NCBI GenBank assembly: GCA_036493475.1
Contig: DASXPS010000046.1
Coordinates: 1 to 64,000 of the forward strand
Source of the DNA: Sporichthyaceae bacterium
GTDB lineage: Bacteria; Actinomycetota; Actinomycetes; Sporichthyales; Sporichthyaceae
Direction: 5' to 3'
Length of the DNA: 64,000 nt
This document shows, piece after piece, positions 1 through 64,000 of the stretch. The position numbers and the translations under genes are program-made. The stretch's first letter is position 1. Each line of letters opens with the position of its first letter. Under the pieces are notes generated by a model. The model saw only the letters and a program-made list of their open reading frames with translations, made no database searches and was not told the origin of the DNA.

Positions 1-133
1 CGGGTCTCGACGATGTCGTGTCGCGGCTGCTGACCGCTCCCGCCCCCAGTCGTTCGCGGGTGCCCGGTCGCGGCCGCTCGCGTTCTTGACGCCTGCTCGG
101 TCGCGCGGCGCCCTCCCTTTTCTGTGAGGAACC
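1..133 (+). promoter_or_regulatory. Region upstream of the sulfate-assimilation operon
   Basis: No complete gene is visible here. A plus-strand open frame enters at base 3 and stops at TGA 87-89; it may be the tail of a gene lying outside the window, but its Arg/Ser-rich sequence is not recognisable. A second tiny frame reads ATG (13-15) Ser-Cys-Arg-Gly-Cys and stops at 31-33. TTGACG at about 86-91 is a possible -35 element, with no clear -10. GAGGAA at 126-131 is the ribosome binding site that sets the ATG at 134. Confidence 0.4.
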
Positions 134-1813
134 ATGGCGACCACCGCTGCCGCACCCGCTCGCGCCGCCAAGCACAAGGGGCAGGGCCAGTGGGCGTTGA
201 ACCACCGTGAGCCGCTCAACGCCAACGAGCAGGTGAAGAAGGACGACGACCCGCTGAACGTGCGGGCACGGATCATCGACCGGTACGCCCACACCGGGTT
301 CTCCTCGATCGACGGTGCCGACCTGCGCGGCCGATTCCGCTGGATGGGCCTGTACACCCAGCGCAAGCCCGGCATCGACGGCGGCAAGACCGCGATCCTC
401 GAGCCGAACGAGCTCGACGACGAGTACTTCATGATGCGCATCCGGCTCGACGGCGGGCAGCTGTCCGGCGAGCAACTGCGCGCCATCGCCGAGGTCTCCG
501 CCGCGTACGCCCGGGACACCTGCGATGTGACGGACCGCCAGAACTTCCAACTGCACTGGGTGCGCATCGAGGACGTGCCGGCCATCTGGGCGCGCCTGGA
601 AGCGGTCGGGCTGACCACCATGGAGGCCTGCGGTGACTGCCCCCGGGTGATCCTGGGCAGCCCGGTGGCCGGCATCGCCGCGGACGAGATCATCGACGGC
701 ACCCCGGCGCTGGAGGAGATCACCCGCCGCTGGATCGGCTCACCGGAGTTCTCCAATTTGCCGCGCAAGTTCAAGTCGGCGATCTCCGGCTCACCGAAGA
801 TGGACGTCGCACACGAGATCAACGACGTGTCCTTCGTCGGGGTGGTGCACCCCGAGCACGGCCCGGGCTTCGACCTGTGGGTCGGCGGCGGGCTGTCCAC
901 CAACCCGATGCTGGCCCAACGGGTCGGCGCGTGGGTGCCGCTGGACGAGGTGCCCGAGGTGTGGGCCGGGGTGATCTCGGTGTTCCGCGACTACGGCTAC
1001 CGCCGGCTGCGCAACCGGGCCCGGCTGAAGTTCCTGGTCGCCGACTGGGGAATCGAGAAGTTCCGCGAGGTGCTCCAGACCGAGTACCTGCACCGGGCGC
1101 TGATCGACGGCCCCGCCCCGGTCGAGCCGCCCGCGGGGTTCCGGGACCACATCGGCGTACACCCGCAGCGGGACGGCAACTTCTACGTGGGCTTCGCCCC
1201 GCTGGTCGGCCGCATCTCCGGCACGCTGCTGAACAAGGTCGCCGACCTGGCCGAGGAGCACGGCAGCGGCCGGATGCGTACCACCGCCGAGCAGAAGCTG
1301 CTCATCCTCGACGTGCCCGCCGCGCAGACCGAATCGCTGGTGGCCGCGCTGGAGTCGCTGGACCTGCAGGTGCGCCCGACCCCGTTCCGTCGCCAGACCA
1401 TGGCCTGCACCGGCATCGAGTTCTGCAAGCTGGCCATCGTGGACACCAAGAACCGGTCCATCCGGCTGATTGCGGAGATGGAACGGCGGCTGCCGGGCTT
1501 CGACGTGCCGCTCACCGTGAACATGAACGGCTGTCCGAACGCGTGCGCCCGTTTCCAGGTCGCCGACATCGGCCTGAAGGGCATGCTGGTGAACGACGCG
1601 ACCGGCAACAGCGTCGAGGGTTACCAGGTGCACCTGGGCGGCAGCCTCGGCATCGCGGCGGGCTTCGGTCGCAAGGTGCGCGGGCTGAAGGTGACCTCCG
1701 CCGACCTCGAGGACTACATCGAGCGGGTGCTGCGCCGGTTCCTGGCGCAGCGTCAGGGCGAGGAGACCTTCGCCGCCTGGACCGGGCGCGCCGACGAGGC
1801 CGATCTGTCATGA
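134..1813 (+). CDS. sir: Ferredoxin-dependent assimilatory sulfite reductase
   Basis: A 559-aa siroheme/[4Fe-4S] enzyme of the sulfite/nitrite reductase family that reduces sulfite to sulfide with six electrons from ferredoxin in the cytoplasm. The cluster and siroheme ligands are visible as CTGIEFC (Cys425, Cys431) and NGCPNAC (Cys467, Cys471). The length fits the actinobacterial SirA/NirA group. The start is fixed by GAGGAA just upstream. Its TGA overlaps the ATG of the next small gene, and APS reductase and APS kinase follow without gaps; this context supports sulfite rather than nitrite as substrate. The siroheme cofactor could come from CysG (47373-48578) plus the chelatase-like gene at 3235. 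Confidence 0.95.
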   Translation: MATTAAAPARAAKHKGQGQWALNHREPLNANEQVKKDDDPLNVRARIIDRYAHTGFSSIDGADLRGRFRWMGLYTQRKPGIDGGKTAILEPNELDDEYFMMRIRLDGGQLSGEQLRAIAEVSAAYARDTCDVTDRQNFQLHWVRIEDVPAIWARLEAVGLTTMEACGDCPRVILGSPVAGIAADEIIDGTPALEEITRRWIGSPEFSNLPRKFKSAISGSPKMDVAHEINDVSFVGVVHPEHGPGFDLWVGGGLSTNPMLAQRVGAWVPLDEVPEVWAGVISVFRDYGYRRLRNRARLKFLVADWGIEKFREVLQTEYLHRALIDGPAPVEPPAGFRDHIGVHPQRDGNFYVGFAPLVGRISGTLLNKVADLAEEHGSGRMRTTAEQKLLILDVPAAQTESLVAALESLDLQVRPTPFRRQTMACTGIEFCKLAIVDTKNRSIRLIAEMERRLPGFDVPLTVNMNGCPNACARFQVADIGLKGMLVNDATGNSVEGYQVHLGGSLGIAAGFGRKVRGLKVTSADLEDYIERVLRRFLAQRQGEETFAAWTGRADEADLS

Positions 1814-1953
1814 CCGAAAGGGCTGCACCTTTTCACTGCCCCTACTGCGCGGAAGAGGATTTGCGGCCACTGGAGCAGCACGGACAGTGGCTGTGCGGAA
1901 GTTGTCGGCGTGCGTTCGCGTTGCGGTTTCTCGGAATGGAGGTGTCGGTATGA
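1810..1953 (+). CDS. Small four-cysteine (zinc-ribbon-like) protein of the sulfate operon
   Basis: A 47-aa protein. It contains two CxxC pairs (CPYC near residue 10, CGSC near residue 32), the spacing of a minimal zinc ribbon or rubredoxin-like knuckle. The gene overlaps sir by ATGA at its 5' end and cysH by 4 nt (ATG of cysH at 1950) at its 3' end, so it is translationally coupled to both. From memory, small proteins occupy the same slot between sulfite reductase and CysH in Streptomyces. No function is established; metal binding or a role in iron-sulfur handling is inference from the cysteines. Confidence 0.75.
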   Translation: MTERAAPFHCPYCAEEDLRPLEQHGQWLCGSCRRAFALRFLGMEVSV

Positions 1954-2699
1954 CGGCGATCGTCGAACTCGGTCGGGCATCCGGCGCGCCGAGGCGCAAG
2001 CGGGACACCCACCTGGCCGAGGGCACCGAGGCACTGGCGGTGCGCGCGGGCCGTGAATTGGAGGACGCCTCGGCGCTGGAGATTCTCTCCTGGGCCGCGG
2101 ATACCTTCGGTGATCGGCTGGCGGTGACCTCGTCGATGGCCGACGCGGTGGTCGCGCACCTGGCATCGAGGGTGAAGCCCGGAATTGACGTGCTGTTCCT
2201 GGACACCGGCTACCACTTCGCGGAGACCATCGGCACCCGCGACGCGGTGTCCGCGGTCTACGACGTCAACGTCATCAACGTGACCCCGACGCTCTCGGTC
2301 GCCGGTCAGGACGTGGCGTTCGGCAAGGACCTGTTCGGCCGCGATCCGGACCGCTGCTGCGCGTTGCGCAAGGTGGCCCCGTTGAACGCGGCGATGCGCG
2401 ACTACGACGCGTGGATCACCGGGCTGCGCCGCGACGAGACCCCGTCGCGGGCGGACACCCCGGTGGTGTCCTGGGATGCCGGCCGCGGCAAGGTGAAGGT
2501 CTGCCCGATTGCCAGGTGGACCCAGACCGACGTGGATGCCTACGTGGCCGAACACAACATCCTGCTCAACCCGCTGCTGTTGGACGGCTACGACTCGATC
2601 GGCTGCCGGCCCTGCACCCGGCGCACCGTCACCGGGGAGGACGCCCGGTCCGGCCGTTGGGCGGGCAGCGGCAAGACCGAATGCGGGCTGCACAGCTGA
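1950..2699 (+). CDS. cysH: Assimilatory APS reductase (CysH family, [4Fe-4S] type)
   Basis: A 249-aa reductase that converts adenylyl sulfate to sulfite and AMP with thioredoxin. Cys136-Cys137 and Cys219/Cys222 (CRPC) form the CC...CxxC cluster signature that separates APS reductases from cluster-free PAPS reductases. The C-terminal ECGLH motif carries the catalytic Cys245. The ATG at 1950 overlaps the preceding gene's stop. An in-frame upstream ATG at 1887 lies inside that gene and would add a tail without family resemblance. The TGA overlaps the ATG of cysC. Confidence 0.93.
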   Translation: MTAIVELGRASGAPRRKRDTHLAEGTEALAVRAGRELEDASALEILSWAADTFGDRLAVTSSMADAVVAHLASRVKPGIDVLFLDTGYHFAETIGTRDAVSAVYDVNVINVTPTLSVAGQDVAFGKDLFGRDPDRCCALRKVAPLNAAMRDYDAWITGLRRDETPSRADTPVVSWDAGRGKVKVCPIARWTQTDVDAYVAEHNILLNPLLLDGYDSIGCRPCTRRTVTGEDARSGRWAGSGKTECGLHS

Positions 2700-3238
2700 T
2701 GGGCCGTCAGGGGGTGACGATCTGGCTGACCGGCCTGCCCAGCGCCGGTAAGTCGACGATCGCGGGGGCGCTGGCCGAGCGGTTGCGCGCGACCGGCCGA
2801 CAGGTGCACATCCTGGACGGTGACGAACTGCGCACCGAGCTGACCGCGGACCTCGGGTTCTCCAAGGAGGACCGGATCACCAACGTGCGCCGCATCGGCT
2901 TCGTCGCCGCAACGCTGTCCCGCAACGGCGTCACCACGTTGGTGCCGGTGATCGCGCCCTACGCCGAGGCCCGCGATCACGTGCGCGCTCGGCACGAGGC
3001 GACCGGCACCCCGTACGTCGAGGTGCACATCGCCACGCCGGTCGAGGAGTGCGCGGCCCGCGACGTGAAGGGCCTGTACGCCAAGCAGCGCGCCGGGGAA
3101 CTCGTCGGGCTGACCGGTGTGGACGACCCGTACGAGGTCCCCGTCGCCCCCGACCTACGGCTGGACACCGCCGGGCGCAGCCTGGACGAGACCGTGGCGG
3201 CTGTGCTCGCCGCGCTGGCCGAACGAGGGTTGGCGTGA
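2699..3238 (+). CDS. cysC: Adenylyl-sulfate (APS) kinase
   Basis: A 179-aa kinase that phosphorylates APS to PAPS. The P-loop GLPSAGKST lies near the N-terminus, followed by a DGDELR substrate motif. Family-typical FSKEDR and NVRRIG segments follow. It starts on the cysH stop codon (ATGA). Because the adjacent CysH is an APS reductase, this kinase is not needed for reduction and probably supplies PAPS for sulfotransfer or competes at the APS branch point; this is inference. No cysD/cysN (sulfurylase) lies in the window. Confidence 0.92.
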   Translation: MGRQGVTIWLTGLPSAGKSTIAGALAERLRATGRQVHILDGDELRTELTADLGFSKEDRITNVRRIGFVAATLSRNGVTTLVPVIAPYAEARDHVRARHEATGTPYVEVHIATPVEECAARDVKGLYAKQRAGELVGLTGVDDPYEVPVAPDLRLDTAGRSLDETVAAVLAALAERGLA

Positions 3239-3990
3239 GTCCGCCCGCGCTGCTGCTGATCGCGCACGGCAGCGGCGACCCGCGGCACGCGGCGACCATG
3301 ACCACACTCACGCGCCGGCTGCGCCGGGTGCTGCCCGAGGTGCCCGTGGGCATCGGGTACCTGGACCATCACGGTCCCGACGTGGCCGACGCCGCCCGGG
3401 CGCTAAAAGAGGCCTCACTCGCTGACGCTCGCGGGGGGGGCCGCCGGGTGCGGGCCGTCCCGATGCTGCTGAGCGATGCCTTCCACCACAAGGTCGACAT
3501 CCCAGCCGCGGTGGCCAAGGCCCGCGCCGAGGGCATGCTGATCGACACGACGGAGGCCCTCGGGCCCGATCCGCGCCTGCTGGCCGCGGTCGCCGAACGG
3601 CTGCGTGCGGTCGGTGCCCGACCGGGGCCGGGCACCGGGCTGGTGTTGGCCTACGCGGGCACCACCGATGCCGCGGCGGCGGGGGCCGTCCGGCGGCTGG
3701 CTGCGTGGTGGCAGCGCCGTAGCGGGACCGAGGTGCGGGTCGCGCACGCGGCGACCACCGGGCCCGGTATGACCGAGGTGGTCGCGGAGTTGCGCGCGGC
3801 GGGCGCCGGTCGGGTCGACGTCGCGCCGTGGTTCCTGGCGCCGGGTCGGCTGCTGGACCGGGTGCAGATTACGGCCCGTGCGGCCGGTGCGGACAGCGTC
3901 GCCGCGCCGCTGGGCGACGCCCGAGCCGTGGTCGAGGCCGTGCTGCGCCGCTACGCCACCCTCGTCGTCGAGGCCCGGCCCGCCGCCTGA
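3235..3990 (+). CDS. Sirohydrochlorin chelatase-like protein (SirB/CbiX family)
   Basis: A 251-aa protein with the family N-terminal LLIAHGSGDPRH, whose His is the metal-binding residue in CbiX/SirB, and a second related half. Members insert Fe2+ or Co2+ into sirohydrochlorin; position after sir-cysH-cysC favours siroheme iron insertion. The GTG at 3235 overlaps the cysC stop (GTGA). Residues near 60-70 contain an odd SLADARGGG stretch. It is encoded by a repeat-like segment (3412-3436) ending in a G8 run; the frame is intact across it and family sequence (LLSDAFHHKVD) resumes directly after. Confidence 0.85.
   Translation: MSPPALLLIAHGSGDPRHAATMTTLTRRLRRVLPEVPVGIGYLDHHGPDVADAARALKEASLADARGGGRRVRAVPMLLSDAFHHKVDIPAAVAKARAEGMLIDTTEALGPDPRLLAAVAERLRAVGARPGPGTGLVLAYAGTTDAAAAGAVRRLAAWWQRRSGTEVRVAHAATTGPGMTEVVAELRAAGAGRVDVAPWFLAPGRLLDRVQITARAAGADSVAAPLGDARAVVEAVLRRYATLVVEARPAA
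3412..3436. repeat. Short repeat inserted in frame in the chelatase-like gene
   Basis: The segment contains CTCGCTGACGCTC next to a G8 tract. The reverse complement of the repeat at 45429-45453 contains nearly the same core (CTCGCTGCGCTC). Here it sits inside coding sequence without breaking the frame. Confidence 0.5.
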
Positions 3991-4032
3991 AACTCCCGGG
4001 AATGCCCCCCACCGGTCGGGTAGGGGGTTCGT

Positions 4033-4923
4033 ATGATCCAAAACTCCGCCCTGACCCGGCGTCGTCTGCTCGCCCTGTTCAGCGCGACGGCGGGCTCCGC
4101 GCTGCTGTCCGCCTGCGGTGGCGGCAGCAGCAACGGCGCCACCGACAAGAGTCCGATGGTGGTCACCCACACCTCGTCGCTGCCGGTCTCGCAAAACGTG
4201 CCGGCCGGTCCCGCCCCGACCGCCACTCCCAGCGGGGGCCCACAGCCGCCCGGCATGAACCCACTGGAGCAAGCCGACCAATCGGCCAGCCCGGTACCCG
4301 CGGGGACCATGCCGGAAGAACCAGCGGGCCCGTACCCGGCGGACGGCAGCAACGGCCCCAACGCGCTGACGCTGAGCGGCATCGACCGCAAGGACATCAC
4401 CACCAGTCTGGCGCCCGGCAGCAAGCAGGCCGATGGCGTACCAATGACGGTGCGGCTCACGCTCACCAACCAGGAACACGGTGGGGCGCCCTACGAGGGC
4501 GCCGCGGTCTACCTGTGGCAGTGCGACCGCGACGGCAACTACTCGATGTACGGGCAGGCGCTGTCCGACGAGAACTACCTGCGCGGGGTGCAGGTTGCCT
4601 ACCAAGACGGTGTCGTCGAGTTCACCTCGATCTTCCCGGGCGCCGAGGTGGGCCGCTGGCCGCACCTGAACCTGCGGATATTCCTGGACCTGCAGCACGC
4701 CGGCGACGGCGGCGAACCCCTGCGGACCACGCAGCTCGCGCTGCCGGAAGTGGCCTGCAAGGAGGTCTACGCCTCGCCGGGCTACGAGCAGAGCAACGAT
4801 CGACTGGGACAGGTCAGCCTGGACACCGACCCGGTCTTCTCCGACGGGCACTCCCTGCAGCTGGCCGACGCCACCGGCTCGGTGAGCGACGGCTACACCG
4901 TGGAACTGTCCGTTCCGGTCTGA
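4033..4923 (+). CDS. Tat-exported lipoprotein related to intradiol ring-cleavage dioxygenases, altered iron site
   Basis: A 296-aa protein. The N-terminus has twin arginines (RRRLLALF) and a lipobox ending at Cys28 (LLSAC), so it is probably a Tat-exported membrane-anchored lipoprotein. A Pro/Gly-rich linker leads to a beta-sandwich resembling the catalytic domain of protocatechuate/catechol dioxygenases (VYLWQCDRDGNYSMY, then FTSIFPG...GRWPH). Family members bind Fe(III) with two Tyr and two His. Here the usual PG-x-Y-x-GR-xx-HIH reads PG-A-E-V-GR-WP-HLN, so one Tyr is Glu204 and the second His is Asn213. Dioxygenase activity is therefore doubtful. GGTAGGGGG provides a ribosome site 6-14 nt upstream. 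Confidence 0.8.
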   Translation: MIQNSALTRRRLLALFSATAGSALLSACGGGSSNGATDKSPMVVTHTSSLPVSQNVPAGPAPTATPSGGPQPPGMNPLEQADQSASPVPAGTMPEEPAGPYPADGSNGPNALTLSGIDRKDITTSLAPGSKQADGVPMTVRLTLTNQEHGGAPYEGAAVYLWQCDRDGNYSMYGQALSDENYLRGVQVAYQDGVVEFTSIFPGAEVGRWPHLNLRIFLDLQHAGDGGEPLRTTQLALPEVACKEVYASPGYEQSNDRLGQVSLDTDPVFSDGHSLQLADATGSVSDGYTVELSVPV

Positions 4924-5546
4924 GGCGAGCCGGCGATTGCCGCGCCGGGGTGCAGGACGGGCTGATAGCCACCGGCCAACACCGCCACCGTCGCCCGCGG
5001 GGTGAGCACGGTCAACGACTCCCCCGCCAGGTAGTCGCGCGTCGCCCCGTACCCGCCGGGCGACCAGGCCCGCAGCCGATCGCCGTCCACCAGCCAAAAC
5101 GTGCCGTCGATGGCCACCATCGCCCCGGTGGGCAGCGCCCCGGAATCGTCCAGATACGTCCGGCGCACCCCGCGGCCGGCCCACCGGTCTGCGTGCAGCC
5201 GGGCATCGATGCCGCGCACCCCCGGCTCGTCGTCCGGATACGCCGCGGCGAAGGCCGCCTTATACACGCGGTAGTCCCGGTTGCGGCACTCCCCGCACGG
5301 GCGGTGCCCCGCGGCCAGCCCGGTCGCCTCGTCCAGGAAGTACAACTCGGTCAACCGCCGCGGCTGCCACTGCTCCCGGCGCCGCCCCCGGAACGACAGC
5401 ACGCAGATCAGCCACATCCGCCCGGCGGAGTAGCGCACCAGCTCCCGGGCATCGTTCAGCAGACAGCCACGGTTACCCCAGAAAAGGCCACGGTCCGGCA
5501 CCGCGATGAGGTCACCGGCCGGGGTAACCCGGTTGGTCCTGGCCAT
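4893..5546 (-). CDS. Conserved protein of unknown function with HRPCGEC motif
   Basis: A 217-aa protein. It belongs to an uncharacterised family I recognise from other actinobacteria and some proteobacteria, starting MARTNRVTPxGxxIA. Conserved features visible are GNRGCLLND near residue 30, the segment TELYFLDEAT, and AAGHRPCGECR with a CxxC that could bind metal. The C-terminal part (DGTFWLVDGDRLRAWSP) looks like a beta-rich domain. The ATG at 5546 has GGAGGTG about 8 nt upstream. Its 3' end overlaps the dioxygenase-like gene tail-to-tail by 31 bp. No function can be assigned. Confidence 0.8.
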   Translation of the reverse strand: MARTNRVTPAGDLIAVPDRGLFWGNRGCLLNDARELVRYSAGRMWLICVLSFRGRRREQWQPRRLTELYFLDEATGLAAGHRPCGECRNRDYRVYKAAFAAAYPDDEPGVRGIDARLHADRWAGRGVRRTYLDDSGALPTGAMVAIDGTFWLVDGDRLRAWSPGGYGATRDYLAGESLTVLTPRATVAVLAGGYQPVLHPGAAIAGSPQTGTDSSTV

Positions 5547-5609
5547 CGACACCTCCCGAGCCCGGGCGCCGCCCGGGATGAGGGGGCGCAGGCTGGGTAG
5601 CGCTGCGCC

Positions 5610-7784
5610 ATGCGACAGGATGACGCCTCGGCGGCCGAAGCACCGGCCGGCCGCACGGGGCAACGAGGGGCCACCGACCACCAGGAGGCCGCGATCACCG
5701 TCTGGCCGGGCACGCCGTACCCGCTGGGCGCCACCTACGACGGCGCGGGCACCAACTTCGCCCTGTTCTCCGAGGTAGCCGAGCGCGTGGAGCTGTGTCT
5801 GCTGGACGTCCGCGGCCGGGAAACCCGGGTGGTGCTGCCCGAGGTGGACGCCTTCGTGCACCACGCATACCTGCCGGGCGTCGAGCCGGGCCAGCGTTAT
5901 GGCTACCGGGTGCACGGGCCCTACGACCCGGCGCACGGTCACCGCTGTAACCGCAACAAACTCCTGGTCGATCCGTACGCGAAAGCGGTCGATGGCCAGA
6001 TCAGCTGGAATGAGGCGCTGTACAGCTATCGGTTCAACGCGCAGAACCGCCGCAATGACCAGAACAGCGCCCGCTACACGATGCACTCGGTGGTCGCGAA
6101 CCCGTACTTCGACTGGGGCGATGACCGCCACCCGCACATCCCCTACCACCGCACGGTGATCTACGAGGCGCACGTACGCGGGCTGACCATCAACCACCCG
6201 GACATCCCGAAGAACATCCGCGGCACCTACGCCGGTCTCGCCCACCCGGTGATGATCGAGCATCTGCAGAGCTTGGGGGTGACCGCGGTCGAGCTGATGC
6301 CGGTACACCAGTTCGTGCACGACCATCCGCTGGCCGATCGGGGGCTGCGCAATTACTGGGGATACAACTCCATCGCCTACTTCGCCCCGCACAACGGCTA
6401 CGCCTCGCAGGCCCACGGCGGCCGACAGGTGCAGGAGTTCCGCGCCATGGTCAAGGCGCTGCACCGGGCGGGCATCGAGGTGATCCTGGACGTGGTCTAC
6501 AACCACACCGCGGAGGGCAACCACCTCGGCCCGACGTTGAGCTTCCGCGGCATCGACAACGCGGCGTACTACCGCCTCGGCGACGACCTGCGCTACTACT
6601 ACGACACCACCGGCACCGGCAACACGCTGGCCATGCATCACCCGCACGTGCTGCAGCTGATCATGGACTCGCTGCGCTACTGGGTGCTGGAGATGCACGT
6701 CGACGGTTTCCGCTTCGACCTCGCGGCCACGTTGGCCCGGCAGTTCCACGAGGTGGACCGACTCTCCGCGTTCTTCGACCTGGTGCACCAGGACCCGGTG
6801 GTGTCCCAGGTGAAGTTGATCGCCGAGCCCTGGGACGTCGGCGAGGGCGGCTACCAGGTGGGCAACTTCCCGCCGTTGTGGACGGAGTGGAACGGCAAGT
6901 ACCGGGACACCGTGCGCGACTTCTGGCGCAGCGAACCGGACTCGCTGCCCGAGTTCGCGTCCCGGTTGACCGGGTCCTCCGACCTCTATCAGGACGACGG
7001 CCGCCGCCCGCACGCCTCGATCAACTTCGTCACCGCGCACGACGGTTTCACGATCCGGGACCTGGTCTCCTACAACGACAAGCACAACGAGGCCAACGGC
7101 GAGGAGAACCGGGACGGGGAGAGCCACAACCGTTCCTGGAACTGCGGGGCGGAGGGCGAGACTTCCGACGCCGAGGTGCTCGCCCGTCGGGCCCGCCAGC
7201 AACGCAACTTCCTCGCCACCCTGTTCCTCTCCCAGGGCGTGCCGATGTTGCTGCACGGCGACGAACTCGGCCGCACGCAACGTGGCAATAACAACGCCTA
7301 CTGCCAGGACAACGACATCTCCTGGGTGGACTGGTCGGCGGTGGACGCCGATCTGCTGGCGTTCACCCGCGCCTGCGGCAAGCTGCGGGCGGCGCATCCG
7401 CTGCTGCGCCGCCGTCGGTTCTTCTCCGGCGCCCCGGTGCACGGGTCGCTGCCGGACATCGCCTGGTTCACCCCGGCGGCCGCCCCGATGAGCGAGCAGG
7501 ACTGGTCGGCGGGGTTCAACAAGTCGGTGGCGGTGTTCCTCAACGGCGCGGCGATCACCGAACCGAACATCCGCGGCGAGCGCATCGTCGACGACTCGTT
7601 CTACCTGCTGCTGAACGGACATGAGGGCCCGTTGGACTTCGTGCTGCCCGCCGAGGAGTACGGTCGGAATTGGGCGGTGGTATTGGACACCGCGAAACCG
7701 GAGGTGACCGGCCGGGCGACGTTGGCCGCAAGCGAGAAGGTGGGCATGCTCGACCGGTCGTTGCTGGTGCTGCGCCGGTGCTGA
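5610..7784 (+). CDS. glgX: Glycogen debranching enzyme GlgX/TreX (GH13)
   Basis: A 724-aa isoamylase-type debranching enzyme that hydrolyses alpha-1,6 branch points to release linear malto-oligosaccharides for TreY. An N-terminal CBM48-like domain (PLGATYDGAGTNFALFS) is followed by the GH13 barrel with DVVYNHT, DGFRFDLA (nucleophile Asp), LIAEPWD (acid/base Glu) and VTAHDGF. The length fits the family. The start is uncertain: ATG 5610 lacks a good ribosome site, and recognisable homology begins about 30 residues later. The stop overlaps the GTG of treY. Confidence 0.93.
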   Translation: MRQDDASAAEAPAGRTGQRGATDHQEAAITVWPGTPYPLGATYDGAGTNFALFSEVAERVELCLLDVRGRETRVVLPEVDAFVHHAYLPGVEPGQRYGYRVHGPYDPAHGHRCNRNKLLVDPYAKAVDGQISWNEALYSYRFNAQNRRNDQNSARYTMHSVVANPYFDWGDDRHPHIPYHRTVIYEAHVRGLTINHPDIPKNIRGTYAGLAHPVMIEHLQSLGVTAVELMPVHQFVHDHPLADRGLRNYWGYNSIAYFAPHNGYASQAHGGRQVQEFRAMVKALHRAGIEVILDVVYNHTAEGNHLGPTLSFRGIDNAAYYRLGDDLRYYYDTTGTGNTLAMHHPHVLQLIMDSLRYWVLEMHVDGFRFDLAATLARQFHEVDRLSAFFDLVHQDPVVSQVKLIAEPWDVGEGGYQVGNFPPLWTEWNGKYRDTVRDFWRSEPDSLPEFASRLTGSSDLYQDDGRRPHASINFVTAHDGFTIRDLVSYNDKHNEANGEENRDGESHNRSWNCGAEGETSDAEVLARRARQQRNFLATLFLSQGVPMLLHGDELGRTQRGNNNAYCQDNDISWVDWSAVDADLLAFTRACGKLRAAHPLLRRRRFFSGAPVHGSLPDIAWFTPAAAPMSEQDWSAGFNKSVAVFLNGAAITEPNIRGERIVDDSFYLLLNGHEGPLDFVLPAEEYGRNWAVVLDTAKPEVTGRATLAASEKVGMLDRSLLVLRRC

Positions 7785-10180
7785 CCATCCCAACCATCCC
7801 AACTGCCACCTACCGCCTGCAACTGACCGCAGAGTTCGGCTTCGCCGACGCCGGCGCGGTGCTCGATTACCTGGCCGCACTGGGCATCAGCCACCTGTAC
7901 CTGTCCCCGGTGCTGGCGGCGGTACCCGGCTCCACGCATGGATACGACGTGGTCGACCACGACACGTTGTCCACCGAACTCGGCGGTGCCGAGGCGTTCC
8001 ACGCGTTGGCCAAGGCGGCACGCGAGCGCGGCCTGGGCATCGTGGTGGACATCGTGCCCAATCACATGGCGGTGCCCACTCCGGAATCGCTTAACGCGCC
8101 ACTGTGGTCGGTGCTGCGCGACGGCCCGGCCTCGCCGTATGCCAACTGGTTCGACGTGGACTGGACGGTGCCCGACCGGGCCATGCTGATGCCGTTCCTC
8201 GGTCGGCGCATCGGCGAGTGCCTGGACGCCGGGGACATCGTGCTGGACACCGCCGGGGACGAGCCGGTGGTGCGCTACTTCGACCACGTCGTGCCGGTGC
8301 GACCGGGCACCGAACACCTACCGTTGGAGCAGCTGCTCGACCGCCAGTGGTACCGCCTGGCCTACTGGCGGGTGGCCGACGAGGAACTGAACTATCGACG
8401 CTTCTTCGACATCGACACCCTGGCCGCGCTGCGGGTGGAGAACGCCGATGTGTTCGCCCAGTCGCACTACCTGATCGGCGCCCTGGTCCGCGAGGGCCAC
8501 ATCGCCGGGCTGCGGGTGGACCACCCGGACGGGCTGGCCGACCCGGTGGAATACCTGACGCGACTTCAGAACCTCACCGGGGGCTGCTGGGTGGTGGTGG
8601 AGAAGATCCTCACCGGAGCCGAACTGCTGCCCGACGATTGGCCGTGCGCGGGCACCACCGGCTACGACGCGTTGCGCCGGGTCGGTGGGCTGTTCGTGGA
8701 CCCCGACGGCTTCGCGGAACTGGTCGAGTTGAACTCCCAATTCACCGGCGAGGACATCGAATTCACCGGCGTGGCCGCGGCGGCGAAGTGGCAGATCGTC
8801 ACCACCAGCCTGTGGGCCGAGGTGGTCCGCCTGGGCGGGCTGGCCGCGGAGATCTGCCACGACAACCTGCGGTTGCGCGACCACACCCGCCGCGGTCTGG
8901 AGGAGGCGATCACCGAACTGTTGATCGGCTGCGAGGTGTACCGCACCTACGTGGTGCCCGGCCACCCCGCGCCGGACGGGGCGGTCGCCGTCCTCGACTC
9001 CGCCGCCGCGGTGGCGAAGTCCCGGCTGCCCGAGGAGCGTCACGACACCGTCGACCTGATCCGCGAGTTCGCGTTGTACGCCCCGCCGGGTGACCGGCGT
9101 CGGCACGAGTTCGTGGTGCGTTTCCAACAGACCTCCGGCCCGGTGATGGCCAAGGGCGTGGAGGACACCGCGTTCTACAGATGGTTCCCGCTCAGCTCGG
9201 CCAATGAGGTCGGCGGGGAACCCGACTCCCCCGTGGTGGACCCGGCGACGTTCCACTCCTACGCCGCTGCCATGTGCCGCTCCTGGCCGGCGGCGATGAC
9301 CACGCTGTCCACCCACGACACCAAGCGCGGGGAGGACGTGCGGGCCCGACTGGCGGTGCTCGCCGAGCTACCCGAATCCTGGGCGCGCGCGGTCGAGGGT
9401 TGGCAGCGCGCCGCAGCGGGGTATCACAGCGCCGCCGGGCCGGACCCGGCCACCGAGTACCTGATTTGGCAGACTCTGGTCGGGGCCTGGCCGTTGGCCG
9501 CGGACCGGCTGGTGGAGTACCTGCACAAAGCGACCCGCGAGGCGAAGCTGCACACCTCGTGGACCGCGCCGGACATCGCATACGACGAGGCGGTAGAGCG
9601 GTTCGCCCGGGCCGTGCTGGACAATGCCCGACTGGTCGCCGACATCACGGAGTTCGTCGAGGAACTCGGGCCGGCCGCTCGCGTGGTGACGCTGAGTCAG
9701 AAGCTGGTGCAGCTCACCATGCCGGGGGTGCCGGACGTCTACCAGGGCACCGAGTTCGCCACGTTCACCCTGGTCGATCCGGACAACCGCCACCCGGTGG
9801 ACTTCGCCGCCCGCCGGGCGCGGTTGGCCGCGCTGGACGAGGGCGAATCGCCGCGTGATCTCCACGACGAGAAACTGCTGGTCACCTCGCGGGCGCTGGC
9901 GGTGCGCAAGGACCACCCGGAGGCCTTCGCGGGCGACTACCGGGAACTGTCCGCAACGTCGCAGCACGCCTTCGGCTTCGTGCGCGGCACTGACGTGATC
10001 TCCGTGGTCACCCGACTGCCCCGCGGCCTGTTCGGGGCCGGCGGCTGGCGCGAGCACACCGTGGATCTGCCGTCCGGGGCGTGGCTGGACGTACTGACCA
10101 ACCGTCAGTACGCCAGCGGCCCACACGCCGCTGCGAAACTCTTCGACCCGTATCCGGTGGCGCTGCTCGTGCGCGCCTAA
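7778..10180 (+). CDS. treY: Maltooligosyl trehalose synthase
   Basis: An 800-aa GH13 enzyme. It rearranges the reducing-end alpha-1,4 bond of maltodextrins to an alpha,alpha-1,1 bond. The N-terminus PTATYRLQL, NHMAVPTPE, GLRVDHPDG, VVEKIL and STHDTKRGEDVRAR are hallmark motifs. GTG at 7778 was chosen because it overlaps the glgX stop (GTGCTGA) and places PTATYRLQL seven residues in, as is usual. Coupling to glgX makes a two-gene unit; treZ follows 1.4 kb downstream beyond an opposing protease gene. Its TAA overlaps that protease's stop by 4 bp. Confidence 0.95.
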   Translation: MLTIPTIPTATYRLQLTAEFGFADAGAVLDYLAALGISHLYLSPVLAAVPGSTHGYDVVDHDTLSTELGGAEAFHALAKAARERGLGIVVDIVPNHMAVPTPESLNAPLWSVLRDGPASPYANWFDVDWTVPDRAMLMPFLGRRIGECLDAGDIVLDTAGDEPVVRYFDHVVPVRPGTEHLPLEQLLDRQWYRLAYWRVADEELNYRRFFDIDTLAALRVENADVFAQSHYLIGALVREGHIAGLRVDHPDGLADPVEYLTRLQNLTGGCWVVVEKILTGAELLPDDWPCAGTTGYDALRRVGGLFVDPDGFAELVELNSQFTGEDIEFTGVAAAAKWQIVTTSLWAEVVRLGGLAAEICHDNLRLRDHTRRGLEEAITELLIGCEVYRTYVVPGHPAPDGAVAVLDSAAAVAKSRLPEERHDTVDLIREFALYAPPGDRRRHEFVVRFQQTSGPVMAKGVEDTAFYRWFPLSSANEVGGEPDSPVVDPATFHSYAAAMCRSWPAAMTTLSTHDTKRGEDVRARLAVLAELPESWARAVEGWQRAAAGYHSAAGPDPATEYLIWQTLVGAWPLAADRLVEYLHKATREAKLHTSWTAPDIAYDEAVERFARAVLDNARLVADITEFVEELGPAARVVTLSQKLVQLTMPGVPDVYQGTEFATFTLVDPDNRHPVDFAARRARLAALDEGESPRDLHDEKLLVTSRALAVRKDHPEAFAGDYRELSATSQHAFGFVRGTDVISVVTRLPRGLFGAGGWREHTVDLPSGAWLDVLTNRQYASGPHAAAKLFDPYPVALLVRA

Positions 10181-11475
10181 AAGTCGACGACGTTCAGCAG
10201 TCGGATCGGCACGTCGTCCGGGTCGGTGGACATGTCGTAATCCCCCGTGGCGTCCTCGCGCAACGCCTCGCGCACCTGCGTCGGGGTGGCGCCGGGGTTC
10301 CCCGACCGGTACAGCGCTGCCGCCCCGGCCACGTAACCCGCGGCCTGCGAGGTGCCGGTGAGCGTCGCGTAGCCGCCGTTCAACCAGGTGGACCGGATGC
10401 ACACGCCGGGCGCGAGGATGTCCACCACCGAGCCGTAGTTGGAGAAGGTGGCGAACTCGTCGTCCCCGCCCCCGTTGCATGCCGAGGGGGTGTCGGCCAG
10501 CCCGCCGGGTTTGCCGTCGTAGTCGGCGATGGCGCCCACGGTGATCACCTCTGGGTAGGAGGCGGGGCTGTAGCTCGAGGCGTCTGCGGCGTTGTTGCCC
10601 GCGGCCACGGTGTAGGTGACGCCGGCGGCGACGGAGGTGCAGATGGCCTGGTGCAACCCACCGTCCAGGCAATTGCCGTCGCCGGGGTCGATGCCGATCA
10701 GGCTCATGTTGGCCACGTCGATGGTCCCCGCGTGCGCGGTGACCCAGTCGATGCCGCAGGTCAGCGTGGCCAGGCTGCCGTCCCCGTTGGCGTCGAGCAC
10801 CCGCACCGCCCAGACCCGGGCGCCGGGTGCCACCCCGACCACGCCGAAGTCGTTGTCCCGGGCGGCGGCGATGCCCGCGATGTGCGTGCCGTGCCCGCGT
10901 TCGTCGTCCCAGGACGTGGTGCCCGGCACGCAATCGGTGCCGCCGGCCACGTTCAGGTCGGGATGACCCGCCTCGATGCCGGTGTCCAGCACAGCGATGT
11001 CCGCGTCCACGCTGCCGTGCCCGTCGCCGGCCCTGGCCGAACTCTCCGGCGCATGCACCCGGGACACCCCGGTGGGGATCGATTGGCCGCTCGGCGCGGA
11101 CACGCCCGGCGTGGGCCAGTCGCTGGTCTCCCGCACCACCCGGTCCTGCTCCACGCTGCGCACCCGCGGGTCGGCGGCCACCCGCCGGGCGAGGTCCGCG
11201 CTCATCCGGCCGGTGTACCCGCGCAGCGCCGCGTGCAGCACCTGCTGCACGTGCACCCCCCACCGGGCGTGCTGGGCGGCCACCCGATCGGGGTCACCGG
11301 AACGCAGCGTGACGATCCAGGAATTCGGAATGACCGCACCGGTGGCCATGCCGGCCAGGTGCATCTCGCCGTCCCGGGCCGCCACACCGTGCGCGGCCGG
11401 CGCCGCGCAGCACGCGGCGACGATCGCCGCCAGCGCGATGCCCGCCGCCCGGCGTCGCCCTCCCCCGAACTGCAT
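10177..11475 (-). CDS. Secreted subtilisin-like serine protease (S8)
   Basis: A 432-aa protease. It has an N-terminal signal (RRRAAGIALAAIVAACCAAP), a propeptide-like region (NSWIVTLR...), then the S8 catalytic domain. The triad is visible as VLDTGIE (Asp), GHGTHIAG (His) and GTSQAAG (Ser). The usual GTSMA is GTSQA here. Start at ATG 11475 puts the signal peptide at the extreme N-terminus; an ATG 39 nt upstream would add a charged tail. The gene lies on the opposite strand between treY and treZ and is convergent with treY with overlapping stops. No link to trehalose metabolism is apparent. Confidence 0.9.
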   Translation of the reverse strand: MQFGGGRRRAAGIALAAIVAACCAAPAAHGVAARDGEMHLAGMATGAVIPNSWIVTLRSGDPDRVAAQHARWGVHVQQVLHAALRGYTGRMSADLARRVAADPRVRSVEQDRVVRETSDWPTPGVSAPSGQSIPTGVSRVHAPESSARAGDGHGSVDADIAVLDTGIEAGHPDLNVAGGTDCVPGTTSWDDERGHGTHIAGIAAARDNDFGVVGVAPGARVWAVRVLDANGDGSLATLTCGIDWVTAHAGTIDVANMSLIGIDPGDGNCLDGGLHQAICTSVAAGVTYTVAAGNNAADASSYSPASYPEVITVGAIADYDGKPGGLADTPSACNGGGDDEFATFSNYGSVVDILAPGVCIRSTWLNGGYATLTGTSQAAGYVAGAAALYRSGNPGATPTQVREALREDATGDYDMSTDPDDVPIRLLNVVDF

Positions 11476-11557
11476 CGAGCCAGTGTGGCCCGGGCCGGCG
11501 GTAGTGCCGTGCACGACACCGGGTTTGGACGGGGCCGAAATCTGTCACTGTCCCTGT

Positions 11558-13297
11558 GTGGAGCCATACGCGGTGTGGGCGCCGGACGCGTCGAACGTGG
11601 AATTGTTGCTGGGCGGGGCCCGAACGGGGGGGCGGCGGGATGCCGACGGCTGGTGGCGGACCGCACAGCAGCCGATGGCCGGGCAGGACTACGGCTGGCT
11701 GGTGGACGGTGAGGGGCCGTTCCCGGACCCGCGCTCGGCGTGGCAACCCAACGGGGTGCACGAATTGTCCCGGTGCTACGACCACGACGCGTTCGGGTGG
11801 ACCGACGCGGCCTGGCGGGGTCGGGCCCTGCCCGGCGCGGTGACCTACGAGCTGCATATCGGCACCTTCACCCCGGCCGGCACCTTCGACGCCGCCATCG
11901 AGCGACTGGATCACCTCGTCGAACTCGGCGTGGACCTGGTCGAGGTGATGCCGGTGGCGGCCTTCCCCGGCGTGCACGGCTGGGGATACGACGGCGTCGC
12001 GCTGTTCGCCGTCCATCAGCCCTACGGCGGCCCGAACGGCTTCAAGCGCTTCGTGGACGCCTGCCACGCGCGTGGCCTGGGCGTGCTGCTGGACGTGGTG
12101 CACAACCACCTCGGGCCGTCCGGCAACTACCTGCCACGCTTCGGCCCCTACTTCACCGACAGCCATCACACGCCGTGGGGATCGGCGGTGAACCTGGACG
12201 ACGCCGGGTCCGATGAGGTCCGCCGCTACCTGATCGACAACGCCTGCGGCTGGCTGCGCGACTTCCACCTGGACGGGCTGCGAATGGACGCCGTGCACGC
12301 GCTGCACGACACCCGGGCAGTGCACTATCTCGCGGAACTGTCCGAGGCGGTGGACGCGCTGGCCACCGCGGTGGGCCGGCCGCTGGCGCTGATCGCCGAG
12401 TCCGATCGCAACGACCCGTTGACGGTGACCCCGCGCGCGGCCGGCGGGCTTGGCCTGACCGCGTCCTGGGACGACGACGTGCATCACGCTCTGCACGCGT
12501 TGTTGAGCGGAGAGCGGCAGGGCTACTACGTCGACTTCGGCTCCCTGGACTGCCTGGGCCACGTGCTGACCTCGGTGTTCTGGCACGACGGTCGGTACTC
12601 GCCGTTCCGCGGTCGCGGTCACGGCGCGCCGGTGGACCGGGTGCACACGCCCGGGCATCGATACGTGGTCGCCCTGCAGAACCACGACCAGGTCGGCAAC
12701 CGCGCGGTGGGCGACCGGCTGAGCGCCTCGGTGTCGCAGGGTCGGTTGCGGATCGGGGCCGCGCTGTTGCTGACCGGGCCGTTCAGCCCGCTGCTGTTCA
12801 TGGGTGAGGAGTGGGCGGCGGACACGCCGTGGCAGTACTTCACCGATCACACCGAACCGGAGTTGGCCGCCGCGGTACGCGACGGGCGACGCCAGGAGTT
12901 CGCGGGGCACGGCTGGAGCGCCGAGCAGGTGCCCGACCCGCAGGATCCGGCCACCGTGGCCGCCTCCCGGCTGGACTGGGCGGAGCCGGCCAAGGAGCCG
13001 CACGCCGGGATGCTGGCCTGGTACCGCGCATTGCTGACGCTGCGTCGGAAACGCCCAGAGCTGACCGACCCACGACTGGATCGGGTCGCGGTGTCCTTCG
13101 ATGCCGATGCGAAGTGGTTCGTGCTGCACCGCGGCGGGTTGCGGGTGGTGGTGAACCTCGCCGAGCACCCGCAGATCGTCCCCCCGGCCGGTACGGTGCG
13201 GGCGGTGCTGTTGACTTCCTCCGAGCCCCAACCCGAGGCGTCCGCCGCGGGCCTGCGCCTGGCCGCGGAATCCGTGGCCATCGTCGAGGTGGACTGA
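11558..13297 (+). CDS. treZ: Malto-oligosyltrehalose trehalohydrolase
   Basis: A 579-aa GH13 enzyme that cleaves trehalose from the end of maltooligosyl trehalose, completing the glycogen-to-trehalose route with GlgX and TreY. It begins VEPYAVWAP (the family N-terminal beta-sandwich), then DVVHNHLGP, DGLRMDAVHAL (nucleophile Asp), LIAESDRND (Glu) and QNHDQVGN. GTG 11558 was chosen because family alignment begins at once and the longer upstream frame is unrelated sequence. The start is only 82 bp from the divergent protease start, so both promoters share that gap. Confidence 0.94.
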   Translation: MEPYAVWAPDASNVELLLGGARTGGRRDADGWWRTAQQPMAGQDYGWLVDGEGPFPDPRSAWQPNGVHELSRCYDHDAFGWTDAAWRGRALPGAVTYELHIGTFTPAGTFDAAIERLDHLVELGVDLVEVMPVAAFPGVHGWGYDGVALFAVHQPYGGPNGFKRFVDACHARGLGVLLDVVHNHLGPSGNYLPRFGPYFTDSHHTPWGSAVNLDDAGSDEVRRYLIDNACGWLRDFHLDGLRMDAVHALHDTRAVHYLAELSEAVDALATAVGRPLALIAESDRNDPLTVTPRAAGGLGLTASWDDDVHHALHALLSGERQGYYVDFGSLDCLGHVLTSVFWHDGRYSPFRGRGHGAPVDRVHTPGHRYVVALQNHDQVGNRAVGDRLSASVSQGRLRIGAALLLTGPFSPLLFMGEEWAADTPWQYFTDHTEPELAAAVRDGRRQEFAGHGWSAEQVPDPQDPATVAASRLDWAEPAKEPHAGMLAWYRALLTLRRKRPELTDPRLDRVAVSFDADAKWFVLHRGGLRVVVNLAEHPQIVPPAGTVRAVLLTSSEPQPEASAAGLRLAAESVAIVEVD

Positions 13298-14044
13298 GTG
13301 CGTCGATTAGCACCGGACGGCGGGGAGTTGGATCGCGCCGCGTTGGCCCGGGCCTACGCCTATCCCGCGGATCCGCCGCGCGGGTGGTGGCTCCGGGTCA
13401 ACATGGTGGCCACCGTGGACGGCGCCGGGGTGGCCGCCAACGGGTTGACCCGGGGCATCTCCTCCGACGCCGACCGGGATCTGTTCGCGCTGATGCGGGC
13501 ACTGTGCGACGTGGTCATCGTCGGGACATCCACCGCGAACAACGAACGGTACGGGCCGGTGAAGGTGCGGCAGACCGACACCGGATTACGCACCGCGGCC
13601 GGCCAGGAGCCCATCCCCCCGATTGCCCTGGTGTCCAACCGACTGGATCTCGACCCGGACGCCCCGCTGTTCCGCGCGGCCACGGCCCGCACCATGGTGT
13701 TCACCACCGCATCTGCCCCGGCCGAGCGGCGGCAGGCGCTGGCCGAGGTGGCCGAGGTGATCGTGGCCGGGGACAGCATCGTGGACCCGAAGAACGTGGT
13801 CACGGCGCTGGCCGACCGGGGCTACCGCCGCATGCTCTGCGAGGGCGGGCCGCGCTGGCTGGCGGCGCTGCTCACCGCCGGGATGCTCGACGAGCTGTGC
13901 CTGACCGTGAGCGCGACATTGCTTGGCGGGGAGGGGTCCCGCATCGTGCGCGGCGGGGTGCTCGACGCTCCGCTGGAGCTGGCCGGGCTGCTGTCCGACG
14001 GCTCCGATCTCTACCTGCGCTATCGGCGAGCTTGCGAGCGATAA
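13298..14044 (+). CDS. RibD-C/dihydrofolate-reductase-like pyrimidine reductase
   Basis: A 248-aa protein of the RibD C-terminal reductase family, which uses NADPH to reduce the ribosyl group of a pyrimidine in riboflavin synthesis or acts on related substrates. NMVATVDGAG near residue 35, VVIVGTSTANNERYGP and the CEGGPRWLAALL segment are characteristic. It has no deaminase domain, so it is not a complete RibD. GTG directly follows the treZ stop, giving the same transcript. The last codons (YRRACER) are formed by a small palindromic repeat (14021-14043), so the C-terminus may be repeat-derived. The real substrate is unknown. Confidence 0.82.
   Translation: MRRLAPDGGELDRAALARAYAYPADPPRGWWLRVNMVATVDGAGVAANGLTRGISSDADRDLFALMRALCDVVIVGTSTANNERYGPVKVRQTDTGLRTAAGQEPIPPIALVSNRLDLDPDAPLFRAATARTMVFTTASAPAERRQALAEVAEVIVAGDSIVDPKNVVTALADRGYRRMLCEGGPRWLAALLTAGMLDELCLTVSATLLGGEGSRIVRGGVLDAPLELAGLLSDGSDLYLRYRRACER
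14021..14043. repeat. Small palindromic repeat at the 3' end of the RibD-like gene
   Basis: TATCG...CGATA arms enclose GCGAGC-TT-GCGAGC. The element supplies the final codons and TAA stop of the upstream gene. It resembles the short GCGAGC-type dispersed repeats of actinobacterial genomes. Confidence 0.45.
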
Positions 14045-14071
14045 TCTGCACCGCCTCGTCGCCGCGCCGTC

Positions 14072-14086
14072 CTGACGCCGCGTCAG
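14072..14086. repeat. CTGACG-CCG-CGTCAG palindrome
   Basis: A perfect 6-bp inverted repeat with a 3-nt spacer just downstream of the RibD-like gene. It provides the minus-strand stop codon (TCA at 14083-14085) of ligC. It is one of a family of such palindromes; other perfect copies are at 28176, 39586, 53595, 53954 and 60564, and weaker ones at 30945, 37608 and 49291. Confidence 0.7.
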
Positions 14087-15153
14087 GGCCGACCGCGGAA
14101 CACGTCGGCCAGGTCGAAGGACACGGGCTCCTCGAGCTGTTCGTAGGTGCAGCTGCGCGGGTCGCGGTCGGTTCGCCACCGCACGAACTGCGCGGTGTGC
14201 CGGAACCGGACGCCTTCCATGTGGTCGTAGCGCACCTCGACCACCAGTTCCGGACGCAACGGGATGAACGACAGGTCCTTACCCGCGGCCCACCGGCTGC
14301 CCTCGGCCTCTCGCGGGGTGCGGGCGCCCGCCTCCTGCTCGGCCCACGCCCACGGATGGCCCTCGAACTCGGTGATGTAGGACTGCATCTGGGTGAACAG
14401 CTCCTTGCGCCGCGCCAGCGGGAACGCACCGATCACCCCGACGCTGACCAGCTTGTCCTCCGCGTACAGGCCGAGCAGCAACGAGCCGATGGCGTCCGGC
14501 CCCGACTTGTGCACGCGGTAGCCGGCCACCACGCAGTCCGCGGTGCGCTCGTGCTTGATCTTGAACATGGTGCGCTTGTCCGGCTCGTAGCTGCCCGCCA
14601 GCGGCTTGGCCATCACGCCGTCCAGCCCGGCGCCCTCGAACTGGTGGAACCAGCGTTCCGCTTCCTCGACGTCGTCGGTGGTCGGCGTCAGGTGAAGTGG
14701 GGCGGGCACCCCGGCCAATGTCTCCGCCAACATGGCGCGGCGCTCCCCATACGGACGGCGCGTCAGATCCTCATCGCCCAGGGCGAGCAGGTCGAAGGCG
14801 ACGAACCGCGCCGGGGTGGTCTCGGCGAGCATCTTGACCCGACTGGCGGCGGGGTGGATGCGCTGCTGCAGCGCCTCGAAGTCCAACCGCACGCCGGCCG
14901 GGTCGGGCAGCACGATCTCCCCGTCGATCACGCAGCGCTCCGGCAGCAACTCGGTGAAGGCCGCGACGAGCTCCGGAAAGTACCGGTTCATCGGCTTGGT
15001 ATTGCGGCTGCCGATCTCGATGTCGGCGCCGTCGGCGAAGATCACCGCGCGGAAGCCGTCGAACTTGGGTTCGTAGCCGTAATCCCCGACCGGGATGGTC
15101 GGCACCGACTTGGCGAGCATCGGCAACACCGGGGGCATCACGGGCAGCTTCAT
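14083..15153 (-). CDS. ligC: ATP-dependent DNA ligase LigC
   Basis: A 356-aa ligase that seals nicks using ATP. The N-terminus (LPVMPPVLPMLAKSV) and internal segments (DFEALQQRIHPA, VAGYRVHKSG, KDLSF.PLRPELVVEVRYDHMEG) closely match mycobacterial LigC. The adenylated lysine is Lys30 in YEPKFDGFR. An adenylation domain is followed by an OB domain, with no nuclease or polymerase domain. ATG 15153 was chosen over an upstream ATG because LigC proteins begin M-x-LPVMPP. In mycobacteria ligC adjoins the PrimPolC gene; here that partner (18180-19229) is on the same strand but separated by three plus-strand genes. Confidence 0.93.
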   Translation of the reverse strand: MKLPVMPPVLPMLAKSVPTIPVGDYGYEPKFDGFRAVIFADGADIEIGSRNTKPMNRYFPELVAAFTELLPERCVIDGEIVLPDPAGVRLDFEALQQRIHPAASRVKMLAETTPARFVAFDLLALGDEDLTRRPYGERRAMLAETLAGVPAPLHLTPTTDDVEEAERWFHQFEGAGLDGVMAKPLAGSYEPDKRTMFKIKHERTADCVVAGYRVHKSGPDAIGSLLLGLYAEDKLVSVGVIGAFPLARRKELFTQMQSYITEFEGHPWAWAEQEAGARTPREAEGSRWAAGKDLSFIPLRPELVVEVRYDHMEGVRFRHTAQFVRWRTDRDPRSCTYEQLEEPVSFDLADVFRGRP

Positions 15154-15316
15154 GCGCCCATCCTGCCGCGCCGGCGAAGACGACAAAGATTCGGGATTTG
15201 GCAAGAGGTTAGGCCTGGCAATGGAAAGGTCGGGCCACACCCGGCGATCTGCACCGAATCAATCGCCCGTAGCAGACATACTGGGCGTTGCTTCGGGGAG
15301 CGGGAGGGGCACGCGC

Positions 15317-17428
15317 GTGCACAGAACGACGTGGAAGTTGGGCGTGGCCGGATTGGCGGCAATCACCGCGGCCGCGATGCTGCCGGGCGGACACGCCCGG
15401 GCGGTCGCCCCGCACCACGGCCCGGTCACCGACTACGTCGTGCTCTACCGCGACACCGCGCACGCCAAGGCCGCCCGTTCGGCGATCAAGGCGGCCGGCG
15501 GGACGATCGTCGAGGAGAACAAGGCGATCGGCACCGCGTTGGTGCGCACCAAGAACGTCGACTTCACCACCGCGGTGCGCCGCAGCGGCGCCGTCTTCGG
15601 CGCGGCCCACAACCGTCCCGTCGGCCACGTCGACCCGCCGACCTCCGAGCGGCAGCTCGTCGAGCGGCTGTCCCCCGCCGACCGCGCCGCGGCGTTGCGC
15701 CGCGTCGAGAGCGGTCAGCTGAAGCTGAACACCCACCGGGCCGTCGCGGCCCGGCCGAGCGTGGGCGAGCCGAAGGCGGTCAGCCCGGACCCGCTGGCCA
15801 CCCGGCAGTGGGACATGGCCATGATCGGCGCCACCGCCTCCCAGTCCTACGCCGACGATCCCGGTGACCCGCGGGTCAAGGTCGGCGTGATCGACACCGG
15901 CATCGACGGCTCGCACCCGGACATCGCGCCGAACTTCGACGCCGCCGACTCGCGCAACTTCACCACCGACATGCCCGACGCCGACGGCCCGTGCGAGGTG
16001 GCGAGCTGCAAGGACCCGGTGGACGTCGACGACAACGGCCACGGCACCCATGTCGCGTCCACCATCGCCTCGCCGCTGAACGGGTTGGGCATCGCCGGAG
16101 TGGCGCCGGGCGTCACGCTGGTGAACGTCCGGGCCGGGCAGGACTCCGGGTTCTTCTTCCTGCAGCCGGTCGTCGATGCGCTGACCTACGCGGGTGACGC
16201 CGGACTGAACGTGGTCAACATGAGCTTCTTCGTCGATCCGTGGGTCTACAACTGCCCGAACAACCCGAAGGACGACACGTCAGCGCAGAACGAGCAGCGC
16301 ACAGTGATCGCCGCGGTGCAGAAGGCCGTGAACTACGCGCATGACAAGGGCGTCACCACGATCGCCTCGTTGGGCAACGACGGGGTGGACCTCGGTACGG
16401 TCAAGGCGGACAGCGCCAGCCCGGACTACCCGGCGGGCAAGGCCTACCCGCGCACGCTGACCACGGACTGCCTGACAGTGCCCGCCGAATCCGACGAGGT
16501 GCTGTCCATCAGCTCGCTGGGCCCGAGCGGCCGGTTGGCGTACTACTCCAACTACGGCAGCTCACAGGCCGACTTCGCGGCCCCCGGCGGCGACGCGTTC
16601 GACACCCCGGACCACAAGGTCGACCCGACCGCGCAGATCCTCGCCGCCTACCCCGAGCACATCGGCCGGGCCAACGGCGACATCGACGCCTCCGGCAACC
16701 CGACGAGTCCGTTCGTGGTGAAGGACTGCAACGGCAACGTGTGCGGGTACTACCAGTACCTGCAGGGCACCTCGATGGCCGCTCCGCATGCCACCGGCGT
16801 GGCCGCGCTGGCGATCAGCCGATTGGGCACCCCGAACGGCGACACCATCCACATGTCCCAGCGACTGGTCGAGTACGCGATGTCCGTCGGCGCCGACCAT
16901 CGCGACTGCCCGGATCCGTCCGTGTACCCGTACACCGTGGACGGGGCCGACGGGTCGAAGTCGTTCACCCACAAGTGCGAACAGCAACTGACCACCAATG
17001 GTTTCTACGGCCAGGGCGTTGTCTCCGCCTCCGGCGTGGCCGCACTGCCCAGCCTGACCGGGCTGGCCGGTCCGGCGCCGGCCCGACCGCAACGCCCGGT
17101 CCCGGCCCCTGCGCCCGCGCCGTCCGTCCCGCCGACCCCGACCCCGTCGACTCCGTCGACCCCGCCGACGGACACGCCGCCCACTGGCACGCCGCCCACT
17201 GGCACCGCGCCGACCCCGGCCGCACCCCCGATGGATACTCCGCCGACTCCCGCCGCACCCTCGACGGACACACCTCCGCCCCCGGCCGGGGACACTTCGC
17301 CGACGCCGGACAACCCGGCCGGCCCACCCGGCGACAGCCCGCCCGCGGGTGAGACGCCGCCGACGGCCGACGCCGACCCGAGCGACGGCACCGTCCCGCC
17401 ACCGGGCAACCCCGCCGGCTTGCTTTAG
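15317..17428 (+). CDS. Secreted subtilisin-like protease with Pro/Thr-rich tail
   Basis: A 703-aa S8 protease. GTG 15317 follows GGGAGGGG at a good distance and starts a signal peptide (KLGVAGLAAITAAAMLPGG). An inhibitor-I9-like propeptide (YVVLYRDTAHAKAARSAI) precedes the catalytic domain, whose triad is seen in GVIDTGIDGSHPD (Asp), NGHGTHVAS (His) and GTSMAAPHATG (Ser). The last roughly 110 residues are a low-complexity Pro/Thr/Ala stretch with PPTGT-like units, typical of a cell-wall-spanning or flexible linker. No sortase motif or transmembrane anchor follows, so it is probably released. It is divergent from ligC. Confidence 0.92.
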   Translation: MHRTTWKLGVAGLAAITAAAMLPGGHARAVAPHHGPVTDYVVLYRDTAHAKAARSAIKAAGGTIVEENKAIGTALVRTKNVDFTTAVRRSGAVFGAAHNRPVGHVDPPTSERQLVERLSPADRAAALRRVESGQLKLNTHRAVAARPSVGEPKAVSPDPLATRQWDMAMIGATASQSYADDPGDPRVKVGVIDTGIDGSHPDIAPNFDAADSRNFTTDMPDADGPCEVASCKDPVDVDDNGHGTHVASTIASPLNGLGIAGVAPGVTLVNVRAGQDSGFFFLQPVVDALTYAGDAGLNVVNMSFFVDPWVYNCPNNPKDDTSAQNEQRTVIAAVQKAVNYAHDKGVTTIASLGNDGVDLGTVKADSASPDYPAGKAYPRTLTTDCLTVPAESDEVLSISSLGPSGRLAYYSNYGSSQADFAAPGGDAFDTPDHKVDPTAQILAAYPEHIGRANGDIDASGNPTSPFVVKDCNGNVCGYYQYLQGTSMAAPHATGVAALAISRLGTPNGDTIHMSQRLVEYAMSVGADHRDCPDPSVYPYTVDGADGSKSFTHKCEQQLTTNGFYGQGVVSASGVAALPSLTGLAGPAPARPQRPVPAPAPAPSVPPTPTPSTPSTPPTDTPPTGTPPTGTAPTPAAPPMDTPPTPAAPSTDTPPPPAGDTSPTPDNPAGPPGDSPPAGETPPTADADPSDGTVPPPGNPAGLL

Positions 17429-17505
17429 CTGGCATATTCGAGGGTTGTGCGGCTCTAACCCGGGCAGGTTCGGAAAGAACGAATCCAACCGGGAGGAGTC
17501 AGCAT

Positions 17506-17778
17506 ATGAAGGCGCTACGGCGAGGCACCGTGGCCCCCGCAGTTTCGGCAGCAATTCTGAGCGTGGGTTTGGCCGCGTGTGGTGCCACCGACCAGGCCGG
17601 CAGCAACTTTGATCACAGCAGTCACGCCAATCACTCAAACCAGCCGAGTGTCCGGAATGATCCGGGACCGATGCCGACCACCGAACCAGCACCACCGACC
17701 CCGGTGCCATCACCGCCCAGCGTGCCACTGCCGCCGTTCCCGGCGCCGGGGCCGACCACGCCCGCGCCCGCGCCATGA
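17506..17778 (+). CDS. Small putative lipoprotein, paralogue 1
   Basis: A 90-aa protein. It has a signal peptide and a lipobox ending GLAACG near residue 26. The mature part is a short His/Asn/Ser segment and a Pro-rich tail. GGGAGGAG precedes the ATG. Its first 26 residues match the next gene's (KALRRGTVAPAVSAAIL against KAAQRHGLAPALAAAIL), so the two are tandem paralogues. No function is recognisable. Confidence 0.75.
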   Translation: MKALRRGTVAPAVSAAILSVGLAACGATDQAGSNFDHSSHANHSNQPSVRNDPGPMPTTEPAPPTPVPSPPSVPLPPFPAPGPTTPAPAP

Positions 17779-17849
17779 CCTGATCGGAGCATCCCGGGAA
17801 TGATCCCGACGCCCTACGGGCAGGTTTCGGGTGACACGGAGGTGCGACC

Positions 17850-18164
17850 ATGAAAGCGGCTCAGCGACACGGCTTGGCCCCGGCACTGGCGGCAGCAATC
17901 CTCGGTCTCTGTCTGGCCGGCTGTGGATCTCATCACGACAACGGTCCGAATCTGCACGGAGCCGGTTCGCCGCAGGACAACCCGTCACCTGCCCCGGCCA
18001 TCGACTCCGGCAATCACGCCGGAACGACCACGTCTGGGACGGCCGGCCCGACCACCACCGGTAACTCGACCAGCACCCGGGCGACGCCGGGCTCCAACGG
18101 GTTCCTCCCGCAGGACTCGGGCGGCGGTCTGGGCAGCGTTCTCGGGACCACCCCACGGCCCTGA
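17850..18164 (+). CDS. Small putative lipoprotein, paralogue 2
   Basis: A 104-aa protein. It has a signal sequence and a lipobox ending CLAGCG near residue 26. The remainder is hydrophilic and Thr/Gly/Pro-rich with a short His motif (GSHHDNG). ACGGAGGTG precedes the ATG. It is related to the gene 72 bp upstream by its N-terminus and composition. Function is unknown; a surface-exposed anchored peptide is inference from the lipobox. Confidence 0.75.
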   Translation: MKAAQRHGLAPALAAAILGLCLAGCGSHHDNGPNLHGAGSPQDNPSPAPAIDSGNHAGTTTSGTAGPTTTGNSTSTRATPGSNGFLPQDSGGGLGSVLGTTPRP

Positions 18165-18179
18165 CCGATCCAGGTCGGG

Positions 18180-19229
18180 CTATTCCTGCTTGCGCGCCCG
18201 GCTGGGTTGCACCCGGCGCGGCTCCCCGGCCATCTTCGGGTACTCCGGCGGGTAGGGCATGTCCTCCAGCCCGCGCTGCTCGTCGCGCTCGTACCACTCC
18301 AGCAGTGGCGCCAGATCGTGCTCGACATTGTCAATCGCGGCATGGACGTCACCGAGTTCGGCGAACCGCGCGGGCACAGTGCGCACGGTGAACTGCCCGG
18401 GCGTCACATCGGGCAGCTCATCCCAGTGCAGTGGCGTGGACACCGTGGCGGTCGGGGTCGGGCGAATGCTGTACGCACTGGCGATCGTCCTGTCTCTGGC
18501 GTTCTGGTTGTAGTCCACGAACACCGTCTCGCCGCGTTCTTCCTTCCACCACTTGGTCGTCACCCGACCCGGCAAGCGCCGTTCCAGCTCGCGGCCGAAG
18601 GCGATGGCCGCGTGTCGCATGTCGGTGAATGTCCAACGCGGCGCGATGCGGACGTAGATGTGCACCCCGCGCCCACCGGACGTCTTCGGGAAGCCGACCC
18701 AGCCCAGTTCGTCGAGCACCGTGCGGGCGCAGGCCGCGACTTCGACGGCGTCGGTGAAATCGGTGCCCGGTTGCGGGTCGAGGTCGATGCGCAACTCGTC
18801 GGGGTGGTCGACGTCGAAGCGGCGCACCGGCCACGGGTGGTGGGTGATGGTGCCGAGGTTGGCGGTGTAGGCGATGGTCGCCAGTTCGGTCGGGCAGATC
18901 TCGTCCGCGGTCCGTCCGGACGGGAAGGCAATCTCCGCGGTGACGACCCACTCCGGAGCACCCTTGGGGACCCGCTTCTGGTAGAACGCATCCGCCCCGC
19001 GAGGGTCGGCGCGGGTGGCCTTCTTCGCACCCTCGAACACCCCGCCCGGCCATCGTTCCAGGGTGGTGGGTCGATCCTGCAGCGCGCGCAGGATGCCGTC
19101 TCCCACCGAGAGGTAGTACTCGACCATCTCCCGCTTGGTGATACCCACCTCGGGGAAGTAGATCTTCTCCGGGTTCGACACCCGCACCAGCCGGGGCCCG
19201 ACCTCGAGTTCGATGTGCTCGGTTGCCAT
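18180..19229 (-). CDS. Primase-polymerase of the LigD-POL type (PrimPolC-like)
   Basis: A 349-aa archaeo-eukaryotic-primase-family polymerase. It carries the LigD polymerase-domain motifs RIDLDPQPGTDF (metal-binding Asp pair), KTSGGRGVHIYVRI and FVDYNQNARDRTIASAYS. Such stand-alone enzymes extend short gaps, prefer ribonucleotides and cooperate with LigC in excision repair in mycobacteria. Length and an unfused C-terminus fit PrimPolC. ATG 19229 is supported by immediate family-like sequence. The gene is divergent from msrB; ligC lies 3 kb downstream on the same strand. Confidence 0.9.
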   Translation of the reverse strand: MATEHIELEVGPRLVRVSNPEKIYFPEVGITKREMVEYYLSVGDGILRALQDRPTTLERWPGGVFEGAKKATRADPRGADAFYQKRVPKGAPEWVVTAEIAFPSGRTADEICPTELATIAYTANLGTITHHPWPVRRFDVDHPDELRIDLDPQPGTDFTDAVEVAACARTVLDELGWVGFPKTSGGRGVHIYVRIAPRWTFTDMRHAAIAFGRELERRLPGRVTTKWWKEERGETVFVDYNQNARDRTIASAYSIRPTPTATVSTPLHWDELPDVTPGQFTVRTVPARFAELGDVHAAIDNVEHDLAPLLEWYERDEQRGLEDMPYPPEYPKMAGEPRRVQPSRARKQE

Positions 19230-19301
19230 GAATCGAGCATGTCATCCGCCCGTAAGCGGCCCGCTGGGCATTACTGAGGACCTCGGTGAGTTAATACGGT
19301 C

Positions 19302-19709
19302 ATGGAAACCTCTTACCCCGTGCAGAAGACCGAGGACGAGTGGCGCGAGCAGCTCAGTCCGGAGGAGTACCACGTGCTCCGCGAGGCCGGCACCGAGCGG
19401 CCCTGGTCCGGGGAGTACGTGGACACCGATACCGTCGGCGTTTACAGCTGTCGCGCCTGCGGCGCCGAGCTGTTCCGCTCGGAGACCAAGTTCGACGCCC
19501 ATTGCGGCTGGCCGTCGTTCTACGACCCGGCCGACTCCCACGCCCTTGAACAACGGACCGACAACGCCCACGGGATGCTGCGCATCGAGGTGCTCTGCCG
19601 CAAGTGCGGCAGCCACCTCGGCCACGCGTTCAACGACGCGCCCGAATATCCCACCGGGCGTCGCTACTGCATCAACTCGCTGTCCATCCGGCACGAGCCG
19701 AAGGACTGA
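19302..19709 (+). CDS. msrB: Peptide-methionine (R)-S-oxide reductase
   Basis: A 135-aa enzyme that repairs R-methionine sulfoxide in proteins. Two zinc-binding CxxC pairs (CRAC and CRKC), the CGWPSF motif and the catalytic Cys in RYCINS are all present. The length is standard for MsrB. TAATAC just upstream (about 19292) could be a -10 element close to the start. A hairpin follows the stop. Confidence 0.96.
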
Positions 19710-19718
19710 CCACGGGCT

Positions 19719-19744
19719 GGGTGCGCGTCAACCGGCGCGTACCC
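19719..19744 (+). terminator. Hairpin after msrB
   Basis: GGGTGCGCG pairs with CGCGTACCC (nine pairs including one G-U) around an 8-nt loop, ten bases after the msrB stop. There is no U-tract, as is common in high-GC actinobacteria. It also marks the upstream boundary of the nit operon. Confidence 0.55.
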
Positions 19745-19922
19745 GGTTCGTCGGGCTGATCGACACAACGTCGGCACGCCGTCGGGCAGGACCGGAGCCG
19801 CGTCATTCCGCGGCGCCGTTGCGGAAAGTCACCGGCATCCCGGCCGATAGCCCGCTGGTGCTTGGCTCCGATGGGCGAGTCGCAACGCGGGCGACATGAT
19901 TGTGCGCCTTCTGGAACATGCT

Positions 19923-19953
19923 CTCATTCCGGATTCAACCGATCGGGAATGAG
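19923..19953 (+). promoter_or_regulatory. Dyad element in front of the nit operon
   Basis: CTCATTCC (19923-19930) is repeated inverted as GGAATGAG (19946-19953) with a 15-nt spacer. It ends 20 nt before the first gene of the operon. The remaining 264-bp gap from msrB holds only the terminator hairpin and no other gene. It could be a repressor/activator site or a leader hairpin; the regulator is unknown. Confidence 0.45.
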
Positions 19954-19973
19954 CGGCCGATCTACTCACCGTC

Positions 19974-20099
19974 ATGCCCGAGACCGTCATCCACACCGTC
20001 TGGGCCGATGGAACGGCTCTGCGACGCTACTCCCCCTCCCTGGTTGTTGAGGAGTTCCTCGACTCCGGCCAGGCGCACACCGGGGCGACGACCGAATGA
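19974..20099 (+). CDS. Short MSMEG_0570-type protein (nit operon, first gene)
   Basis: A 41-aa frame. It starts MPETVIHTVWADGT and continues RRYSPSLVVEEFLDSGQ, which matches the N-terminal signature of the MSMEG_0570 nitrogen-starvation-response family (MPE-x-W-x-DG-x-YSPSLV). Family members continue for a further 30 or more residues with a conserved tail that is missing here. The frame stops in the ATGA that also starts the flavoprotein gene. It is therefore either a truncated remnant or a minimal form kept for translational coupling. No Shine-Dalgarno is obvious. Confidence 0.7.
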   Translation: MPETVIHTVWADGTALRRYSPSLVVEEFLDSGQAHTGATTE

Positions 20100-21442
20100 G
20101 CGGCCCGCTTGACGGCCTGCACTGGTCGGTCGCGATCATCGGCGGCGGCCAGGCCGGCCTGGCCATGAGCGCCTGCCTGACCGAGCGCGGCATCGATCAC
20201 GTGGTGCTGGAGAAGCACCGCATCGCGCACGAGTGGCGCTCGCGGCGCTGGGACAGCTTCTGCCTGGTCACCCCGAACTGGCAGTGCCTGCTGCCCGGGT
20301 TCTCTTACCAGGGAGCCGATCCGGACGGTTTCATGCTCCGCGACGAGATCGTCGCCTACCTGGAGTCCTACGCCGAGAAGCTCGGCGTGCCGCTGTGCGA
20401 GGGCGTCGAGGCGAACCGCCTGCGCCGGCAAGACCACGGATTCGAACTACGCACCACGGCGGGCACGCTGACGGCGGGTCAGGTCGTGTTGGCCACGGGG
20501 CCCTACCAGGTGCCGCGCACCCCGCGGGTCGTCGAGCGTTTGCCCGAGCACGTCGTCTCCGTTCACTCCTCCGGCTATCGCAACCCCGAGTCCCTGCCGC
20601 CGGGCGCGGTGCTGGTGGTCGGCACCGGCCAGTCCGGCTGCCAGATCGCCGAGGACCTGCACCTGGCCGGTCGCGAGGTCCACCTGGCCACCGGCAGCGC
20701 GCCGCGGGTGGCCCGCCGCTACCGCGGCCGCGACGTGGTGGCCTGGCTGGAGGACATGGGCTACTACCGCAAGACCATCGAGGACTTCGAGGACGCCGAC
20801 GCGGTCCGCTTCCGGGTCAACCACTACGTGACCGGCCGCGACGGCGGCCGCGACATCGACCTGCGCGCCTTCGCCCGCGACGGCATGCGGCTCTACGGCC
20901 GACTGCTCGGCATCAGCAACGGTTACGTCAGCTTCGGCACCGACCTGGCGGCCAACCTCGACCACGCCGACGCGGTCAGCGAATCCATCAAGGACTCAGT
21001 CGACGCCTACATCGCCGCCGCCGGCATCAACGCCCCGACCGAGGCCCGGTACACCCCGGTGTGGGAACCCACCGAGGTCGACACCCGACTGGACCTGTCT
21101 ACGATCGGCACGGTCGTGTGGAGCACCGGGTTCGGTCGCGATCACCGCTGGATCGAGGTGCCCGTCTTCGACGGCCGCGGCTACCCGACCCAGACCCGCG
21201 GCGTCACCGCCTGCCCCGGCCTGTACTTCCTCGGCCTGCCCTGGCAGTGGACGTGGGGGTCCGGCCGGTTCTGCGGGGTGGGCGCGGACGCCGAGCACCT
21301 GGCCGCTCGTATCGAGGAACTGCACCGCGGCGGCCACGGCGCGGAGGTGCGCTGGCTGACCGGCGCACCGGTCGAGGCCGGAGCGCGCTTCGTGGACAGC
21401 GCCCGCGACGAGGACTGGGTCGCCCCGCGGACGGTGGCCTGA
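20096..21442 (+). CDS. Flavin-dependent oxidoreductase, MSMEG_0569/NitH family
   Basis: A 448-aa flavoprotein monooxygenase-like enzyme. The FAD-binding motif IIGGGQAGLAMS lies at residues 13-24, and a second dinucleotide site (VVGTGQSGCQIAEDL, NADPH) near 180. FYLGLPWQWTWGSGRFCGVG close to the end (written here only as the hallmark GLPW...GSGR) is typical of the MSMEG_0569 group. In Nit1C-type clusters this is the flavin monooxygenase (NitH), thought to work with the nitrilase on an unknown nitrogen compound or in cyanide utilisation. It overlaps the short first gene by ATGA. Confidence 0.92.
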   Translation: MSGPLDGLHWSVAIIGGGQAGLAMSACLTERGIDHVVLEKHRIAHEWRSRRWDSFCLVTPNWQCLLPGFSYQGADPDGFMLRDEIVAYLESYAEKLGVPLCEGVEANRLRRQDHGFELRTTAGTLTAGQVVLATGPYQVPRTPRVVERLPEHVVSVHSSGYRNPESLPPGAVLVVGTGQSGCQIAEDLHLAGREVHLATGSAPRVARRYRGRDVVAWLEDMGYYRKTIEDFEDADAVRFRVNHYVTGRDGGRDIDLRAFARDGMRLYGRLLGISNGYVSFGTDLAANLDHADAVSESIKDSVDAYIAAAGINAPTEARYTPVWEPTEVDTRLDLSTIGTVVWSTGFGRDHRWIEVPVFDGRGYPTQTRGVTACPGLYFLGLPWQWTWGSGRFCGVGADAEHLAARIEELHRGGHGAEVRWLTGAPVEAGARFVDSARDEDWVAPRTVA

Positions 21443-21443
21443 C

Positions 21444-22289
21444 ATGACCTCCGCCATCGGCGCGCCCTGGCACGGGCTGCGCGACGCACACCGCCACCTC
21501 GGCGTGCTGCCCGCCTTCCCGTTCTACGGTGGGCCGCCCGTCAACCCGGACACCACGGCGCGGGCCACCGTCGCCGAACTGCTCGCCGACCTCGACACCG
21601 AGGGCGTGGAGCGCGCGCTGGTCATCCCCAACTACGGGGTGCCGGTCCCCGAGTTGTCGTTCTCGTTCAACGAATTGGTCGTCGAGGCCGCCGCCAAGGA
21701 CGACCGGGTGCGCGCGGCGCTGTGGGTCTCACCCAAAGCGACGGACGCCGCACTCACCGCGGGCGCGCTGGCGCTGGCCGACGAACCGGGCGTGCGGGCG
21801 CTGAAGATCAGCTTCCTGCTGGGCGGGGGCGCCGACGACGAGGACACCCGGCCGGGGCTGGACACCATCTTCGCCGCGGCTCGCGAGCACGGCCTGGTGG
21901 TGCACGTGCACACCTCGCCGGGGGCGGCCTCAGACATCGACAAGGTCGGCCTGTTGGTGGAGCGCTACGCCGACGACGTGGACCTGCACCTGGTGCACTT
22001 CGGCGGGGGGATGAGCGGGCACATCAAGCTGATCGGCTCGCGCTTCTTCGACTGGATCGCCGCCGGGAAGCGCGTCTACACCGACCTGTCCTGGGCGATC
22101 GGCTTCGCGCCGCGCTGGCTGGCCGCCGAGATCGACCGCCGCGGGATCGGCGCCGACCGGGTGCTGTTCGCCAGCGACCAACCCTGGGGCGATCTGCCCG
22201 GCGAGTACGCCCGCATGCGCGCCGCGGTCGCCGACGGCGAACTCGCCACCGCTGTGTTCCGCGACAACTTCGACCGTCTGTATGTCTGA
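21444..22289 (+). CDS. Amidohydrolase-2 family metal-dependent hydrolase
   Basis: A 281-aa TIM-barrel hydrolase of the amidohydrolase-2 (COG2159-like) family. Metal-ligand signatures are the N-terminal DAHRH, the barrel HVHTS and the C-terminal FASDQPWGD. It could hydrolyse or decarboxylate a small acid or amide produced by the neighbouring enzymes; no substrate is known. It starts 1 nt after the flavoprotein stop, so it belongs to the nit operon. As I recall, it is not among the seven core Nit1C genes and is an accessory member. Confidence 0.85.
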   Translation: MTSAIGAPWHGLRDAHRHLGVLPAFPFYGGPPVNPDTTARATVAELLADLDTEGVERALVIPNYGVPVPELSFSFNELVVEAAAKDDRVRAALWVSPKATDAALTAGALALADEPGVRALKISFLLGGGADDEDTRPGLDTIFAAAREHGLVVHVHTSPGAASDIDKVGLLVERYADDVDLHLVHFGGGMSGHIKLIGSRFFDWIAAGKRVYTDLSWAIGFAPRWLAAEIDRRGIGADRVLFASDQPWGDLPGEYARMRAAVADGELATAVFRDNFDRLYV

Positions 22290-22329
22290 ACCTCCATCAG
22301 ATCCGAATCCGAGCGAGAGAGGTACCCCC

Positions 22330-22839
22330 ATGACCCTGACCGACACCGAAAAGATCAGCCTCGACGAGATCCCGCACCCGTCACTGCAAGAGGGCTCCAG
22401 CATTTATGGCAGCACCAAGGTGTTCCCCGACTACCAGGCGGAGAACGGCGAGACCTACTTCACCCTGGTGCACGGCATCGCGCACGAGTCCTCGGTGAGC
22501 TTCGTCGCGATCCTGCAGGCCACCCGCGCGCAGCGGAAGGGCTTTGAATCGGCCATCTATTTCTACGGCCCCGGCTCGTTGAACTGCCTGGCCACCCGCG
22601 GCTTCCCCACCACCGGCAATTCCGCCTTCCCCGGTGAGCACAACATCAACGACTCCTTGAAGACCTTCATCTCGGAGGGCGGCAAGGTCTACTGCTGCCG
22701 GTTCGGCCTGTCGTTGCACGGGGCGCGGGAGGAGGACCTGCTCGAGGGCGTCATCCCGACGCACCCGCTCGACGTGCAGGACGCGCTCATTCATTACGCC
22801 CGCAAGGGCGCGATCATCAATTCCACCTACATGTTCTGA
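22330..22839 (+). CDS. MSMEG_0572/Sll0783 family nitrogen-starvation response protein
   Basis: A 169-aa protein that I recognise as the MSMEG_0572/Sll0783 family. It contains STKVFPDYQAENGETYFTL, a YFYGPGSLNC motif and DVQDALIHYARKGAIINST. The fold is unassigned; some segments resemble DsrE-like proteins, which is only an impression. The family is induced by nitrogen starvation in cyanobacteria and is a fixed member of Nit1C clusters. ATG 22330 was chosen because GAGAGAGG lies 8 nt upstream; an earlier in-frame ATG at 22282 sits inside the amidohydrolase gene. Confidence 0.9.
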   Translation: MTLTDTEKISLDEIPHPSLQEGSSIYGSTKVFPDYQAENGETYFTLVHGIAHESSVSFVAILQATRAQRKGFESAIYFYGPGSLNCLATRGFPTTGNSAFPGEHNINDSLKTFISEGGKVYCCRFGLSLHGAREEDLLEGVIPTHPLDVQDALIHYARKGAIINSTYMF

Positions 22840-22852
22840 CGGGGATTCAGTC

Positions 22853-23935
22853 GTGAGCGTTGGCACCGCCGATACCGTGAACACCCGAGTGCGCCTGGCG
22901 GTTCTCGGGGTGGACGTCGATGTCCCCGTCACCCGCGCCAAGGGCGCCGGCCCGAGCGACGACGGGCACGTCACCATCGACGGTGCCAACGCCGCGCTCC
23001 CCCGCAACCCCGACTCGCCGTTCGTGGTCCGCGACGGCCGGGTGCTGGAACGCACCGGCCGCAGCCTGCTCGACACGGGGTTGCGCCTGGAGCCCGTGCG
23101 CAGGCCGAAGTTCTACGACCTGGCTACCGCGGACGGCATCCCGTACCACCAGATCGCCCTGCTGCACGGCCGCGACGTGCTCGCCACCACCGTGGTACAG
23201 ACGTGCATCCGCTATGCGGAGGACCAGCGTTGCCGGTTCTGCGCCATCGAGGAATCGCTGAAGGCCGGCAGCACCGTCGCCGCCAAGACCCCGGCGCAAC
23301 TGGCCGAGGTGGCCAAGGCCGCGGTACGGCTGGACGGCATCCGACAGATGGTGATGACCACCGGCACCACCACCGGTCCCGACCGCGGCGCCCGCAATCT
23401 GGTGCGGTGCGTGCGGGCGGTGCTGAACGCCGTGCCGGGCCTGCCGATCCAGGTGCAGATCGAACCGCCCGGCGACCTCGCCGTACTCACCGACCTGCAC
23501 CGGGCCGGCGCCACCTCGATCGGCATCCACGTCGAGTCGCTCGACGAGAACGCGCGACTGCGTTGGATGCCCGGCAAGGGTTCGGTCCCGATGGCCGAGT
23601 ACGAGGCCGCGTGGGACGAAGCGGTGCGGGTCTTCGGCCGCAACCGGGTCTCCACCTACCTGCTGGTCGGGCTGGGTGAGGACCCCGACGAACTGATCAC
23701 GGGCGCCGCTGGGCTGATCGACCGCGGGGTTTACCCGTTCGTGGTGCCGATGCGGCCGATGGTCGGCACGCTGGCCCACGCCGACGGAGCCCGGCCGGCC
23801 CCTGCTGAGGTCGTGCACCGGGTGACCACCGAGGTCGCTCGCCTGTTGCGCGCCGCAGGCATGACCGGCGCCGAGCAGGGCGCCGGGTGCGCGGCCTGTG
23901 GCGCGTGCTCCGCACTGTCCGCCGCGGGAGGCTGA
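22853..23935 (+). CDS. Radical SAM enzyme, MSMEG_0568 family
   Basis: A 360-aa radical SAM protein with an unusual cluster motif CIRYAEDQRCRFC (Cx8Cx2C, about residues 120-132) instead of CxxxCxxC. The barrel is visible as MVMTTGTTTGPD, QVQIEPPGDL, GIHVESLDE and YLLVGLGED. The C-terminus has GCAACGAC (CxxCxxC), which could hold a second cluster. The family is confined to Nit1C/MSMEG_0565-0572 clusters and its reaction is unknown. GTG 22853 follows GGGG at about 10 nt. It is coupled to the next gene by a 2-nt gap. Confidence 0.92.
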   Translation: MSVGTADTVNTRVRLAVLGVDVDVPVTRAKGAGPSDDGHVTIDGANAALPRNPDSPFVVRDGRVLERTGRSLLDTGLRLEPVRRPKFYDLATADGIPYHQIALLHGRDVLATTVVQTCIRYAEDQRCRFCAIEESLKAGSTVAAKTPAQLAEVAKAAVRLDGIRQMVMTTGTTTGPDRGARNLVRCVRAVLNAVPGLPIQVQIEPPGDLAVLTDLHRAGATSIGIHVESLDENARLRWMPGKGSVPMAEYEAAWDEAVRVFGRNRVSTYLLVGLGEDPDELITGAAGLIDRGVYPFVVPMRPMVGTLAHADGARPAPAEVVHRVTTEVARLLRAAGMTGAEQGAGCAACGACSALSAAGG

Positions 23936-23937
23936 GG

Positions 23938-25359
23938 ATGTATCAGATCGCTTACCGTCCAGCGCCCGCAACCGCGGACAGCCTGCTCGCCGGGGTCCGC
24001 CGGCTGTCCGTGGTGCCCGCGCCGCCCTGGTCGGTGGAGCCCGCGGACCTGCGCGCACTGCACGTCTACCGCAAGCTGCGCCGGGCCGTGTTCGTCGAGC
24101 AGCAGGGACTGTTCGCCGACGACGACCTCGACGCGATCGACGCCGACCCGTGCACCGTGGTGCTCGTGGCCCGGCACGCCGACGGCGCGATCCTCGGCGG
24201 GGTGCGACTGTCCCCGGCGACCGAGCCCGACGTCGGCTGGTGGCACGGCGGGCGCCTGGTGGTGCAGCGCGGTGCCCCCCTCGGTATCGGCGCGGAACTG
24301 GTGCGCGCGGCCTGCCGGCACGCCGTGGCCGCCGGCGCGCTGCGCTTCGAGGCCGACGTGCAGGCCGCCAATGAGACGTTCTTCGTCCGGCTGGGCTGGG
24401 TGCGGACCGACCAGGTCTCGCCGCGGCCGGGCCATCTGCGTATGCGCTTCCCGATCGACCGGGTTGCGGTGCTGGTCGCGGCCACCAAGGCGCCGCTGGG
24501 CGACCTGTTGCGTGTCGACGCCCCCGGCGGCGCTGGTTTCGTCGGCGACGACGGCGCCCCGGTGCCCGACAGCGACCTGATCGCCGCCTGCGACGCCATC
24601 CTGCCCGCGATGGTGGAGCGCGACCCGGAGTGGGCCGGCTGGTGTTCGGTGTTGGTCAACGTCAACGACCTGGCCGCGATGGGCGCCTCCCCCGTCGGCC
24701 TGCTCGATGCCGTCGGCGCCAAGGACGCGGCCGCCGCAGCGCGAGTCCTGGCCGGGCTGCGCGCGGCCGCGGCCCGTTACGGCGTACCGATCCTCGGCGG
24801 GCACACCACGCTCGGGGTTGCCGCCTCCCTGGCGGTGACCGCGCTGGGCCGGACGTCCGATCCGGTGCCCGGCGGCGGCGGCCGACCGGGGCACATCGTG
24901 CGCCTGACCGTGGACATCGCGGGTGGTTGGCGGCCGGGTTACGGCCACCGTCAGTGGGACTCCACCAGTACGCGGAACGCCGCGGAGCTGCGCACCATGA
25001 TCGCCTCGGTGGCCGCCGCCCGACCCGCCGCGGCCAAGGACGTGTCCATGGCCGGTGTGGTCGGCACGCTGGGCATGCTCGCCGAGTCCGGCGGCTGCGC
25101 CGCCGTGCTGGACGTCGCCGCGGTGCCACGACCGGCCGCGGCCGCGGTCGGCGACTGGCTGACCTGCTTCCCCGGCTTCGGCATGCTTACCGCCGAAATG
25201 CCGGGCTACCCCGCGCCGAACGCGGGCCCGGCGCAATCCGCCGTGTGCGGGGAGCTGACGCAGGGTCACGGTGTATCGCTGCGCTGGCCCGACGGGCAAC
25301 TGACTACCGCCGTCGACGGTACGGTGACCGGCCTGGGCCCGGCGGGAGACCCCAAATGA
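23938..25359 (+). CDS. Fused GNAT acetyltransferase / AIR-synthase-like protein (MSMEG_0567/Sll0787)
   Basis: A 473-aa two-domain protein. Residues roughly 30-165 are a GNAT acyltransferase (YRKLRRAVFVEQQGLF, the acetyl-CoA loop region RGAPLGIGAELV). Residues roughly 175-470 are a PurM/ThiL-like ATP-binding domain (LVNVNDLAAMGASPVG, PILGGHTTLG). In many organisms these are two adjacent genes (nitE and nitF); here they form one chain. It starts 3 nt after the radical SAM stop with GAGG nearby and overlaps the nitrilase start by 4 nt. The products of the two domains are not known. Confidence 0.9.
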   Translation: MYQIAYRPAPATADSLLAGVRRLSVVPAPPWSVEPADLRALHVYRKLRRAVFVEQQGLFADDDLDAIDADPCTVVLVARHADGAILGGVRLSPATEPDVGWWHGGRLVVQRGAPLGIGAELVRAACRHAVAAGALRFEADVQAANETFFVRLGWVRTDQVSPRPGHLRMRFPIDRVAVLVAATKAPLGDLLRVDAPGGAGFVGDDGAPVPDSDLIAACDAILPAMVERDPEWAGWCSVLVNVNDLAAMGASPVGLLDAVGAKDAAAAARVLAGLRAAAARYGVPILGGHTTLGVAASLAVTALGRTSDPVPGGGGRPGHIVRLTVDIAGGWRPGYGHRQWDSTSTRNAAELRTMIASVAAARPAAAKDVSMAGVVGTLGMLAESGGCAAVLDVAAVPRPAAAAVGDWLTCFPGFGMLTAEMPGYPAPNAGPAQSAVCGELTQGHGVSLRWPDGQLTTAVDGTVTGLGPAGDPK

Positions 25360-26222
25360 CCCCGATCACGCTGGCGGCCGCGTCGGCGAACTTCGGTCGC
25401 GACCTGGACGCCTGCTTCCGTCGCATCGAGGACATCGTCGCGGAGGCGCGCGAGCGGGGGGTACAGCTGCTCGCGCTGCCCGAGGCGGCGCTGGGTGGTT
25501 ACCTCGAGGCCCTCGACGGGCAACAAGCACTCCCGCCCGCCTTCGCGGTGGAGGCCCCCGAGATCCGTCGGGTGGCAGAGCTGGCCGGCGACATGGTGAT
25601 CACCATCGGGTTCTGTGAACAGGATGGCGAACGGCGGTACAACAGCGCGGTGGCGGTCAGTGGCGGGGCGGTACTCGGCCTGCACCGCAAGGTGCACCAG
25701 CCGCTGCGCGAGGACGCCGCGTACGCCGCCGGTGAGGGCTTCGCCGCGTTCGACACCCCGGTCGGGCGGATCGGAATGCTGATCTGTTACGACAAGGCGT
25801 TCCCGGAGGCGGCCCGCACCCTGGCGTTGGACGGCGCACGGATCGTGGTGTGCATGTCCGCCTGGCCCGGGTCCAGCACGAACCCGGCACCGGATCTCGC
25901 GCAGGATCGGTGGAAGAGGCGCTTCGATCTGTTCGACACGGCGAGGGCGTTGGAGAACCAGATCGTGTGGGTGTCGGCGAATCAGAGCGGCGAGTTCGGT
26001 TCGCTGCGTTTCGTGGGCAGCTCCAAGGTGGTGGATCCGGGTGGGGAGATCCTCGCCGACACCGGCCTCGGCCCGGGGCTGGCGGTGAGCACCCTGGACG
26101 TGCCCGCCACTCTGGAGGCAGCCCGCCGGCACATGGGTCATCTGCGCGACCGGCGCCCGGAGGCTTATCGCGCGGTGGCGCCCGTGGTCGCCGGCGACGT
26201 CGCGCCACCGGCGTGGGTTTGA
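25356..26222 (+). CDS. Nitrilase (Nit6803/NitC family), complete catalytic triad
   Basis: A 288-aa carbon-nitrogen hydrolase. The nitrilase triad is complete: Glu43 in LPEAALGG, Lys112 in HRKVH and Cys144 in MLICYDK. A further family Glu (Glu119) follows the lysine. The length matches NitC-type enzymes rather than the longer arylacetonitrilases. In Nit1C clusters this enzyme has been linked to bacterial growth on cyanide, but the natural substrate is unsettled. It starts in the ATGA of the preceding gene and overlaps the second nitrilase by 10 nt. Confidence 0.94.
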   Translation: MTPITLAAASANFGRDLDACFRRIEDIVAEARERGVQLLALPEAALGGYLEALDGQQALPPAFAVEAPEIRRVAELAGDMVITIGFCEQDGERRYNSAVAVSGGAVLGLHRKVHQPLREDAAYAAGEGFAAFDTPVGRIGMLICYDKAFPEAARTLALDGARIVVCMSAWPGSSTNPAPDLAQDRWKRRFDLFDTARALENQIVWVSANQSGEFGSLRFVGSSKVVDPGGEILADTGLGPGLAVSTLDVPATLEAARRHMGHLRDRRPEAYRAVAPVVAGDVAPPAWV

Positions 26223-27046
26223 TCGGGATTGCCGCCGTTTCGGCCGCCTTCGGCCGGGACGTGGATGGCGCCCTGGCCCGCATCGGTACCTTGATCGAGC
26301 ACGCCCGGGGCGGCGGCGCGCAGGTCGTGGTGTTGCCGGACGCCGCCCTCGGCGGTTATCTGGCCGACCTGCGCCACCCCGACCCGGCCACCCTCCCCCC
26401 GGCGCTGGAACCCGACCACCCGGCCATGAAGCGGGCCGCAGAACTCGCCGGGGACACCGTGGTGTGCATCGGGTATTGCGAGGCCGCGGGCGACCTGCGG
26501 TACAACGCCGCGGTCTGCCTGCACGGCGACGGCGTTCTCGGCCACCACCGCAAGGTGCACCTGCCCGTCGGCGAGGGCTCCGTCTACACCGCCGGTGCGG
26601 GGTTCACCGCGTTCGACACCCCCGTCGGGCGGATGGGCATGCTCATCGACTACGACAAGACCTTCCCGGAGTCCGCGCGGGCGTTGGCCCTGGACGGGGC
26701 GCAGTTGATCGCCTGCCTGTGCGCCTGGCCGACCAGTATCACCAACCGCGCACCACGGATGTCGGACGACCGGCAGTCCCGACTGTTCGATCTTTACGAC
26801 CGCGCCCGGGCCGCGGAGAACCAAGTCGTCCTGGCCTCCTCGAATCAGACCGGATCGCTGGGCGGCATGCGCTTCCTCGGTCAGGCGAAGGTGGTCAACC
26901 CGGCCGGTGAGATCGTTGCGCGCACCTGGGCCAAGGCCGGCATCGCGTTGGCGCGGGTGGACGTCGCCGCCGAGGTTTCCCAGGCCCGCCGAGTGCTGCA
27001 CCACCTCGAGGAACGTTGCCCGGACAGTTACGGAAAGCTGTTGTGA
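26213..27046 (+). CDS. Nitrilase-fold pseudoenzyme, tandem paralogue lacking catalytic Cys and Glu
   Basis: A 277-aa paralogue of the preceding nitrilase. The two align end to end (RYN.AV, HHRKVHLP, AFDTPVGRMGMLI). The catalytic residues are changed: Glu43 is Asp43 (LPDAALGG) and the nucleophile Cys is Asp146 (MLIDYDK, codon GAC). Lys114 and the structural Glu121 remain. The frame is open and its base composition matches its neighbours, so this is a maintained gene, not a decaying copy. GTG 26213 aligns exactly with the first enzyme's start. It cannot use the thioimidate mechanism. A role as structural or regulatory partner of the active nitrilase is inference. Confidence 0.9.
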   Translation: MGLIGIAAVSAAFGRDVDGALARIGTLIEHARGGGAQVVVLPDAALGGYLADLRHPDPATLPPALEPDHPAMKRAAELAGDTVVCIGYCEAAGDLRYNAAVCLHGDGVLGHHRKVHLPVGEGSVYTAGAGFTAFDTPVGRMGMLIDYDKTFPESARALALDGAQLIACLCAWPTSITNRAPRMSDDRQSRLFDLYDRARAAENQVVLASSNQTGSLGGMRFLGQAKVVNPAGEIVARTWAKAGIALARVDVAAEVSQARRVLHHLEERCPDSYGKLL

Positions 27047-28179
27047 CTGACCACCAGATCGGCCGGGCTGCGCAGCTGTCCATCGCCCTGCTCACCTACT
27101 CCACCCGACCCCGGGGTGGGGTCGTGCACACGTTGGCGTTGGCCGAGGCGTTGGCCGCGGCCGGGCAGGACGTCACGGTGTGGAGCCTGGCCCGCGGCGG
27201 GGACGGCGCGTTCTTCCGGCCGGTGGATCCGCGCGTGCGGGTGCGTCTGGTGCCCGTCGCGGACATCGACGGCGAAGCGCTGGGCCCGCGGGTGCGCCGC
27301 TCCATCGACGCGCTGGCGGCGGCCTTCGACGGTCGCGACTACGACGTGGTGCACGCCCAGGACTGCATCACCGCGAACGCGGCCGGCCCGTGCATCCGCA
27401 CCGTGCATCACCTGGACACGTTCACCACACCGGAACTGGCGGCCTGCCACGAACACGCGATCGTCGCACCGCACACGCACATCTGTGTCTCCGCGGCGGT
27501 GGCCGCCGAGCTGGCGGCCGGATGGGGGCTGCGCGCCACGGTGATCCTCAACGGCGTGGACACCGAACGATTCGCCCGCGCGGCCGCGCCGGGCCCGGTG
27601 GCGGTGGCCGGCCGGGACGGTTGGCGGCGCCGGTTCGGGCGTTACGTGCTCAGCGTGGGCGGCATCGAACCGCGTAAGGGATCCATCGAGTTGCTGGAAG
27701 CCATGGCCGGGCTGCGCGACCGGGGGGCGCACGTGCCACTGGTGATTGCCGGCGGGGAGACGCTGTTCGACTATCGCGACTACCGCACAGAGTGGGAACG
27801 CACCGCCGCGCGCCTGGCGCTGGATCCGGTCGTGCTGGGGCCGGTGCCGCACGCCGAGCTACCCGGCCTGATGGCGGCCGCCGCGGTGTTCGCGTTCCCG
27901 TCCACCAGGGAGGGCTTCGGGCTGGCCGCCATGGAAGCCTTGGCCGCCGGTGTCCCCGTGGTGGCCGCCGACCTTCCGGTGCTGCGCGAGGTCTTCGGCG
28001 ACTCGGTGCACCTGGCGGCCGACCCCGCCGCGTTCGCCGCCGGGCTGCACGAGGCATTGTTCAGCCCCGACCCGGCCCGTGCGGCCGCCGGTCGAGCCCT
28101 GGCGGCCCGGCATCGGTGGTCCGACGCGGCCGAGGCACATCTCACGGTGTATCGAGCCCGGGCCGCGCACATTGCCTGA
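27043..28179 (+). CDS. Glycosyltransferase family 4, MSMEG_0565 type
   Basis: A 378-aa GT-B glycosyltransferase. The N-terminal Rossmann half contains RPRGGVVHTLALAEAL. The C-terminal nucleotide-sugar half contains SVGGIEPRKGSIELL and the GT4 signature STREGFGLAAMEALAAG-VPVV. It is the last gene of the operon and a recurrent partner in actinobacterial versions of the cluster; it may glycosylate the small product, but acceptor and donor are unknown. GTG 27043 overlaps the pseudonitrilase stop (GTGA). Its own stop lies in a CTGACG-GT-CGTCAG palindrome and a terminator hairpin follows. Confidence 0.9.
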   Translation: MTDHQIGRAAQLSIALLTYSTRPRGGVVHTLALAEALAAAGQDVTVWSLARGGDGAFFRPVDPRVRVRLVPVADIDGEALGPRVRRSIDALAAAFDGRDYDVVHAQDCITANAAGPCIRTVHHLDTFTTPELAACHEHAIVAPHTHICVSAAVAAELAAGWGLRATVILNGVDTERFARAAAPGPVAVAGRDGWRRRFGRYVLSVGGIEPRKGSIELLEAMAGLRDRGAHVPLVIAGGETLFDYRDYRTEWERTAARLALDPVVLGPVPHAELPGLMAAAAVFAFPSTREGFGLAAMEALAAGVPVVAADLPVLREVFGDSVHLAADPAAFAAGLHEALFSPDPARAAAGRALAARHRWSDAAEAHLTVYRARAAHIA

Positions 28180-28189
28180 CGGTCGTCAG
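28176..28189. repeat. CTGACG-GT-CGTCAG palindrome at the end of the nit operon
   Basis: Perfect 6-bp arms with a 2-nt spacer. The TGA inside the left arm is the stop codon of the glycosyltransferase gene. It is a member of the palindrome family described at 14072. Confidence 0.7.
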
Positions 28190-28200
28190 ACCCGCCGGAA

Positions 28201-28228
28201 CGCCGTCCAGGTGAACGGTTGGACGGCG
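28201..28228 (+). terminator. Terminator hairpin of the nit operon
   Basis: CGCCGTCCA and TGGACGGCG form a perfect 9-bp stem around a 10-nt loop, 21 nt after the last operon gene. No U-tract follows. The remaining bases to 28406 contain no recognisable gene. Confidence 0.6.
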
Positions 28229-28406
28229 CCTGACGACGTGGGGGTGCGAGACGTGCGCCTGCGAGACCAACGACCACACTGGGGTCCCAGCTCAGGGGCC
28301 AGGGCGCCCCGCTCGCATTCCGACAACACGTCAAATCCGACACGCTCTCATTACCGGGCAGCCAACCCACCCCCCTCTACGCTCGTACGGTCCAAGGGGG
28401 GACGAT

Positions 28407-28844
28407 ATGCAGCCGATGTCTGTTCCGGGGATGGTGACCAGGACGGCGCTGGTGAGCGCCGCCGTGGGTTCGGTGTTGATCCTTCGCCCCGCCGCACTAC
28501 CCGCCGCCGGGGACAGCGTCCCGCCGGCCGACAACAACAACCCGGTGATGGTGTCGATCTCCGCGCCGACGCAGGTGCAACCCAAGGACACCGCGTCGGT
28601 CGGCACCGCCGTGCACATGGTGCAGGACGGCGCGCCGGTCGACGGCGTAACCATCGTGCTGGACCACCGTGCCTCCGGAACCGAGCAGTGGAGCGAGGCC
28701 GGCCGTACGGTCACCGACGGGAAGGGCCGGGCAGTGTTCATCTCGTCGATCCCGGTGAGCACGGACTTCCGCACCCGCGCCCTGCCCGACGGCCAGCACG
28801 CCGCCGCGTCCAGCGCCACCATCACGGTTCAGGCGGCACGCTGA
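28407..28844 (+). CDS. Small secreted protein with an Ig-like/beta-sandwich domain
   Basis: A 145-aa protein. It has an N-terminal signal sequence (VTRTALVSAAVGSVLIL) and a mature domain of about 95 residues (VMVSISAPTQVQPKDTASV, then VDGVTIVLDHRASGTEQW and TVTDGKGRAVF). The strand pattern resembles bacterial Ig-like domains of surface proteins. GGGGGACG precedes the ATG. It has no cysteine, anchor or sorting signal. I do not recognise a specific family and assign no function. Confidence 0.7.
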   Translation: MQPMSVPGMVTRTALVSAAVGSVLILRPAALPAAGDSVPPADNNNPVMVSISAPTQVQPKDTASVGTAVHMVQDGAPVDGVTIVLDHRASGTEQWSEAGRTVTDGKGRAVFISSIPVSTDFRTRALPDGQHAAASSATITVQAAR

Positions 28845-28911
28845 GCGTCGAACACTGGTCCGGGCGAGTGACGAGCCCGTGGCCGCGTCCGCGCTCCCCT
28901 ACCGTGGCACC

Positions 28912-30010
28912 GTGAGCACGTTCGTCGCTGCGGAGGCGGAGCGTTTTCTCCGGCAGGTGCACGCCGAGCGGGCGGAGCTCGGCGACCCGGCACTCCGGAT
29001 CGAACAGGCACGCGCCGAGATTGCCGAGACGGGCAGCTACACGCACTCCACCACCGAGCTGTCCCACGGCGCGCGACTGGCCTGGCGCAACAACACCCGC
29101 TGCATCGGCCGGCTGTACTGGAACAGCCTGGTGGTGCGCGACTGTCGGCACGTCGCGGATCCCCCCCCGGGTGTTCGACGAGTGCGTCGAGCACCTGCGG
29201 CTGGCCACCAACGGCGGGCGGATCCGACCCGTGGTTACGGTCTTCGCCCCCGACACGGCGCGGCGTCGCGGCCCGCGCATCCGCAATGACCAACTCGTCC
29301 GCTACGCAGGCTGGCACACCTCCGAGCTCGGCCGGATCGGCGATCCGATCACCGTCGGGGTCACCCGGGAGGCCGAGCGGCTGGGCTGGCGGGCCGCCCG
29401 CACCGACTTCGACGTGCTGCCACTGATCATCGAGGACCCCGACGGTTCCCGGATGTGCCGTGGACTGCCCGACGACGCCGTGCTGCAAGTGCCGCTGAGC
29501 CACCCGACGTTGCCGTGGTTCGCCGACCTCGGGCTGCGCTGGTACGCGGTACCCGCGCTGGCCAACATGGACCTGGTCATCGGCGGGATCACCTACGGCT
29601 GTGCGCCGTTCAGCGGCTGGTACATGGGCACCGAGATCGGGGCGCGCAACCTCGCCGATGTCGAGCGCTACGACATGCTGCCGACCGTCGGGCGCCGGCT
29701 GGGGCTGAACATGAGCTCCGCGCGCACGTTATGGCGCGACCGGGCGCTGGTCGAGTTGAACATCGCGGTGCTGCATTCCTTCGAGCACGCCGGCGTGGAC
29801 ATGACGGACCATCACACCGAGTCCGAACGCTTCCTCGCCCACCTAGCCGCGGAGAAGCGTCAGGGCCGCAGCACGCCGGGCGACTGGTCGTGGCTGGTGC
29901 CGCCGATGTCCGGCGCGCTCTCGCCGGTGTTCCACCGCTACTACGACCGGGACGAGCGCTGTCCCGCCTTCGTGCCCCGCGGCGTGGGCTGCCCCGCCCA
30001 CCGCGACTGA
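28912..30010 (+). pseudogene. nos: Bacterial nitric oxide synthase oxygenase, split by a one-base frameshift
   Basis: A NOS oxygenase domain that would make NO from arginine on heme and a pterin. Frame 1 (28912-29160) encodes the N-terminus through the heme-thiolate motif WRNNTRCIGR (Cys64). After a C8 run (29161-29168) the family continues in the next frame (RVFDECVEHLRLATNGGRI) to the end, including NMDLVIGGITY, APFSGWYMGTEIG and HHTESERF. Removing one C restores a single 365-aa protein reading ADPPRVFDE, the length of bacterial NOS. The cause is either a homopolymer sequencing error or a real frameshift. GTG 28912 was chosen by family N-terminus; another GTG lies at 28879. Confidence 0.88.
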
Positions 30011-30015
30011 GAGCG

Positions 30016-30945
30016 TCAGTTCTCCCTGCGGACATCCGCGGGCAGCACGTCCTCCCGGATGCCCCGCCACACCGGGGCGCGCAGCCGACCGTCGCGGGTC
30101 CACTCGGTGAACGCCACCTCACCCACCAGCTCCGGCCGCACCCACATCGCGTCGCGCGCGTCGGGCCGCGGCACGGTGCTGCCGAACGGATTTTCCTTAC
30201 TGGCCAGGCCTTCCAGCCGCACATGCAACAGCCGCCGCGCGTCGTGCGTCAGGCCGGTACCGACGCGACCGGCATAGACCAGCGTGCCCTCGGGCGCGGG
30301 CAACCCGACCAACACCGAGCCCAGTCCGCCGGCCAATCCCCCGCGGCCGGGCCGCCAGCCACCCACGACCACCGCCTGCGTTGCGATGTGCTTCACCTTG
30401 ATCCACGCGGGTGACCTCCGTCCCGGTTCGTACCGTGACGTCAGCAGCTTCGCGACCACCCCCTCCAGTCGCGCGCCCCGGCTGATGTCCAGCGCCTCGA
30501 CCCCACTACCCGTCAGATACGGCGGCACCTGCCAGCCGGCGGCGGCCAACCCCAGGCCCTCGAGTGCTTCCCGACGCTCGGTGTAGCGCAACCCGGTCAG
30601 GTCCTGGCCGTCGAGGCGCAGGACGTCGAAACCCATCCAGTTAGCCGATTTCCGTGTCCCCAGCATGCGCCGCTGCAGAGCCTCGAAGCTGACCCGACCG
30701 CTCTCGTCGAAGACCACCACCTCGCCGTCGAGGATTGACTCGGTGGGCACCACATCAGCGAGCCCGGCCAACTCCGGATAGTTCAAGGCCTTACCGGTGC
30801 GGGACCACAACCGCATCCGCCCGCCGGAGACGACGACCAGGGCGCGCACGCCGTCCCACTTCATCTCGAAGCCGTAGCGGTCCTCCACCGCGGGCCCCGG
30901 CAGCGCACCCGCAGTCGCCAGCATCGGCCGTGGCGGGTCGGACAT
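30016..30945 (-). CDS. Stand-alone ATP-dependent DNA ligase, LigD ligase-domain type
   Basis: A 309-aa ligase. It has an adenylation domain with the active-site Lys29 (EMKWDGVRAL), ILDGEVVVFDESG, EGVVAKLLTSRYEPG and WIKVKH, followed by an OB domain. It lacks the polymerase and phosphoesterase domains of full LigD. The stop shares a short palindrome with the convergent NOS gene, five bases away. It is 9 bp downstream of fbiC on the same strand. No Ku gene is in the window, so a role in end joining cannot be judged here. Confidence 0.88.
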   Translation of the reverse strand: MSDPPRPMLATAGALPGPAVEDRYGFEMKWDGVRALVVVSGGRMRLWSRTGKALNYPELAGLADVVPTESILDGEVVVFDESGRVSFEALQRRMLGTRKSANWMGFDVLRLDGQDLTGLRYTERREALEGLGLAAAGWQVPPYLTGSGVEALDISRGARLEGVVAKLLTSRYEPGRRSPAWIKVKHIATQAVVVGGWRPGRGGLAGGLGSVLVGLPAPEGTLVYAGRVGTGLTHDARRLLHVRLEGLASKENPFGSTVPRPDARDAMWVRPELVGEVAFTEWTRDGRLRAPVWRGIREDVLPADVRREN

Positions 30946-30957
30946 GACGCGACGTCA
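30945..30957. repeat. TGACG-CGA-CGTCA palindrome between fbiC and the ligase gene
   Basis: 5-bp arms with a 3-nt spacer. The left edge overlaps the ligase start codon and the right arm contains the fbiC stop (TCA 30955-30957). It is a shorter member of the CTGACG/CGTCAG family. Confidence 0.55.
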
Positions 30958-33552
30958 GACTGAGGTGATCGGCAGCATCCGCGGCGACGAGACGAAGGCC
31001 TCATACGAGCGACGCACCCGCTCGTCGTCAACCCGCCCGTACCTCGTGGTCCGCTGCCGCACCGGACGCCCGATGCCGGTCGCGATCTCCTCGATCTCCG
31101 CCGGCGTCTTCACCGACCCGTGCTCGGAGCCGGCCATCCGCGAGATGGTCTCCTCCATCAGCGTGCCGCCCAGGTCGTTGACGCCCGCACCGAGCATCAC
31201 CCGGGTGCCCTCGGTGCCCAACTTCACCCACGAGGTCTGCACGTTGTCGATGCGGCCGTGCAGCAGGATCCGCGCCATCGCGTGCACCGCGAGGTTGTCC
31301 CGCTGCGTCGGGCCCGGTCGCGCCACCCCGGCCAGATAGATCGGCGCGCTGTGGTGCACGAACGGCAGCGGCACGAACTCGGTGAACCCGCCGGTCTCCT
31401 CCTGCAGTCGGGCCAGCAGCTTCAGGTGCGCGACCCAGTGCGCGGGGGTGTCCACGTGGCCGTACATCATCGTCGAGGACGAGCGGATGCCCAACGAGTG
31501 TGCAGTGGTGACCACCTCGATCCACGCCGAGGTGGGCAGCTTGCCCTTGGTCAGCACCCAGCGGACCTCGTCGTCCAGGATCTCCGCCGCGGTACCCGGA
31601 ATCGTGTCCAGGCCCGCCTCCTGCGCCCCGACCAGCCATTCGGAGATGGACATGCCCGACCGGGTCGCCCCGTTCACCACCTCCATCGGGCTGAACGCGT
31701 GCACATGCATCTGCGGCACGCGTTCCTTCACCGCCCGCGCGATGTCGAAGTACGCGGTACCCGGCAGGTCCGGGTCGATGCCGCCCTGCATGCAGACCTC
31801 GGTGGCGCCGTAGGACCAGGCCTCCTCGGCCCGGTCGGCCACCTCCACCAGCGACAGTGAGTACGCGTCAGCATCGGTGCGGCGCTGGGCGAACGCGCAG
31901 AACCGGCAGCCGGTGTAGCAGACGTTGGTGAAGTTGATGTTCCGGTTCACCACGTAGGTGACCTCGTCGCCGACCACATCGCGGCGGATACGGTGGGCGA
32001 GGTCCACCAGCGCGGTCAGCGCCGGTCCGTCGCAGGTCATCAACGCCAGCGCCTGGTCGTCGGTCAGACCGGCCGGGTTGTCCTCGGCGGCCCGCAGCGC
32101 CTCTCGCACATCGGCGTCCAGCCGCTCCGGAGCGGCCAAAATCCGCGCGGCCTCCTCACGCACGGACTCCCAGTCCCCGTAGGCGGCGTCGAAGTCCGAG
32201 CGGGTCTCGGTCAGTCGTCCCACGTCGTCGATCGCGGTGTGCAGGTCGGTGCGCCCGCTGCCCGCGGCGCCCCAGGTCGGGTCCGGCTCCTGCCAGGGCA
32301 GGCCAACCGCAACCGGACCACTGCGGGACAGGTGGGTGTCCGGGTCGGTCAACGCGCGCACATGCGGCAGCACCCGCGGATCGATCCACGGCTCCCCGGC
32401 CCGCACATATTCCGGGTGCACGGTGAGCCTCTCGGCCAGGGTGAAGCCGGCGTCCTGGGTGGCCCGGCGCAGCACGTCGAGAGCCGGCCAGGGCCGCTCG
32501 GGGTTGACGTGATCCGGGGTGAGCGGTGAGACGCCGCCCCAGTCATCCACGCCCGCACCCAACAATGGCGCCAGGTCCTGCGGCGCGGACAGGTTCGGCG
32601 GGGCCTGCACCCGCGCCTTGGGCCCCAGCACAACCCGGGCGGTGGCGATCGCGGCCAGATATTCCTCGACCTCGGCATCCGGCCAGGTACGCATCGCGGT
32701 GTCCGGCTTGGCGCGGAAGTTCTGGATGATCACTTCCTGGATGTGCCCGTAGGCGCGGGCCACCTTGCGGATCGCGAACAACGACTCGGCGCGCTCGGTG
32801 AGCGTCTCGCCGATGCCGATCAGCAACCCGGTGGTGAACGGCACGTTGTGCCGGCCGGCGTCCTCCAGCACCCGCAACCGCACCGCGGGGTCCTTGTCCG
32901 GCGAACCGAAGTGCGCGCCGCCTTTTTCGGTGAACAGCCGGGTGGCGGTGGTCTCCAGCATCATGCCCATCGACGGGGCCACCGGCTTGAGTCGGGCCAG
33001 CTCCGACCAGGTCATCACGCCCGGGTTGAGGTGCGGCAGCAGGCCGGTCTCCTCCAGCACCCGGATGGCCAGCGCCCGCACGTAGTCCAACGTGGAGTCG
33101 TACCCGGCCTCGTCCAGCCACTGCCGGGCGATCTCCCAGCGGTCCTCCGGCCGGTCGCCGAGGGTGAACAGCGCCTCCTTGCAGCCGGCAGCGGCACCCG
33201 CCCGGCAGATGTCCAGCACCTCATCCGCGGACAGATACGGGGTCAGCCGCTGGGTGCGCAGCTCGCCCGGGGTGAGCGCGAACGTGCAGTAGTGACAGCG
33301 GTCGCGGCACAGCTTGGTCACCGGCACAAAGACCTTCGGCGAGAAGGTGATCACACCCGGTCGTCCGGCCGCGACCAACCCGGCGTCGCGCACCCGCGCG
33401 GCGGTGGTCATCAGGTCGGCGAGCTCATCGCCGCGCGCGGCGAGCAGCGCCCGCGCCTCGTCCACGGAGATCGTCGCGCCGTCCCTGGCGCGGCGCAGCG
33501 CGCGACGGACCTCGGTGGAGTTCGGCGGCGCCTCCGGGTGCGTCAGCGTCAT
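30955..33552 (-). CDS. fbiC: FO synthase (7,8-didemethyl-8-hydroxy-5-deazariboflavin synthase)
   Basis: An 865-aa fusion of CofG and CofH, the actinobacterial form, which joins tyrosine and a ribityl-uracil to make FO, the chromophore of coenzyme F420. Two radical SAM CxxxCxxC motifs are present: CRDRCHYC (Cys82, 86, 89) in the CofG half and CYTGCRFC (Cys545, 549, 552) in the CofH half. Total length is standard. Its ATG overlaps the fbiA stop (ATGA), giving an operon nitroreductase-fbiA-fbiC-ligase. Confidence 0.96.
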
Positions 33553-34547
33553 CTCTGCTCCTCCATCGGACCGAACCGGCCCGGTTGGTGCGTCAACAAC
33601 AGGTCCACCAGATCTCCGCCGAAGCGCGGATCATGCGGGAACTGCCCGTGCTCGTCAACCAGCGTAGGTGCGGCCATCACATCTGAACCCAACCCGTTGC
33701 CGTCGAAGTCATTCCCATCGGCCCGGTCGAACACGAAGCAGTTCAGCAGACCGCGAAGCAGCTCCGCGGCGGCCCGCGCATTGTTCTGTAGTCCAACCGC
33801 AGCGAGCAGCGTCGCCCGACTGTCCGCGCGCCGCTGCTCCCCGGGGTCGGTGATCTGCACCCCGGTCACGATCGGCGTCACCGCGATCACCGGGGCCGCG
33901 GCCGCAGCGATGGCATCGCGGATGCCGGGCACCGCGAGGATCGGGCCGATGCTGGCCAGCGGGTTGCTCGGCCCGAGGATGATCCGGTCCGCGCCGGCGA
34001 GCGCGTCCAGCACGCCCGGCGCAGGCTTGGCGTCCGCCGCCCCGCGGTACTCGACGTCCAGCACCCGGTCCTCGGCCCGCCGGCGCACGTAGAACTCCTG
34101 GTAGTGCACGGTGTTGCCACAGGCCAACCGGACGTGGGTCTCCACCTCGTCGTCGGTCATCGGCAGCAGCCGCGCACCCAGTCCCGCGGCCGCCGCCAAC
34201 TCCGCGGTGATCTCGGACAATCGGCGCCCGTCGCGCAGCGCGCCGGTGCGGTACAGGTGCGTGGCCAGGTCCAGATCCCCGACGTTGAACCAGGGATCCT
34301 CGCCGAGCGCCCGCAGGGCGTCCCGGGTGTGCCAGGTCTCCCCCCGCAGGCCCCAGCCCCGCTCGGGGTCCTGACGATCCGTCAGCGTGTAGAGAACCGT
34401 GTCCAGGTCGGGGCACACGCGCAGCCCGTACCACCACAGGTCATCGCCGTTATTGGTGATGAGAGTCAACTCGCCGGGGTCGACCCGGCCCAGCAGCGCG
34501 CGCCACAGCCGAGCCGCCCCGATGCCCCCGCCGAGCCCGACAATCAC
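33549..34547 (-). CDS. fbiA: F420 biosynthesis phospho-enolpyruvyl/lactyl transferase FbiA (CofD)
   Basis: A 332-aa CofD/FbiA enzyme that transfers the PEP- or lactate-derived moiety from its guanylyl-activated form to FO, giving (dehydro)F420-0. Hallmarks are the N-terminal [20 protein letters not shown], a [10 protein letters not shown] segment and [18 protein letters not shown] 34547 overlaps the nitroreductase stop (GTGA). The usual partner fbiB (glutamyl ligase) is not in this window. Confidence 0.94.
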
Positions 34548-35170
34548 AACGGCTTGCCCCAGCTGTCGGCGAAGTACAGCTCGTCGAACTCCGGATGGAA
34601 CCGGGCGGGGCCGGTGCCCGCACTATCCGTGGCATAACCGAGCAGCTGCACCTGGGTCGGGGTGCAGGTCTCCGGCATGCCGAACAGCTTGCGGATCTCC
34701 TCCCGGCGACCGGTGATCAGCCCCGTGCCCAGGCCCTCGTTGACGGCGGCGAGCAACGCGGAGCCGACTGCCAGGCCACACTGGAACGAGGTCAGCCACT
34801 CGGCGAACTCGGGCCGGGCATCCGCGTGCACGATGACGTCCTCGGTCGGCAAGCCGAGCAGATTGCTGCGCCGCAGCAGGTTCTCCACGATCGGCCGCCA
34901 GCCCGACATGTCCTGCACCCAGACGATGGCTACCGGCGCCCGGGCAGCCTGCGGCTGGTGGTAGAGGGCGTCGATCAGTCCATCGCGGACGGCGTCCGGC
35001 GTCTCGCCCTTGGTGACGACGATGGCCTTGCGCACCAGCTGGGCGTTGCGGTGCTGGCTCTGCAACCGCGCGGCCTCCAGGATCCGCCGGATCTTCTCCT
35101 TCTCCACCGGAACGTCGGGGTGGAAGTCGCGGATGGTCCGCCGCGTGCCGACAACGTCTGAGAACTCCAT
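34544..35170 (-). CDS. Nitroreductase family protein
   Basis: A 208-aa FMN-dependent nitroreductase-fold protein (TRRTIRDFHPDVPVEKEKI at the N-terminus, SQHRNAQ flavin-contact region, GLGTGLITGRREEIRKLFG near the end). It is first in the fbiA-fbiC operon and overlaps fbiA by 4 nt. FbiB carries a C-terminal nitroreductase-like domain that reduces dehydro-F420-0, so a related role is conceivable, but the sequence does not look like FbiB. It could equally reduce nitro compounds or quinones. Confidence 0.82.
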   Translation of the reverse strand: MEFSDVVGTRRTIRDFHPDVPVEKEKIRRILEAARLQSQHRNAQLVRKAIVVTKGETPDAVRDGLIDALYHQPQAARAPVAIVWVQDMSGWRPIVENLLRRSNLLGLPTEDVIVHADARPEFAEWLTSFQCGLAVGSALLAAVNEGLGTGLITGRREEIRKLFGMPETCTPTQVQLLGYATDSAGTGPARFHPEFDELYFADSWGKPL

Positions 35171-35218
35171 CGTTCAGTTCCTCCGCGAGGTGGCGCGCTA
35201 CGACCCGGCTGCGTCGCC

Positions 35219-36076
35219 TCAGCCTAGGGCGCGGCGCAGGTCAGCCGCGGTGCCCGCTTCCCCGGCCGCGTTCGGGTGGAACTGCGCGGCCGGGGACAAC
35301 GGCAGTAGCGGCTCGATCCACCGGGTGCCCGGCAGCCGACACATGTCGTGCCCCACGCTGGGCCCGTAGGTGTCCACGAACAGCGCATGGGTGGCCCTGG
35401 CAGCGTGCGCCAGCATCGCGTTCAGCGCCTTCTCGATGCCGTCCACATAGGCCATGTCGTCGGGGGTGAATGGGACACCGGCGATCACACACCCGGCGCG
35501 ACCCACGGTGTCGGTGGGCAGGATGTCGGGGTAGCCGACGACGACCACGCGCGCCCCCGGGGCGCGCTGGTTGATCTCGCGCAGCGCGGCGCGCACGTAT
35601 TGCTCATCGGCCTGGATCGCCTTGACGAACCGGTCGCCGAAGGTGTCCCGGCAGGGCGCGAGGGACCCGGTCAACATCAGCGCCGTGGTTTTCCCGCAGC
35701 CGGCCACGATCGAGCCGAACAGGTTGTTGTCATTGCCGCCGATCCCGACGGTCACCAGCGACGTGTCCCGGCTGAGCGCGGCGAACTGTCGCGGCACGTC
35801 GGAGTACTGCGCCTTGCTGAGGTGCCCGACGGTGGCGCCACCACAGGAGACGTCGGTGAGCGCCAGGCCGAGCGCGGCGGCCAGCACGTGCGGGTAGTTC
35901 GACGCGGATCGTCCGCACTGCGGCGGCGAGCCGGGGGCAACCGGGGGAACCAGTGGCGCAGAGGTGTAGGAGTCACCGAGCGCGACGTAGCGGAGCTCCG
36001 GCGCCGCCCCCGCGCACGGCCCGGACAGCACGGTGACCACCAGTGCCGCCAGTCCGGCGGCCAACCAGCGTCGCAT
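35219..36076 (-). CDS. Secreted SGNH-family esterase/lipase
   Basis: A 285-aa exported hydrolase. A signal peptide (MRRWLAAGLAALVVTVLSG) precedes YVALGDSYTSAPLVPP (block I serine), CGGATVGHL (block II), GIGGNDNN (block III) and FHPNAAG (block V catalytic His). Several Cys residues could form disulfides, as in extracellular Streptomyces esterases and Rv0518-like proteins. ATG 36076 was chosen over one 42 nt upstream because it starts the signal peptide cleanly. It is divergent from the RCC1-repeat genes. Confidence 0.88.
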   Translation of the reverse strand: MRRWLAAGLAALVVTVLSGPCAGAAPELRYVALGDSYTSAPLVPPVAPGSPPQCGRSASNYPHVLAAALGLALTDVSCGGATVGHLSKAQYSDVPRQFAALSRDTSLVTVGIGGNDNNLFGSIVAGCGKTTALMLTGSLAPCRDTFGDRFVKAIQADEQYVRAALREINQRAPGARVVVVGYPDILPTDTVGRAGCVIAGVPFTPDDMAYVDGIEKALNAMLAHAARATHALFVDTYGPSVGHDMCRLPGTRWIEPLLPLSPAAQFHPNAAGEAGTAADLRRALG

Positions 36077-36158
36077 TCCCCGACGGTACGCCGGCCGGGG
36101 TCGCCCGGATGGCCCCATTCGCGCGATTCCCGCACGGGCGAGTGATTTCCCGTTCCAA

Positions 36159-36216
36159 GATCACTTGCAACGGTGGGGAATGCGCCTCCCCGCCCGAGAA
36201 GCGGAGGCTCATCGTG
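36159..36216 (+). promoter_or_regulatory. Conserved leader, copy 1, before RCC1-repeat gene 1
   Basis: This 58-nt leader, running into the GTG start, is nearly identical to 37639-37697 before the second paralogue (four substitutions and one insertion). It contains GATCAC-TGCAACGG, a small GGGGA/TCCCC hairpin and the GCGGAGG ribosome site. Conservation beyond the ribosome site suggests either a recent duplication or a shared 5'-UTR control element. Confidence 0.5.
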
Positions 36217-37593
36217 AACGGACGTCGACTGCGGAACGTGGCTCTGATCTGCGGGGCGGGTGCCACTGTGCTGATCGCGGGCACCAGCGCCTCGGCCAAT
36301 CCCAACGACACCGAGCCGGTCAACAGCGTGTGCGCCGCCGCGCCGAGCTTGTGCGATGACCTCAAGGGTCCGCCAGGGCCCGCGGGTGACAACGGTCCGC
36401 AGGGAGCGGTTGGCCCCGCCGGCGACCAGGGAGACCCGGGGATCCCCGGACCAGCCGGTCCGGCCGGTCCGGCGGGCAGTGGCCCCGGCCGCGGCGAGAT
36501 CCGCTCCGGTGCCGCGCACAGCTGCGCGTTGACGCCCGCGGGCGCCGTGCTCTGCTGGGGTGACAACAGCTTCGGTCAACTGGGCGATGGCAGCACCGTG
36601 CCCAGCTCGTCCACCCCGGTGCCGGTGACCGGCCTGGAGTCCGGGGTCATGTGGCTGAGCGTGGGTTCCTACCACGCCTGCGCGGTGACCACCGCGGGCG
36701 CGGTCCTCTGCTGGGGAGAGAACAACGTCGGCCAACTGGGCGATGGCAGCACGACCAACTCGGCAACCCCGGTGCCCGTGTCGTCGTTGAGCTCGGACGT
36801 GACCTCGGTTTCCGCGGGCTACGGACACACCTGCGCATTGACCACCACCGGCGGGGTGCTCTGCTGGGGCGACGACACCTACGGCCAGTTGGGTGACAGC
36901 AACACCAAGGGCCAGACCACTCCGGTCGGGGTCACCAACCTCACCGCCGGGATAGCGAGCATCTCCGCAGGCTTCGCGCACACCTGCGCGGTCAGCACCT
37001 CCGGCGCGGCAATGTGTTGGGGCCTGAACATCGCGGGCCAGCTCGGCACCGGCAGCACGGACAAGACGCCGAACTCGACCCCGCAGGCGGTCTCCGCCCT
37101 GAGCACCGGGGTGATGTCGATCAGCGCCGGCTATGCGCACACCTGCGCGGTGACCCAGTCCGGAGCCGCAATGTGCTGGGGCCTCAACGCGGCCGGACAG
37201 CTCGGCAGCCTGCCCACCGACACCACCGTGCCCAACAAGGTCAGTGGCCTGGCCCAGGTCGCCTCGATCAGCGCCGGCTACCTGCACACCTGCGCGGTGA
37301 CCCAGTCCGGCGCCGCAATGTGCTGGGGTTTCAACGGCAAGGGTCAGCTGGGCAGTGGCAGCAAGAAGGAGGCGTCCGCCAAGCCGATGCGGGTGAGCGG
37401 GTTGCACTCCGGGGTGGTCTCGATCAGCGCGGCCGAGGTCGGCAACGACCTGAAGAACAACGGCATGCACACCTGCGCGATCACCGCCGCGGGCGGCGCG
37501 GAGTGCTGGGGCAACAACGCCGACGGGGCGCTGGGCGAGGGCACCACCGCCAACAAGGACAAGCCGGTCATGGTTTCGAACTACCGGCACTGA
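36214..37593 (+). CDS. Secreted collagen-like / RCC1-repeat protein 1
   Basis: A 459-aa protein. A signal peptide (LICGAGATVLIAGTSASA) is followed by a short mature N-terminus with two Cys, a collagen-like Gly-x-y stretch of about 35 residues (GPPGPAGDN... to GPAGPAG) and seven repeats of RCC1/ATS1 type. Each repeat carries HTCA-x-T and (L/M)CWG-x-N-x-x-GQLG. Seven repeats fit one seven-bladed propeller. The paired cysteines in each repeat are unusual for RCC1 and may form disulfides outside the cell. GCGGAGG precedes GTG 36214. Function is unknown; a surface-binding role is inference. Confidence 0.85.
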   Translation: MNGRRLRNVALICGAGATVLIAGTSASANPNDTEPVNSVCAAAPSLCDDLKGPPGPAGDNGPQGAVGPAGDQGDPGIPGPAGPAGPAGSGPGRGEIRSGAAHSCALTPAGAVLCWGDNSFGQLGDGSTVPSSSTPVPVTGLESGVMWLSVGSYHACAVTTAGAVLCWGENNVGQLGDGSTTNSATPVPVSSLSSDVTSVSAGYGHTCALTTTGGVLCWGDDTYGQLGDSNTKGQTTPVGVTNLTAGIASISAGFAHTCAVSTSGAAMCWGLNIAGQLGTGSTDKTPNSTPQAVSALSTGVMSISAGYAHTCAVTQSGAAMCWGLNAAGQLGSLPTDTTVPNKVSGLAQVASISAGYLHTCAVTQSGAAMCWGFNGKGQLGSGSKKEASAKPMRVSGLHSGVVSISAAEVGNDLKNNGMHTCAITAAGGAECWGNNADGALGEGTTANKDKPVMVSNYRH

Positions 37594-37607
37594 TCAGACG
37601 GCTCACT

Positions 37608-37622
37608 CTGACCCCACGTCAG
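37608..37622. repeat. CTGAC-CCCAC-GTCAG inverted repeat
   Basis: A 5-bp-arm member of the CTGACG/CGTCAG palindrome family lying between the two RCC1-repeat genes, 14 bp after the first stop codon. Confidence 0.5.
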
Positions 37623-37638
37623 GTTCGTTGTTACCGGA

Positions 37639-37697
37639 GATCACCTGCAACGGGGGGGAATGTGCCTCCCCGCCCGAGCAAGCGGAGGCCCATCGTG
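37639..37697 (+). promoter_or_regulatory. Conserved leader, copy 2, before RCC1-repeat gene 2
   Basis: The second copy of the leader described at 36159. It retains the same GATCAC start, G-run, CCTCCCCGCCCGAG block and GGAGG ribosome site ending at GTG 37695. The only length change is one extra C before AAGCGGAGG. Confidence 0.5.
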
Positions 37698-39137
37698 AAC
37701 CGACGTCGACTGCGCAACATGGCCGTGATCAGCGCGGTGGGTACGGCCGTGCTGTTTGCCGGCACCCCCAGCGCCTCCGCCAACCCCAATGACACCCAGC
37801 TGCTGGGGCCGATCTGCAGCATTCTGCCCGCGCTCTGCGACGTCCTTCGCGGCCCGGCCGGACCGGCAGGCCCCGCCGGACCCGCCGGACCCGCAGGGCC
37901 CGCAGGATCCGCAGGACCCGCAGGATCCGCAGGACCCGCAGGACCCGCAGGACCCGCAGGGTCGGCCGGGCCTGCAGGACAGACAGGGCCGGCCGGACCC
38001 GCGGGGCCGGTTGGTCCCGGTGTGGTGCGGCCCGCGATCAGTGCCGGGGCGCAGCACACGTGCGCATTGACCCCGACCGGGGGCGTGCTGTGCTGGGGTG
38101 ACAACACCTTCGGCCAGCTGGGCAACGGCACCACCACGAAGTCCTCCACGCCGGTGCCGGTGACCGGCCTGGCCTCGGGCGTGGTCGCGATCAGCGCCGG
38201 TTCGTACCACACCTGCGCCGTGACCACAGCCGGGGCTGTGCGGTGCTGGGGCCTGGACAACATCGGTCAACTCGGTGACGGCGTCAAAGGCACTTTCGTC
38301 ACCACTGCGGTCAGTGTGCCCACGGTGCCCTCGGCTGTCTCGATCAGCGCCGGACTCGGGCACACGTGCGCGGTCACCGCGGATGGCGCGGCCTGGTGCT
38401 GGGGCGCCGACAACGACGGCCAGCTCGGCAACGGCTCGACCAGCACCGGCGCAATCGGGCCAACCAAGGTGGCGGGGATCCCGTCCGGCGTCGCGAGCAT
38501 TTCCGCCGGCGGCGTACACACCTGTGCGGTGACCCGCACGGGCGCGGCGCAGTGCTGGGGCCTGAACAACTCAGGCCAACTCGGCAACGGCACCAGTGAC
38601 CCCTCGATTCCCGTTCTCGCGCCGGTCTCGGTCACCGGGTTGAGCAGCGGGGTGTCGATGATCAGCGCGGGGTATGCGCACACCTGTGCCGTGACCACGA
38701 CGGGTGCCGTGCTGTGCTGGGGTTACAACGCCTTCGGCCAGGTCGGCACCACGGCCGCGGGCACCACCGCTCCCGTCGTGGTCGCCGGACTGAACGGCGT
38801 TCCCATGGCCACCGTCTCGGCCGGTTACCTCCACACCTGCGGGGTCAGCCAGGCGGGCACGGCGGCGTGCTGGGGATACAACGGGAAGGGTCAGCTCGGC
38901 AACAACACCATCACCACGTCGGCCGCCCCGGTCGCGGTGATCGGAATGGCCGCGGGGGTGCTCGCCATCAGCGCGGCCGACGTCGGCACCGACCTGGTCA
39001 ACAACGGCCTGTTCAGCTGTGCGATCACCTCGACCGGCGGCGCGGAGTGCTGGGGCAGCAATGCCGACGGCCAGCTGGGTGACGGCACCACCACCGACGA
39101 GCACAAGCCCGTGATGTCGCTGAACTACCAGCACTGA
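37695..39137 (+). CDS. Secreted collagen-like / RCC1-repeat protein 2
   Basis: A 480-aa paralogue of the preceding gene. It has a signal peptide (MAVISAVGTAVLFAGTPSASA), two Cys, a longer collagen-like region of about 57 residues made of GPAGPAG and GSAGPAG units, then seven RCC1-type repeats (LCWGDNTFGQLGNG and variants). The last repeat in both proteins ends ECWG-x-NADG-x-LG followed by a short KPVM tail. GTG 37695 has GGAGG 8 nt upstream. The gene is 101 bp downstream of its paralogue. Cell-surface location is inferred from the signal peptide and collagen-like stalk. Confidence 0.85.
   Translation: MNRRRLRNMAVISAVGTAVLFAGTPSASANPNDTQLLGPICSILPALCDVLRGPAGPAGPAGPAGPAGPAGSAGPAGSAGPAGPAGPAGSAGPAGQTGPAGPAGPVGPGVVRPAISAGAQHTCALTPTGGVLCWGDNTFGQLGNGTTTKSSTPVPVTGLASGVVAISAGSYHTCAVTTAGAVRCWGLDNIGQLGDGVKGTFVTTAVSVPTVPSAVSISAGLGHTCAVTADGAAWCWGADNDGQLGNGSTSTGAIGPTKVAGIPSGVASISAGGVHTCAVTRTGAAQCWGLNNSGQLGNGTSDPSIPVLAPVSVTGLSSGVSMISAGYAHTCAVTTTGAVLCWGYNAFGQVGTTAAGTTAPVVVAGLNGVPMATVSAGYLHTCGVSQAGTAACWGYNGKGQLGNNTITTSAAPVAVIGMAAGVLAISAADVGTDLVNNGLFSCAITSTGGAECWGSNADGQLGDGTTTDEHKPVMSLNYQH
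37855..38015 (+). repeat. Tandem 9-nt coding repeats of the collagen-like stalk
   Basis: Repeats of GGACCCGCA and variants such as GGATCCGCA encode Gly-Pro-Ala and Gly-Ser-Ala triplets. The units are multiples of three, so copy-number change by slippage would lengthen or shorten the stalk without frameshift. Confidence 0.75.
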
Positions 39138-39147
39138 TCACGCCGGC

Positions 39148-39195
39148 TCAGCTCCGCGACCACACGCTCAACGCGTAACCACCGTCGAACGGCGC
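39148..39195 (-). pseudogene. Fragment of a methyltransferase gene 3' end
   Basis: The minus strand encodes APFDGGYALSVWSRS followed by TGA. The intact methyltransferase at 39597-40157 ends APFDGGYALSVWERT. Only this 3' tail survives, so it is a duplication remnant. It directly abuts the next fragment. Confidence 0.75.
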
Positions 39196-39250
39196 GGGCA
39201 CCACCGCCAACAAGGACAAGCCCGTAATGGTTTCGAACTATCGGCACTGA
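39192..39250 (+). pseudogene. Fragment of an RCC1-repeat gene 3' end
   Basis: The last roughly 58 bases match the end of RCC1-repeat gene 1 (37536-37593) with only a few differences, encoding GTTANKDKPVMVSNYRH and a TGA. No upstream part of the gene is present. It appears to be the remains of a third copy or a conversion/recombination scar. Confidence 0.75.
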
Positions 39251-39274
39251 TCTGACGCCCAGTAGCTTCTGGGC

Positions 39275-39589
39275 ATGACCGGAGCCCTTGACTACGACGC
39301 CTTGCGGGCCCGCGCCCGCGCCACTTGGTCCGCCGGGGACTTCGCCGCCGTCGGCACCATGCTCCCGATCGTCAGCGAGACGCGCGTGGTGATGCCGTCG
39401 GTGGACTTCTGGTCGGACTTCTTCCGCACCTACTTCGGTCCGACGATCAAGGCCTTCGAGGTGGTCGGCGCGGACGGCGCTGCCGCGCTGGAGGCCGACC
39501 TGAAGGCCTTCGCGAACCGGAACAACAAATCCCGGGACGGAACGCTGGTGCTGCCCCAGGACTACGTGGACATTCTCATCCGGTTCTGA
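39275..39589 (+). CDS. Internally deleted SAM methyltransferase (mini-gene or remnant)
   Basis: A 104-aa protein. Residues 6-36 (DYDALRARARATWSAGDFA...IVSE) match the N-terminus, and residues 42-104 (VDFWSDFFRTYFGPTIKAFE, then ALEADLKAF and GTLVLPQDYVDI) match the C-terminus of a common actinobacterial class I methyltransferase of about 270 residues. The SAM-binding Rossmann core between them is absent. The junction is in frame and the reading frame is clean. It cannot bind SAM as a normal family member would. Whether it is expressed is unknown. Its stop lies in a palindrome shared with the convergent methyltransferase gene. Confidence 0.72.
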   Translation: MTGALDYDALRARARATWSAGDFAAVGTMLPIVSETRVVMPSVDFWSDFFRTYFGPTIKAFEVVGADGAAALEADLKAFANRNNKSRDGTLVLPQDYVDILIRF

Positions 39590-39600
39590 CGCAGCGTCAG
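39586..39600. repeat. CTGACG-CAG-CGTCAG palindrome joining convergent stops
   Basis: Perfect 6-bp arms with a 3-nt spacer. The left arm contains the TGA of the plus-strand mini-gene (39587-39589) and the right arm contains the stop of the minus-strand methyltransferase (TCA 39597-39599). Confidence 0.75.
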
Positions 39601-40157
39601 GTTCGTTCCCAGACGGACAGCGCGTAGCCGCCGTCGAACGGTGCGGCGTCCCAGCTGCCATAGCGGGACTGCAACTGCAGGCCCGCTACGGTGCACCAGC
39701 CGTCGTAGGTGGCCACTGACAACTGGGCCGCGCCGGGTGGCAGTTGTTCTGCGGTCAGCCCGAAACCGGTGACCACCAGGCCGCCGGGATGCACGTGCCC
39801 GGCCAACCGGGTCATCACCGCGGCCGGGTCGGCGACCAGCGGCACCACGTTGCCCGCGGCCACCACCAGGTCGAAGTCGCCGGCGCCGGTCCACTGCGCG
39901 AGGTCCGCCTCGATCCACTCGACACCGGACGTGCGCCGGGCCACCGCGAGCATGCTCGCGTCGGAGTCCACCCCGACGCAGTCGAAGCCCAACTCGGCCA
40001 ACCGTGCGGCCACCCGCCCCGTCCCGCAACCCGCATCCAGCACCCGACCCCCGTGCTCCAGCAGCGCCGCGCAGAACCGCGCCTCACCGTGCAGGTCGCG
40101 CCCGGATGCGGCCAGGCCGGCCAGCCTGGCCGCGTACCGCTCCCCGACCGAGTCCAT
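39597..40157 (-). CDS. Class I SAM-dependent methyltransferase
   Basis: A 186-aa methyltransferase. Motif I is VLDAGCGTGRVA near residue 40, followed by VGVDSDASML (acidic end of strand 2) and DFDLVVAAGNVVP (motif IV region). The chain is short, with a C-terminal strand pair ending PFDGGYALSVWERT. The substrate cannot be told from sequence. A 3'-terminal fragment of a second copy lies at 39148-39195. Confidence 0.87.
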   Translation of the reverse strand: MDSVGERYAARLAGLAASGRDLHGEARFCAALLEHGGRVLDAGCGTGRVAARLAELGFDCVGVDSDASMLAVARRTSGVEWIEADLAQWTGAGDFDLVVAAGNVVPLVADPAAVMTRLAGHVHPGGLVVTGFGLTAEQLPPGAAQLSVATYDGWCTVAGLQLQSRYGSWDAAPFDGGYALSVWERT

Positions 40158-40168
40158 CTGATGCCGGG

Positions 40169-40462
40169 TCAGGCAGAGGCGATGGCGCTGCCGACCACCG
40201 TGTTCCAGGTGCGCACCTGCCAGGAGGAAACCAACCCGTGGCGCACGTACGGGTCGACGGACACGAACTGCTCGACGACCTCGGCGGCGTCCTCGCTCCA
40301 GATGAACACCGCACGGTCGAACGGGTCGGGTACCGCGCCGGCCAGGACCAGCTCACCGCGCTGCGCGCAGTCCTCCAGCAACGCCAGGTGCTCGGCCCGG
40401 AACTCCGGACGGCGTTCCAGGTAGTCCGCGGAAAGCTGATACTCGAGCAACAAATGTGTCAC
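40169..40462 (-). CDS. YciI-like protein
   Basis: A 97-aa alpha/beta-barrel ferredoxin-like protein of the YciI family. It shows LLLEYQLSADYLERRPEFRAEH, the GELVLAGAVPDP segment and a DPYVRHGLV motif containing the family DPY. Proteins of this family are small dimers with putative acid-base His/Asp residues and poorly known function. GTG 40462 was chosen because the family N-terminus begins there. It ends 11 bp before the methyltransferase start and is probably cotranscribed with it. Confidence 0.85.
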   Translation of the reverse strand: MTHLLLEYQLSADYLERRPEFRAEHLALLEDCAQRGELVLAGAVPDPFDRAVFIWSEDAAEVVEQFVSVDPYVRHGLVSSWQVRTWNTVVGSAIASA

Positions 40463-40509
40463 GGCGATCTCCCGGGGGCGGCGGGTGCGGGCAGGTGAAG
40501 GATAGTGCG

Positions 40510-41910
40510 GTGACCGATCCGCTCGAATCGCTGTTGCCCGGGCTGTGGGCACCAGACGACGCACCCGACGCCGTGCGCATCGGGGACGCGGCCACCTCCC
40601 GTGCGGATCTGCTGGCCGCGGCGCAGGTCTGTGCGGTCCGGCTGGGCGGGGCGCGCAGCGCCGTCATCGAGGCCGGCCCGGAACTGGCCACGCTGGTCGG
40701 CGTGCTCGGCGCGCTGTGCGCCGGCGTCGCGGTGGTGCCGCTGGCCCCCGACGCCGGGCCGCTGGAGCGCGAGCACGTCCTGGGCGACAGCGGCGCCGAG
40801 GTGGTGCTCGGCAACCCGACCTGGACCAGTGACCACCCCCGGGTCCCGATCCCGACACCCGGCACCCCGGCGCCGTCCGCGCTGCCCGGCGCGACGCCGG
40901 GGGGCATGGTGCTCTACACCAGCGGCACCACCGGCCCCCCCAAGGGCGTGGTGCTGTCCAACGCCGCAATCGGCGCCGACCTGGACGCGCTGGCCGCAGC
41001 CTGGGCGTGGACGCCGGAGGACACGCTGGTGCACGGCCTGCCGCTGTTCCACGTGCACGGACTGATCCTCGGCCTGCTGGGCTCGCTGCGCGTGGGGTGC
41101 CGCGTGGTGCACACCGGCCGACCCACGCCGCAGGCCTACGCCGCCGCGGGCGGCTCGCTGTACTTCGGGGTGCCCACGGTGTGGTCGCGGGTGGTCGACG
41201 AGCCGGACTCTGCCGCCGCGCTGCGCTCGGCGCGGTTGTTGGTATCCGGCAGCGCCGGGCTCACCGCGCCCGTGTTCGAGGCGTTGGCCGCGTTGACCGG
41301 ACACCGCGCGGTGGAGCGCTACGGCATGACCGAGACGCTGATCACCGTCTCGGCGCGGGCCGACTCCGAGCGCCGCCCCGGCCACGTCGGCCTGGCCCTG
41401 CCCGGCGTGACCACCCGGGTGGTGGCTGAGGACGGCACCCCGATCCCGCCGGGCGAGGACACGCCCGGCGAACTTCAGGTGCGCACCCCGACGATGTTCG
41501 ACGGATACCTCGGGCGACCGGAGGCCACCAGCGCCTGCTGGACCGCCGATGGCTGGTTCCGCACCGGTGACGTGGCCACGCTGGGCGCTGACGGCTGGCA
41601 CCGCATCCTGGGTCGCGCCTCGGTGGACCTGATCAAGTCCGGGGGGTACCGGATCGGGGCCGGTGAGGTGGAGGCGGCGTTGCTCGCCCATCCCGCGGTG
41701 TCCGAGGTCGCGGTGGTCGGCGAGCCGGACCCCGACCTGGGTCAGCGCATCGTGGCGTATGTGGTGGCCGGAGACGCCGTCGCCGCCGATCTGGAGGCGT
41801 TCGTCGCCACGGCGCTGTCCGTGCACAAACGCCCGCGTCGGATCGTCTTCTGCGACTCACTTCCCCGAAATGCTCTCGGAAAAGTACAGAAGTCACTTTT
41901 GACGCCCTGA
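40510..41910 (+). CDS. Acyl-CoA synthetase (ANL superfamily, FadD36-like)
   Basis: A 466-aa adenylate-forming enzyme that activates a carboxylic acid with ATP and loads it on CoA. Motifs in order: YTSGTTGPPKG (phosphate loop), YGMTET, GWFRTGDVA, SGGYRIGAGEVE and the catalytic Lys region RNALGKVQK. HGLPLFHVHGLILGLLGSL and GSLYFGVPTVWSRVV closely match mycobacterial FadD36, which is also short (about 470 residues). Chain-length specificity cannot be read from sequence. GTG 40510 is 47 bp from the divergent YciI-like gene, and an upstream in-frame ATG would overlap that gene. Confidence 0.92.
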   Translation: MTDPLESLLPGLWAPDDAPDAVRIGDAATSRADLLAAAQVCAVRLGGARSAVIEAGPELATLVGVLGALCAGVAVVPLAPDAGPLEREHVLGDSGAEVVLGNPTWTSDHPRVPIPTPGTPAPSALPGATPGGMVLYTSGTTGPPKGVVLSNAAIGADLDALAAAWAWTPEDTLVHGLPLFHVHGLILGLLGSLRVGCRVVHTGRPTPQAYAAAGGSLYFGVPTVWSRVVDEPDSAAALRSARLLVSGSAGLTAPVFEALAALTGHRAVERYGMTETLITVSARADSERRPGHVGLALPGVTTRVVAEDGTPIPPGEDTPGELQVRTPTMFDGYLGRPEATSACWTADGWFRTGDVATLGADGWHRILGRASVDLIKSGGYRIGAGEVEAALLAHPAVSEVAVVGEPDPDLGQRIVAYVVAGDAVAADLEAFVATALSVHKRPRRIVFCDSLPRNALGKVQKSLLTP

Positions 41911-41958
41911 CTGCGGTGAGTAATGTGAGGGGTCGTAAGGTAGGTTAGCCTTACCGAA
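41899..41958 (+). promoter_or_regulatory. Promoter with IdeR/DtxR-like iron box before efeO
   Basis: TTGACG (41899-41904) and TAATGT (41921-41926) are spaced 16 bp apart as possible -35/-10 elements. Immediately downstream, GTAGGTTAGCCTTACCGAA (41940-41958) matches the 19-bp IdeR/DtxR consensus TTAGGTTAGGCTAACCTAA at 15 positions. The site would cover the transcription start and repress the iron-uptake genes when iron is sufficient. Identity of the regulator is inference. Confidence 0.7.
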
Positions 41959-41976
41959 CCTGATCCGGAGTGTCTG

Positions 41977-43155
41977 ATGCGTCTGTCGCGTACCGCTGTC
42001 CCCGTCGCGACGATTACCGCCGTCGCGGCGGTCCTCGGCGGGTGCGGCATCACCAAGGACAAGACCGCTGCCGCGCGGGAGCCCTCGGCCGCTCCCTCCC
42101 CAACGGCCTCCGCGGCGTCCGGCAACGCCATCGCGGTTTCGGCCTCGGACAGCGCGTGCACCCTGGATATGTCTTCGGTCTCGTCAGGCCCGCTGACCCT
42201 GCACGTGCACAACGGCGGCACCAAGGTGACGGAGGTGTACATCCTCATGGGCGCCGACGGCACCGGGGGCATCGTCACCGAGCGGGAGAACATCGGCCCG
42301 AACAGTGACGCCGACGTGGTCTCCGAGCTGGCCGGCGGGTCTTACACGATTTCCTGCCGACCCCGGGACAGCGAGCGGATCAACACCGGCCTGACGGTCA
42401 CCGGCAGCGCGTCCGCGGCGCCCACCAGCGCCACCGCGGCCGGCGCGGTGTCCGCGTACCGGGACTACGTGGCCGAGCAGGTGCACGACACCATCGAGGC
42501 CACCGCGGACTTCGTGGCCGCGCTCAAGGCCGGCGACCTGGAGAAGGCCAAGTCGTTGTTCGCGCCGTCGCGAGTTGGCTGGGAGGCCATCGAACCGGTG
42601 GCAGAGAGCTTCGGCGACATCGACCCGAAGGTGGACACCCGCGAGGCCGATCTGGAGTCCGGGCAGACCTGGACCGGCTGGCACAAGATCGAGAAGACGC
42701 TGTGGGTGGACGGCACCACCGACAACATGGGCACCGCGGGCGATGACCTGTTGGCTGAGTTGCACATCCTGTCCAGCCGGGTCGCGGATGCCGAGATCAC
42801 CCCGACCAGCATGGCCAACGGTGCCAAGGAGCTGCTCGACGAGGTGGCCACCGGGAAGATCACCGGTGAGGAGGACGCCTTCAGTCACACCGACCTGTGG
42901 GACTTCAAGGCCAACCTGGACGGCGCGAAGAAGGTCTACGACCTGCTCCGGCCGTTGGTCACGGACTCCTTGCTGACCTCCACGCTGGACACCGAGTTCG
43001 CCGACGCGGACGAGGCGTTGGACAAGTACAAAGACGGCAACGGCTGGCAGGACTACAGCAAGGTCGACGAGGCCGGCCGCAAGGCACTCTCCGACGCGGT
43101 GAACGCCCTGGCCGAGCCGCTGAGCAAGTTGGCCGCGGCGGTCGTTTCGACGTGA
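41977..43155 (+). CDS. efeO: Iron uptake lipoprotein EfeO (cupredoxin plus EfeO/M75 domain)
   Basis: A 392-aa exported lipoprotein (lipobox VLGGC, Cys23). A cupredoxin-like domain (residues about 50-145, with two Cys) is followed by the all-helical EfeO domain. The domain carries GWHKIEKTLW, the HxxE-type metal motif of M75/EfeO proteins. EfeO collects extracytoplasmic ferrous iron for the Efe system. GGAG lies 7 nt before the ATG, and an iron box covers the promoter. Its stop overlaps the efeB GTG. The normal permease gene efeU is not adjacent. Confidence 0.92.
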   Translation: MRLSRTAVPVATITAVAAVLGGCGITKDKTAAAREPSAAPSPTASAASGNAIAVSASDSACTLDMSSVSSGPLTLHVHNGGTKVTEVYILMGADGTGGIVTERENIGPNSDADVVSELAGGSYTISCRPRDSERINTGLTVTGSASAAPTSATAAGAVSAYRDYVAEQVHDTIEATADFVAALKAGDLEKAKSLFAPSRVGWEAIEPVAESFGDIDPKVDTREADLESGQTWTGWHKIEKTLWVDGTTDNMGTAGDDLLAELHILSSRVADAEITPTSMANGAKELLDEVATGKITGEEDAFSHTDLWDFKANLDGAKKVYDLLRPLVTDSLLTSTLDTEFADADEALDKYKDGNGWQDYSKVDEAGRKALSDAVNALAEPLSKLAAAVVST

Positions 43156-44453
43156 CGCCGGCGCCGATGGACCAGGGGCCGGAGGGTACGGGGCTCTCCT
43201 CCGGCCCCTCTCGGCGTCGTGTGCTGGGCATGGCCGGGGCCGGCCTCGTGGCCGTCGGCGGGATCGGCGGCCTCGGCTGGGCCGCGACCGCCCGGCACAA
43301 CGATGCCGCGCTCACCGCCGCCGACGCCGCGGACCCGGTGAATCTGCCCGTGCCCTTCCACGGGCCGCACCAGGCGGGCATCGCAAGCCCAGTACAGGAC
43401 CGGTTGCACTTCACCACGTTCGACGTGCTCACCGAGGACCGGGACAAGGTCGTCGCGATGCTCAAGGCATGGACGGCGGCCGCCGCCCGGATGACCAGCG
43501 GGGTGGATGCGCTCGACCCCGGGGCGTTCCCGGCCATCATCGAGGCGCCGCCCGGCGATACCGGTGAGGCGGTCGGGCTACCGCCCGCCCGGTTGACGTT
43601 GACCATCGGCTTCGGGCCGAGCCTGTTCACCCGGCACTCCAAGCCACGCTTAGGCCTGGACGGCCGCCGCCCCGACGCGCTGGAGAAACTGCCGCACTTC
43701 CCCGGCGACACCTTGGACCCGCTGCGCAGCGGCGGTGACATCGCGGTGCAGGCCTGCTCCGACGACCCGCAGGTCGCGGTGCACGCGATTCGCAACCTGG
43801 CGCGCATCGGCTTCGGCACGGTGTCGGTGCGCTGGTCGCAGTTGGGCTTCGGCAAGACCTCCTCGACCACGCCGGCCGAGCAGACCCCGCGCAACCTGTT
43901 CGGCTTCAAGGACGGCACCAACAACATCGCGGTGGACGAGCTGGACAAGCTGGCCGACCACGTCTGGGTGAGCGAGCGCGAAGGCCCCGATTGGCTGGTG
44001 GGCGGCTCGTATCTGGTGGCCCGGCGCATCCGCATGCTGATCGAGATCTGGGACCGCACCTCGTTGGCCGAACAGGAGTCGATCATCGGTCGGGACAAGC
44101 GTGAGGGCGCGCCGGCGGGGAAGCAGCTGGAGCGCGAGGTGGTGGACATCAACACGATGTCGGAGACCTCGCACGTGCGCCTGGCCTCGCCGTTGTCCAA
44201 CGCCGGCAAGCGGATCCTGCGTCGTGGCTACTCGTTCGTCGACGGCTCGGACGGCCTGGGTCGACTCGATGCCGGCCTGTTCTTTCTCGCCTACCAGCGC
44301 GACCCGCGCACCGGCTTCATCCCGCTGCAGCGCCAACTCGCCAAAAATGACGCCATGAACGAATACATCCGGCATACCGGTTCCGGCCTGTGGGCCTGCC
44401 CGCCCGGCGTCGCCGGTCCCGGCCGCTTCTGGGGCGACACCCTGTTCACGTGA
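43152..44453 (+). CDS. efeB: Deferrochelatase / dye-decolourising peroxidase EfeB
   Basis: A 433-aa DyP-type heme peroxidase with a Tat signal (SRRRVLGMAGAGLVAVGG). The GFKDGTNN motif contains the distal Asp of DyPs, and ETSHVRLASPLS and RRGYSFVDG near the heme-binding His region are typical of EfeB. In the Efe system it oxidises ferrous iron or releases iron from heme outside the membrane. GTG 43152 overlaps the efeO stop, and its own stop overlaps the ABC ATPase start. Confidence 0.93.
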   Translation: MTPAPMDQGPEGTGLSSGPSRRRVLGMAGAGLVAVGGIGGLGWAATARHNDAALTAADAADPVNLPVPFHGPHQAGIASPVQDRLHFTTFDVLTEDRDKVVAMLKAWTAAAARMTSGVDALDPGAFPAIIEAPPGDTGEAVGLPPARLTLTIGFGPSLFTRHSKPRLGLDGRRPDALEKLPHFPGDTLDPLRSGGDIAVQACSDDPQVAVHAIRNLARIGFGTVSVRWSQLGFGKTSSTTPAEQTPRNLFGFKDGTNNIAVDELDKLADHVWVSEREGPDWLVGGSYLVARRIRMLIEIWDRTSLAEQESIIGRDKREGAPAGKQLEREVVDINTMSETSHVRLASPLSNAGKRILRRGYSFVDGSDGLGRLDAGLFFLAYQRDPRTGFIPLQRQLAKNDAMNEYIRHTGSGLWACPPGVAGPGRFWGDTLFT

Positions 44454-45433
44454 ACCCGGCCGAACGGCCGATCCCCGAACCGGCGAATCTCACCGATCAT
44501 CACTTTGTGAGCGTGGCGGGTGGCGTCAGCGTGGCCGGGGTGCGGCGCACGTTCGGTCCGGTGGTGGCTGTCGACGATATGACGTTCAGCGCTCCGCCCG
44601 GGACGGTGACCGCGTTGGTCGGGCCGAACGGGTCGGGCAAGACCACGTTGATGCTGATGCTCGCCTCGCTGCTGCGGCCGGACGCCGGGCAGATCCGAGT
44701 GGCCGGGCACGATCCGGTGACCGAACCGACCGAGGTGCGCCGTCGGCTCGGCTGGATGCCGGACACCTTCGGCAGCTACGACAACCTGACGTCGCGTGAG
44801 GCACTGGAGTTCTTCGCGGCCGCGCACCGACTGCCGAGGGCCGCCCGCGCCAGTCGGACCCGGGAGCTGCTGGCCCTGGTGCACCTGGAGGAGTTCGCCG
44901 ACGCCCCGGTGCACGTGCTCTCCCGCGGCCAGAAGCAGCGGCTGGGCATGGCCCGGGCCATCGTGCATTCCCCCGACGTGCTGTTGCTCGACGAACCGGC
45001 CTCCGGGTTGGACCCGCGCAGCCGGGTCGACCTGCGGGTGCTGTTGCGCACGTTGGCCGGCGCCGGGGCCGCGGTGCTGGTGTCCAGTCACATCCTCTCC
45101 GAGCTGGAGGAGATGGCCGACCGGGCGGTGTTCGTAGCCGGCGGACACACGCTGTCCGAGCGGACGCTGGGTGAGCTGCGCAGCGCCGAGGTGCTAGGCC
45201 CCTGGCGCATCCGCGCGCTGGACACCGACCGACTGCTGAGCGCGCTGCGCCAGTACGGCGTGGACTTCGACGCCCGCGACGCCTCCGGGGTCCAGGTGAT
45301 GCTGCGCGGCGACGCCGAGGCCGCCGAACTGCTCGCCTCGCTGATGCGTGATGGGGTGCCGGTGGCCAGCATCGCCCCGGTCGGTGGCGCCCTGGAGAAC
45401 GCCTACCTGCGGCTGACCGAGGAACGGCGATGA
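44450..45433 (+). CDS. ABC transporter ATP-binding protein linked to efeOB
   Basis: A 327-aa ATPase. Walker A is VGPNGSGKTTL, the signature is VLSRGQKQRLGMA, Walker B is VLLLDEPASGLDP, and a C-terminal extension of about 90 residues follows the H-loop (SSHILSELEEM). This is the ABC-2/CcmA-like class used with six-helix permeases. GTG 44450 overlaps the efeB stop; a later GTG at 44507 is also possible. Its position makes it part of the iron-regulated transcript. What it moves is unknown. Confidence 0.88.
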   Translation: MNPAERPIPEPANLTDHHFVSVAGGVSVAGVRRTFGPVVAVDDMTFSAPPGTVTALVGPNGSGKTTLMLMLASLLRPDAGQIRVAGHDPVTEPTEVRRRLGWMPDTFGSYDNLTSREALEFFAAAHRLPRAARASRTRELLALVHLEEFADAPVHVLSRGQKQRLGMARAIVHSPDVLLLDEPASGLDPRSRVDLRVLLRTLAGAGAAVLVSSHILSELEEMADRAVFVAGGHTLSERTLGELRSAEVLGPWRIRALDTDRLLSALRQYGVDFDARDASGVQVMLRGDAEAAELLASLMRDGVPVASIAPVGGALENAYLRLTEERR

Positions 45434-45453
45434 GTGAGCGCAGCGAGCTCATC
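45429..45453. repeat. Imperfect palindromic repeat between the two ABC genes
   Basis: GATGAG and CTCATC arms flank TGAGCGCAGCGAG. The element includes the stop codon of the ATPase gene. Its reverse complement shares the CTCGCTG(A)CGCTC core with the in-gene repeat at 3412. Confidence 0.5.
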
Positions 45454-45509
45454 AATGGGCACAGTGTCAGCGCGGCTCGGGAGCCGCACGGGTGCACCGA
45501 GGTGCGGCG

Positions 45510-46565
45510 ATGAAGGAAAGGCTCGCCGGCATTCGCGCGGTTGCCGGGCACGAACTTCGGGTGCGCCTACGCACCGGACGGGTTCGCTTGCTGCTGGGCG
45601 TCTGGGTACTGGGCCTGGGCCTGTTGACGGCCGTGCTGTGGCAGACGGTGCACGACGTGGGCGGGCTGCATCAGCGGGGCGTGCCGGTGTTCGGCGGCTT
45701 GATGGTGATGCTGCTCGCGCTGTCCCTGCTCATCGTGCCGACGTTGGCCGCGCAATCCATCAACGGTGACCGGGAACGCGGCGTGCTCGCGGTGTTGCAG
45801 GTCACCCTGCTCACCCCGGCCGAGATCGCATTGGGCAAATTGCTCGCCGCCTGGGGCACGGCCTTGGTGTTCCTCGGCCTGGCCGTTCCGATCGCCGCGT
45901 CCACGCTGTTCATGGGTGGCGTCGGCGTGGGCCGGTTGATCATCACCGTGCTGGTGGTCGCGGTGCTCATGGGCGTGGTGTGCGCGATCGCGCAGTGCTG
46001 GTCAGGGCTGGTGGCGCGCACCAACACCTCCTCGGTGATGTCCTACCTGTCGGTGTTCGCGCTCACCATCGGCACGTTGGTGGTCTTCGGTTTGGCGCTG
46101 ACCTCCACCCGCGGCACGCACACGGTCACCGAACAGGTGCCCGACTACGACGCGCTGTTCAACGGCGACATCACCAACCCCGATCAGCTGCCGATGCACA
46201 CCGAGACCCGCACCACCGACGACGTCCGGCCGGAAAAGGTCTGGTGGTTGCTCGCGCCCAACCCATTCGTGATCCTGGCCGACGCCGCACCGCAGAAGCA
46301 CAAGCTCAGCATCGACATCGAACCCACGAAGGACGGCGACTCCAGCTTCACCTTCGACCCGCTGGGCGGCATCGCGGGCGCCGTGCGGGACGCCCGGGAC
46401 CCGAACAACACCGTCGAACCGCTGGGCGCACGCCAGGCGCAGAGCCCGGTGTGGCCCTACGGCCTCGCCTTCGACGCGCTGCTGGGCCTGGGCGCGGTCA
46501 CCATCACCACCCGCCGCCTGCGCACACCGGTGAAGCGGCTGCCGCGCGGTATGCGGCTGGCCTGA
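45510..46565 (+). CDS. ABC-2 type permease linked to efeOB
   Basis: A 351-aa integral membrane protein with about six hydrophobic segments: LLLGVWVLGLGLLTAVLW, GLMVMLLALSLLIVPTLAA, TALVFLGLAVPIAAS, IITVLVVAVLMGVVCAI, YLSVFALTIGTLVVFGLAL, and a last one after a roughly 110-residue soluble loop. INGDRERGVLAVLQVTLLTP is the ABC-2 coupling region. ATG 45510 has GAGGTG 6-11 nt upstream. It forms a transporter with the preceding ATPase. Its stop shares CTGATTCAG with the convergent methyltransferase. Confidence 0.86.
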   Translation: MKERLAGIRAVAGHELRVRLRTGRVRLLLGVWVLGLGLLTAVLWQTVHDVGGLHQRGVPVFGGLMVMLLALSLLIVPTLAAQSINGDRERGVLAVLQVTLLTPAEIALGKLLAAWGTALVFLGLAVPIAASTLFMGGVGVGRLIITVLVVAVLMGVVCAIAQCWSGLVARTNTSSVMSYLSVFALTIGTLVVFGLALTSTRGTHTVTEQVPDYDALFNGDITNPDQLPMHTETRTTDDVRPEKVWWLLAPNPFVILADAAPQKHKLSIDIEPTKDGDSSFTFDPLGGIAGAVRDARDPNNTVEPLGARQAQSPVWPYGLAFDALLGLGAVTITTRRLRTPVKRLPRGMRLA

Positions 46566-46566
46566 T

Positions 46567-47376
46567 TCAGCGCGGACGCAGGGCGTAGCAGGCGACCGCG
46601 GCAGCGGCCGCCACGTTCAGGGAGTCGACGCCGGCGGCCATCGGGATGCGCACCCGGTGCGTGGCGGCGGCCACGGTGGACCCGGCCAGACCTTCGCCCT
46701 CGGTGCCCAGCACCAGCGCGATACGCGGGTGGCCGGCGGCCGCGAAATCATCGATGTCCTGCGCGGCGTCGTCCGGCGTCAGCGCGACGGTGACGAAACC
46801 GGCGTCGTGCAGCAGCTTCAGATCCGCGGGCCAGTCGCCCAGGCGGGTCCAGGGCACCTGGAACACCGTGCCCATCGAAGTTCTGACGGCACGTCGGTAC
46901 AGCGGGTCCGCGCACGCGGGGGTGACCAGCACCGCATCCGCACCGAACGCCGCGCCGCCGCGGATGGCCGCGCCGACGTTGGTGTGGTTGACCACGTCCT
47001 CCAACACCAGCACCCGGCGGGCGGCTGCCAACAGATCGCTCACCTCCGGCAACGGCCGGCGGTGCATGGCGGCCAACAGGCCGCGGTGGACGTGGAATCC
47101 GGTCAACCGCGCGGCCACCTCGGGCCCCACCACGTAGGCCGCGCCGCCCGCGGCCAGCACCGCGGCGATCTCGTCTGCGGCCGGGTCCAGCCGGTTCGGG
47201 GTGAGCAACACCGAGCGCGGCCGGTAGCCGGCGTCCAGCGCCCGGCGCAAGGTCAGCGCGCCCTCGGCGATGAACAGTCCCTCGGCGGGTTCCCGGCGGA
47301 TCCGGTGCCCGACGTCCACCAGCCGCGCGTAGTCGGTCAGCCGCGGGTCGTCGGGGTCGTCGATCTCGACAGTCAT
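46567..47376 (-). CDS. TrmH/SpoU-family RNA 2'-O-methyltransferase
   Basis: A 269-aa SPOUT methyltransferase. The N-terminal substrate-binding domain (GLFIAEGALTLRRAL) precedes the knotted SAM domain with VLEDVVNHTNVGAAIRGG (motif 1), LVLGTEGEGL (motif 2) and IPMAAGVDSLNVAAAAAV (motif 3). It methylates a ribose in rRNA or tRNA; the exact nucleotide is not predictable. Its ATG overlaps the cysG stop, so it is cotranscribed with the cobalamin genes, a recurrent but functionally unexplained association. Confidence 0.92.
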   Translation of the reverse strand: MTVEIDDPDDPRLTDYARLVDVGHRIRREPAEGLFIAEGALTLRRALDAGYRPRSVLLTPNRLDPAADEIAAVLAAGGAAYVVGPEVAARLTGFHVHRGLLAAMHRRPLPEVSDLLAAARRVLVLEDVVNHTNVGAAIRGGAAFGADAVLVTPACADPLYRRAVRTSMGTVFQVPWTRLGDWPADLKLLHDAGFVTVALTPDDAAQDIDDFAAAGHPRIALVLGTEGEGLAGSTVAAATHRVRIPMAAGVDSLNVAAAAAVACYALRPR

Positions 47377-48578
47377 TGCCCGACGGCCACCACGTCACCG
47401 ATGACCGCGATGGCCGGGGGCCGGATGCCGGCCTCGCGCGCTGCGGCGGCGATCTCGCCCAGGGGGGCCCGCAGAACCCGCTGCCCGGCGGTGCTGCCCT
47501 CCTGCACCACCGCCGCGGGTGTGCTCGCGTCCCGCCCGTGCGCGACCAGCGCCGCGGTGATGGCGGGCAGCTTGTCCACCGCCATCAGCAGCACGATGGT
47601 GCCGCGCATGCGGGCCAGCGCGGCCCAGTCGGTCAACGACTCCGGGTCCGCCGGGCCGATGTGCCCGGAGACCACGGTGAACTCGTGCGCCACCCCGCGG
47701 TGGGTCACCGGGATGCCCGCCAACGCGGGAACCGCGATCGAGGAGGAGACACCCGGCACCACGGTGCACGGCACCCCGGCCGCGACACAGGCCTCCACCT
47801 CCTCGAACCCGCGGCCGAACACGTACGGGTCGCCGCCCTTCAGGCGCACCACGAACCGGCCCGCCCGAGCATGCTCGACGAGGACCTCGTTGATCGCCTG
47901 CTGCGCCATCGCCCGCCCGTAGGGAATCTTCGACGCGTCGATCACCTCGACGTGCGCACCCAGTTCGGCCAACAGCGCGGGCGGGGCGAGCCGGTCGGTG
48001 ACCACCACGTCGGCCAGCGCCAGCAGTTGCCGCCCGCGCACCGTGATCAGATCCGGATCCCCCGGTCCGCCGCCGACCAGGGCGACCCCGGCCGGCTTGT
48101 CCGCCCGGCCCGCCTCGATCGCCCCGGCGCGCAGCGCCGCAATCAGTTCATCGCGCACCGCGGCCGCGCGGCGCGGCCGGCGGCCGGCCAGCACCGCAAC
48201 GGTGAGCCCGTCGTGCCGCGCGGAGGCCGCCGTCCACGCGGTGGCCGCGCTGGCGTCATCGGCCCGCACACAGAAGATGCGCTGCGCCTCGGCATCGGCC
48301 AGCACCTCGGCGTTGACCTGCGCGTCGGCGGTCAACGCCAGCACGTACCAGGCCCCGTCGAGATCTGACGGGCGGTAAGCGCGGGCCTCCCACTGGATGC
48401 GCCCGTGCGCGGCCAGCGCCTCCACCGCCGGAGTGACCGACGGCGAGACGACCAGCACATCGGCGTGCGCGTCGAGCAGGTTCGGCAGGCGTCGCGCGGC
48501 GACCGCGCCACCGCCCACCACCAGCACCCGGCGACCCGCCAGCCGCAGCCCGACCGGATAAGGCTCCGGCTCGCTCAC
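47373..48578 (-). CDS. cysG: Bifunctional precorrin-2 dehydrogenase / uroporphyrinogen-III C-methyltransferase
   Basis: A 401-aa enzyme. The N-terminal NAD domain (VLVVGGGAVAARRLPNLL) resembles the siroheme-synthase dehydrogenase. The C-terminal half is SUMT (VALVGGGPGDPDLITVRG, VVTDRLAPP, VRLKGGDPYVFGRG, PGVSSSIAVPALAG). It makes precorrin-2 and sirohydrochlorin, feeding both siroheme for sulfite reductase and cobalamin. It is shorter than E. coli CysG and resembles mycobacterial CysG (Rv2847c), which also sits after cobB-cobO. A 40-bp palindromic element lies just upstream. Confidence 0.93.
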   Translation of the reverse strand: MSEPEPYPVGLRLAGRRVLVVGGGAVAARRLPNLLDAHADVLVVSPSVTPAVEALAAHGRIQWEARAYRPSDLDGAWYVLALTADAQVNAEVLADAEAQRIFCVRADDASAATAWTAASARHDGLTVAVLAGRRPRRAAAVRDELIAALRAGAIEAGRADKPAGVALVGGGPGDPDLITVRGRQLLALADVVVTDRLAPPALLAELGAHVEVIDASKIPYGRAMAQQAINEVLVEHARAGRFVVRLKGGDPYVFGRGFEEVEACVAAGVPCTVVPGVSSSIAVPALAGIPVTHRGVAHEFTVVSGHIGPADPESLTDWAALARMRGTIVLLMAVDKLPAITAALVAHGRDASTPAAVVQEGSTAGQRVLRAPLGEIAAAAREAGIRPPAIAVIGDVVAVGQ

Positions 48579-48600
48579 CGACCCCCCTCATCCCCGAGGT

Positions 48601-48640
48601 GTCCGCTGAACCGTGAGCTATAGCTCACGGTGGAGCGGAC
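48601..48640. promoter_or_regulatory. Nested 40-bp palindrome between cobT and cysG
   Basis: A perfect 20-bp palindrome (CCGTGAGCTA/TAGCTCACGG, 48611-48630) is enclosed by GTCCGCT and AGCGGAC arms (48601-48607, 48634-48640). As RNA it gives a long hairpin with no U-tract. It may terminate or attenuate transcription between bluB-cobT and cysG, or be a dimeric regulator site. The rest of the 82-bp gap holds nothing else recognisable. Confidence 0.6.
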
Positions 48641-48660
48641 GCCTGCGACGTGGAGGGGCA

Positions 48661-50472
48661 TTAGGGCTTCTCGGTGACGCCGGCCGAGTCGAACGTCGCG
48701 ACCTCGGCCAGCGCCCGGGCAGCGGCCTGCACCATGGGTAGCGCCAGCAGCGCGCCGGTGCCCTCACCCAGGCGCAGGTCCAGCGACACCAACGGCCGCA
48801 GCCCGAGGTGCTCCAGCGCGTAGGCGTGCCCGGGCTCGGCGGAGCGGTGCCCGGCCAACCAGCCGTGGGTGGCATCCGGGGCCAGCGCCGCGGCCACCAG
48901 AGCGGCGGCACCGGCAATCACCCCGTCCAGCACGACCGGCACCCGCAGCGCCGCGGCGCCCAACAGGAAACCCGCCAGCGCCGCGTGTTCCAGCCCACCG
49001 ACCGCGGCCAGCACGCCGATGGGGTCGGCCGAATCCGGGGCGTGGCGGTCCAACGCCTCCGCCACGATGGCGATCTTGTGCCGGTGCATGTCCTCATCGA
49101 TGCCGGTGCCGTAGCCGGTGACCGCCGCAGGGGCCGCGCCGGTGAACACTGCGATCAGCGCCGCGGAGGCGGTGGTGTTGGCGATGCCCATGTCCCCGGT
49201 GAGCAGGCACCGGTTACCCGCTGCCACCAGATCCCGCGCGGTCTCGATACCCACCTCGAGCGCGGCGACAGCCTCGTCCCGGCTCATTGCCTGACCCTGC
49301 GTCAGGTCCGCGGTGCCCGGCCGGATTTTGCGCGGCAACAGGCCCGGCACCACCGCCAGGTCCGCGGCCACGCCCACGTCGACGACCACCACCTCGGCAC
49401 CTACCTGCGCCGCGAATGCGTTCACCACCGCGCCGCCGGCCAGGAAGTTGGCCACCATCTGCGCGGTGACCTCCTGCGGCCACGGCGTGACGCCGCGGGC
49501 ATGCACGCCGTGGTCGGCGGCGAACACCGCCACCGCGGCCGGTTCCGGCAGCGGCGCCGGGCAGCGCCCGGCCAGCCCGGCCAGCGCGGTGGCCACGTCC
49601 TCCAGCACGCCGAGGGAACCGCGCGGCTTGGTCATCCGGTCCTGCCGGTCCCGGGCCGCGGCGACGGCGGACGGGTCCGCGGGCGCGATCGCCGCGAGCG
49701 TTTCGGTGAGCAGATCCATCGGCGCCTCTCCCGGCACTCCGCGATGACCGAAAGTCTCCCAGTGCACCGCCCAGCCCAACGGTCGGCGTCGCGCCCAGCC
49801 CACGGTGGCCAACTCCGGCTGTTCGCCGAAGCCGTCCACGTAGCCGAGGCACAGGTAGGCGACCACGTCCAGATGCGCGGGCAACCCCAGCGTCGCCGCC
49901 GGCTCGTCGGGGGCGAAGAAGCTGACCCAACCGACGCCGAGCCCCTCGGCTCGCGCGGCCAACCAGAGGTTCTGAATCGCCGTGGCCACCGACGCCGCGG
50001 CTGTCTCGGGTTGGGTGTGCCTGCCCAGGGTGTGCCGGCCACCGCGGGTCGGGTCGCAGGTGACCACGATGCCGACCGGGGCCGCCTCGATCGCCTCCAC
50101 CCGCAGCGGCGCGAACGCTTTCGCCCGCGCCGCCGGCAGTTCGGCCGCGTACCGGGCCCGCGCTTGTGTCGCCAGGACGGCCAGCCGCGCCCGGGTCTGC
50201 GGCGAACGGATCACCAGGAAGTCCCACGGCTGGCTGAACCCGACGCTCGGCGCCGCGTGCGCCGCCCCGAGCACCCGGGCCAACACCACGTCCGGCACCG
50301 GATCGGGCCGGAACCCGTTGCGCACATCCCGCCGCGCCTCGATCAGCGCGTAGATCGCGTCCCGGTCCGCCTCGGAGAAGCTGCCCTTCTCTCCCGAGTG
50401 TGTAGATGTGCAGCTTTTCTCGCCTGTTTCGGCTGCACCACTACACACTCGGGGTACTTGTGCATCCTTCAT
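48661..50472 (-). CDS. cobT: Fused BluB-CobT: 5,6-dimethylbenzimidazole synthase and DMB phosphoribosyltransferase
   Basis: A 603-aa fusion. Residues about 30-245 are BluB, the flavin-destroying enzyme that makes the lower ligand DMB (FSEADRDAIYALIEARRDVRN, SVGFSQPWDF, GVGWVSFF, LCLGYVDGF). Residues about 250-600 are CobT, which attaches DMB to ribose phosphate (VFAADHGVHA, LTGDMGIANTT, and LGEGTGALL with the catalytic Glu). Coupling maker and user of DMB is known in some actinobacteria. ATG 50472 overlaps the cobC stop (ATGA); a GTG at 50448 is the alternative. The first 30 residues are not family-like and are encoded by a large hairpin. Confidence 0.93.
   Translation of the reverse strand: MKDAQVPRVCSGAAETGEKSCTSTHSGEKGSFSEADRDAIYALIEARRDVRNGFRPDPVPDVVLARVLGAAHAAPSVGFSQPWDFLVIRSPQTRARLAVLATQARARYAAELPAARAKAFAPLRVEAIEAAPVGIVVTCDPTRGGRHTLGRHTQPETAAASVATAIQNLWLAARAEGLGVGWVSFFAPDEPAATLGLPAHLDVVAYLCLGYVDGFGEQPELATVGWARRRPLGWAVHWETFGHRGVPGEAPMDLLTETLAAIAPADPSAVAAARDRQDRMTKPRGSLGVLEDVATALAGLAGRCPAPLPEPAAVAVFAADHGVHARGVTPWPQEVTAQMVANFLAGGAVVNAFAAQVGAEVVVVDVGVAADLAVVPGLLPRKIRPGTADLTQGQAMSRDEAVAALEVGIETARDLVAAGNRCLLTGDMGIANTTASAALIAVFTGAAPAAVTGYGTGIDEDMHRHKIAIVAEALDRHAPDSADPIGVLAAVGGLEHAALAGFLLGAAALRVPVVLDGVIAGAAALVAAALAPDATHGWLAGHRSAEPGHAYALEHLGLRPLVSLDLRLGEGTGALLALPMVQAAARALAEVATFDSAGVTEKP
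49291..49305. repeat. CTGAC-CCTGC-GTCAG inverted repeat inside bluB-cobT
   Basis: 5-bp arms with a 5-nt spacer inside coding sequence of the CobT domain. It is a weaker member of the palindrome family. Confidence 0.4.
50393..50453. repeat. 61-bp two-tier hairpin at the start of bluB-cobT
   Basis: CCCGAGTGTGTAG and CTACACACTCGGG form a perfect 13-bp outer stem. GTGCAGC and GCTGCAC form a 7-bp inner stem after a 2-nt mismatch. The loop is 17 nt. It covers codons 8-27 of the annotated gene and includes the alternative GTG start, so it could be an inserted palindromic element or a translation-controlling hairpin. Confidence 0.65.
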
Positions 50473-51575
50473 GCGGGGCCCCCGGAGACCATCGCCTCCA
50501 GTTGCACCGTGGCCAGGGCGGCGCAGAAGGCGTCGGTGGTGTGCGGGTCGCGCACCGCCAGCCGCAGCCAGTCCGGACCGAGACCGGGGAAGGAATCGCC
50601 GCGGCGGACGGCGAAGCCGCAATCGCGCAGTCGGCGCCGGATAGTGTCACCGTCGCGCACCCGGAGCAGCACAAACGGCGCGGAGGGCAGCCCGATTACC
50701 TCGACGCCGTCGAACGCGGCCAGGCACTCGAGCAGATAGGCGCGGTCCACAGTGACCCGGGCGGCCGCAACCTGCGCCTCGGCGACCGCGGCCGGCGAAC
50801 TGCAGGCCACCGCCGCGGCCAACGCCGGGGTGCTCACCGACCAGTGCGGCTGCACCGCGGCCAGCGCGGTGATGATCTCCGGCGCGGCCAGCAGGTAGCC
50901 GACCCGCAACCCGGCCAGGCCCCACATCTTGGTCAGGCTGCGCACCACGATCAGGCCGGGGATCTCCGCGGCACCGGCCAAAGATTCCGTCTCGCCGGGT
51001 ACGACGTCCATGAACGCCTCGTCGACCAGCAGCAGCCGACCCGGCCGGGCCAGGGCGGCCAGGGCACGGGCCGCGTGCAATGTCGAGGTGGGATTGGTGG
51101 GATTGCCCACCACCACCAGGTCGGCGGTGGGCGGCAGCGCGCCATCCGGCAACGCGAACCCGTCCACGGCCGAGAGCAGGACCCGGTCCACCGGATGCCC
51201 GGCGGTGCGCAGCACCAGCTCCGGCTCGGTGAACTGGGGGTGGATCACCACCGGGTGGCGGAACCGGAATGCCCGCGCGATCAAGGTGAAGGCCTCCGCG
51301 GCACCCGCGGTGATCAACACGTCGGTCGGGCGGCGGTGGTGCCGGGCGGCGACCGCCTCCCGCGCGGCATGTGGCCGCGGATATTCGGACAACCCGGTGA
51401 GGGTGTCCGCGAGCACCCGACGCAGCCAGGGCGGCGGCCCACCGGGTCGCACATTGACCGCCAGATCCACCAGTCCCGGCGCGAGCTCGTCGTCACCGTG
51501 GTGACGCAGGTTCAGACCGGCCGGGTCCGCCGGACCGCGACGCACGGTCGGCGAGGACGGCGTCGCATCCCTCAT
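50469..51575 (-). CDS. cobC: PLP-dependent aminotransferase-like CobC (threonine-phosphate decarboxylase type)
   Basis: A 368-aa fold-type I PLP enzyme. VGNPTNPTS, LLVDEAFMDV and the Schiff-base lysine in RSLTKMWGLAGLRVGY are visible. In cobalamin synthesis this group makes aminopropanol phosphate or acts as CobC beside CbiB/CobD. ATG 51575 overlaps the cobB stop; the longer upstream frame is the shadow of cobB. It is followed by bluB-cobT with an ATGA overlap. Confidence 0.9.
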   Translation of the reverse strand: MRDATPSSPTVRRGPADPAGLNLRHHGDDELAPGLVDLAVNVRPGGPPPWLRRVLADTLTGLSEYPRPHAAREAVAARHHRRPTDVLITAGAAEAFTLIARAFRFRHPVVIHPQFTEPELVLRTAGHPVDRVLLSAVDGFALPDGALPPTADLVVVGNPTNPTSTLHAARALAALARPGRLLLVDEAFMDVVPGETESLAGAAEIPGLIVVRSLTKMWGLAGLRVGYLLAAPEIITALAAVQPHWSVSTPALAAAVACSSPAAVAEAQVAAARVTVDRAYLLECLAAFDGVEVIGLPSAPFVLLRVRDGDTIRRRLRDCGFAVRRGDSFPGLGPDWLRLAVRDPHTTDAFCAALATVQLEAMVSGGPA

Positions 51576-53026
51576 TGCGGCGACCGCGAGCGCGCGGCCG
51601 GATCCACGCGCCGCGCGGCGGCCACGATGCGCCGCGCGATGCGTGGGCGACCGGCCCAGTGCAGGTGCAGGTACGAGGCGTGCACATTGCCCACCACGTG
51701 GCCTTCCGCCCCGGCCGGTACCGCGCCCGGCACATCCGGGTCGGCCGCGGCCAACTGCCACGCGGGCGACGCACCGGCGGTGGGCAGACACCGGGTGCGG
51801 TGGAACTCGTGGCCGCGCAGCGTCTGGCCGGCCGCGCAGAGCACGGAATCGGTGGCCGCCACGGCGCGGCGGTAGCCCAACGTCAGTTTCCCGGTCATCT
51901 CGGCCTCGACGTCGAGCACACCGCACATCGGCGCGCCGTCCAGGCTCTCCGCCAGGTAGAGCAGCCCGGCGCACTCCGCGAGCACCACACCCCCGGACGC
52001 GGCCAGGTCCGCGATGTCCTGGCGGAGTTTTTCGTTGTCGGACAGGGCTTTCGCGTACATCTCGGGGAAGCCGCCGCCAATCACCACACCCACCGTGCCG
52101 GGCGGCAGCGCCTCGTCCCGGCAGGGGTCGAAGGTGACCACCTCGGCGCCGGCCGCGGCCAATAACTCGACGTGCTCGTGATAGCTGAAGGTGAAGGCGG
52201 GCCCACCGGCGACCGCGATGCGTGGCCGGGCGCTGTGGTACCCGCGGGGCAGCGGGCCGACCTCCAGGTGCGGGTCCCAGGGCCGCGCGGACAACCGCGG
52301 GGCGCCCGCGGCCAGGGCCAACACCGCATCGATGTCCACCCCACGGGCGACCACCTCGCCCGCCGCGGCCACCGCCGCCTCGGCATCGGCCGAACGCTCG
52401 GCCACCGGCACCAGGCCCAGGTGCCGGGACGGCACCGCGACCCGGTCGTCGCGGCGCAGCACGCCGAGCACCGGCATCTTCAGCGACGCCAGGGCATCCC
52501 GCAGCAGATGCTCGTGCCGGTCGGAGGCAACCCGGTTGAGCACCACACCGCCGATGCGCACCCGCGGGTCGTAGGAGGCGAACCCGTGTACCAGGGCGGC
52601 CACCGACCGGGACTGCGACGCGGCGTCCACGACCAGCAGCACCGGGGCGTTGAGCAGCCGGGCGACGTGCGCGGTCGAGGCAAAGTCATCGACGCCCGCA
52701 GCACCCCCGCCCACCCCGTCGAACAACCCCATCACGCCCTCGATCACCGCAACCTGCGCGGTGGCCGAGCCGTGCAGGAACAGCGCGGGGATGGCGCGCT
52801 CGCTGGTCAGCCAGGCGTCGAGGTTGCGCGCCGGACGACCCGCGGCCAGCCCGAGATAACCGGGGTCGATGTAATCCGGGCCGACCTTGTGCGCCGAGAC
52901 GGCGAACCCGCGGGCGCGGATCGCGGCGACCAGACCGGTGGCCACCGTGGTCTTGCCCTGCCCACTGGCGGGCGCGGCCACCACCACCCGTGGAGCGCCG
53001 CCCGGCGCCGGGACCAGGATTGTCAT
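51572..53026 (-). CDS. cobB: Cobyrinic acid a,c-diamide synthase CobB
   Basis: A 484-aa glutamine-dependent amidase (CobB/CbiA) that amidates side chains a and c of (hydrogeno)byrinic acid using ATP. The N-terminal P-loop-like APASGQGKTTVATGL and HKVGPDYIDPGYL form the ATPase domain. The C-terminal class I glutaminase domain contains VLAECAGLLYL with the nucleophile Cys. Length is standard. The order cobO-cobB-...-cysG matches the mycobacterial locus. Confidence 0.95.
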   Translation of the reverse strand: MTILVPAPGGAPRVVVAAPASGQGKTTVATGLVAAIRARGFAVSAHKVGPDYIDPGYLGLAAGRPARNLDAWLTSERAIPALFLHGSATAQVAVIEGVMGLFDGVGGGAAGVDDFASTAHVARLLNAPVLLVVDAASQSRSVAALVHGFASYDPRVRIGGVVLNRVASDRHEHLLRDALASLKMPVLGVLRRDDRVAVPSRHLGLVPVAERSADAEAAVAAAGEVVARGVDIDAVLALAAGAPRLSARPWDPHLEVGPLPRGYHSARPRIAVAGGPAFTFSYHEHVELLAAAGAEVVTFDPCRDEALPPGTVGVVIGGGFPEMYAKALSDNEKLRQDIADLAASGGVVLAECAGLLYLAESLDGAPMCGVLDVEAEMTGKLTLGYRRAVAATDSVLCAAGQTLRGHEFHRTRCLPTAGASPAWQLAAADPDVPGAVPAGAEGHVVGNVHASYLHLHWAGRPRIARRIVAAARRVDPAARSRSPQ

Positions 53027-53033
53027 CGCTGCC

Positions 53034-53648
53034 TCACCATTCGATGCCTCGCTGGCCCTTGCGCCCGACGTCCATCGGGTGCTTCACCTTCGTCATCTCG
53101 GTGACCAGGTCGGCCGCGTTGACCAGGTCCGGGTGCGCGTTGCGCCCGGTGATCACCACGTGTTGGCGGCCCGGCCGGTCGCGCAGGGTCGCGACCACGT
53201 CCGCCACGTCCACCCAACCCCACTTCATCGGATAGGTGAACTCATCGAGCACGTACAGTTCGTGCGCCTGCGCGGCCAGCCGCCGTTTGATCTCCGCCCA
53301 GCCCTCGGCGGCGTCCGCGGCGTGGTCGGCCTCGCTGCCCTCGCGGCGCGACCAGGACCATCCGGCGCCCATCTTGTGCCACTGGACCGGACCGCCCTCG
53401 CCGGTCTGCTCGTGCAGCCGGCCCAGCGCGGTGAGTGCACCCTCCTCGCCGACCTTCCAGCGGGCGCTCTTCACGAACTGGAAAACGCCGATCGACCAGC
53501 CGGCGTTCCAGGCGCGCAGCGCCAAGCCGAACGCGGCGGTGGATTTCCCCTTGTTCTCCCCGGTGTGCACGATCAACAAGGGCTGCTCGCGCCGCTGACG
53601 GGTCGTCAGACCGTCGTCGGGGATGACCACCGGGGTGCCCTGTGGCAT
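53034..53648 (-). CDS. cobO: Cob(I)yrinic acid a,c-diamide adenosyltransferase CobO
   Basis: A 204-aa ATP:corrinoid adenosyltransferase that adds the 5'-deoxyadenosyl upper ligand. The P-loop GENKGKSTAAFG, the FQFVKSARWKVGEE segment, LDEFTYPMKWGW and VVITGRNAHPDLV are all family features. It begins on the last base of the chelatase gene (overlap) and ends 7 bp before cobB. A CTGACG-GGT-CGTCAG palindrome lies in its first codons (LTTRQ). Confidence 0.96.
   Translation of the reverse strand: MPQGTPVVIPDDGLTTRQRREQPLLIVHTGENKGKSTAAFGLALRAWNAGWSIGVFQFVKSARWKVGEEGALTALGRLHEQTGEGGPVQWHKMGAGWSWSRREGSEADHAADAAEGWAEIKRRLAAQAHELYVLDEFTYPMKWGWVDVADVVATLRDRPGRQHVVITGRNAHPDLVNAADLVTEMTKVKHPMDVGRKGQRGIEW
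53595..53609. repeat. CTGACG-GGT-CGTCAG palindrome in cobO
   Basis: Perfect 6-bp arms with a 3-nt spacer, inside the 5' end of cobO, about 40 bases after its start codon. It is a member of the family described at 14072. Confidence 0.65.
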
Positions 53649-55642
53649 CAGGCCACCACCCCTCGACGATCTCCACGCAGGTCCGCGACCAGGCTCCGCA
53701 GGCCGTCGGCGGCCAGCTCGTCCAGGCGCACCAGGGTGGCGTCGAGTTCGGTGGCGATCGCAGCGGCCAGGCCGAGTCGCACCGGTCCGGACTCGCAGTC
53801 CACCACCACCGCGGCCACGTCGTCGATCGCCAACCCCGCGGCGGCTCGCTGCGCGGCGCGCACCGGGTCCGGGCCGACGTTGCCCCGCCCGTCGGAGAGC
53901 AGCACCAGCAGCGGCGCCCGCGACGGGTCCCGGCGACGTTCCACCTCGAGCACCTGACGAGCCGTCAGCAGCCCGGCGGCCAAGGGGGTTCGCCCACCCG
54001 AGGGCAGCGAGCGCAGCCGCGCCGCACCGGCCTCCACCGACGAGGTGGGCGGCAGGGTGACGGTGGCGCCGGTACCGCGGAAGGTGACCAGCCCGACCTT
54101 GTCCCGGCGCTGGTAGGCGTCCAGCAGCAGGGAGAGCACCGCAGCCTTCACCGCGGACATCCGGGCCCGCGCGCCCATCGACCCCGACGCGTCCACGCAG
54201 AACAGCACCAGGTTGCCCACCCGACCCTCGCGGCGGGCCTCGCGCAGATCGCCGGCGCGCAACCGCAGTGGGGTGCCCGCCGCCCGGCCACGTTCACGTT
54301 GGTGCAGGGCCGCAGCCCGCACGGTGGCGGCCAGATGCAACCCGGCCGCATCCACCGGGCCGACCGGTCGCCGATCTCCGACGGTGCGCCCGAGCGTGGT
54401 CGGACCCGGCGAACGACGGCCGGGCGGACCCGGCGTGCCGCGCCGGGTGGCCAGCAGCCGCGGGCGGAACGGCGCCCCGACCGGCGCCACGTCCTCCGGC
54501 GCCGGGCCGGAGCTGCCCGTCTGCTCGCCGGGACCCGCGCCATCGGCGCCGTCCGCGGGCGGCGGGGGGGCACCGCCGCCGTCGGGATCCGGATCCGGGG
54601 GTGGCGGATCGCCCAGCGCCTCGTCCAGGCGCTCGGAGTCCACACCGGGGGCGTCGAACGGGTCGCGGCGACGCCGGTGCGGCAACGCCAGCGCCGCGGC
54701 GGCCCGTACATCGTCCACGGTCACCGCGGCGCGGCCGTGCCAGGCGGCGTGCGCCCGCGCCGCCCGGGCGGTGACCAGGTCGGCCCGCATGCCGTCCACG
54801 TCGAACGCCGCGCACACCCGGGCAATGCGCTCCAGCTCCTCATCGGGCAACTCGACCGCGCCCACCAGCGCCCGGGCCCGCTCGATGCGTGCCGCGAACG
54901 CGGCGTCCTCAGCGGCCCAGGCGGCGGCGAAACCCGCCGGGTCGGCCTCGGCGGCCAACCCGCGACGAACCACCTCGGCGCGCACGGCCGGGTCCCGGCT
55001 GGCCGCGACCTGCACGGTCAACCCGAAACGGTCGAGCAGTTGCGGGCGCAGCTCCCCCTCCTCCGGGTTCATGGTCCCCACCAAGAGGAAACGCGCGGCG
55101 TGCGAGACGGACACGCCCTCACGCTCCACGTGCGCGCGGCCCATCGCGGCGGCGTCCAGCAACACGTCCACCAGGTGGTCGTGCAGCAGGTTCACCTCGT
55201 CGACGTAGAGCACGCCGCGGTGCGCGTCGGCCAACAGGCCCGGCGAGAACGCGCTCTCCCCCGCGGCCAGCGCGCGCTCCAGGTCAAGCGCGCCGACGAC
55301 CCGGTCCTCGGCGGCGCCCACCGGCAGCTCCACCAACCGGGCGCGGCGCTCGACGGCGTCCGCGACGGCCGGGTGCGGGCCGTCGGGGCAGGTCGGATCG
55401 GGGGTGTCGGGGTCACAGGCGAAGCGGCAGTCGGCCACCACCGCCACCGTCGGCAGCAGCGCGGCCAGCGCCCGGACCGCGGTGGATTTCGCGGTGCCCT
55501 TCTCCCCGCGGACCAACACCCCGCCGATGCCCGGCGCCACCGCGTTCAGGGCCAGCGCGAGCTTGAGGTCGTCCATGCCGACCACCGCGGAGAACGGGAA
55601 CCCGCTGGTCGCCACCCGCGCCGGGGAGATCTCAACACCCAA
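53648..55642 (-). CDS. Magnesium-chelatase-like fused ChlI/ChlD subunit (putative cobaltochelatase partner)
   Basis: A 664-aa fusion. The AAA+ ChlI-like half contains GEKGTAKST (Walker A), [10 protein letters not shown] (Walker B) and [20 protein letters not shown]. An acidic-proline linker (about 345-400) leads to a ChlD-like von Willebrand A domain with the MIDAS motif [12 protein letters not shown]. In actinobacteria such proteins lie beside cobO-cobB (as Rv2850c) and are thought to work with CobN in cobalt insertion; CobN is not in the window. TTG 55642 has GGGAG 9 nt upstream; GTG 55615 is an alternative start. Confidence 0.88.
53954..53968. repeat. CTGACG-AGC-CGTCAG palindrome in the chelatase gene
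   Basis: Perfect 6-bp arms with a 3-nt spacer inside coding sequence (residues LTAR). It is a member of the family described at 14072. Confidence 0.65.
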
Positions 55643-55684
55643 CGCGACCGCTCCCGTCCGTACCCGCCACCACCGGCGGCGGCC

Positions 55685-55707
55685 CCCAGGCTTTCACACC
55701 CCCTGGG
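55685..55707 (-). terminator. Small hairpin between the Rrf2 gene and the chelatase gene
   Basis: CCCAGG and CCTGGG form a 6-bp stem around an 11-nt loop. It lies in the 132-bp gap after the Rrf2 stop and before the chelatase start, both on the minus strand. It could terminate the Rrf2 transcript or be part of the cob leader. I looked for a cobalamin riboswitch here and did not find its B12 box. Confidence 0.35.
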
Positions 55708-55774
55708 TGCCGAATCCGGCGCGAGACCTCAGCGCCACGTCCGTCAGGGGATCCCGCCGCAGCGTGCGCCATGG

Positions 55775-56230
55775 TCAGCGGCGATGCCACGCTCCCGCGT
55801 CGCGGGTCAGCTCGGTGGCGGTATCCGGCAGCGTCTTGGCCACCAGGTGCGCGATGGTGATCTGCTCCAGCACCTGGCGCAGGCCCACCCGCACCGCGAT
55901 CCAGACCTGCTGCAGGGACTCCGCCGAGCCGGTGTAGCTGACGTCCTCCGGCGGCAGGCCGTGCACCCGCACCAGCGGGCCGTCCACCGCCCGGATCACG
56001 TCGGCAATTGAGACCGCGCCGGGGTCGGTGAGCAGCACCCAGCCACCGGCCTGCCCGCGTTGGCTGGCCAGGATCCCGGCCCGGCGCAGATCGGCGAGCA
56101 CGGAGAGCAGGAAGTCGCGCGGGATGTCCTGCGCGGCGGAAATGGCCTCGGCCGAGCGCGGGCCGCCGGGGGACGCCGCGATCTCGATCAGGGCGCGCAC
56201 GGCGTAGTCCACCTTCGCCGAGATCTTCAC
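55775..56230 (-). CDS. Rrf2-family transcriptional regulator without cluster cysteines
   Basis: A 151-aa winged-helix regulator. KVDYAVRALIEIA is the Rrf2 N-terminus, IPRDFLLSVLADLRRAGIL is the recognition region, and GQAGGWVLL is the wing. The IscR/NsrR/CymR family usually binds iron-sulfur clusters through three Cys between residues about 90 and 110; this protein contains no cysteine at all. It must therefore sense something else, or be controlled by abundance. Position upstream of the cobalt chelatase and cob genes suggests it may regulate them, which is inference. Confidence 0.9.
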   Translation of the reverse strand: MKISAKVDYAVRALIEIAASPGGPRSAEAISAAQDIPRDFLLSVLADLRRAGILASQRGQAGGWVLLTDPGAVSIADVIRAVDGPLVRVHGLPPEDVSYTGSAESLQQVWIAVRVGLRQVLEQITIAHLVAKTLPDTATELTRDAGAWHRR

Positions 56231-56338
56231 CTGAGCCCTCTCACCACGGAGAAAGTATCCCCCCGCTGTGCGCCGAGTGTGCAGCTAAGCATGCAGTACC
56301 GGCCGGTATGGGTGCTCAACTTCAGACTCGCGCAGACG

Positions 56339-56373
56339 TGCGCACCCCCGGACTGGATGTCCGGGGGTGCGCA
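56339..56373 (-). terminator. Strong hairpin after the Gln/Asn-rich protein gene
   Basis: TGCGCACCCCCGGAC and its exact complement form a perfect 15-bp stem with a 5-nt loop, 19 nt beyond the stop at 56392. It is the strongest terminator-like structure in the window, although no U-tract follows. The rest of the 56231-56391 gap has no gene. Confidence 0.75.
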
Positions 56374-56391
56374 GAGCCGTGCTGTGGTTTG

Positions 56392-57561
56392 TCAGCCGCC
56401 GCCGCCGCCGCCACCGCCGCCGCCGTCACCGCCGCCGGACCATTTGCCGCCCCAGTCACCCGGGTCGTCCCAGTCGCCGCGGTGGCTGCGCTGGCCTTTG
56501 TGGCCCTTGCCCCGGTCGCCGCGGTCGCCGCGGTCGGAGTAGTCGCCGTGGCGCTTGTGGTGCCCGGAGTGCCGGCCACGCCGCTCGTCCGGCATCTGCG
56601 GGGTCAGCTGACCCGCCGCATGTGACGGGTCCACGTTGAACGGGCCCGAGTCGTTGCCGTCCTGATCGCCGCGGCCGTTGTCGCGGTTGCTGTTGTCGTC
56701 GGACTGACCACTGCGGCCGTTGCCGTTGTTGTTGTCGTCCGACTGACCATTGCGGTGGTTGTCGTTGTTGTTGTCCGACTGATCGTCGTTGCCGTTGTCG
56801 CCCCGACCGTTGTTGTCGTCGTTGCTCGGCTTGCTCTGCGACTGCCGGTTGTCGCCGTGGTTGTTGCCGTCCTGCGACTGGTTGTTGGCACCCTGCTGGC
56901 CGTTGTCCGGCGTGCTCTTGTCGCCCTGCTGGGACTGCGTCGGCGTCTGCTCGGTCGCCGCCGGGCTCTGCTGCTGCTGGTCGCCCTGCTGGTTGTCGCC
57001 CTGCCGGTTGTTGCCCTGCTGCTGCGCGTTGCCCTGCTGGTTGTTGCCCTGCTGTGGGTTGCCCTGCTGCTGTCCGGCGCCCTTCTCCGGGCCGGGCTGG
57101 TTCTGGTCGCCCTGCTGGTGGGTGATCGAACTCGGGTCGAAGCCCGCAATCGTCGGCGGCGCCTCGGCGCCCGGTTGGTCGCCGGCCTGCTGAGCGCCGC
57201 CCTGCTGAGCGCCGCCCTGGTCGCCACCCTGCTGGTCGCCGCCCTGATCGCCCTGACCGGACGGCAGCAGGCCGGTGTCAGCCAGCGGGTTGTCGCTCTG
57301 ACTCCCCTGACCCTGGTCCCCCTGGCCGGACGGGTCCAGGCCGGTACCCGGGAACGGACTGTCGGTCGGCCCCTGGGGCTGGCTCTGGTCGCCAGTGCCC
57401 TGCGGTGGGACCGCGACGGGTGGCACTGACGGCGAGGGCACGTTCCCGGCCTGCGCCAGCGGTGCTTCGCTGTGCACGCCCTGCGCGCCCGCCAGCGACG
57501 GCGCGGCCGCCAGCACCAGACCGGCTCCCATCGCCATCCAGAGGCGGCGTGTTTTGAACAT
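56392..57561 (-). CDS. Secreted low-complexity protein rich in Gln, Asn, Asp and Gly
   Basis: A 389-aa protein. It has a signal peptide (MFKTRRLWMAMGAGLVLAAAPSLAGA) and then an almost entirely disordered chain. A Pro/Gly/Gln region (GDQSQPQG, SGQGDQG) comes first, then Gln-rich units (QQGN, QQGD), Asn/Asp-rich units (DDNNG, DNNND), a basic RGD/HKRH region, and an end of ten consecutive Gly. There is no cysteine in the mature part. GAGGGGATGGGG precedes ATG 57561. Repetitive codons resemble collapsed duplications. It may be a cell-surface or matrix component or metal-binding through Asp/His; no family is recognised. Confidence 0.75.
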   Translation of the reverse strand: MFKTRRLWMAMGAGLVLAAAPSLAGAQGVHSEAPLAQAGNVPSPSVPPVAVPPQGTGDQSQPQGPTDSPFPGTGLDPSGQGDQGQGSQSDNPLADTGLLPSGQGDQGGDQQGGDQGGAQQGGAQQAGDQPGAEAPPTIAGFDPSSITHQQGDQNQPGPEKGAGQQQGNPQQGNNQQGNAQQQGNNRQGDNQQGDQQQQSPAATEQTPTQSQQGDKSTPDNGQQGANNQSQDGNNHGDNRQSQSKPSNDDNNGRGDNGNDDQSDNNNDNHRNGQSDDNNNGNGRSGQSDDNSNRDNGRGDQDGNDSGPFNVDPSHAAGQLTPQMPDERRGRHSGHHKRHGDYSDRGDRGDRGKGHKGQRSHRGDWDDPGDWGGKWSGGGDGGGGGGGGGG

Positions 57562-57604
57562 GTCCCCATCCCCTCGTCCCGAGGCGGGGTCGAACCTCCC
57601 CACC

Positions 57605-57637
57605 CAGTGGTGCACAAGTGAAGCCCATATACCACTG
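57605..57637 (-). promoter_or_regulatory. Dyad upstream of the Gln/Asn-rich protein gene
   Basis: CAGTGGT (57605-57611) and ACCACTG (57631-57637) are perfect inverted arms with a 19-nt spacer. The spacer contains TATATG (read GTATAT on the minus strand), a possible -10. It lies 45-75 nt upstream of the start. An operator or leader hairpin is possible. Confidence 0.35.
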
Positions 57638-57669
57638 AGATTCGTGATGAAACGCCGGTGGGTCGTTCA

Positions 57670-59166
57670 CTACTCCTGAAGGCGGACGACCAGCGTGGGC
57701 AGGTCGCCCGGCACACCGCGGGCCAGCAGCGCGTCCAGCGCGGCCGTGTCCAGGTGCTCGGTGACCAGGTCGGCCAGGGCATCCAGGCGGGCCTCGCGGA
57801 CCGCGGCAAAGGCCACCGGCGCCCCCAGCCGGTACGAGCGCCCGGCCAGCGCCGCGACCTCGGAGAGGAACGCCCGCCGGAAGCCGTCGGACTCCAGCAG
57901 GCCGTGCCAGGTGGTGCCGCAGACCGGGCCGGCGCGGGTGCCGCCGGGGAAATCCGCACTGCCGGGGTTCGCGGTGACCACGCCATGGTGGATCTCGTAA
58001 CCGGCTACCGGGTGACCGTCGGCCCTTCCGGCAACGCGGCGAACCACCTTGTCCGGCCCGAAGCGCACCGTGCACGGCAGCAGCCCCAGGCCGGCGACCT
58101 CGCCGGCGCGGGACTCCACGTCGTCGATGATGCTGCGCGCCAGCATCTGGTAGCCACCGCAGATGCCGAGCACCGGACGACCGGCAGCGGCGTGCGCGCT
58201 CACCGCCGCGGCCAGGCCGCGCTCGTGCAACCAGGTCAGGTCGGCCACCGTGGCCTTGCTCCCCGGCAGGATGACCAAGTCGGCGTCCACCAGATCGGCC
58301 GGGTCGTCGACCCAACCGACGCACACACCCGGTTCGGCGGCCAACGGGTCGGCGTCGGTGAGATTGGAGATGCGGGGCAGCCGCACCACCGCCACCCGCA
58401 GCTCATCCGGCCCGCCCGCGGCCGGGCCGGGACGGCCGCGGGCATCCAGCGCGAGGGAGTCCTCCACGTCCATCCACAGGTCCGACCGCCAGGGAAGCAC
58501 GCCGTACACCTGACGTCCGGTCATCTGCTGCAGGCCGGTCAGGCCCGGCGCGAGCAGCGCCGGGTCGCCGCGGAACTTGTTCACCACGAAGCCGGCGATC
58601 AGTGCCTGGTCGGCGGGTTCGAGCACGGCCAGCGTGCCGAACATGGCGGCCAGCACGCCGCCGCGGTCGATGTCGCCGACCACGATCGTGGGCAGGCCGG
58701 CCGCGCGGGCCAGGCCCATGTTCGCGATGTCGTCGGCGCGCAGGTTGATCTCCGCCGGGCTGCCCGCGCCCTCGCAGATCACCACGTCGAACCGGGCGCG
58801 CAGCTCCGCCAGCGCCTCCTGCACCGCGTCGAACAGTTGCGGTTTGAGCTCGCGATAAGTCATCGCGGTGACGTTGCCGATGGCTTTTCCGCGCAGCACC
58901 ACCTGCGAGCTGCGGTCGGAATTCGGCTTGAGCAGTACCGGGTTCAGCGCGGTTTCCAGGTCGATGCCGGCCGCGGCGGCCTGCATGGCCTGCGCCCGGC
59001 CGATCTCCCCGCCGTCGGCGGTGACCGCGGAGTTGTTCGACATGTTCTGTGCTTTGAACGGGGCCACGCTGATGCCGCGCCGGTGCAGCCACCGGCACAA
59101 CCCGGCGACCAGCACGCTCTTACCGGCGTCCGAGGACGTGCCGGCTACCAGCAACCCGCCACTCAT
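57670..59166 (-). CDS. cobQ: Cobyric acid synthase CobQ
   Basis: A 498-aa glutamine amidotransferase that amidates the b, d, e and g side chains of adenosyl-cobyrinic diamide. [17 protein letters not shown] (P-loop-like) and KAQNMSNNS mark the N-terminal domain; [10 protein letters not shown] contains the glutaminase Cys in the C-terminal domain. ATG 59166 overlaps the cobD stop and gives the standard N-terminus; sequence upstream in this frame belongs to cobD. The two form an operon separate from the cobO group by the Rrf2 and Gln/Asn-rich genes. Confidence 0.95.
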
Positions 59167-60107
59167 GCCCGCGCTCCGGCAGCCACTACGGCCAGGCCCG
59201 CGGCGGCGGCCCCGACCAGCCGGGACAGCCGCACCGCCCGACCGATGTCGGCGGGCTGCGGCGCCCGTCCGGATGCGTTGAGCAGCGGGCGGTCCTCGAC
59301 GTAGCCGGGATAGCTGTTGCTGCCGCCCAACCGCACACCCAGCGCGCCCGCCGCTGCTGCCTCGCACCAGCCGGCGTTCGGGCTGGGGTGGGCGCCGCGG
59401 TCGGCCCGCAGTACTGCCACCGTCGCTGCCGGGGCACCGCCAACCCCCGGCGCGAGAGCGACGGTCAGCAGGCCGGTAAGTCGAGCGGGCAGCAGGTTCG
59501 CGACGTCGTCCAGCCGGGCGGCCGCGGTGCCGAACCGGCGATAGCGCTCGTCGCGGTAGCCGACCATGGCGTCCAAGGTGTTCACCGCTCGATAGCCCAG
59601 CAGGCCAGGCACCCCGGCCAACGCGCCCCAGCACAACGGCGCGACCACCGCGTCGCCGGTGTTCTCCGCCACCGACTCCACGGTGGCCCGGGCGAGCTCG
59701 GGTGCGCCCAGCCCGTCCGGGTTGCGGGCGCACAGATGCGAGAGCCGGGCCCGAGCGGCGGGCAGGTCGTCGCGGTCCAGGGCCGCGGCCATCGCGACGC
59801 CCTGCCGGGCCAGCGAGGTCCCGCCCAGCACCGTCCAGGTGGCCAGCGCGGTGCCGGCCATCCGGGCCAGCGGTCGGCCCGCGGTCACCCGTTCCACCGC
59901 GATCCCGAGCACCACCGGTCCGGCCACGGCCAGCGAGGTGTAGCCGAGTCCGGCGGCCCGGGAGTCCCGCCGACAGCGACGCTCCAGCCCGCCCGCCAGC
60001 CGACCGAATCCGGCCACCGGGTGCCCGCGCCGCGGGTCGGCGAACACCGCGTCGAGCAGGCAACCGACGGCCAACCCCAGCGCACGCGCCTTACTCCCCC
60101 GCGTCAC
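59163..60107 (-). CDS. cobD: Adenosylcobinamide-phosphate synthase CobD (CbiB)
   Basis: A 314-aa membrane protein that attaches aminopropanol (phosphate) to adenosylcobyric acid. [22 protein letters not shown], the [21 protein letters not shown] core and LGGSNSYPG near the end are family signatures, with several hydrophobic helices. GTG 60107 was chosen because GGAGGG lies about 5 nt upstream. ATGs at 60134 and 60146 would run into the divergent arfB gene. Its stop overlaps the cobQ start. Confidence 0.9.
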
Positions 60108-60132
60108 CGGTCCCTCCAACCTCCGCGCCGGC

Positions 60133-60567
60133 ATGCTGGCCCGCATGGCCGAGCCGATTCTGGTGGGATCCGTGATCATCCCCGAGGCCGACCTGAGTTG
60201 GCGATTCTCCCGGGCCTCCGGACCGGGTGGGCAGAGCGTCAACACCACCGACTCCCGGGTGGAGTTGGTCTTCGACCTGGCGGGCAGCACGGCGTTCTCG
60301 CCGACGCTGCACCGGCGCGCGCTGGCGCGCCTGGCCGATCGTTTGGTGGACGGCGCCGTGGTGGTGGTCGCCTCCGAGCATCGGTCCCAGTTGCGCAACC
60401 GGGACACGGCCCGGGAACGGCTGGCCGAGCTGCTCGCCGAGGCCACCGCGCCGCCGCCGAGGCCACGCCGGCCGACCAAACCCAGCGCCTCGGCCAAGGC
60501 ACGCCGGCTGGACGAGAAATCACGGCGTGGCCAGGTCAAGCGGCTGCGCCGCGACGTCGACGACTGA
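60133..60567 (+). CDS. arfB: Alternative ribosome-rescue factor / peptidyl-tRNA hydrolase ArfB
   Basis: A 144-aa class I release-factor-like protein without a stop-codon recognition domain. The catalytic GGQ is in SGPGGQSVNTTDSR, and the C-terminal basic tail (KARRLDEKSRRGQVKRLRRD) is the part that enters the empty mRNA channel of stalled ribosomes. The start is ATG 60133 or 60145; the latter gives MAEPILVG and better fits family length. No ribosome site is visible, so leaderless translation is possible. Its stop is in the palindrome at 60564. Confidence 0.9.
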   Translation: MLARMAEPILVGSVIIPEADLSWRFSRASGPGGQSVNTTDSRVELVFDLAGSTAFSPTLHRRALARLADRLVDGAVVVVASEHRSQLRNRDTARERLAELLAEATAPPPRPRRPTKPSASAKARRLDEKSRRGQVKRLRRDVDD

Positions 60568-60578
60568 CGCGACGTCAG
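60564..60578. repeat. CTGACG-CGA-CGTCAG palindrome joining convergent stops
   Basis: Perfect 6-bp arms with a 3-nt spacer. The left arm contains the arfB TGA (60565-60567) and the right arm the TCA stop (60575-60577) of the convergent transporter gene, the same geometry as at 39586. Confidence 0.75.
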
Positions 60579-61330
60579 GCCACCAGGCGGGCGATGGCGA
60601 TCACGCCGATGGCGACGATGATCGCGCGCAACGCGGCGGGCGACAGGCGCCGTGCGTAGCGGCCACCGAGGAAGCCGCCGATCATCGACCCGACGGCGAT
60701 CAGTCCGGCCACCGTCCAATCGATGTGATGCACCGTCACGAACAGCAGGGCGGCGGTGAGGTTGGCGGTCAGCGCGAGCGCGTTCTTCAACGCATTGAGG
60801 TGCTGCATATCCGCACGCAGCATGGTGCTGAGCACGCCGATGAGCATGATGCCCTGCGCAGCCCCGAAGTAGCCGCCGTAGACGCCGACGGCAAACACCG
60901 CGGCCATCATCAGCCACGTGCGGTCGCGCGGCTCGTCCTGCGCCTGCCGGGTCGACAGCAGTTTGCTCAGCTGCGGCTGCACCAACACCAGCAGCAGAGC
61001 GCTGCCGATGAGGAACGGCACGATCGCCTTGAACGCGCTGGCCGGCGCGGTGAGCAGCAGTACGCCGCCGAGGATCGCACCGAGCACGGAGACCGGGACG
61101 AACTGGATCAGCCGATGGCGCAGCGCCCGCAGTTCCGGCCCGTAGGCCCACAGCGCGGCCGCGGAGCCGGGCACCAGGCCGACGGTGTTGGAGACGTTGG
61201 CCAACAGCGGCTGGTAGCCGATGGCCACCAACGTCGGGAAGGTGACCAGGGTCCCCGACCCGGCCACCGCGTTGATCGCGCCCGCCGCCAACCCGGCGGC
61301 CAGCACCGCGGGCACATGCCAGGCGATCAC
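60575..61330 (-). CDS. TSUP-family (TauE/SafE) membrane transporter
   Basis: A 251-aa polytopic membrane protein with seven to eight hydrophobic helices. The duplicated TSUP pattern is visible: AGAINAVAGSGTLVTFPTL near the N-terminus and GVYGGYFGAAQGIMLIGVL in the second half. Members export sulfite, sulfoacetate or other organosulfur anions. A sulfur link to the sulfate-reduction operon is possible but far away in the window. It starts GTG at 61330, 10 bp after the small membrane protein gene on the same strand. Confidence 0.9.
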   Translation of the reverse strand: MIAWHVPAVLAAGLAAGAINAVAGSGTLVTFPTLVAIGYQPLLANVSNTVGLVPGSAAALWAYGPELRALRHRLIQFVPVSVLGAILGGVLLLTAPASAFKAIVPFLIGSALLLVLVQPQLSKLLSTRQAQDEPRDRTWLMMAAVFAVGVYGGYFGAAQGIMLIGVLSTMLRADMQHLNALKNALALTANLTAALLFVTVHHIDWTVAGLIAVGSMIGGFLGGRYARRLSPAALRAIIVAIGVIAIARLVA

Positions 61331-61340
61331 CGGCCGCGAC

Positions 61341-61577
61341 TCACCCGGAGCCCGCGCGCAACCGGCTGAGCAGCACCGGTCGCAACAGCAGGGTGCCCAT
61401 CACAGCCATCGCGGTGAACGCCACCACCTGCAGTCCGAACCCGGCGTCGGTGCGAGCGGCAATCAACGACGGCACCAGCGCGGCGCCACCGAAGGTGGCG
61501 AACACCAGGTCTTGGCGCACCGCCTCAATCAGCGCCAACGCGGCCAGCGCGATCAACCACCACGCCCAGGGGTCCAC
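61341..61577 (-). CDS. Small membrane protein resembling the NfeD N-terminal membrane region
   Basis: A 78-aa protein with three hydrophobic segments (WAWWLIALAALALIEAV, FGGAALVPSLIAA, LQVVAFTAMAVMGTLLL). The pattern resembles the membrane part of NfeD-like proteins, but the C-terminal OB domain is absent. GTG start at 61577. It precedes and is probably cotranscribed with the TSUP transporter. Confidence 0.65.
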   Translation of the reverse strand: MDPWAWWLIALAALALIEAVRQDLVFATFGGAALVPSLIAARTDAGFGLQVVAFTAMAVMGTLLLRPVLLSRLRAGSG

Positions 61578-61615
61578 CCGTCCATCGTAGGGACCCCGGT
61601 TCGCGGGCCGAGTGA

Positions 61616-62740
<1,125 letters not shown>

Positions 62741-62758
62741 GGCGTTGCGAGGTGGCGG

Positions 62759-63586
62759 CTACGCCAATCGGGCGGCGAACCGGGCGCCGTCGCGGCTGAG
62801 CACCAGGGGCACGCCGAAGCACGCGGTCAGGTTCGCCTCGGTCAAGGTGGTGAACAACTCCCCGGAGGCGACCACCCGGCCGTCGCGGAGCATCAGCACG
62901 TGCGTGATACCCGGCGGGATCTCCTCGACGTGGTGGGTCACCATGATCATCGTCGGGGCGAACGAGTCGCGGGCCAGCCGGGAGAGCCGCCGCACCAGGT
63001 CCTCGCGTCCGCCCAGGTCCAGCCCGGCGGCAGGCTCGTCGAGCAGCAGCAGTTCCGGGTCGGCCATCAAGGCCCGGGCGATCTGCACGCGCTTGCGTTC
63101 ACCCTCGGACAGCGTGCCGAACGTCCGGTTGAGGTACTCGCTCATGCCGAGTACCCGCAGCAATAACTCGGCCCGCTCCACGTCGACCTGCGCGTAGTTC
63201 TCCCGGAACCGACCGACCACCGCGTAGGCCGCGGTGAGCACCACGTCGCGGACCTTCTCGTTGCGCGGCAGGCGATCCGCGAGCGCCGCGCTGGCCAGGC
63301 CGACCCGCGGCCGTAGCTCGAACACATCGGTCTCGCCGAGCACCTCGCCGAGGATGGCCGCCCAACCAGAGGTCGGGTGCAGATGGCCGGCGACGATCTG
63401 CAACAGCGTGGTCTTGCCCGCGCCGTTGGGGCCGAGCACCACCCAGCGCTCCCCGGCCCACACCTGCAGGTGAATGTCGTCCAGCAAGCGGGCGCCGTCC
63501 CGGACGACGCAGATCTCGGCCAGGTCGAGGACCAGGTCCGGTGCGGTGGTGGGGCCGTCGACGGGCGCGTGGTGGGGCGTGGTCAT
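62759..63586 (-). CDS. ABC transporter ATP-binding protein
   Basis: A 275-aa ATPase. It has Walker A (LGPNGAGKTTLL), signature (LSEGERKRVQIA), Walker B (LLLLDEPAAGLD) and H-loop (MVTHHVEEI). The class resembles stand-alone or ModF/YlmA-like ATPases seen in actinobacteria without an adjacent permease; none is visible here. ATG 63586 was chosen because upstream sequence in frame is not conserved-looking. The gene is convergent with the Rpf-like gene. Confidence 0.88.
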   Translation of the reverse strand: MTTPHHAPVDGPTTAPDLVLDLAEICVVRDGARLLDDIHLQVWAGERWVVLGPNGAGKTTLLQIVAGHLHPTSGWAAILGEVLGETDVFELRPRVGLASAALADRLPRNEKVRDVVLTAAYAVVGRFRENYAQVDVERAELLLRVLGMSEYLNRTFGTLSEGERKRVQIARALMADPELLLLDEPAAGLDLGGREDLVRRLSRLARDSFAPTMIMVTHHVEEIPPGITHVLMLRDGRVVASGELFTTLTEANLTACFGVPLVLSRDGARFAARLA

Positions 63587-63701
63587 CGCCGTCAACCTAG
63601 CCTGTCGACGGCTGCGAACATGCCGCCGACCGGCGCCCGACGCGCCCGCCATTGCGCGGGAGTTGCTCGCCCGGCGGCCTTCGCGGCTTACCCTGGCGCT
63701 C

Positions 63702-64000
63702 GTGGATCCATCACGTTGCGGCCGTTTGGTCGCCTGGGGCAACGCGGTGCTGGCCGGCCTGATCAGTCCGGACACCGCTGCCGATCAGGTGGCCGGCGCT
63801 GATGCCTGCCATCGGGTGAGTGGCCCGGATCGGGCCGAGACCACGCTGCCCGTGGTGCTGGCCGGATTGCGCTCGGCCGGCGTGCGCGGACTACTGCTGG
63901 TGCTGCCGGTGCCCGGCGATCCTTCCGGGCTGCCGGGGCCGGCCGGCTTCAACAACCGGGCGTTGGAGGCCGGGCAGGCGGTACTCACCGTCGGCGGCAA
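63702..64000 (+). CDS. Conserved hypothetical protein, truncated by the window edge
   Basis: An open frame from GTG 63702 (DPSRCGRLVAWGNAVLAGL) to the window end, at least 99 residues. It contains SPDTAADQV, TTLPVVLAGLRSAGVRGLLLVL and PVPGDPSGLPGPAGFNNRALEAGQAV. The PGDP...GL.GP..FN..ALEAG pattern occurs in an uncharacterised actinobacterial family I have seen but cannot name. It is divergent from the ABC ATPase gene, 115 bp away. The C-terminal part lies outside the window. Confidence 0.7.
   Translation, partial: MDPSRCGRLVAWGNAVLAGLISPDTAADQVAGADACHRVSGPDRAETTLPVVLAGLRSAGVRGLLLVLPVPGDPSGLPGPAGFNNRALEAGQAVLTVGG

Follow-up and report, generated by a model that had tools for sequence, protein, structure and literature searches.

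The seven-bladed propeller is a common binding fold in bacteria, and the characterised relatives of the RCC1-type form are known to bind proteins, not sugars; UVR8, HERC2, RPGR and RCC1, in which this form is found, are intracellular. In plants, the extracellular part of the CRINKLY4 (CR4) and ACR4 kinases is described, in the available text of one source, as seven RCC1-like crinkly repeats with the pattern C(X~10)CWG and with disulfides predicted inside each repeat (PMC4617170), and BLIP-II of Streptomyces is, in the accessible part of another, a secreted seven-bladed propeller of the RCC1/BLIP-II superfamily from soil bacteria (PMC9218822). Scl1, Scl2 and Lcl are secreted proteins in which a Gly-X-Y stalk is joined to a globular domain, and the accessible portion of a review states that prokaryotic collagen-like proteins form triple helices without hydroxyproline (PMC8968730).

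Two adjacent genes in the window (the whole stretch of 64,000 nucleotides that was analysed, from a high-GC bacterium) bring a collagen-like stalk and an RCC1-type propeller together in single chains (Table 1). Each protein reads as a signal, a segment with two cysteines seven residues apart, a Gly-X-Y run and seven RCC1 repeats, spaced at 49-61 residues, that extend to the C-terminus; GGAGG precedes the GTG start of both genes. Read by eye, both signals are of the Sec type, with a positively charged start (RRLRN), a hydrophobic core and the junction ASA/NP. The preliminary description of this DNA had placed two such secreted genes in 36214-39137, and the coordinates, signals, Gly-X-Y stretch and seven repeats were confirmed; that the genes are duplicates was likewise borne out, the two proteins being 60% identical over 405 residues. 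It had also stated that HTCA and CWG occur in every repeat, which is correct for CWG and for the regular cysteine spacing (14/14 repeats each, with a C-to-C distance of 10 throughout), whereas the literal HTCA is present in ten of the 14 and is replaced by HSCA, HACA, HTCG and FSCA in the remaining four.

Table 1. Positions of the two genes, their predicted parts and associated features in the window.
Feature	Position	Strand	Remarks
Gene 1, secreted collagen-like/RCC1 propeller protein, 459 aa	36214..37593	+	GTG start 36214, stop 37593
Gene 2, secreted collagen-like/RCC1 propeller protein, 480 aa	37695..39137	+	GTG start 37695, stop 39137
Predicted signal peptide, gene 1, residues 1-28	36214..36297	+	Read by eye
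Predicted signal peptide, gene 2, residues 1-29	37695..37781	+	Read by eye
Gly-X-Y stalk, gene 1, 13 triplets; Cys C40 and C47 just before	36367..36483	+	
Gly-X-Y stalk, gene 2, 19 triplets; Cys C41 and C48 just before	37851..38021	+	
Seven-bladed RCC1-type propeller, gene 1, seven C-X9-CWG pairs	36496..37590	+	
Seven-bladed RCC1-type propeller, gene 2, seven C-X9-CWG pairs	38037..39134	+	
5' leader, gene 1, conserved with gene 2 leader	36159..36213	+	Alignment
5' leader, gene 2	37639..37694	+	Alignment
Remnant of an additional copy since lost, 3' end of a CDS resembling gene 1	39192..39257	+	Alignment

The assignment of the repeat domain is far beyond chance: the Pfam RCC1-like domain (WD40_RLD) was matched at E values of 1.7e-77 in gene 1 and 1.3e-71 in gene 2 (261.6 and 242.3 bits; cut-off 150), and the Pfam RCC1 repeat at 2.5e-62 and 2.3e-54 (207.7 and 182.2 bits; cut-off 21.7), with further matches to RCC1_2. 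AlphaFold2 monomer models were obtained from an alignment of 26 sequences, comprising both window proteins and 24 of 26 stretches from 80 named loci, two long stretches (417 and 423 residues) having been left out. Both models contained 28 strands arranged as seven blades of four; pLDDT was mostly 90-98 for the propeller and fell below 50 in most of the signal and stalk. The predictions support a closed RCC1-type seven-bladed propeller in both proteins, in agreement with the fold first proposed for them, and the tandem repeats above cut-off together with seven four-stranded blades place the pair in the RCC1-like (RCC1/BLIP-II) superfamily. When the gene 1 model was compared with the PDB, the top match was UVR8 (Z 57, rmsd 1.6 over 356 residues, 31% identity), followed by HERC2, HERC1, RPGR and RCC1 (Z 44 for RCC1); BLIP-II (Z 29.4, 33% identity over 245 residues) and the CRINKLY4 ectodomains 7a0k (Z 26.6) and 7a0j (Z 26.0) ranked lower. 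Sequence searches agreed with these structural matches, BLIP-II being reached by profile at E 3e-17. The sequence similarity to UVR8 is family-wide, and UVR8, HERC2, RPGR and RCC1, while sharing the fold of the gene 1 model, have neither signal peptide nor stalk; BLIP-II is secreted like the pair, but its chain is shorter and stalkless, and the fold alone is held in common.

Within the gene 1 model, the two cysteines of each repeat lie directly opposite one another across the hairpin formed by strands 2 and 3 of the same blade, in 7/7 blades. Among 998 blades of 140 distinct proteins, which were taken from all loci collected, are not independent by descent and were selected with a pattern of which the WG motif is part, 860 had both cysteines, 124 had neither, 11 had the CWG cysteine only and three the first cysteine only; 984 were thus concordant (both present or both absent), and the separation was 10 in 792 of the 860 two-cysteine blades. 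The 17 mixed proteins contained 14 discordant blades against 20.8 on shuffling, a number as low being reached in 3 of 10,000 shuffles. A first regular expression had made blades with the second cysteine only appear frequent (81/1055); a cysteine in or just before the hairpin was found in 79 of 80 distinct cases, which attributes most of them to an error of pattern register, and the blades were recounted with another pattern. Co-occurrence is support, not proof, of pairing within the blade. On the geometry of the model, we infer that one disulfide would staple each blade across its second and third strands; disulfides between blades, for which the preliminary description had proposed a check by structure prediction, were rejected in favour of intra-blade pairs on the model and the counts together.

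The CRINKLY4/ACR4 ectodomain resembles both proteins in its seven extracellular repeats with C(X~10)CWG (all 14 repeats here), going by the available text of PMC4617170. CRINKLY4/ACR4 itself differs in having a TNFR-Cys region, a transmembrane helix and a kinase, none of which was found in the Pfam search of the pair, where the propeller is accompanied by a collagen-like stalk and nothing else. Because a signal peptide is combined with paired cysteines in every blade, the two proteins are taken to be extracellular, on the oxidising side of the membrane. The data back a simple rule, namely that a C-X9-CWG motif present in all blades identifies a propeller as extracellular and disulfide-stapled; proteins of this kind frequently carry the misleading label of regulators of chromosome condensation.

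In the stalks, glycine recurs at every third position without a break, over 13 triplets in gene 1 and 19 in gene 2, and most triplets of gene 2 are GPA, encoded by a 9-base tandem repeat. Against a cut-off of 27.2 bits, the Pfam Collagen model scored 31.0 bits in gene 2, which passes, and 21 bits in gene 1, which does not, and the two cysteines before the stalk are equally spaced in both proteins. Scl and Lcl profiles matched the stalk weakly and the NCBIfam Scl models fell far under cut-off; a resemblance to the Gly-X-Y profiles of phage tail fibres was taken as an effect of composition. Scl1/Scl2 and Lcl carry other heads, and the Scl models are named as LPXTG-anchored, unlike the pair: by eye, neither protein has an LPXTG motif, a C-terminal transmembrane or hydrophobic stretch or a canonical lipobox, and Pfam and NCBIfam searches returned no anchor domain for either. 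With no anchor seen, the proteins look secreted and soluble, so that a cell-surface adhesin is not the default reading and the surface attachment proposed earlier was not upheld; adhesin or lectin activity of the propellers is possible. The same genome also encodes secreted collagen-like proteins whose small heads are of other types, three of them in a row on one contig (C204).

Secreted propellers with cysteine-bearing RCC1 repeats are common in bacteria. Gene 1 had matches at 1e-20 in 39 of 148 genomes (its own included), and the best 80 of 160 relatives in named genomes belonged to proteobacteria, actinobacteria, Chloroflexi, archaea and others. RCC1_2 was matched in both genomes of the genus (the window's own and the sister genome G001) and in none of three genomes of the sister genus. 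A third RCC1 gene of the window's own genome (G000, contig C82), missed by the preliminary description, encodes a secreted-looking propeller of this type without a stalk, and the RCC1 proteins of G001, on its contigs C82 and C103, are secreted-looking cysteine-bearing propellers as well.

The join of a stalk to such a propeller looks rare in the sampled genomes, though both parts are known. At least eight Gly-X-Y triplets were found in 0/90 RCC1 ORFs of the named loci from the best 80 of 160 relatives (each ORF with at least four blades, and an upstream stop in view for 85), and at least six in one of the 90, a Myxococcales gene (L089) with seven triplets before its RCC1 blades. A further genome set, from which the window's genome was excluded, gave one ORF with at least eight triplets among 74, some of which are possibly one gene counted twice and many of whose loci are short; this was the G001 gene on C82, of the same genus, where a long GGX-rich stretch precedes a short Gly-X-Y run. 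A composite search with stalk plus blades found matches in 40 of 396 genomes of the phylum and 78 of 393 of the class (own genome included), and among the candidates matching into the stalk, fetched in part, no collagen run joined to RCC1 was found outside the same genus; because only a few candidates in each genome are scored by such searches, and because many of the loci are short, the rarity is an impression of the sample, not proof. Plasmid relatives amounted to 78 records, all below 60% identity and none covering 80% of the query, and a phage origin was rejected, the seven matching phage records being below 60% identity with no single place covering 80% of the query. A literature search on RCC1 with collagen-like, extracellular and adhesin themes turned up no publication seen to describe a collagen-like stalk followed by RCC1 repeats: the words RCC1 and propeller are absent from the main text of the review PMC8968730 in its accessible portion, both domain words occur only in unrelated places in the accessible portion of PMC3192720, and in two virus papers matching RCC1 and collagen repeat, RCC1 is part of strain names.

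The propeller DNA of the two copies is 72.5% identical, and dN/dS between them was 0.47 for the propeller, 0.38 for its strands and 0.55 for its loops, indicating that the copies have been under constraint. Downstream of gene 2 lies a fragment, likewise absent from the preliminary description, which is identical to the end of gene 1 at 61 of 66 aligned bases and to gene 2 at 49 of 64; at least one more copy therefore once stood here. The flanking genes encode a GDSL lipase, a nitroreductase and a methyltransferase, and a search among them for an operon or functional partner gave no ligand lead. Homologues of the lipase and methyltransferase genes lie about 0.9 kb apart on one contig of G001, and the pair is absent from this syntenic site; the gap is filled by a full-length second methyltransferase gene, with about 55 bases between that gene and the lipase, so the pair occupies what in G001 is a short divergent intergenic region. 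The window's second methyltransferase gene (39275..39589) has lost its middle. With one sister genome compared, gain of the pair in the lineage of the window is a simpler reading than loss in the sister, because the sister genus is without an RCC1_2 match. Since collagen-like proteins and a stalkless RCC1 protein occur in the same genome, the pair seems to be a fresh combination of components that the lineage was already using.

The best reading of these genes is a secreted, possibly trimeric, binding protein. Export would proceed by the Sec route with cleavage after ASA, and the mature protein would start at NPNDT and consist of the two-cysteine segment, the Gly-X-Y stalk and a closed seven-bladed propeller. 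The stalk probably joins chains as a collagen-like trimer, which would present three heads on one stem, and the two stalk-proximal cysteines perhaps lock that trimer; the heads may use their propeller faces to attach with avidity to an extracellular ligand, either a protein or part of the cell wall, the stalk giving reach, and the duplicate copy, with its changed loops and longer stalk, might serve a second ligand or variant. Taken whole, as exported, trimeric, collagen-stalked and disulfide-stapled heads binding an extracellular ligand with avidity, we hold this account to be about evenly poised between right and wrong. Against it stand the shortness of the stalks, the gene 1 score under the Collagen cut-off and the very low confidence of the monomer models in this region, as well as the lack of any visible anchor, which counts against a cell-bound adhesin, the absence of a neighbouring gene that suggests a ligand, and the stalkless state of the C82 paralogue and of almost every other RCC1 protein examined. 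A rival reading is a soluble monomer in which the Gly-X-Y stretch is a flexible or polyproline-type spacer and forms no collagen-like trimer: the stalks are short, that of gene 2 is mostly Gly-Pro-Ala, the GGX-rich stretch of the sister-genome gene suggests that any Gly-rich spacer suffices, and the C82 paralogue has no spacer at all. We consider the spacer somewhat unlikely, given that the glycine register is unbroken over both stalks, that the Collagen model is over cut-off in gene 2 and that two cysteines precede each stalk at equal spacing.

The remaining alternatives concern what the heads do. A bulk structural component of a sheath, spore coat or biofilm matrix, in place of a specific binder, would suit a genome with several collagen-like genes, and certain collagen-like proteins of bacteria are required for biofilms to form according to the accessible text of PMC4319854; purifying selection (dN/dS 0.47) together with faster-diverging loops is expected of a binding domain more than of filler, leaving this role little probability. 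A role as a secreted inhibitor, directed at a beta-lactamase, a cell-wall enzyme or some other enzyme that is secreted or lies in the periplasm, is suggested by BLIP-II, with its secretion, seven blades, shared superfamily and the structural and profile matches given above, and has slight probability at most: UVR8 and RCC1 match much more closely, and BLIP-II has no stalk and is not known to have cysteine pairs. A cytoplasmic exchange factor or regulator is extremely unlikely; it is favoured by the annotation of relatives as 'regulator of chromosome condensation', an annotation habit, and the signal peptide and the paired cysteines of every blade point outside the cell, where RCC1-type exchange-factor activity is improbable. 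Returning to the secreted binding protein, a bolder form of it is doubtful: stapled RCC1 propellers on a collagen trimer stem would be a family of lollipop-like multivalent extracellular receptors, a bacterial design counterpart of the CRINKLY4 ectodomains; a single lineage would have gained and amplified this family recently, and the 9-base repeat would let the stalk vary in length. Being small and expressible, the collagen-stalked pair would allow a test of whether such propellers act as multivalent binding heads.

Over a 62-base 5' leader, gene 1 and gene 2 agree at 55 of 61 aligned bases, which exceeds the identity of the propeller coding DNA. An indel inside the leader shifts the frame, and because it breaks the shared reading frame the leader is not conserved as protein. 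A riboswitch or other known RNA was rejected, there being no Rfam match worth keeping and the folding energies being near those of shuffled sequences (z -0.45, 0.09, -1.61 and 0.13; not clearly different). Longer folds of both leaders allow a hairpin in which GCCTCC is paired to the Shine-Dalgarno sequence GGAGGC; since the energies are not clearly better than shuffled, regulation by this hairpin is only a possibility. The leader pattern occurred twice in the genome, as against zero times in the reversed control.

The stalk of gene 2 is encoded by a tandem repeat of a 9-base unit (GGACCCGCA), which is likely a site where slippage could alter the length of the stalk. Upstream of both gene 1 and gene 2 lies a conserved 5' leader, in which a hairpin could possibly hide the ribosome-binding site; the leader pattern occurs in these two copies genome-wide, and a search of the whole genome allowing up to 3 mismatches yielded no further copies.

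Downstream of gene 2, the 104-residue methyltransferase ORF has an internal deletion: it keeps approximately the 34 N-terminal and the 70 C-terminal residues, now fused to each other, of a protein whose full-length gene is found at the equivalent position in the sister genome (L203).

Coordinates of the features described
Feature	Location	Strand	Basis
9-base tandem repeat coding the gene 2 stalk	window 37860..38002		
Conserved 5' leaders of genes 1 and 2	36159..36213, 37639..37694		
Methyltransferase ORF with internal deletion, 104 aa	39275..39589	+	comparison with sister-genome gene
Three tandem genes for secreted Gly-X-Y stalk proteins	own genome (G000) contig C204 (L135), 785..3406	-	
Sister-genome RCC1 protein	G001 contig C82 (L136), 7230..9440		
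Myxococcales RCC1 protein, lipoprotein-like	L089, 3330..5867		

The tandem trio elsewhere in the same genome encodes stalks of differing lengths, and the small C-terminal domain is related among the three proteins. The RCC1 protein of the sister genome carries a long PGRS-like, GGX-rich stretch between signal and propeller, and in the myxococcal protein a Gly-X-Y run of 7 triplets, flanked by two acidic, Cys-ended segments, lies N-terminal to the blades. Enzyme-like regions fused to RCC1 propellers were also observed: at locus L034 a single ORF, judged by eye, contains a hydrolase-like and an endonuclease/phosphatase-like region with RCC1 blades in between, and an RCC1 protein on a plasmid (NZ_CP077418.1, L239) is annotated as a cutinase family protein.
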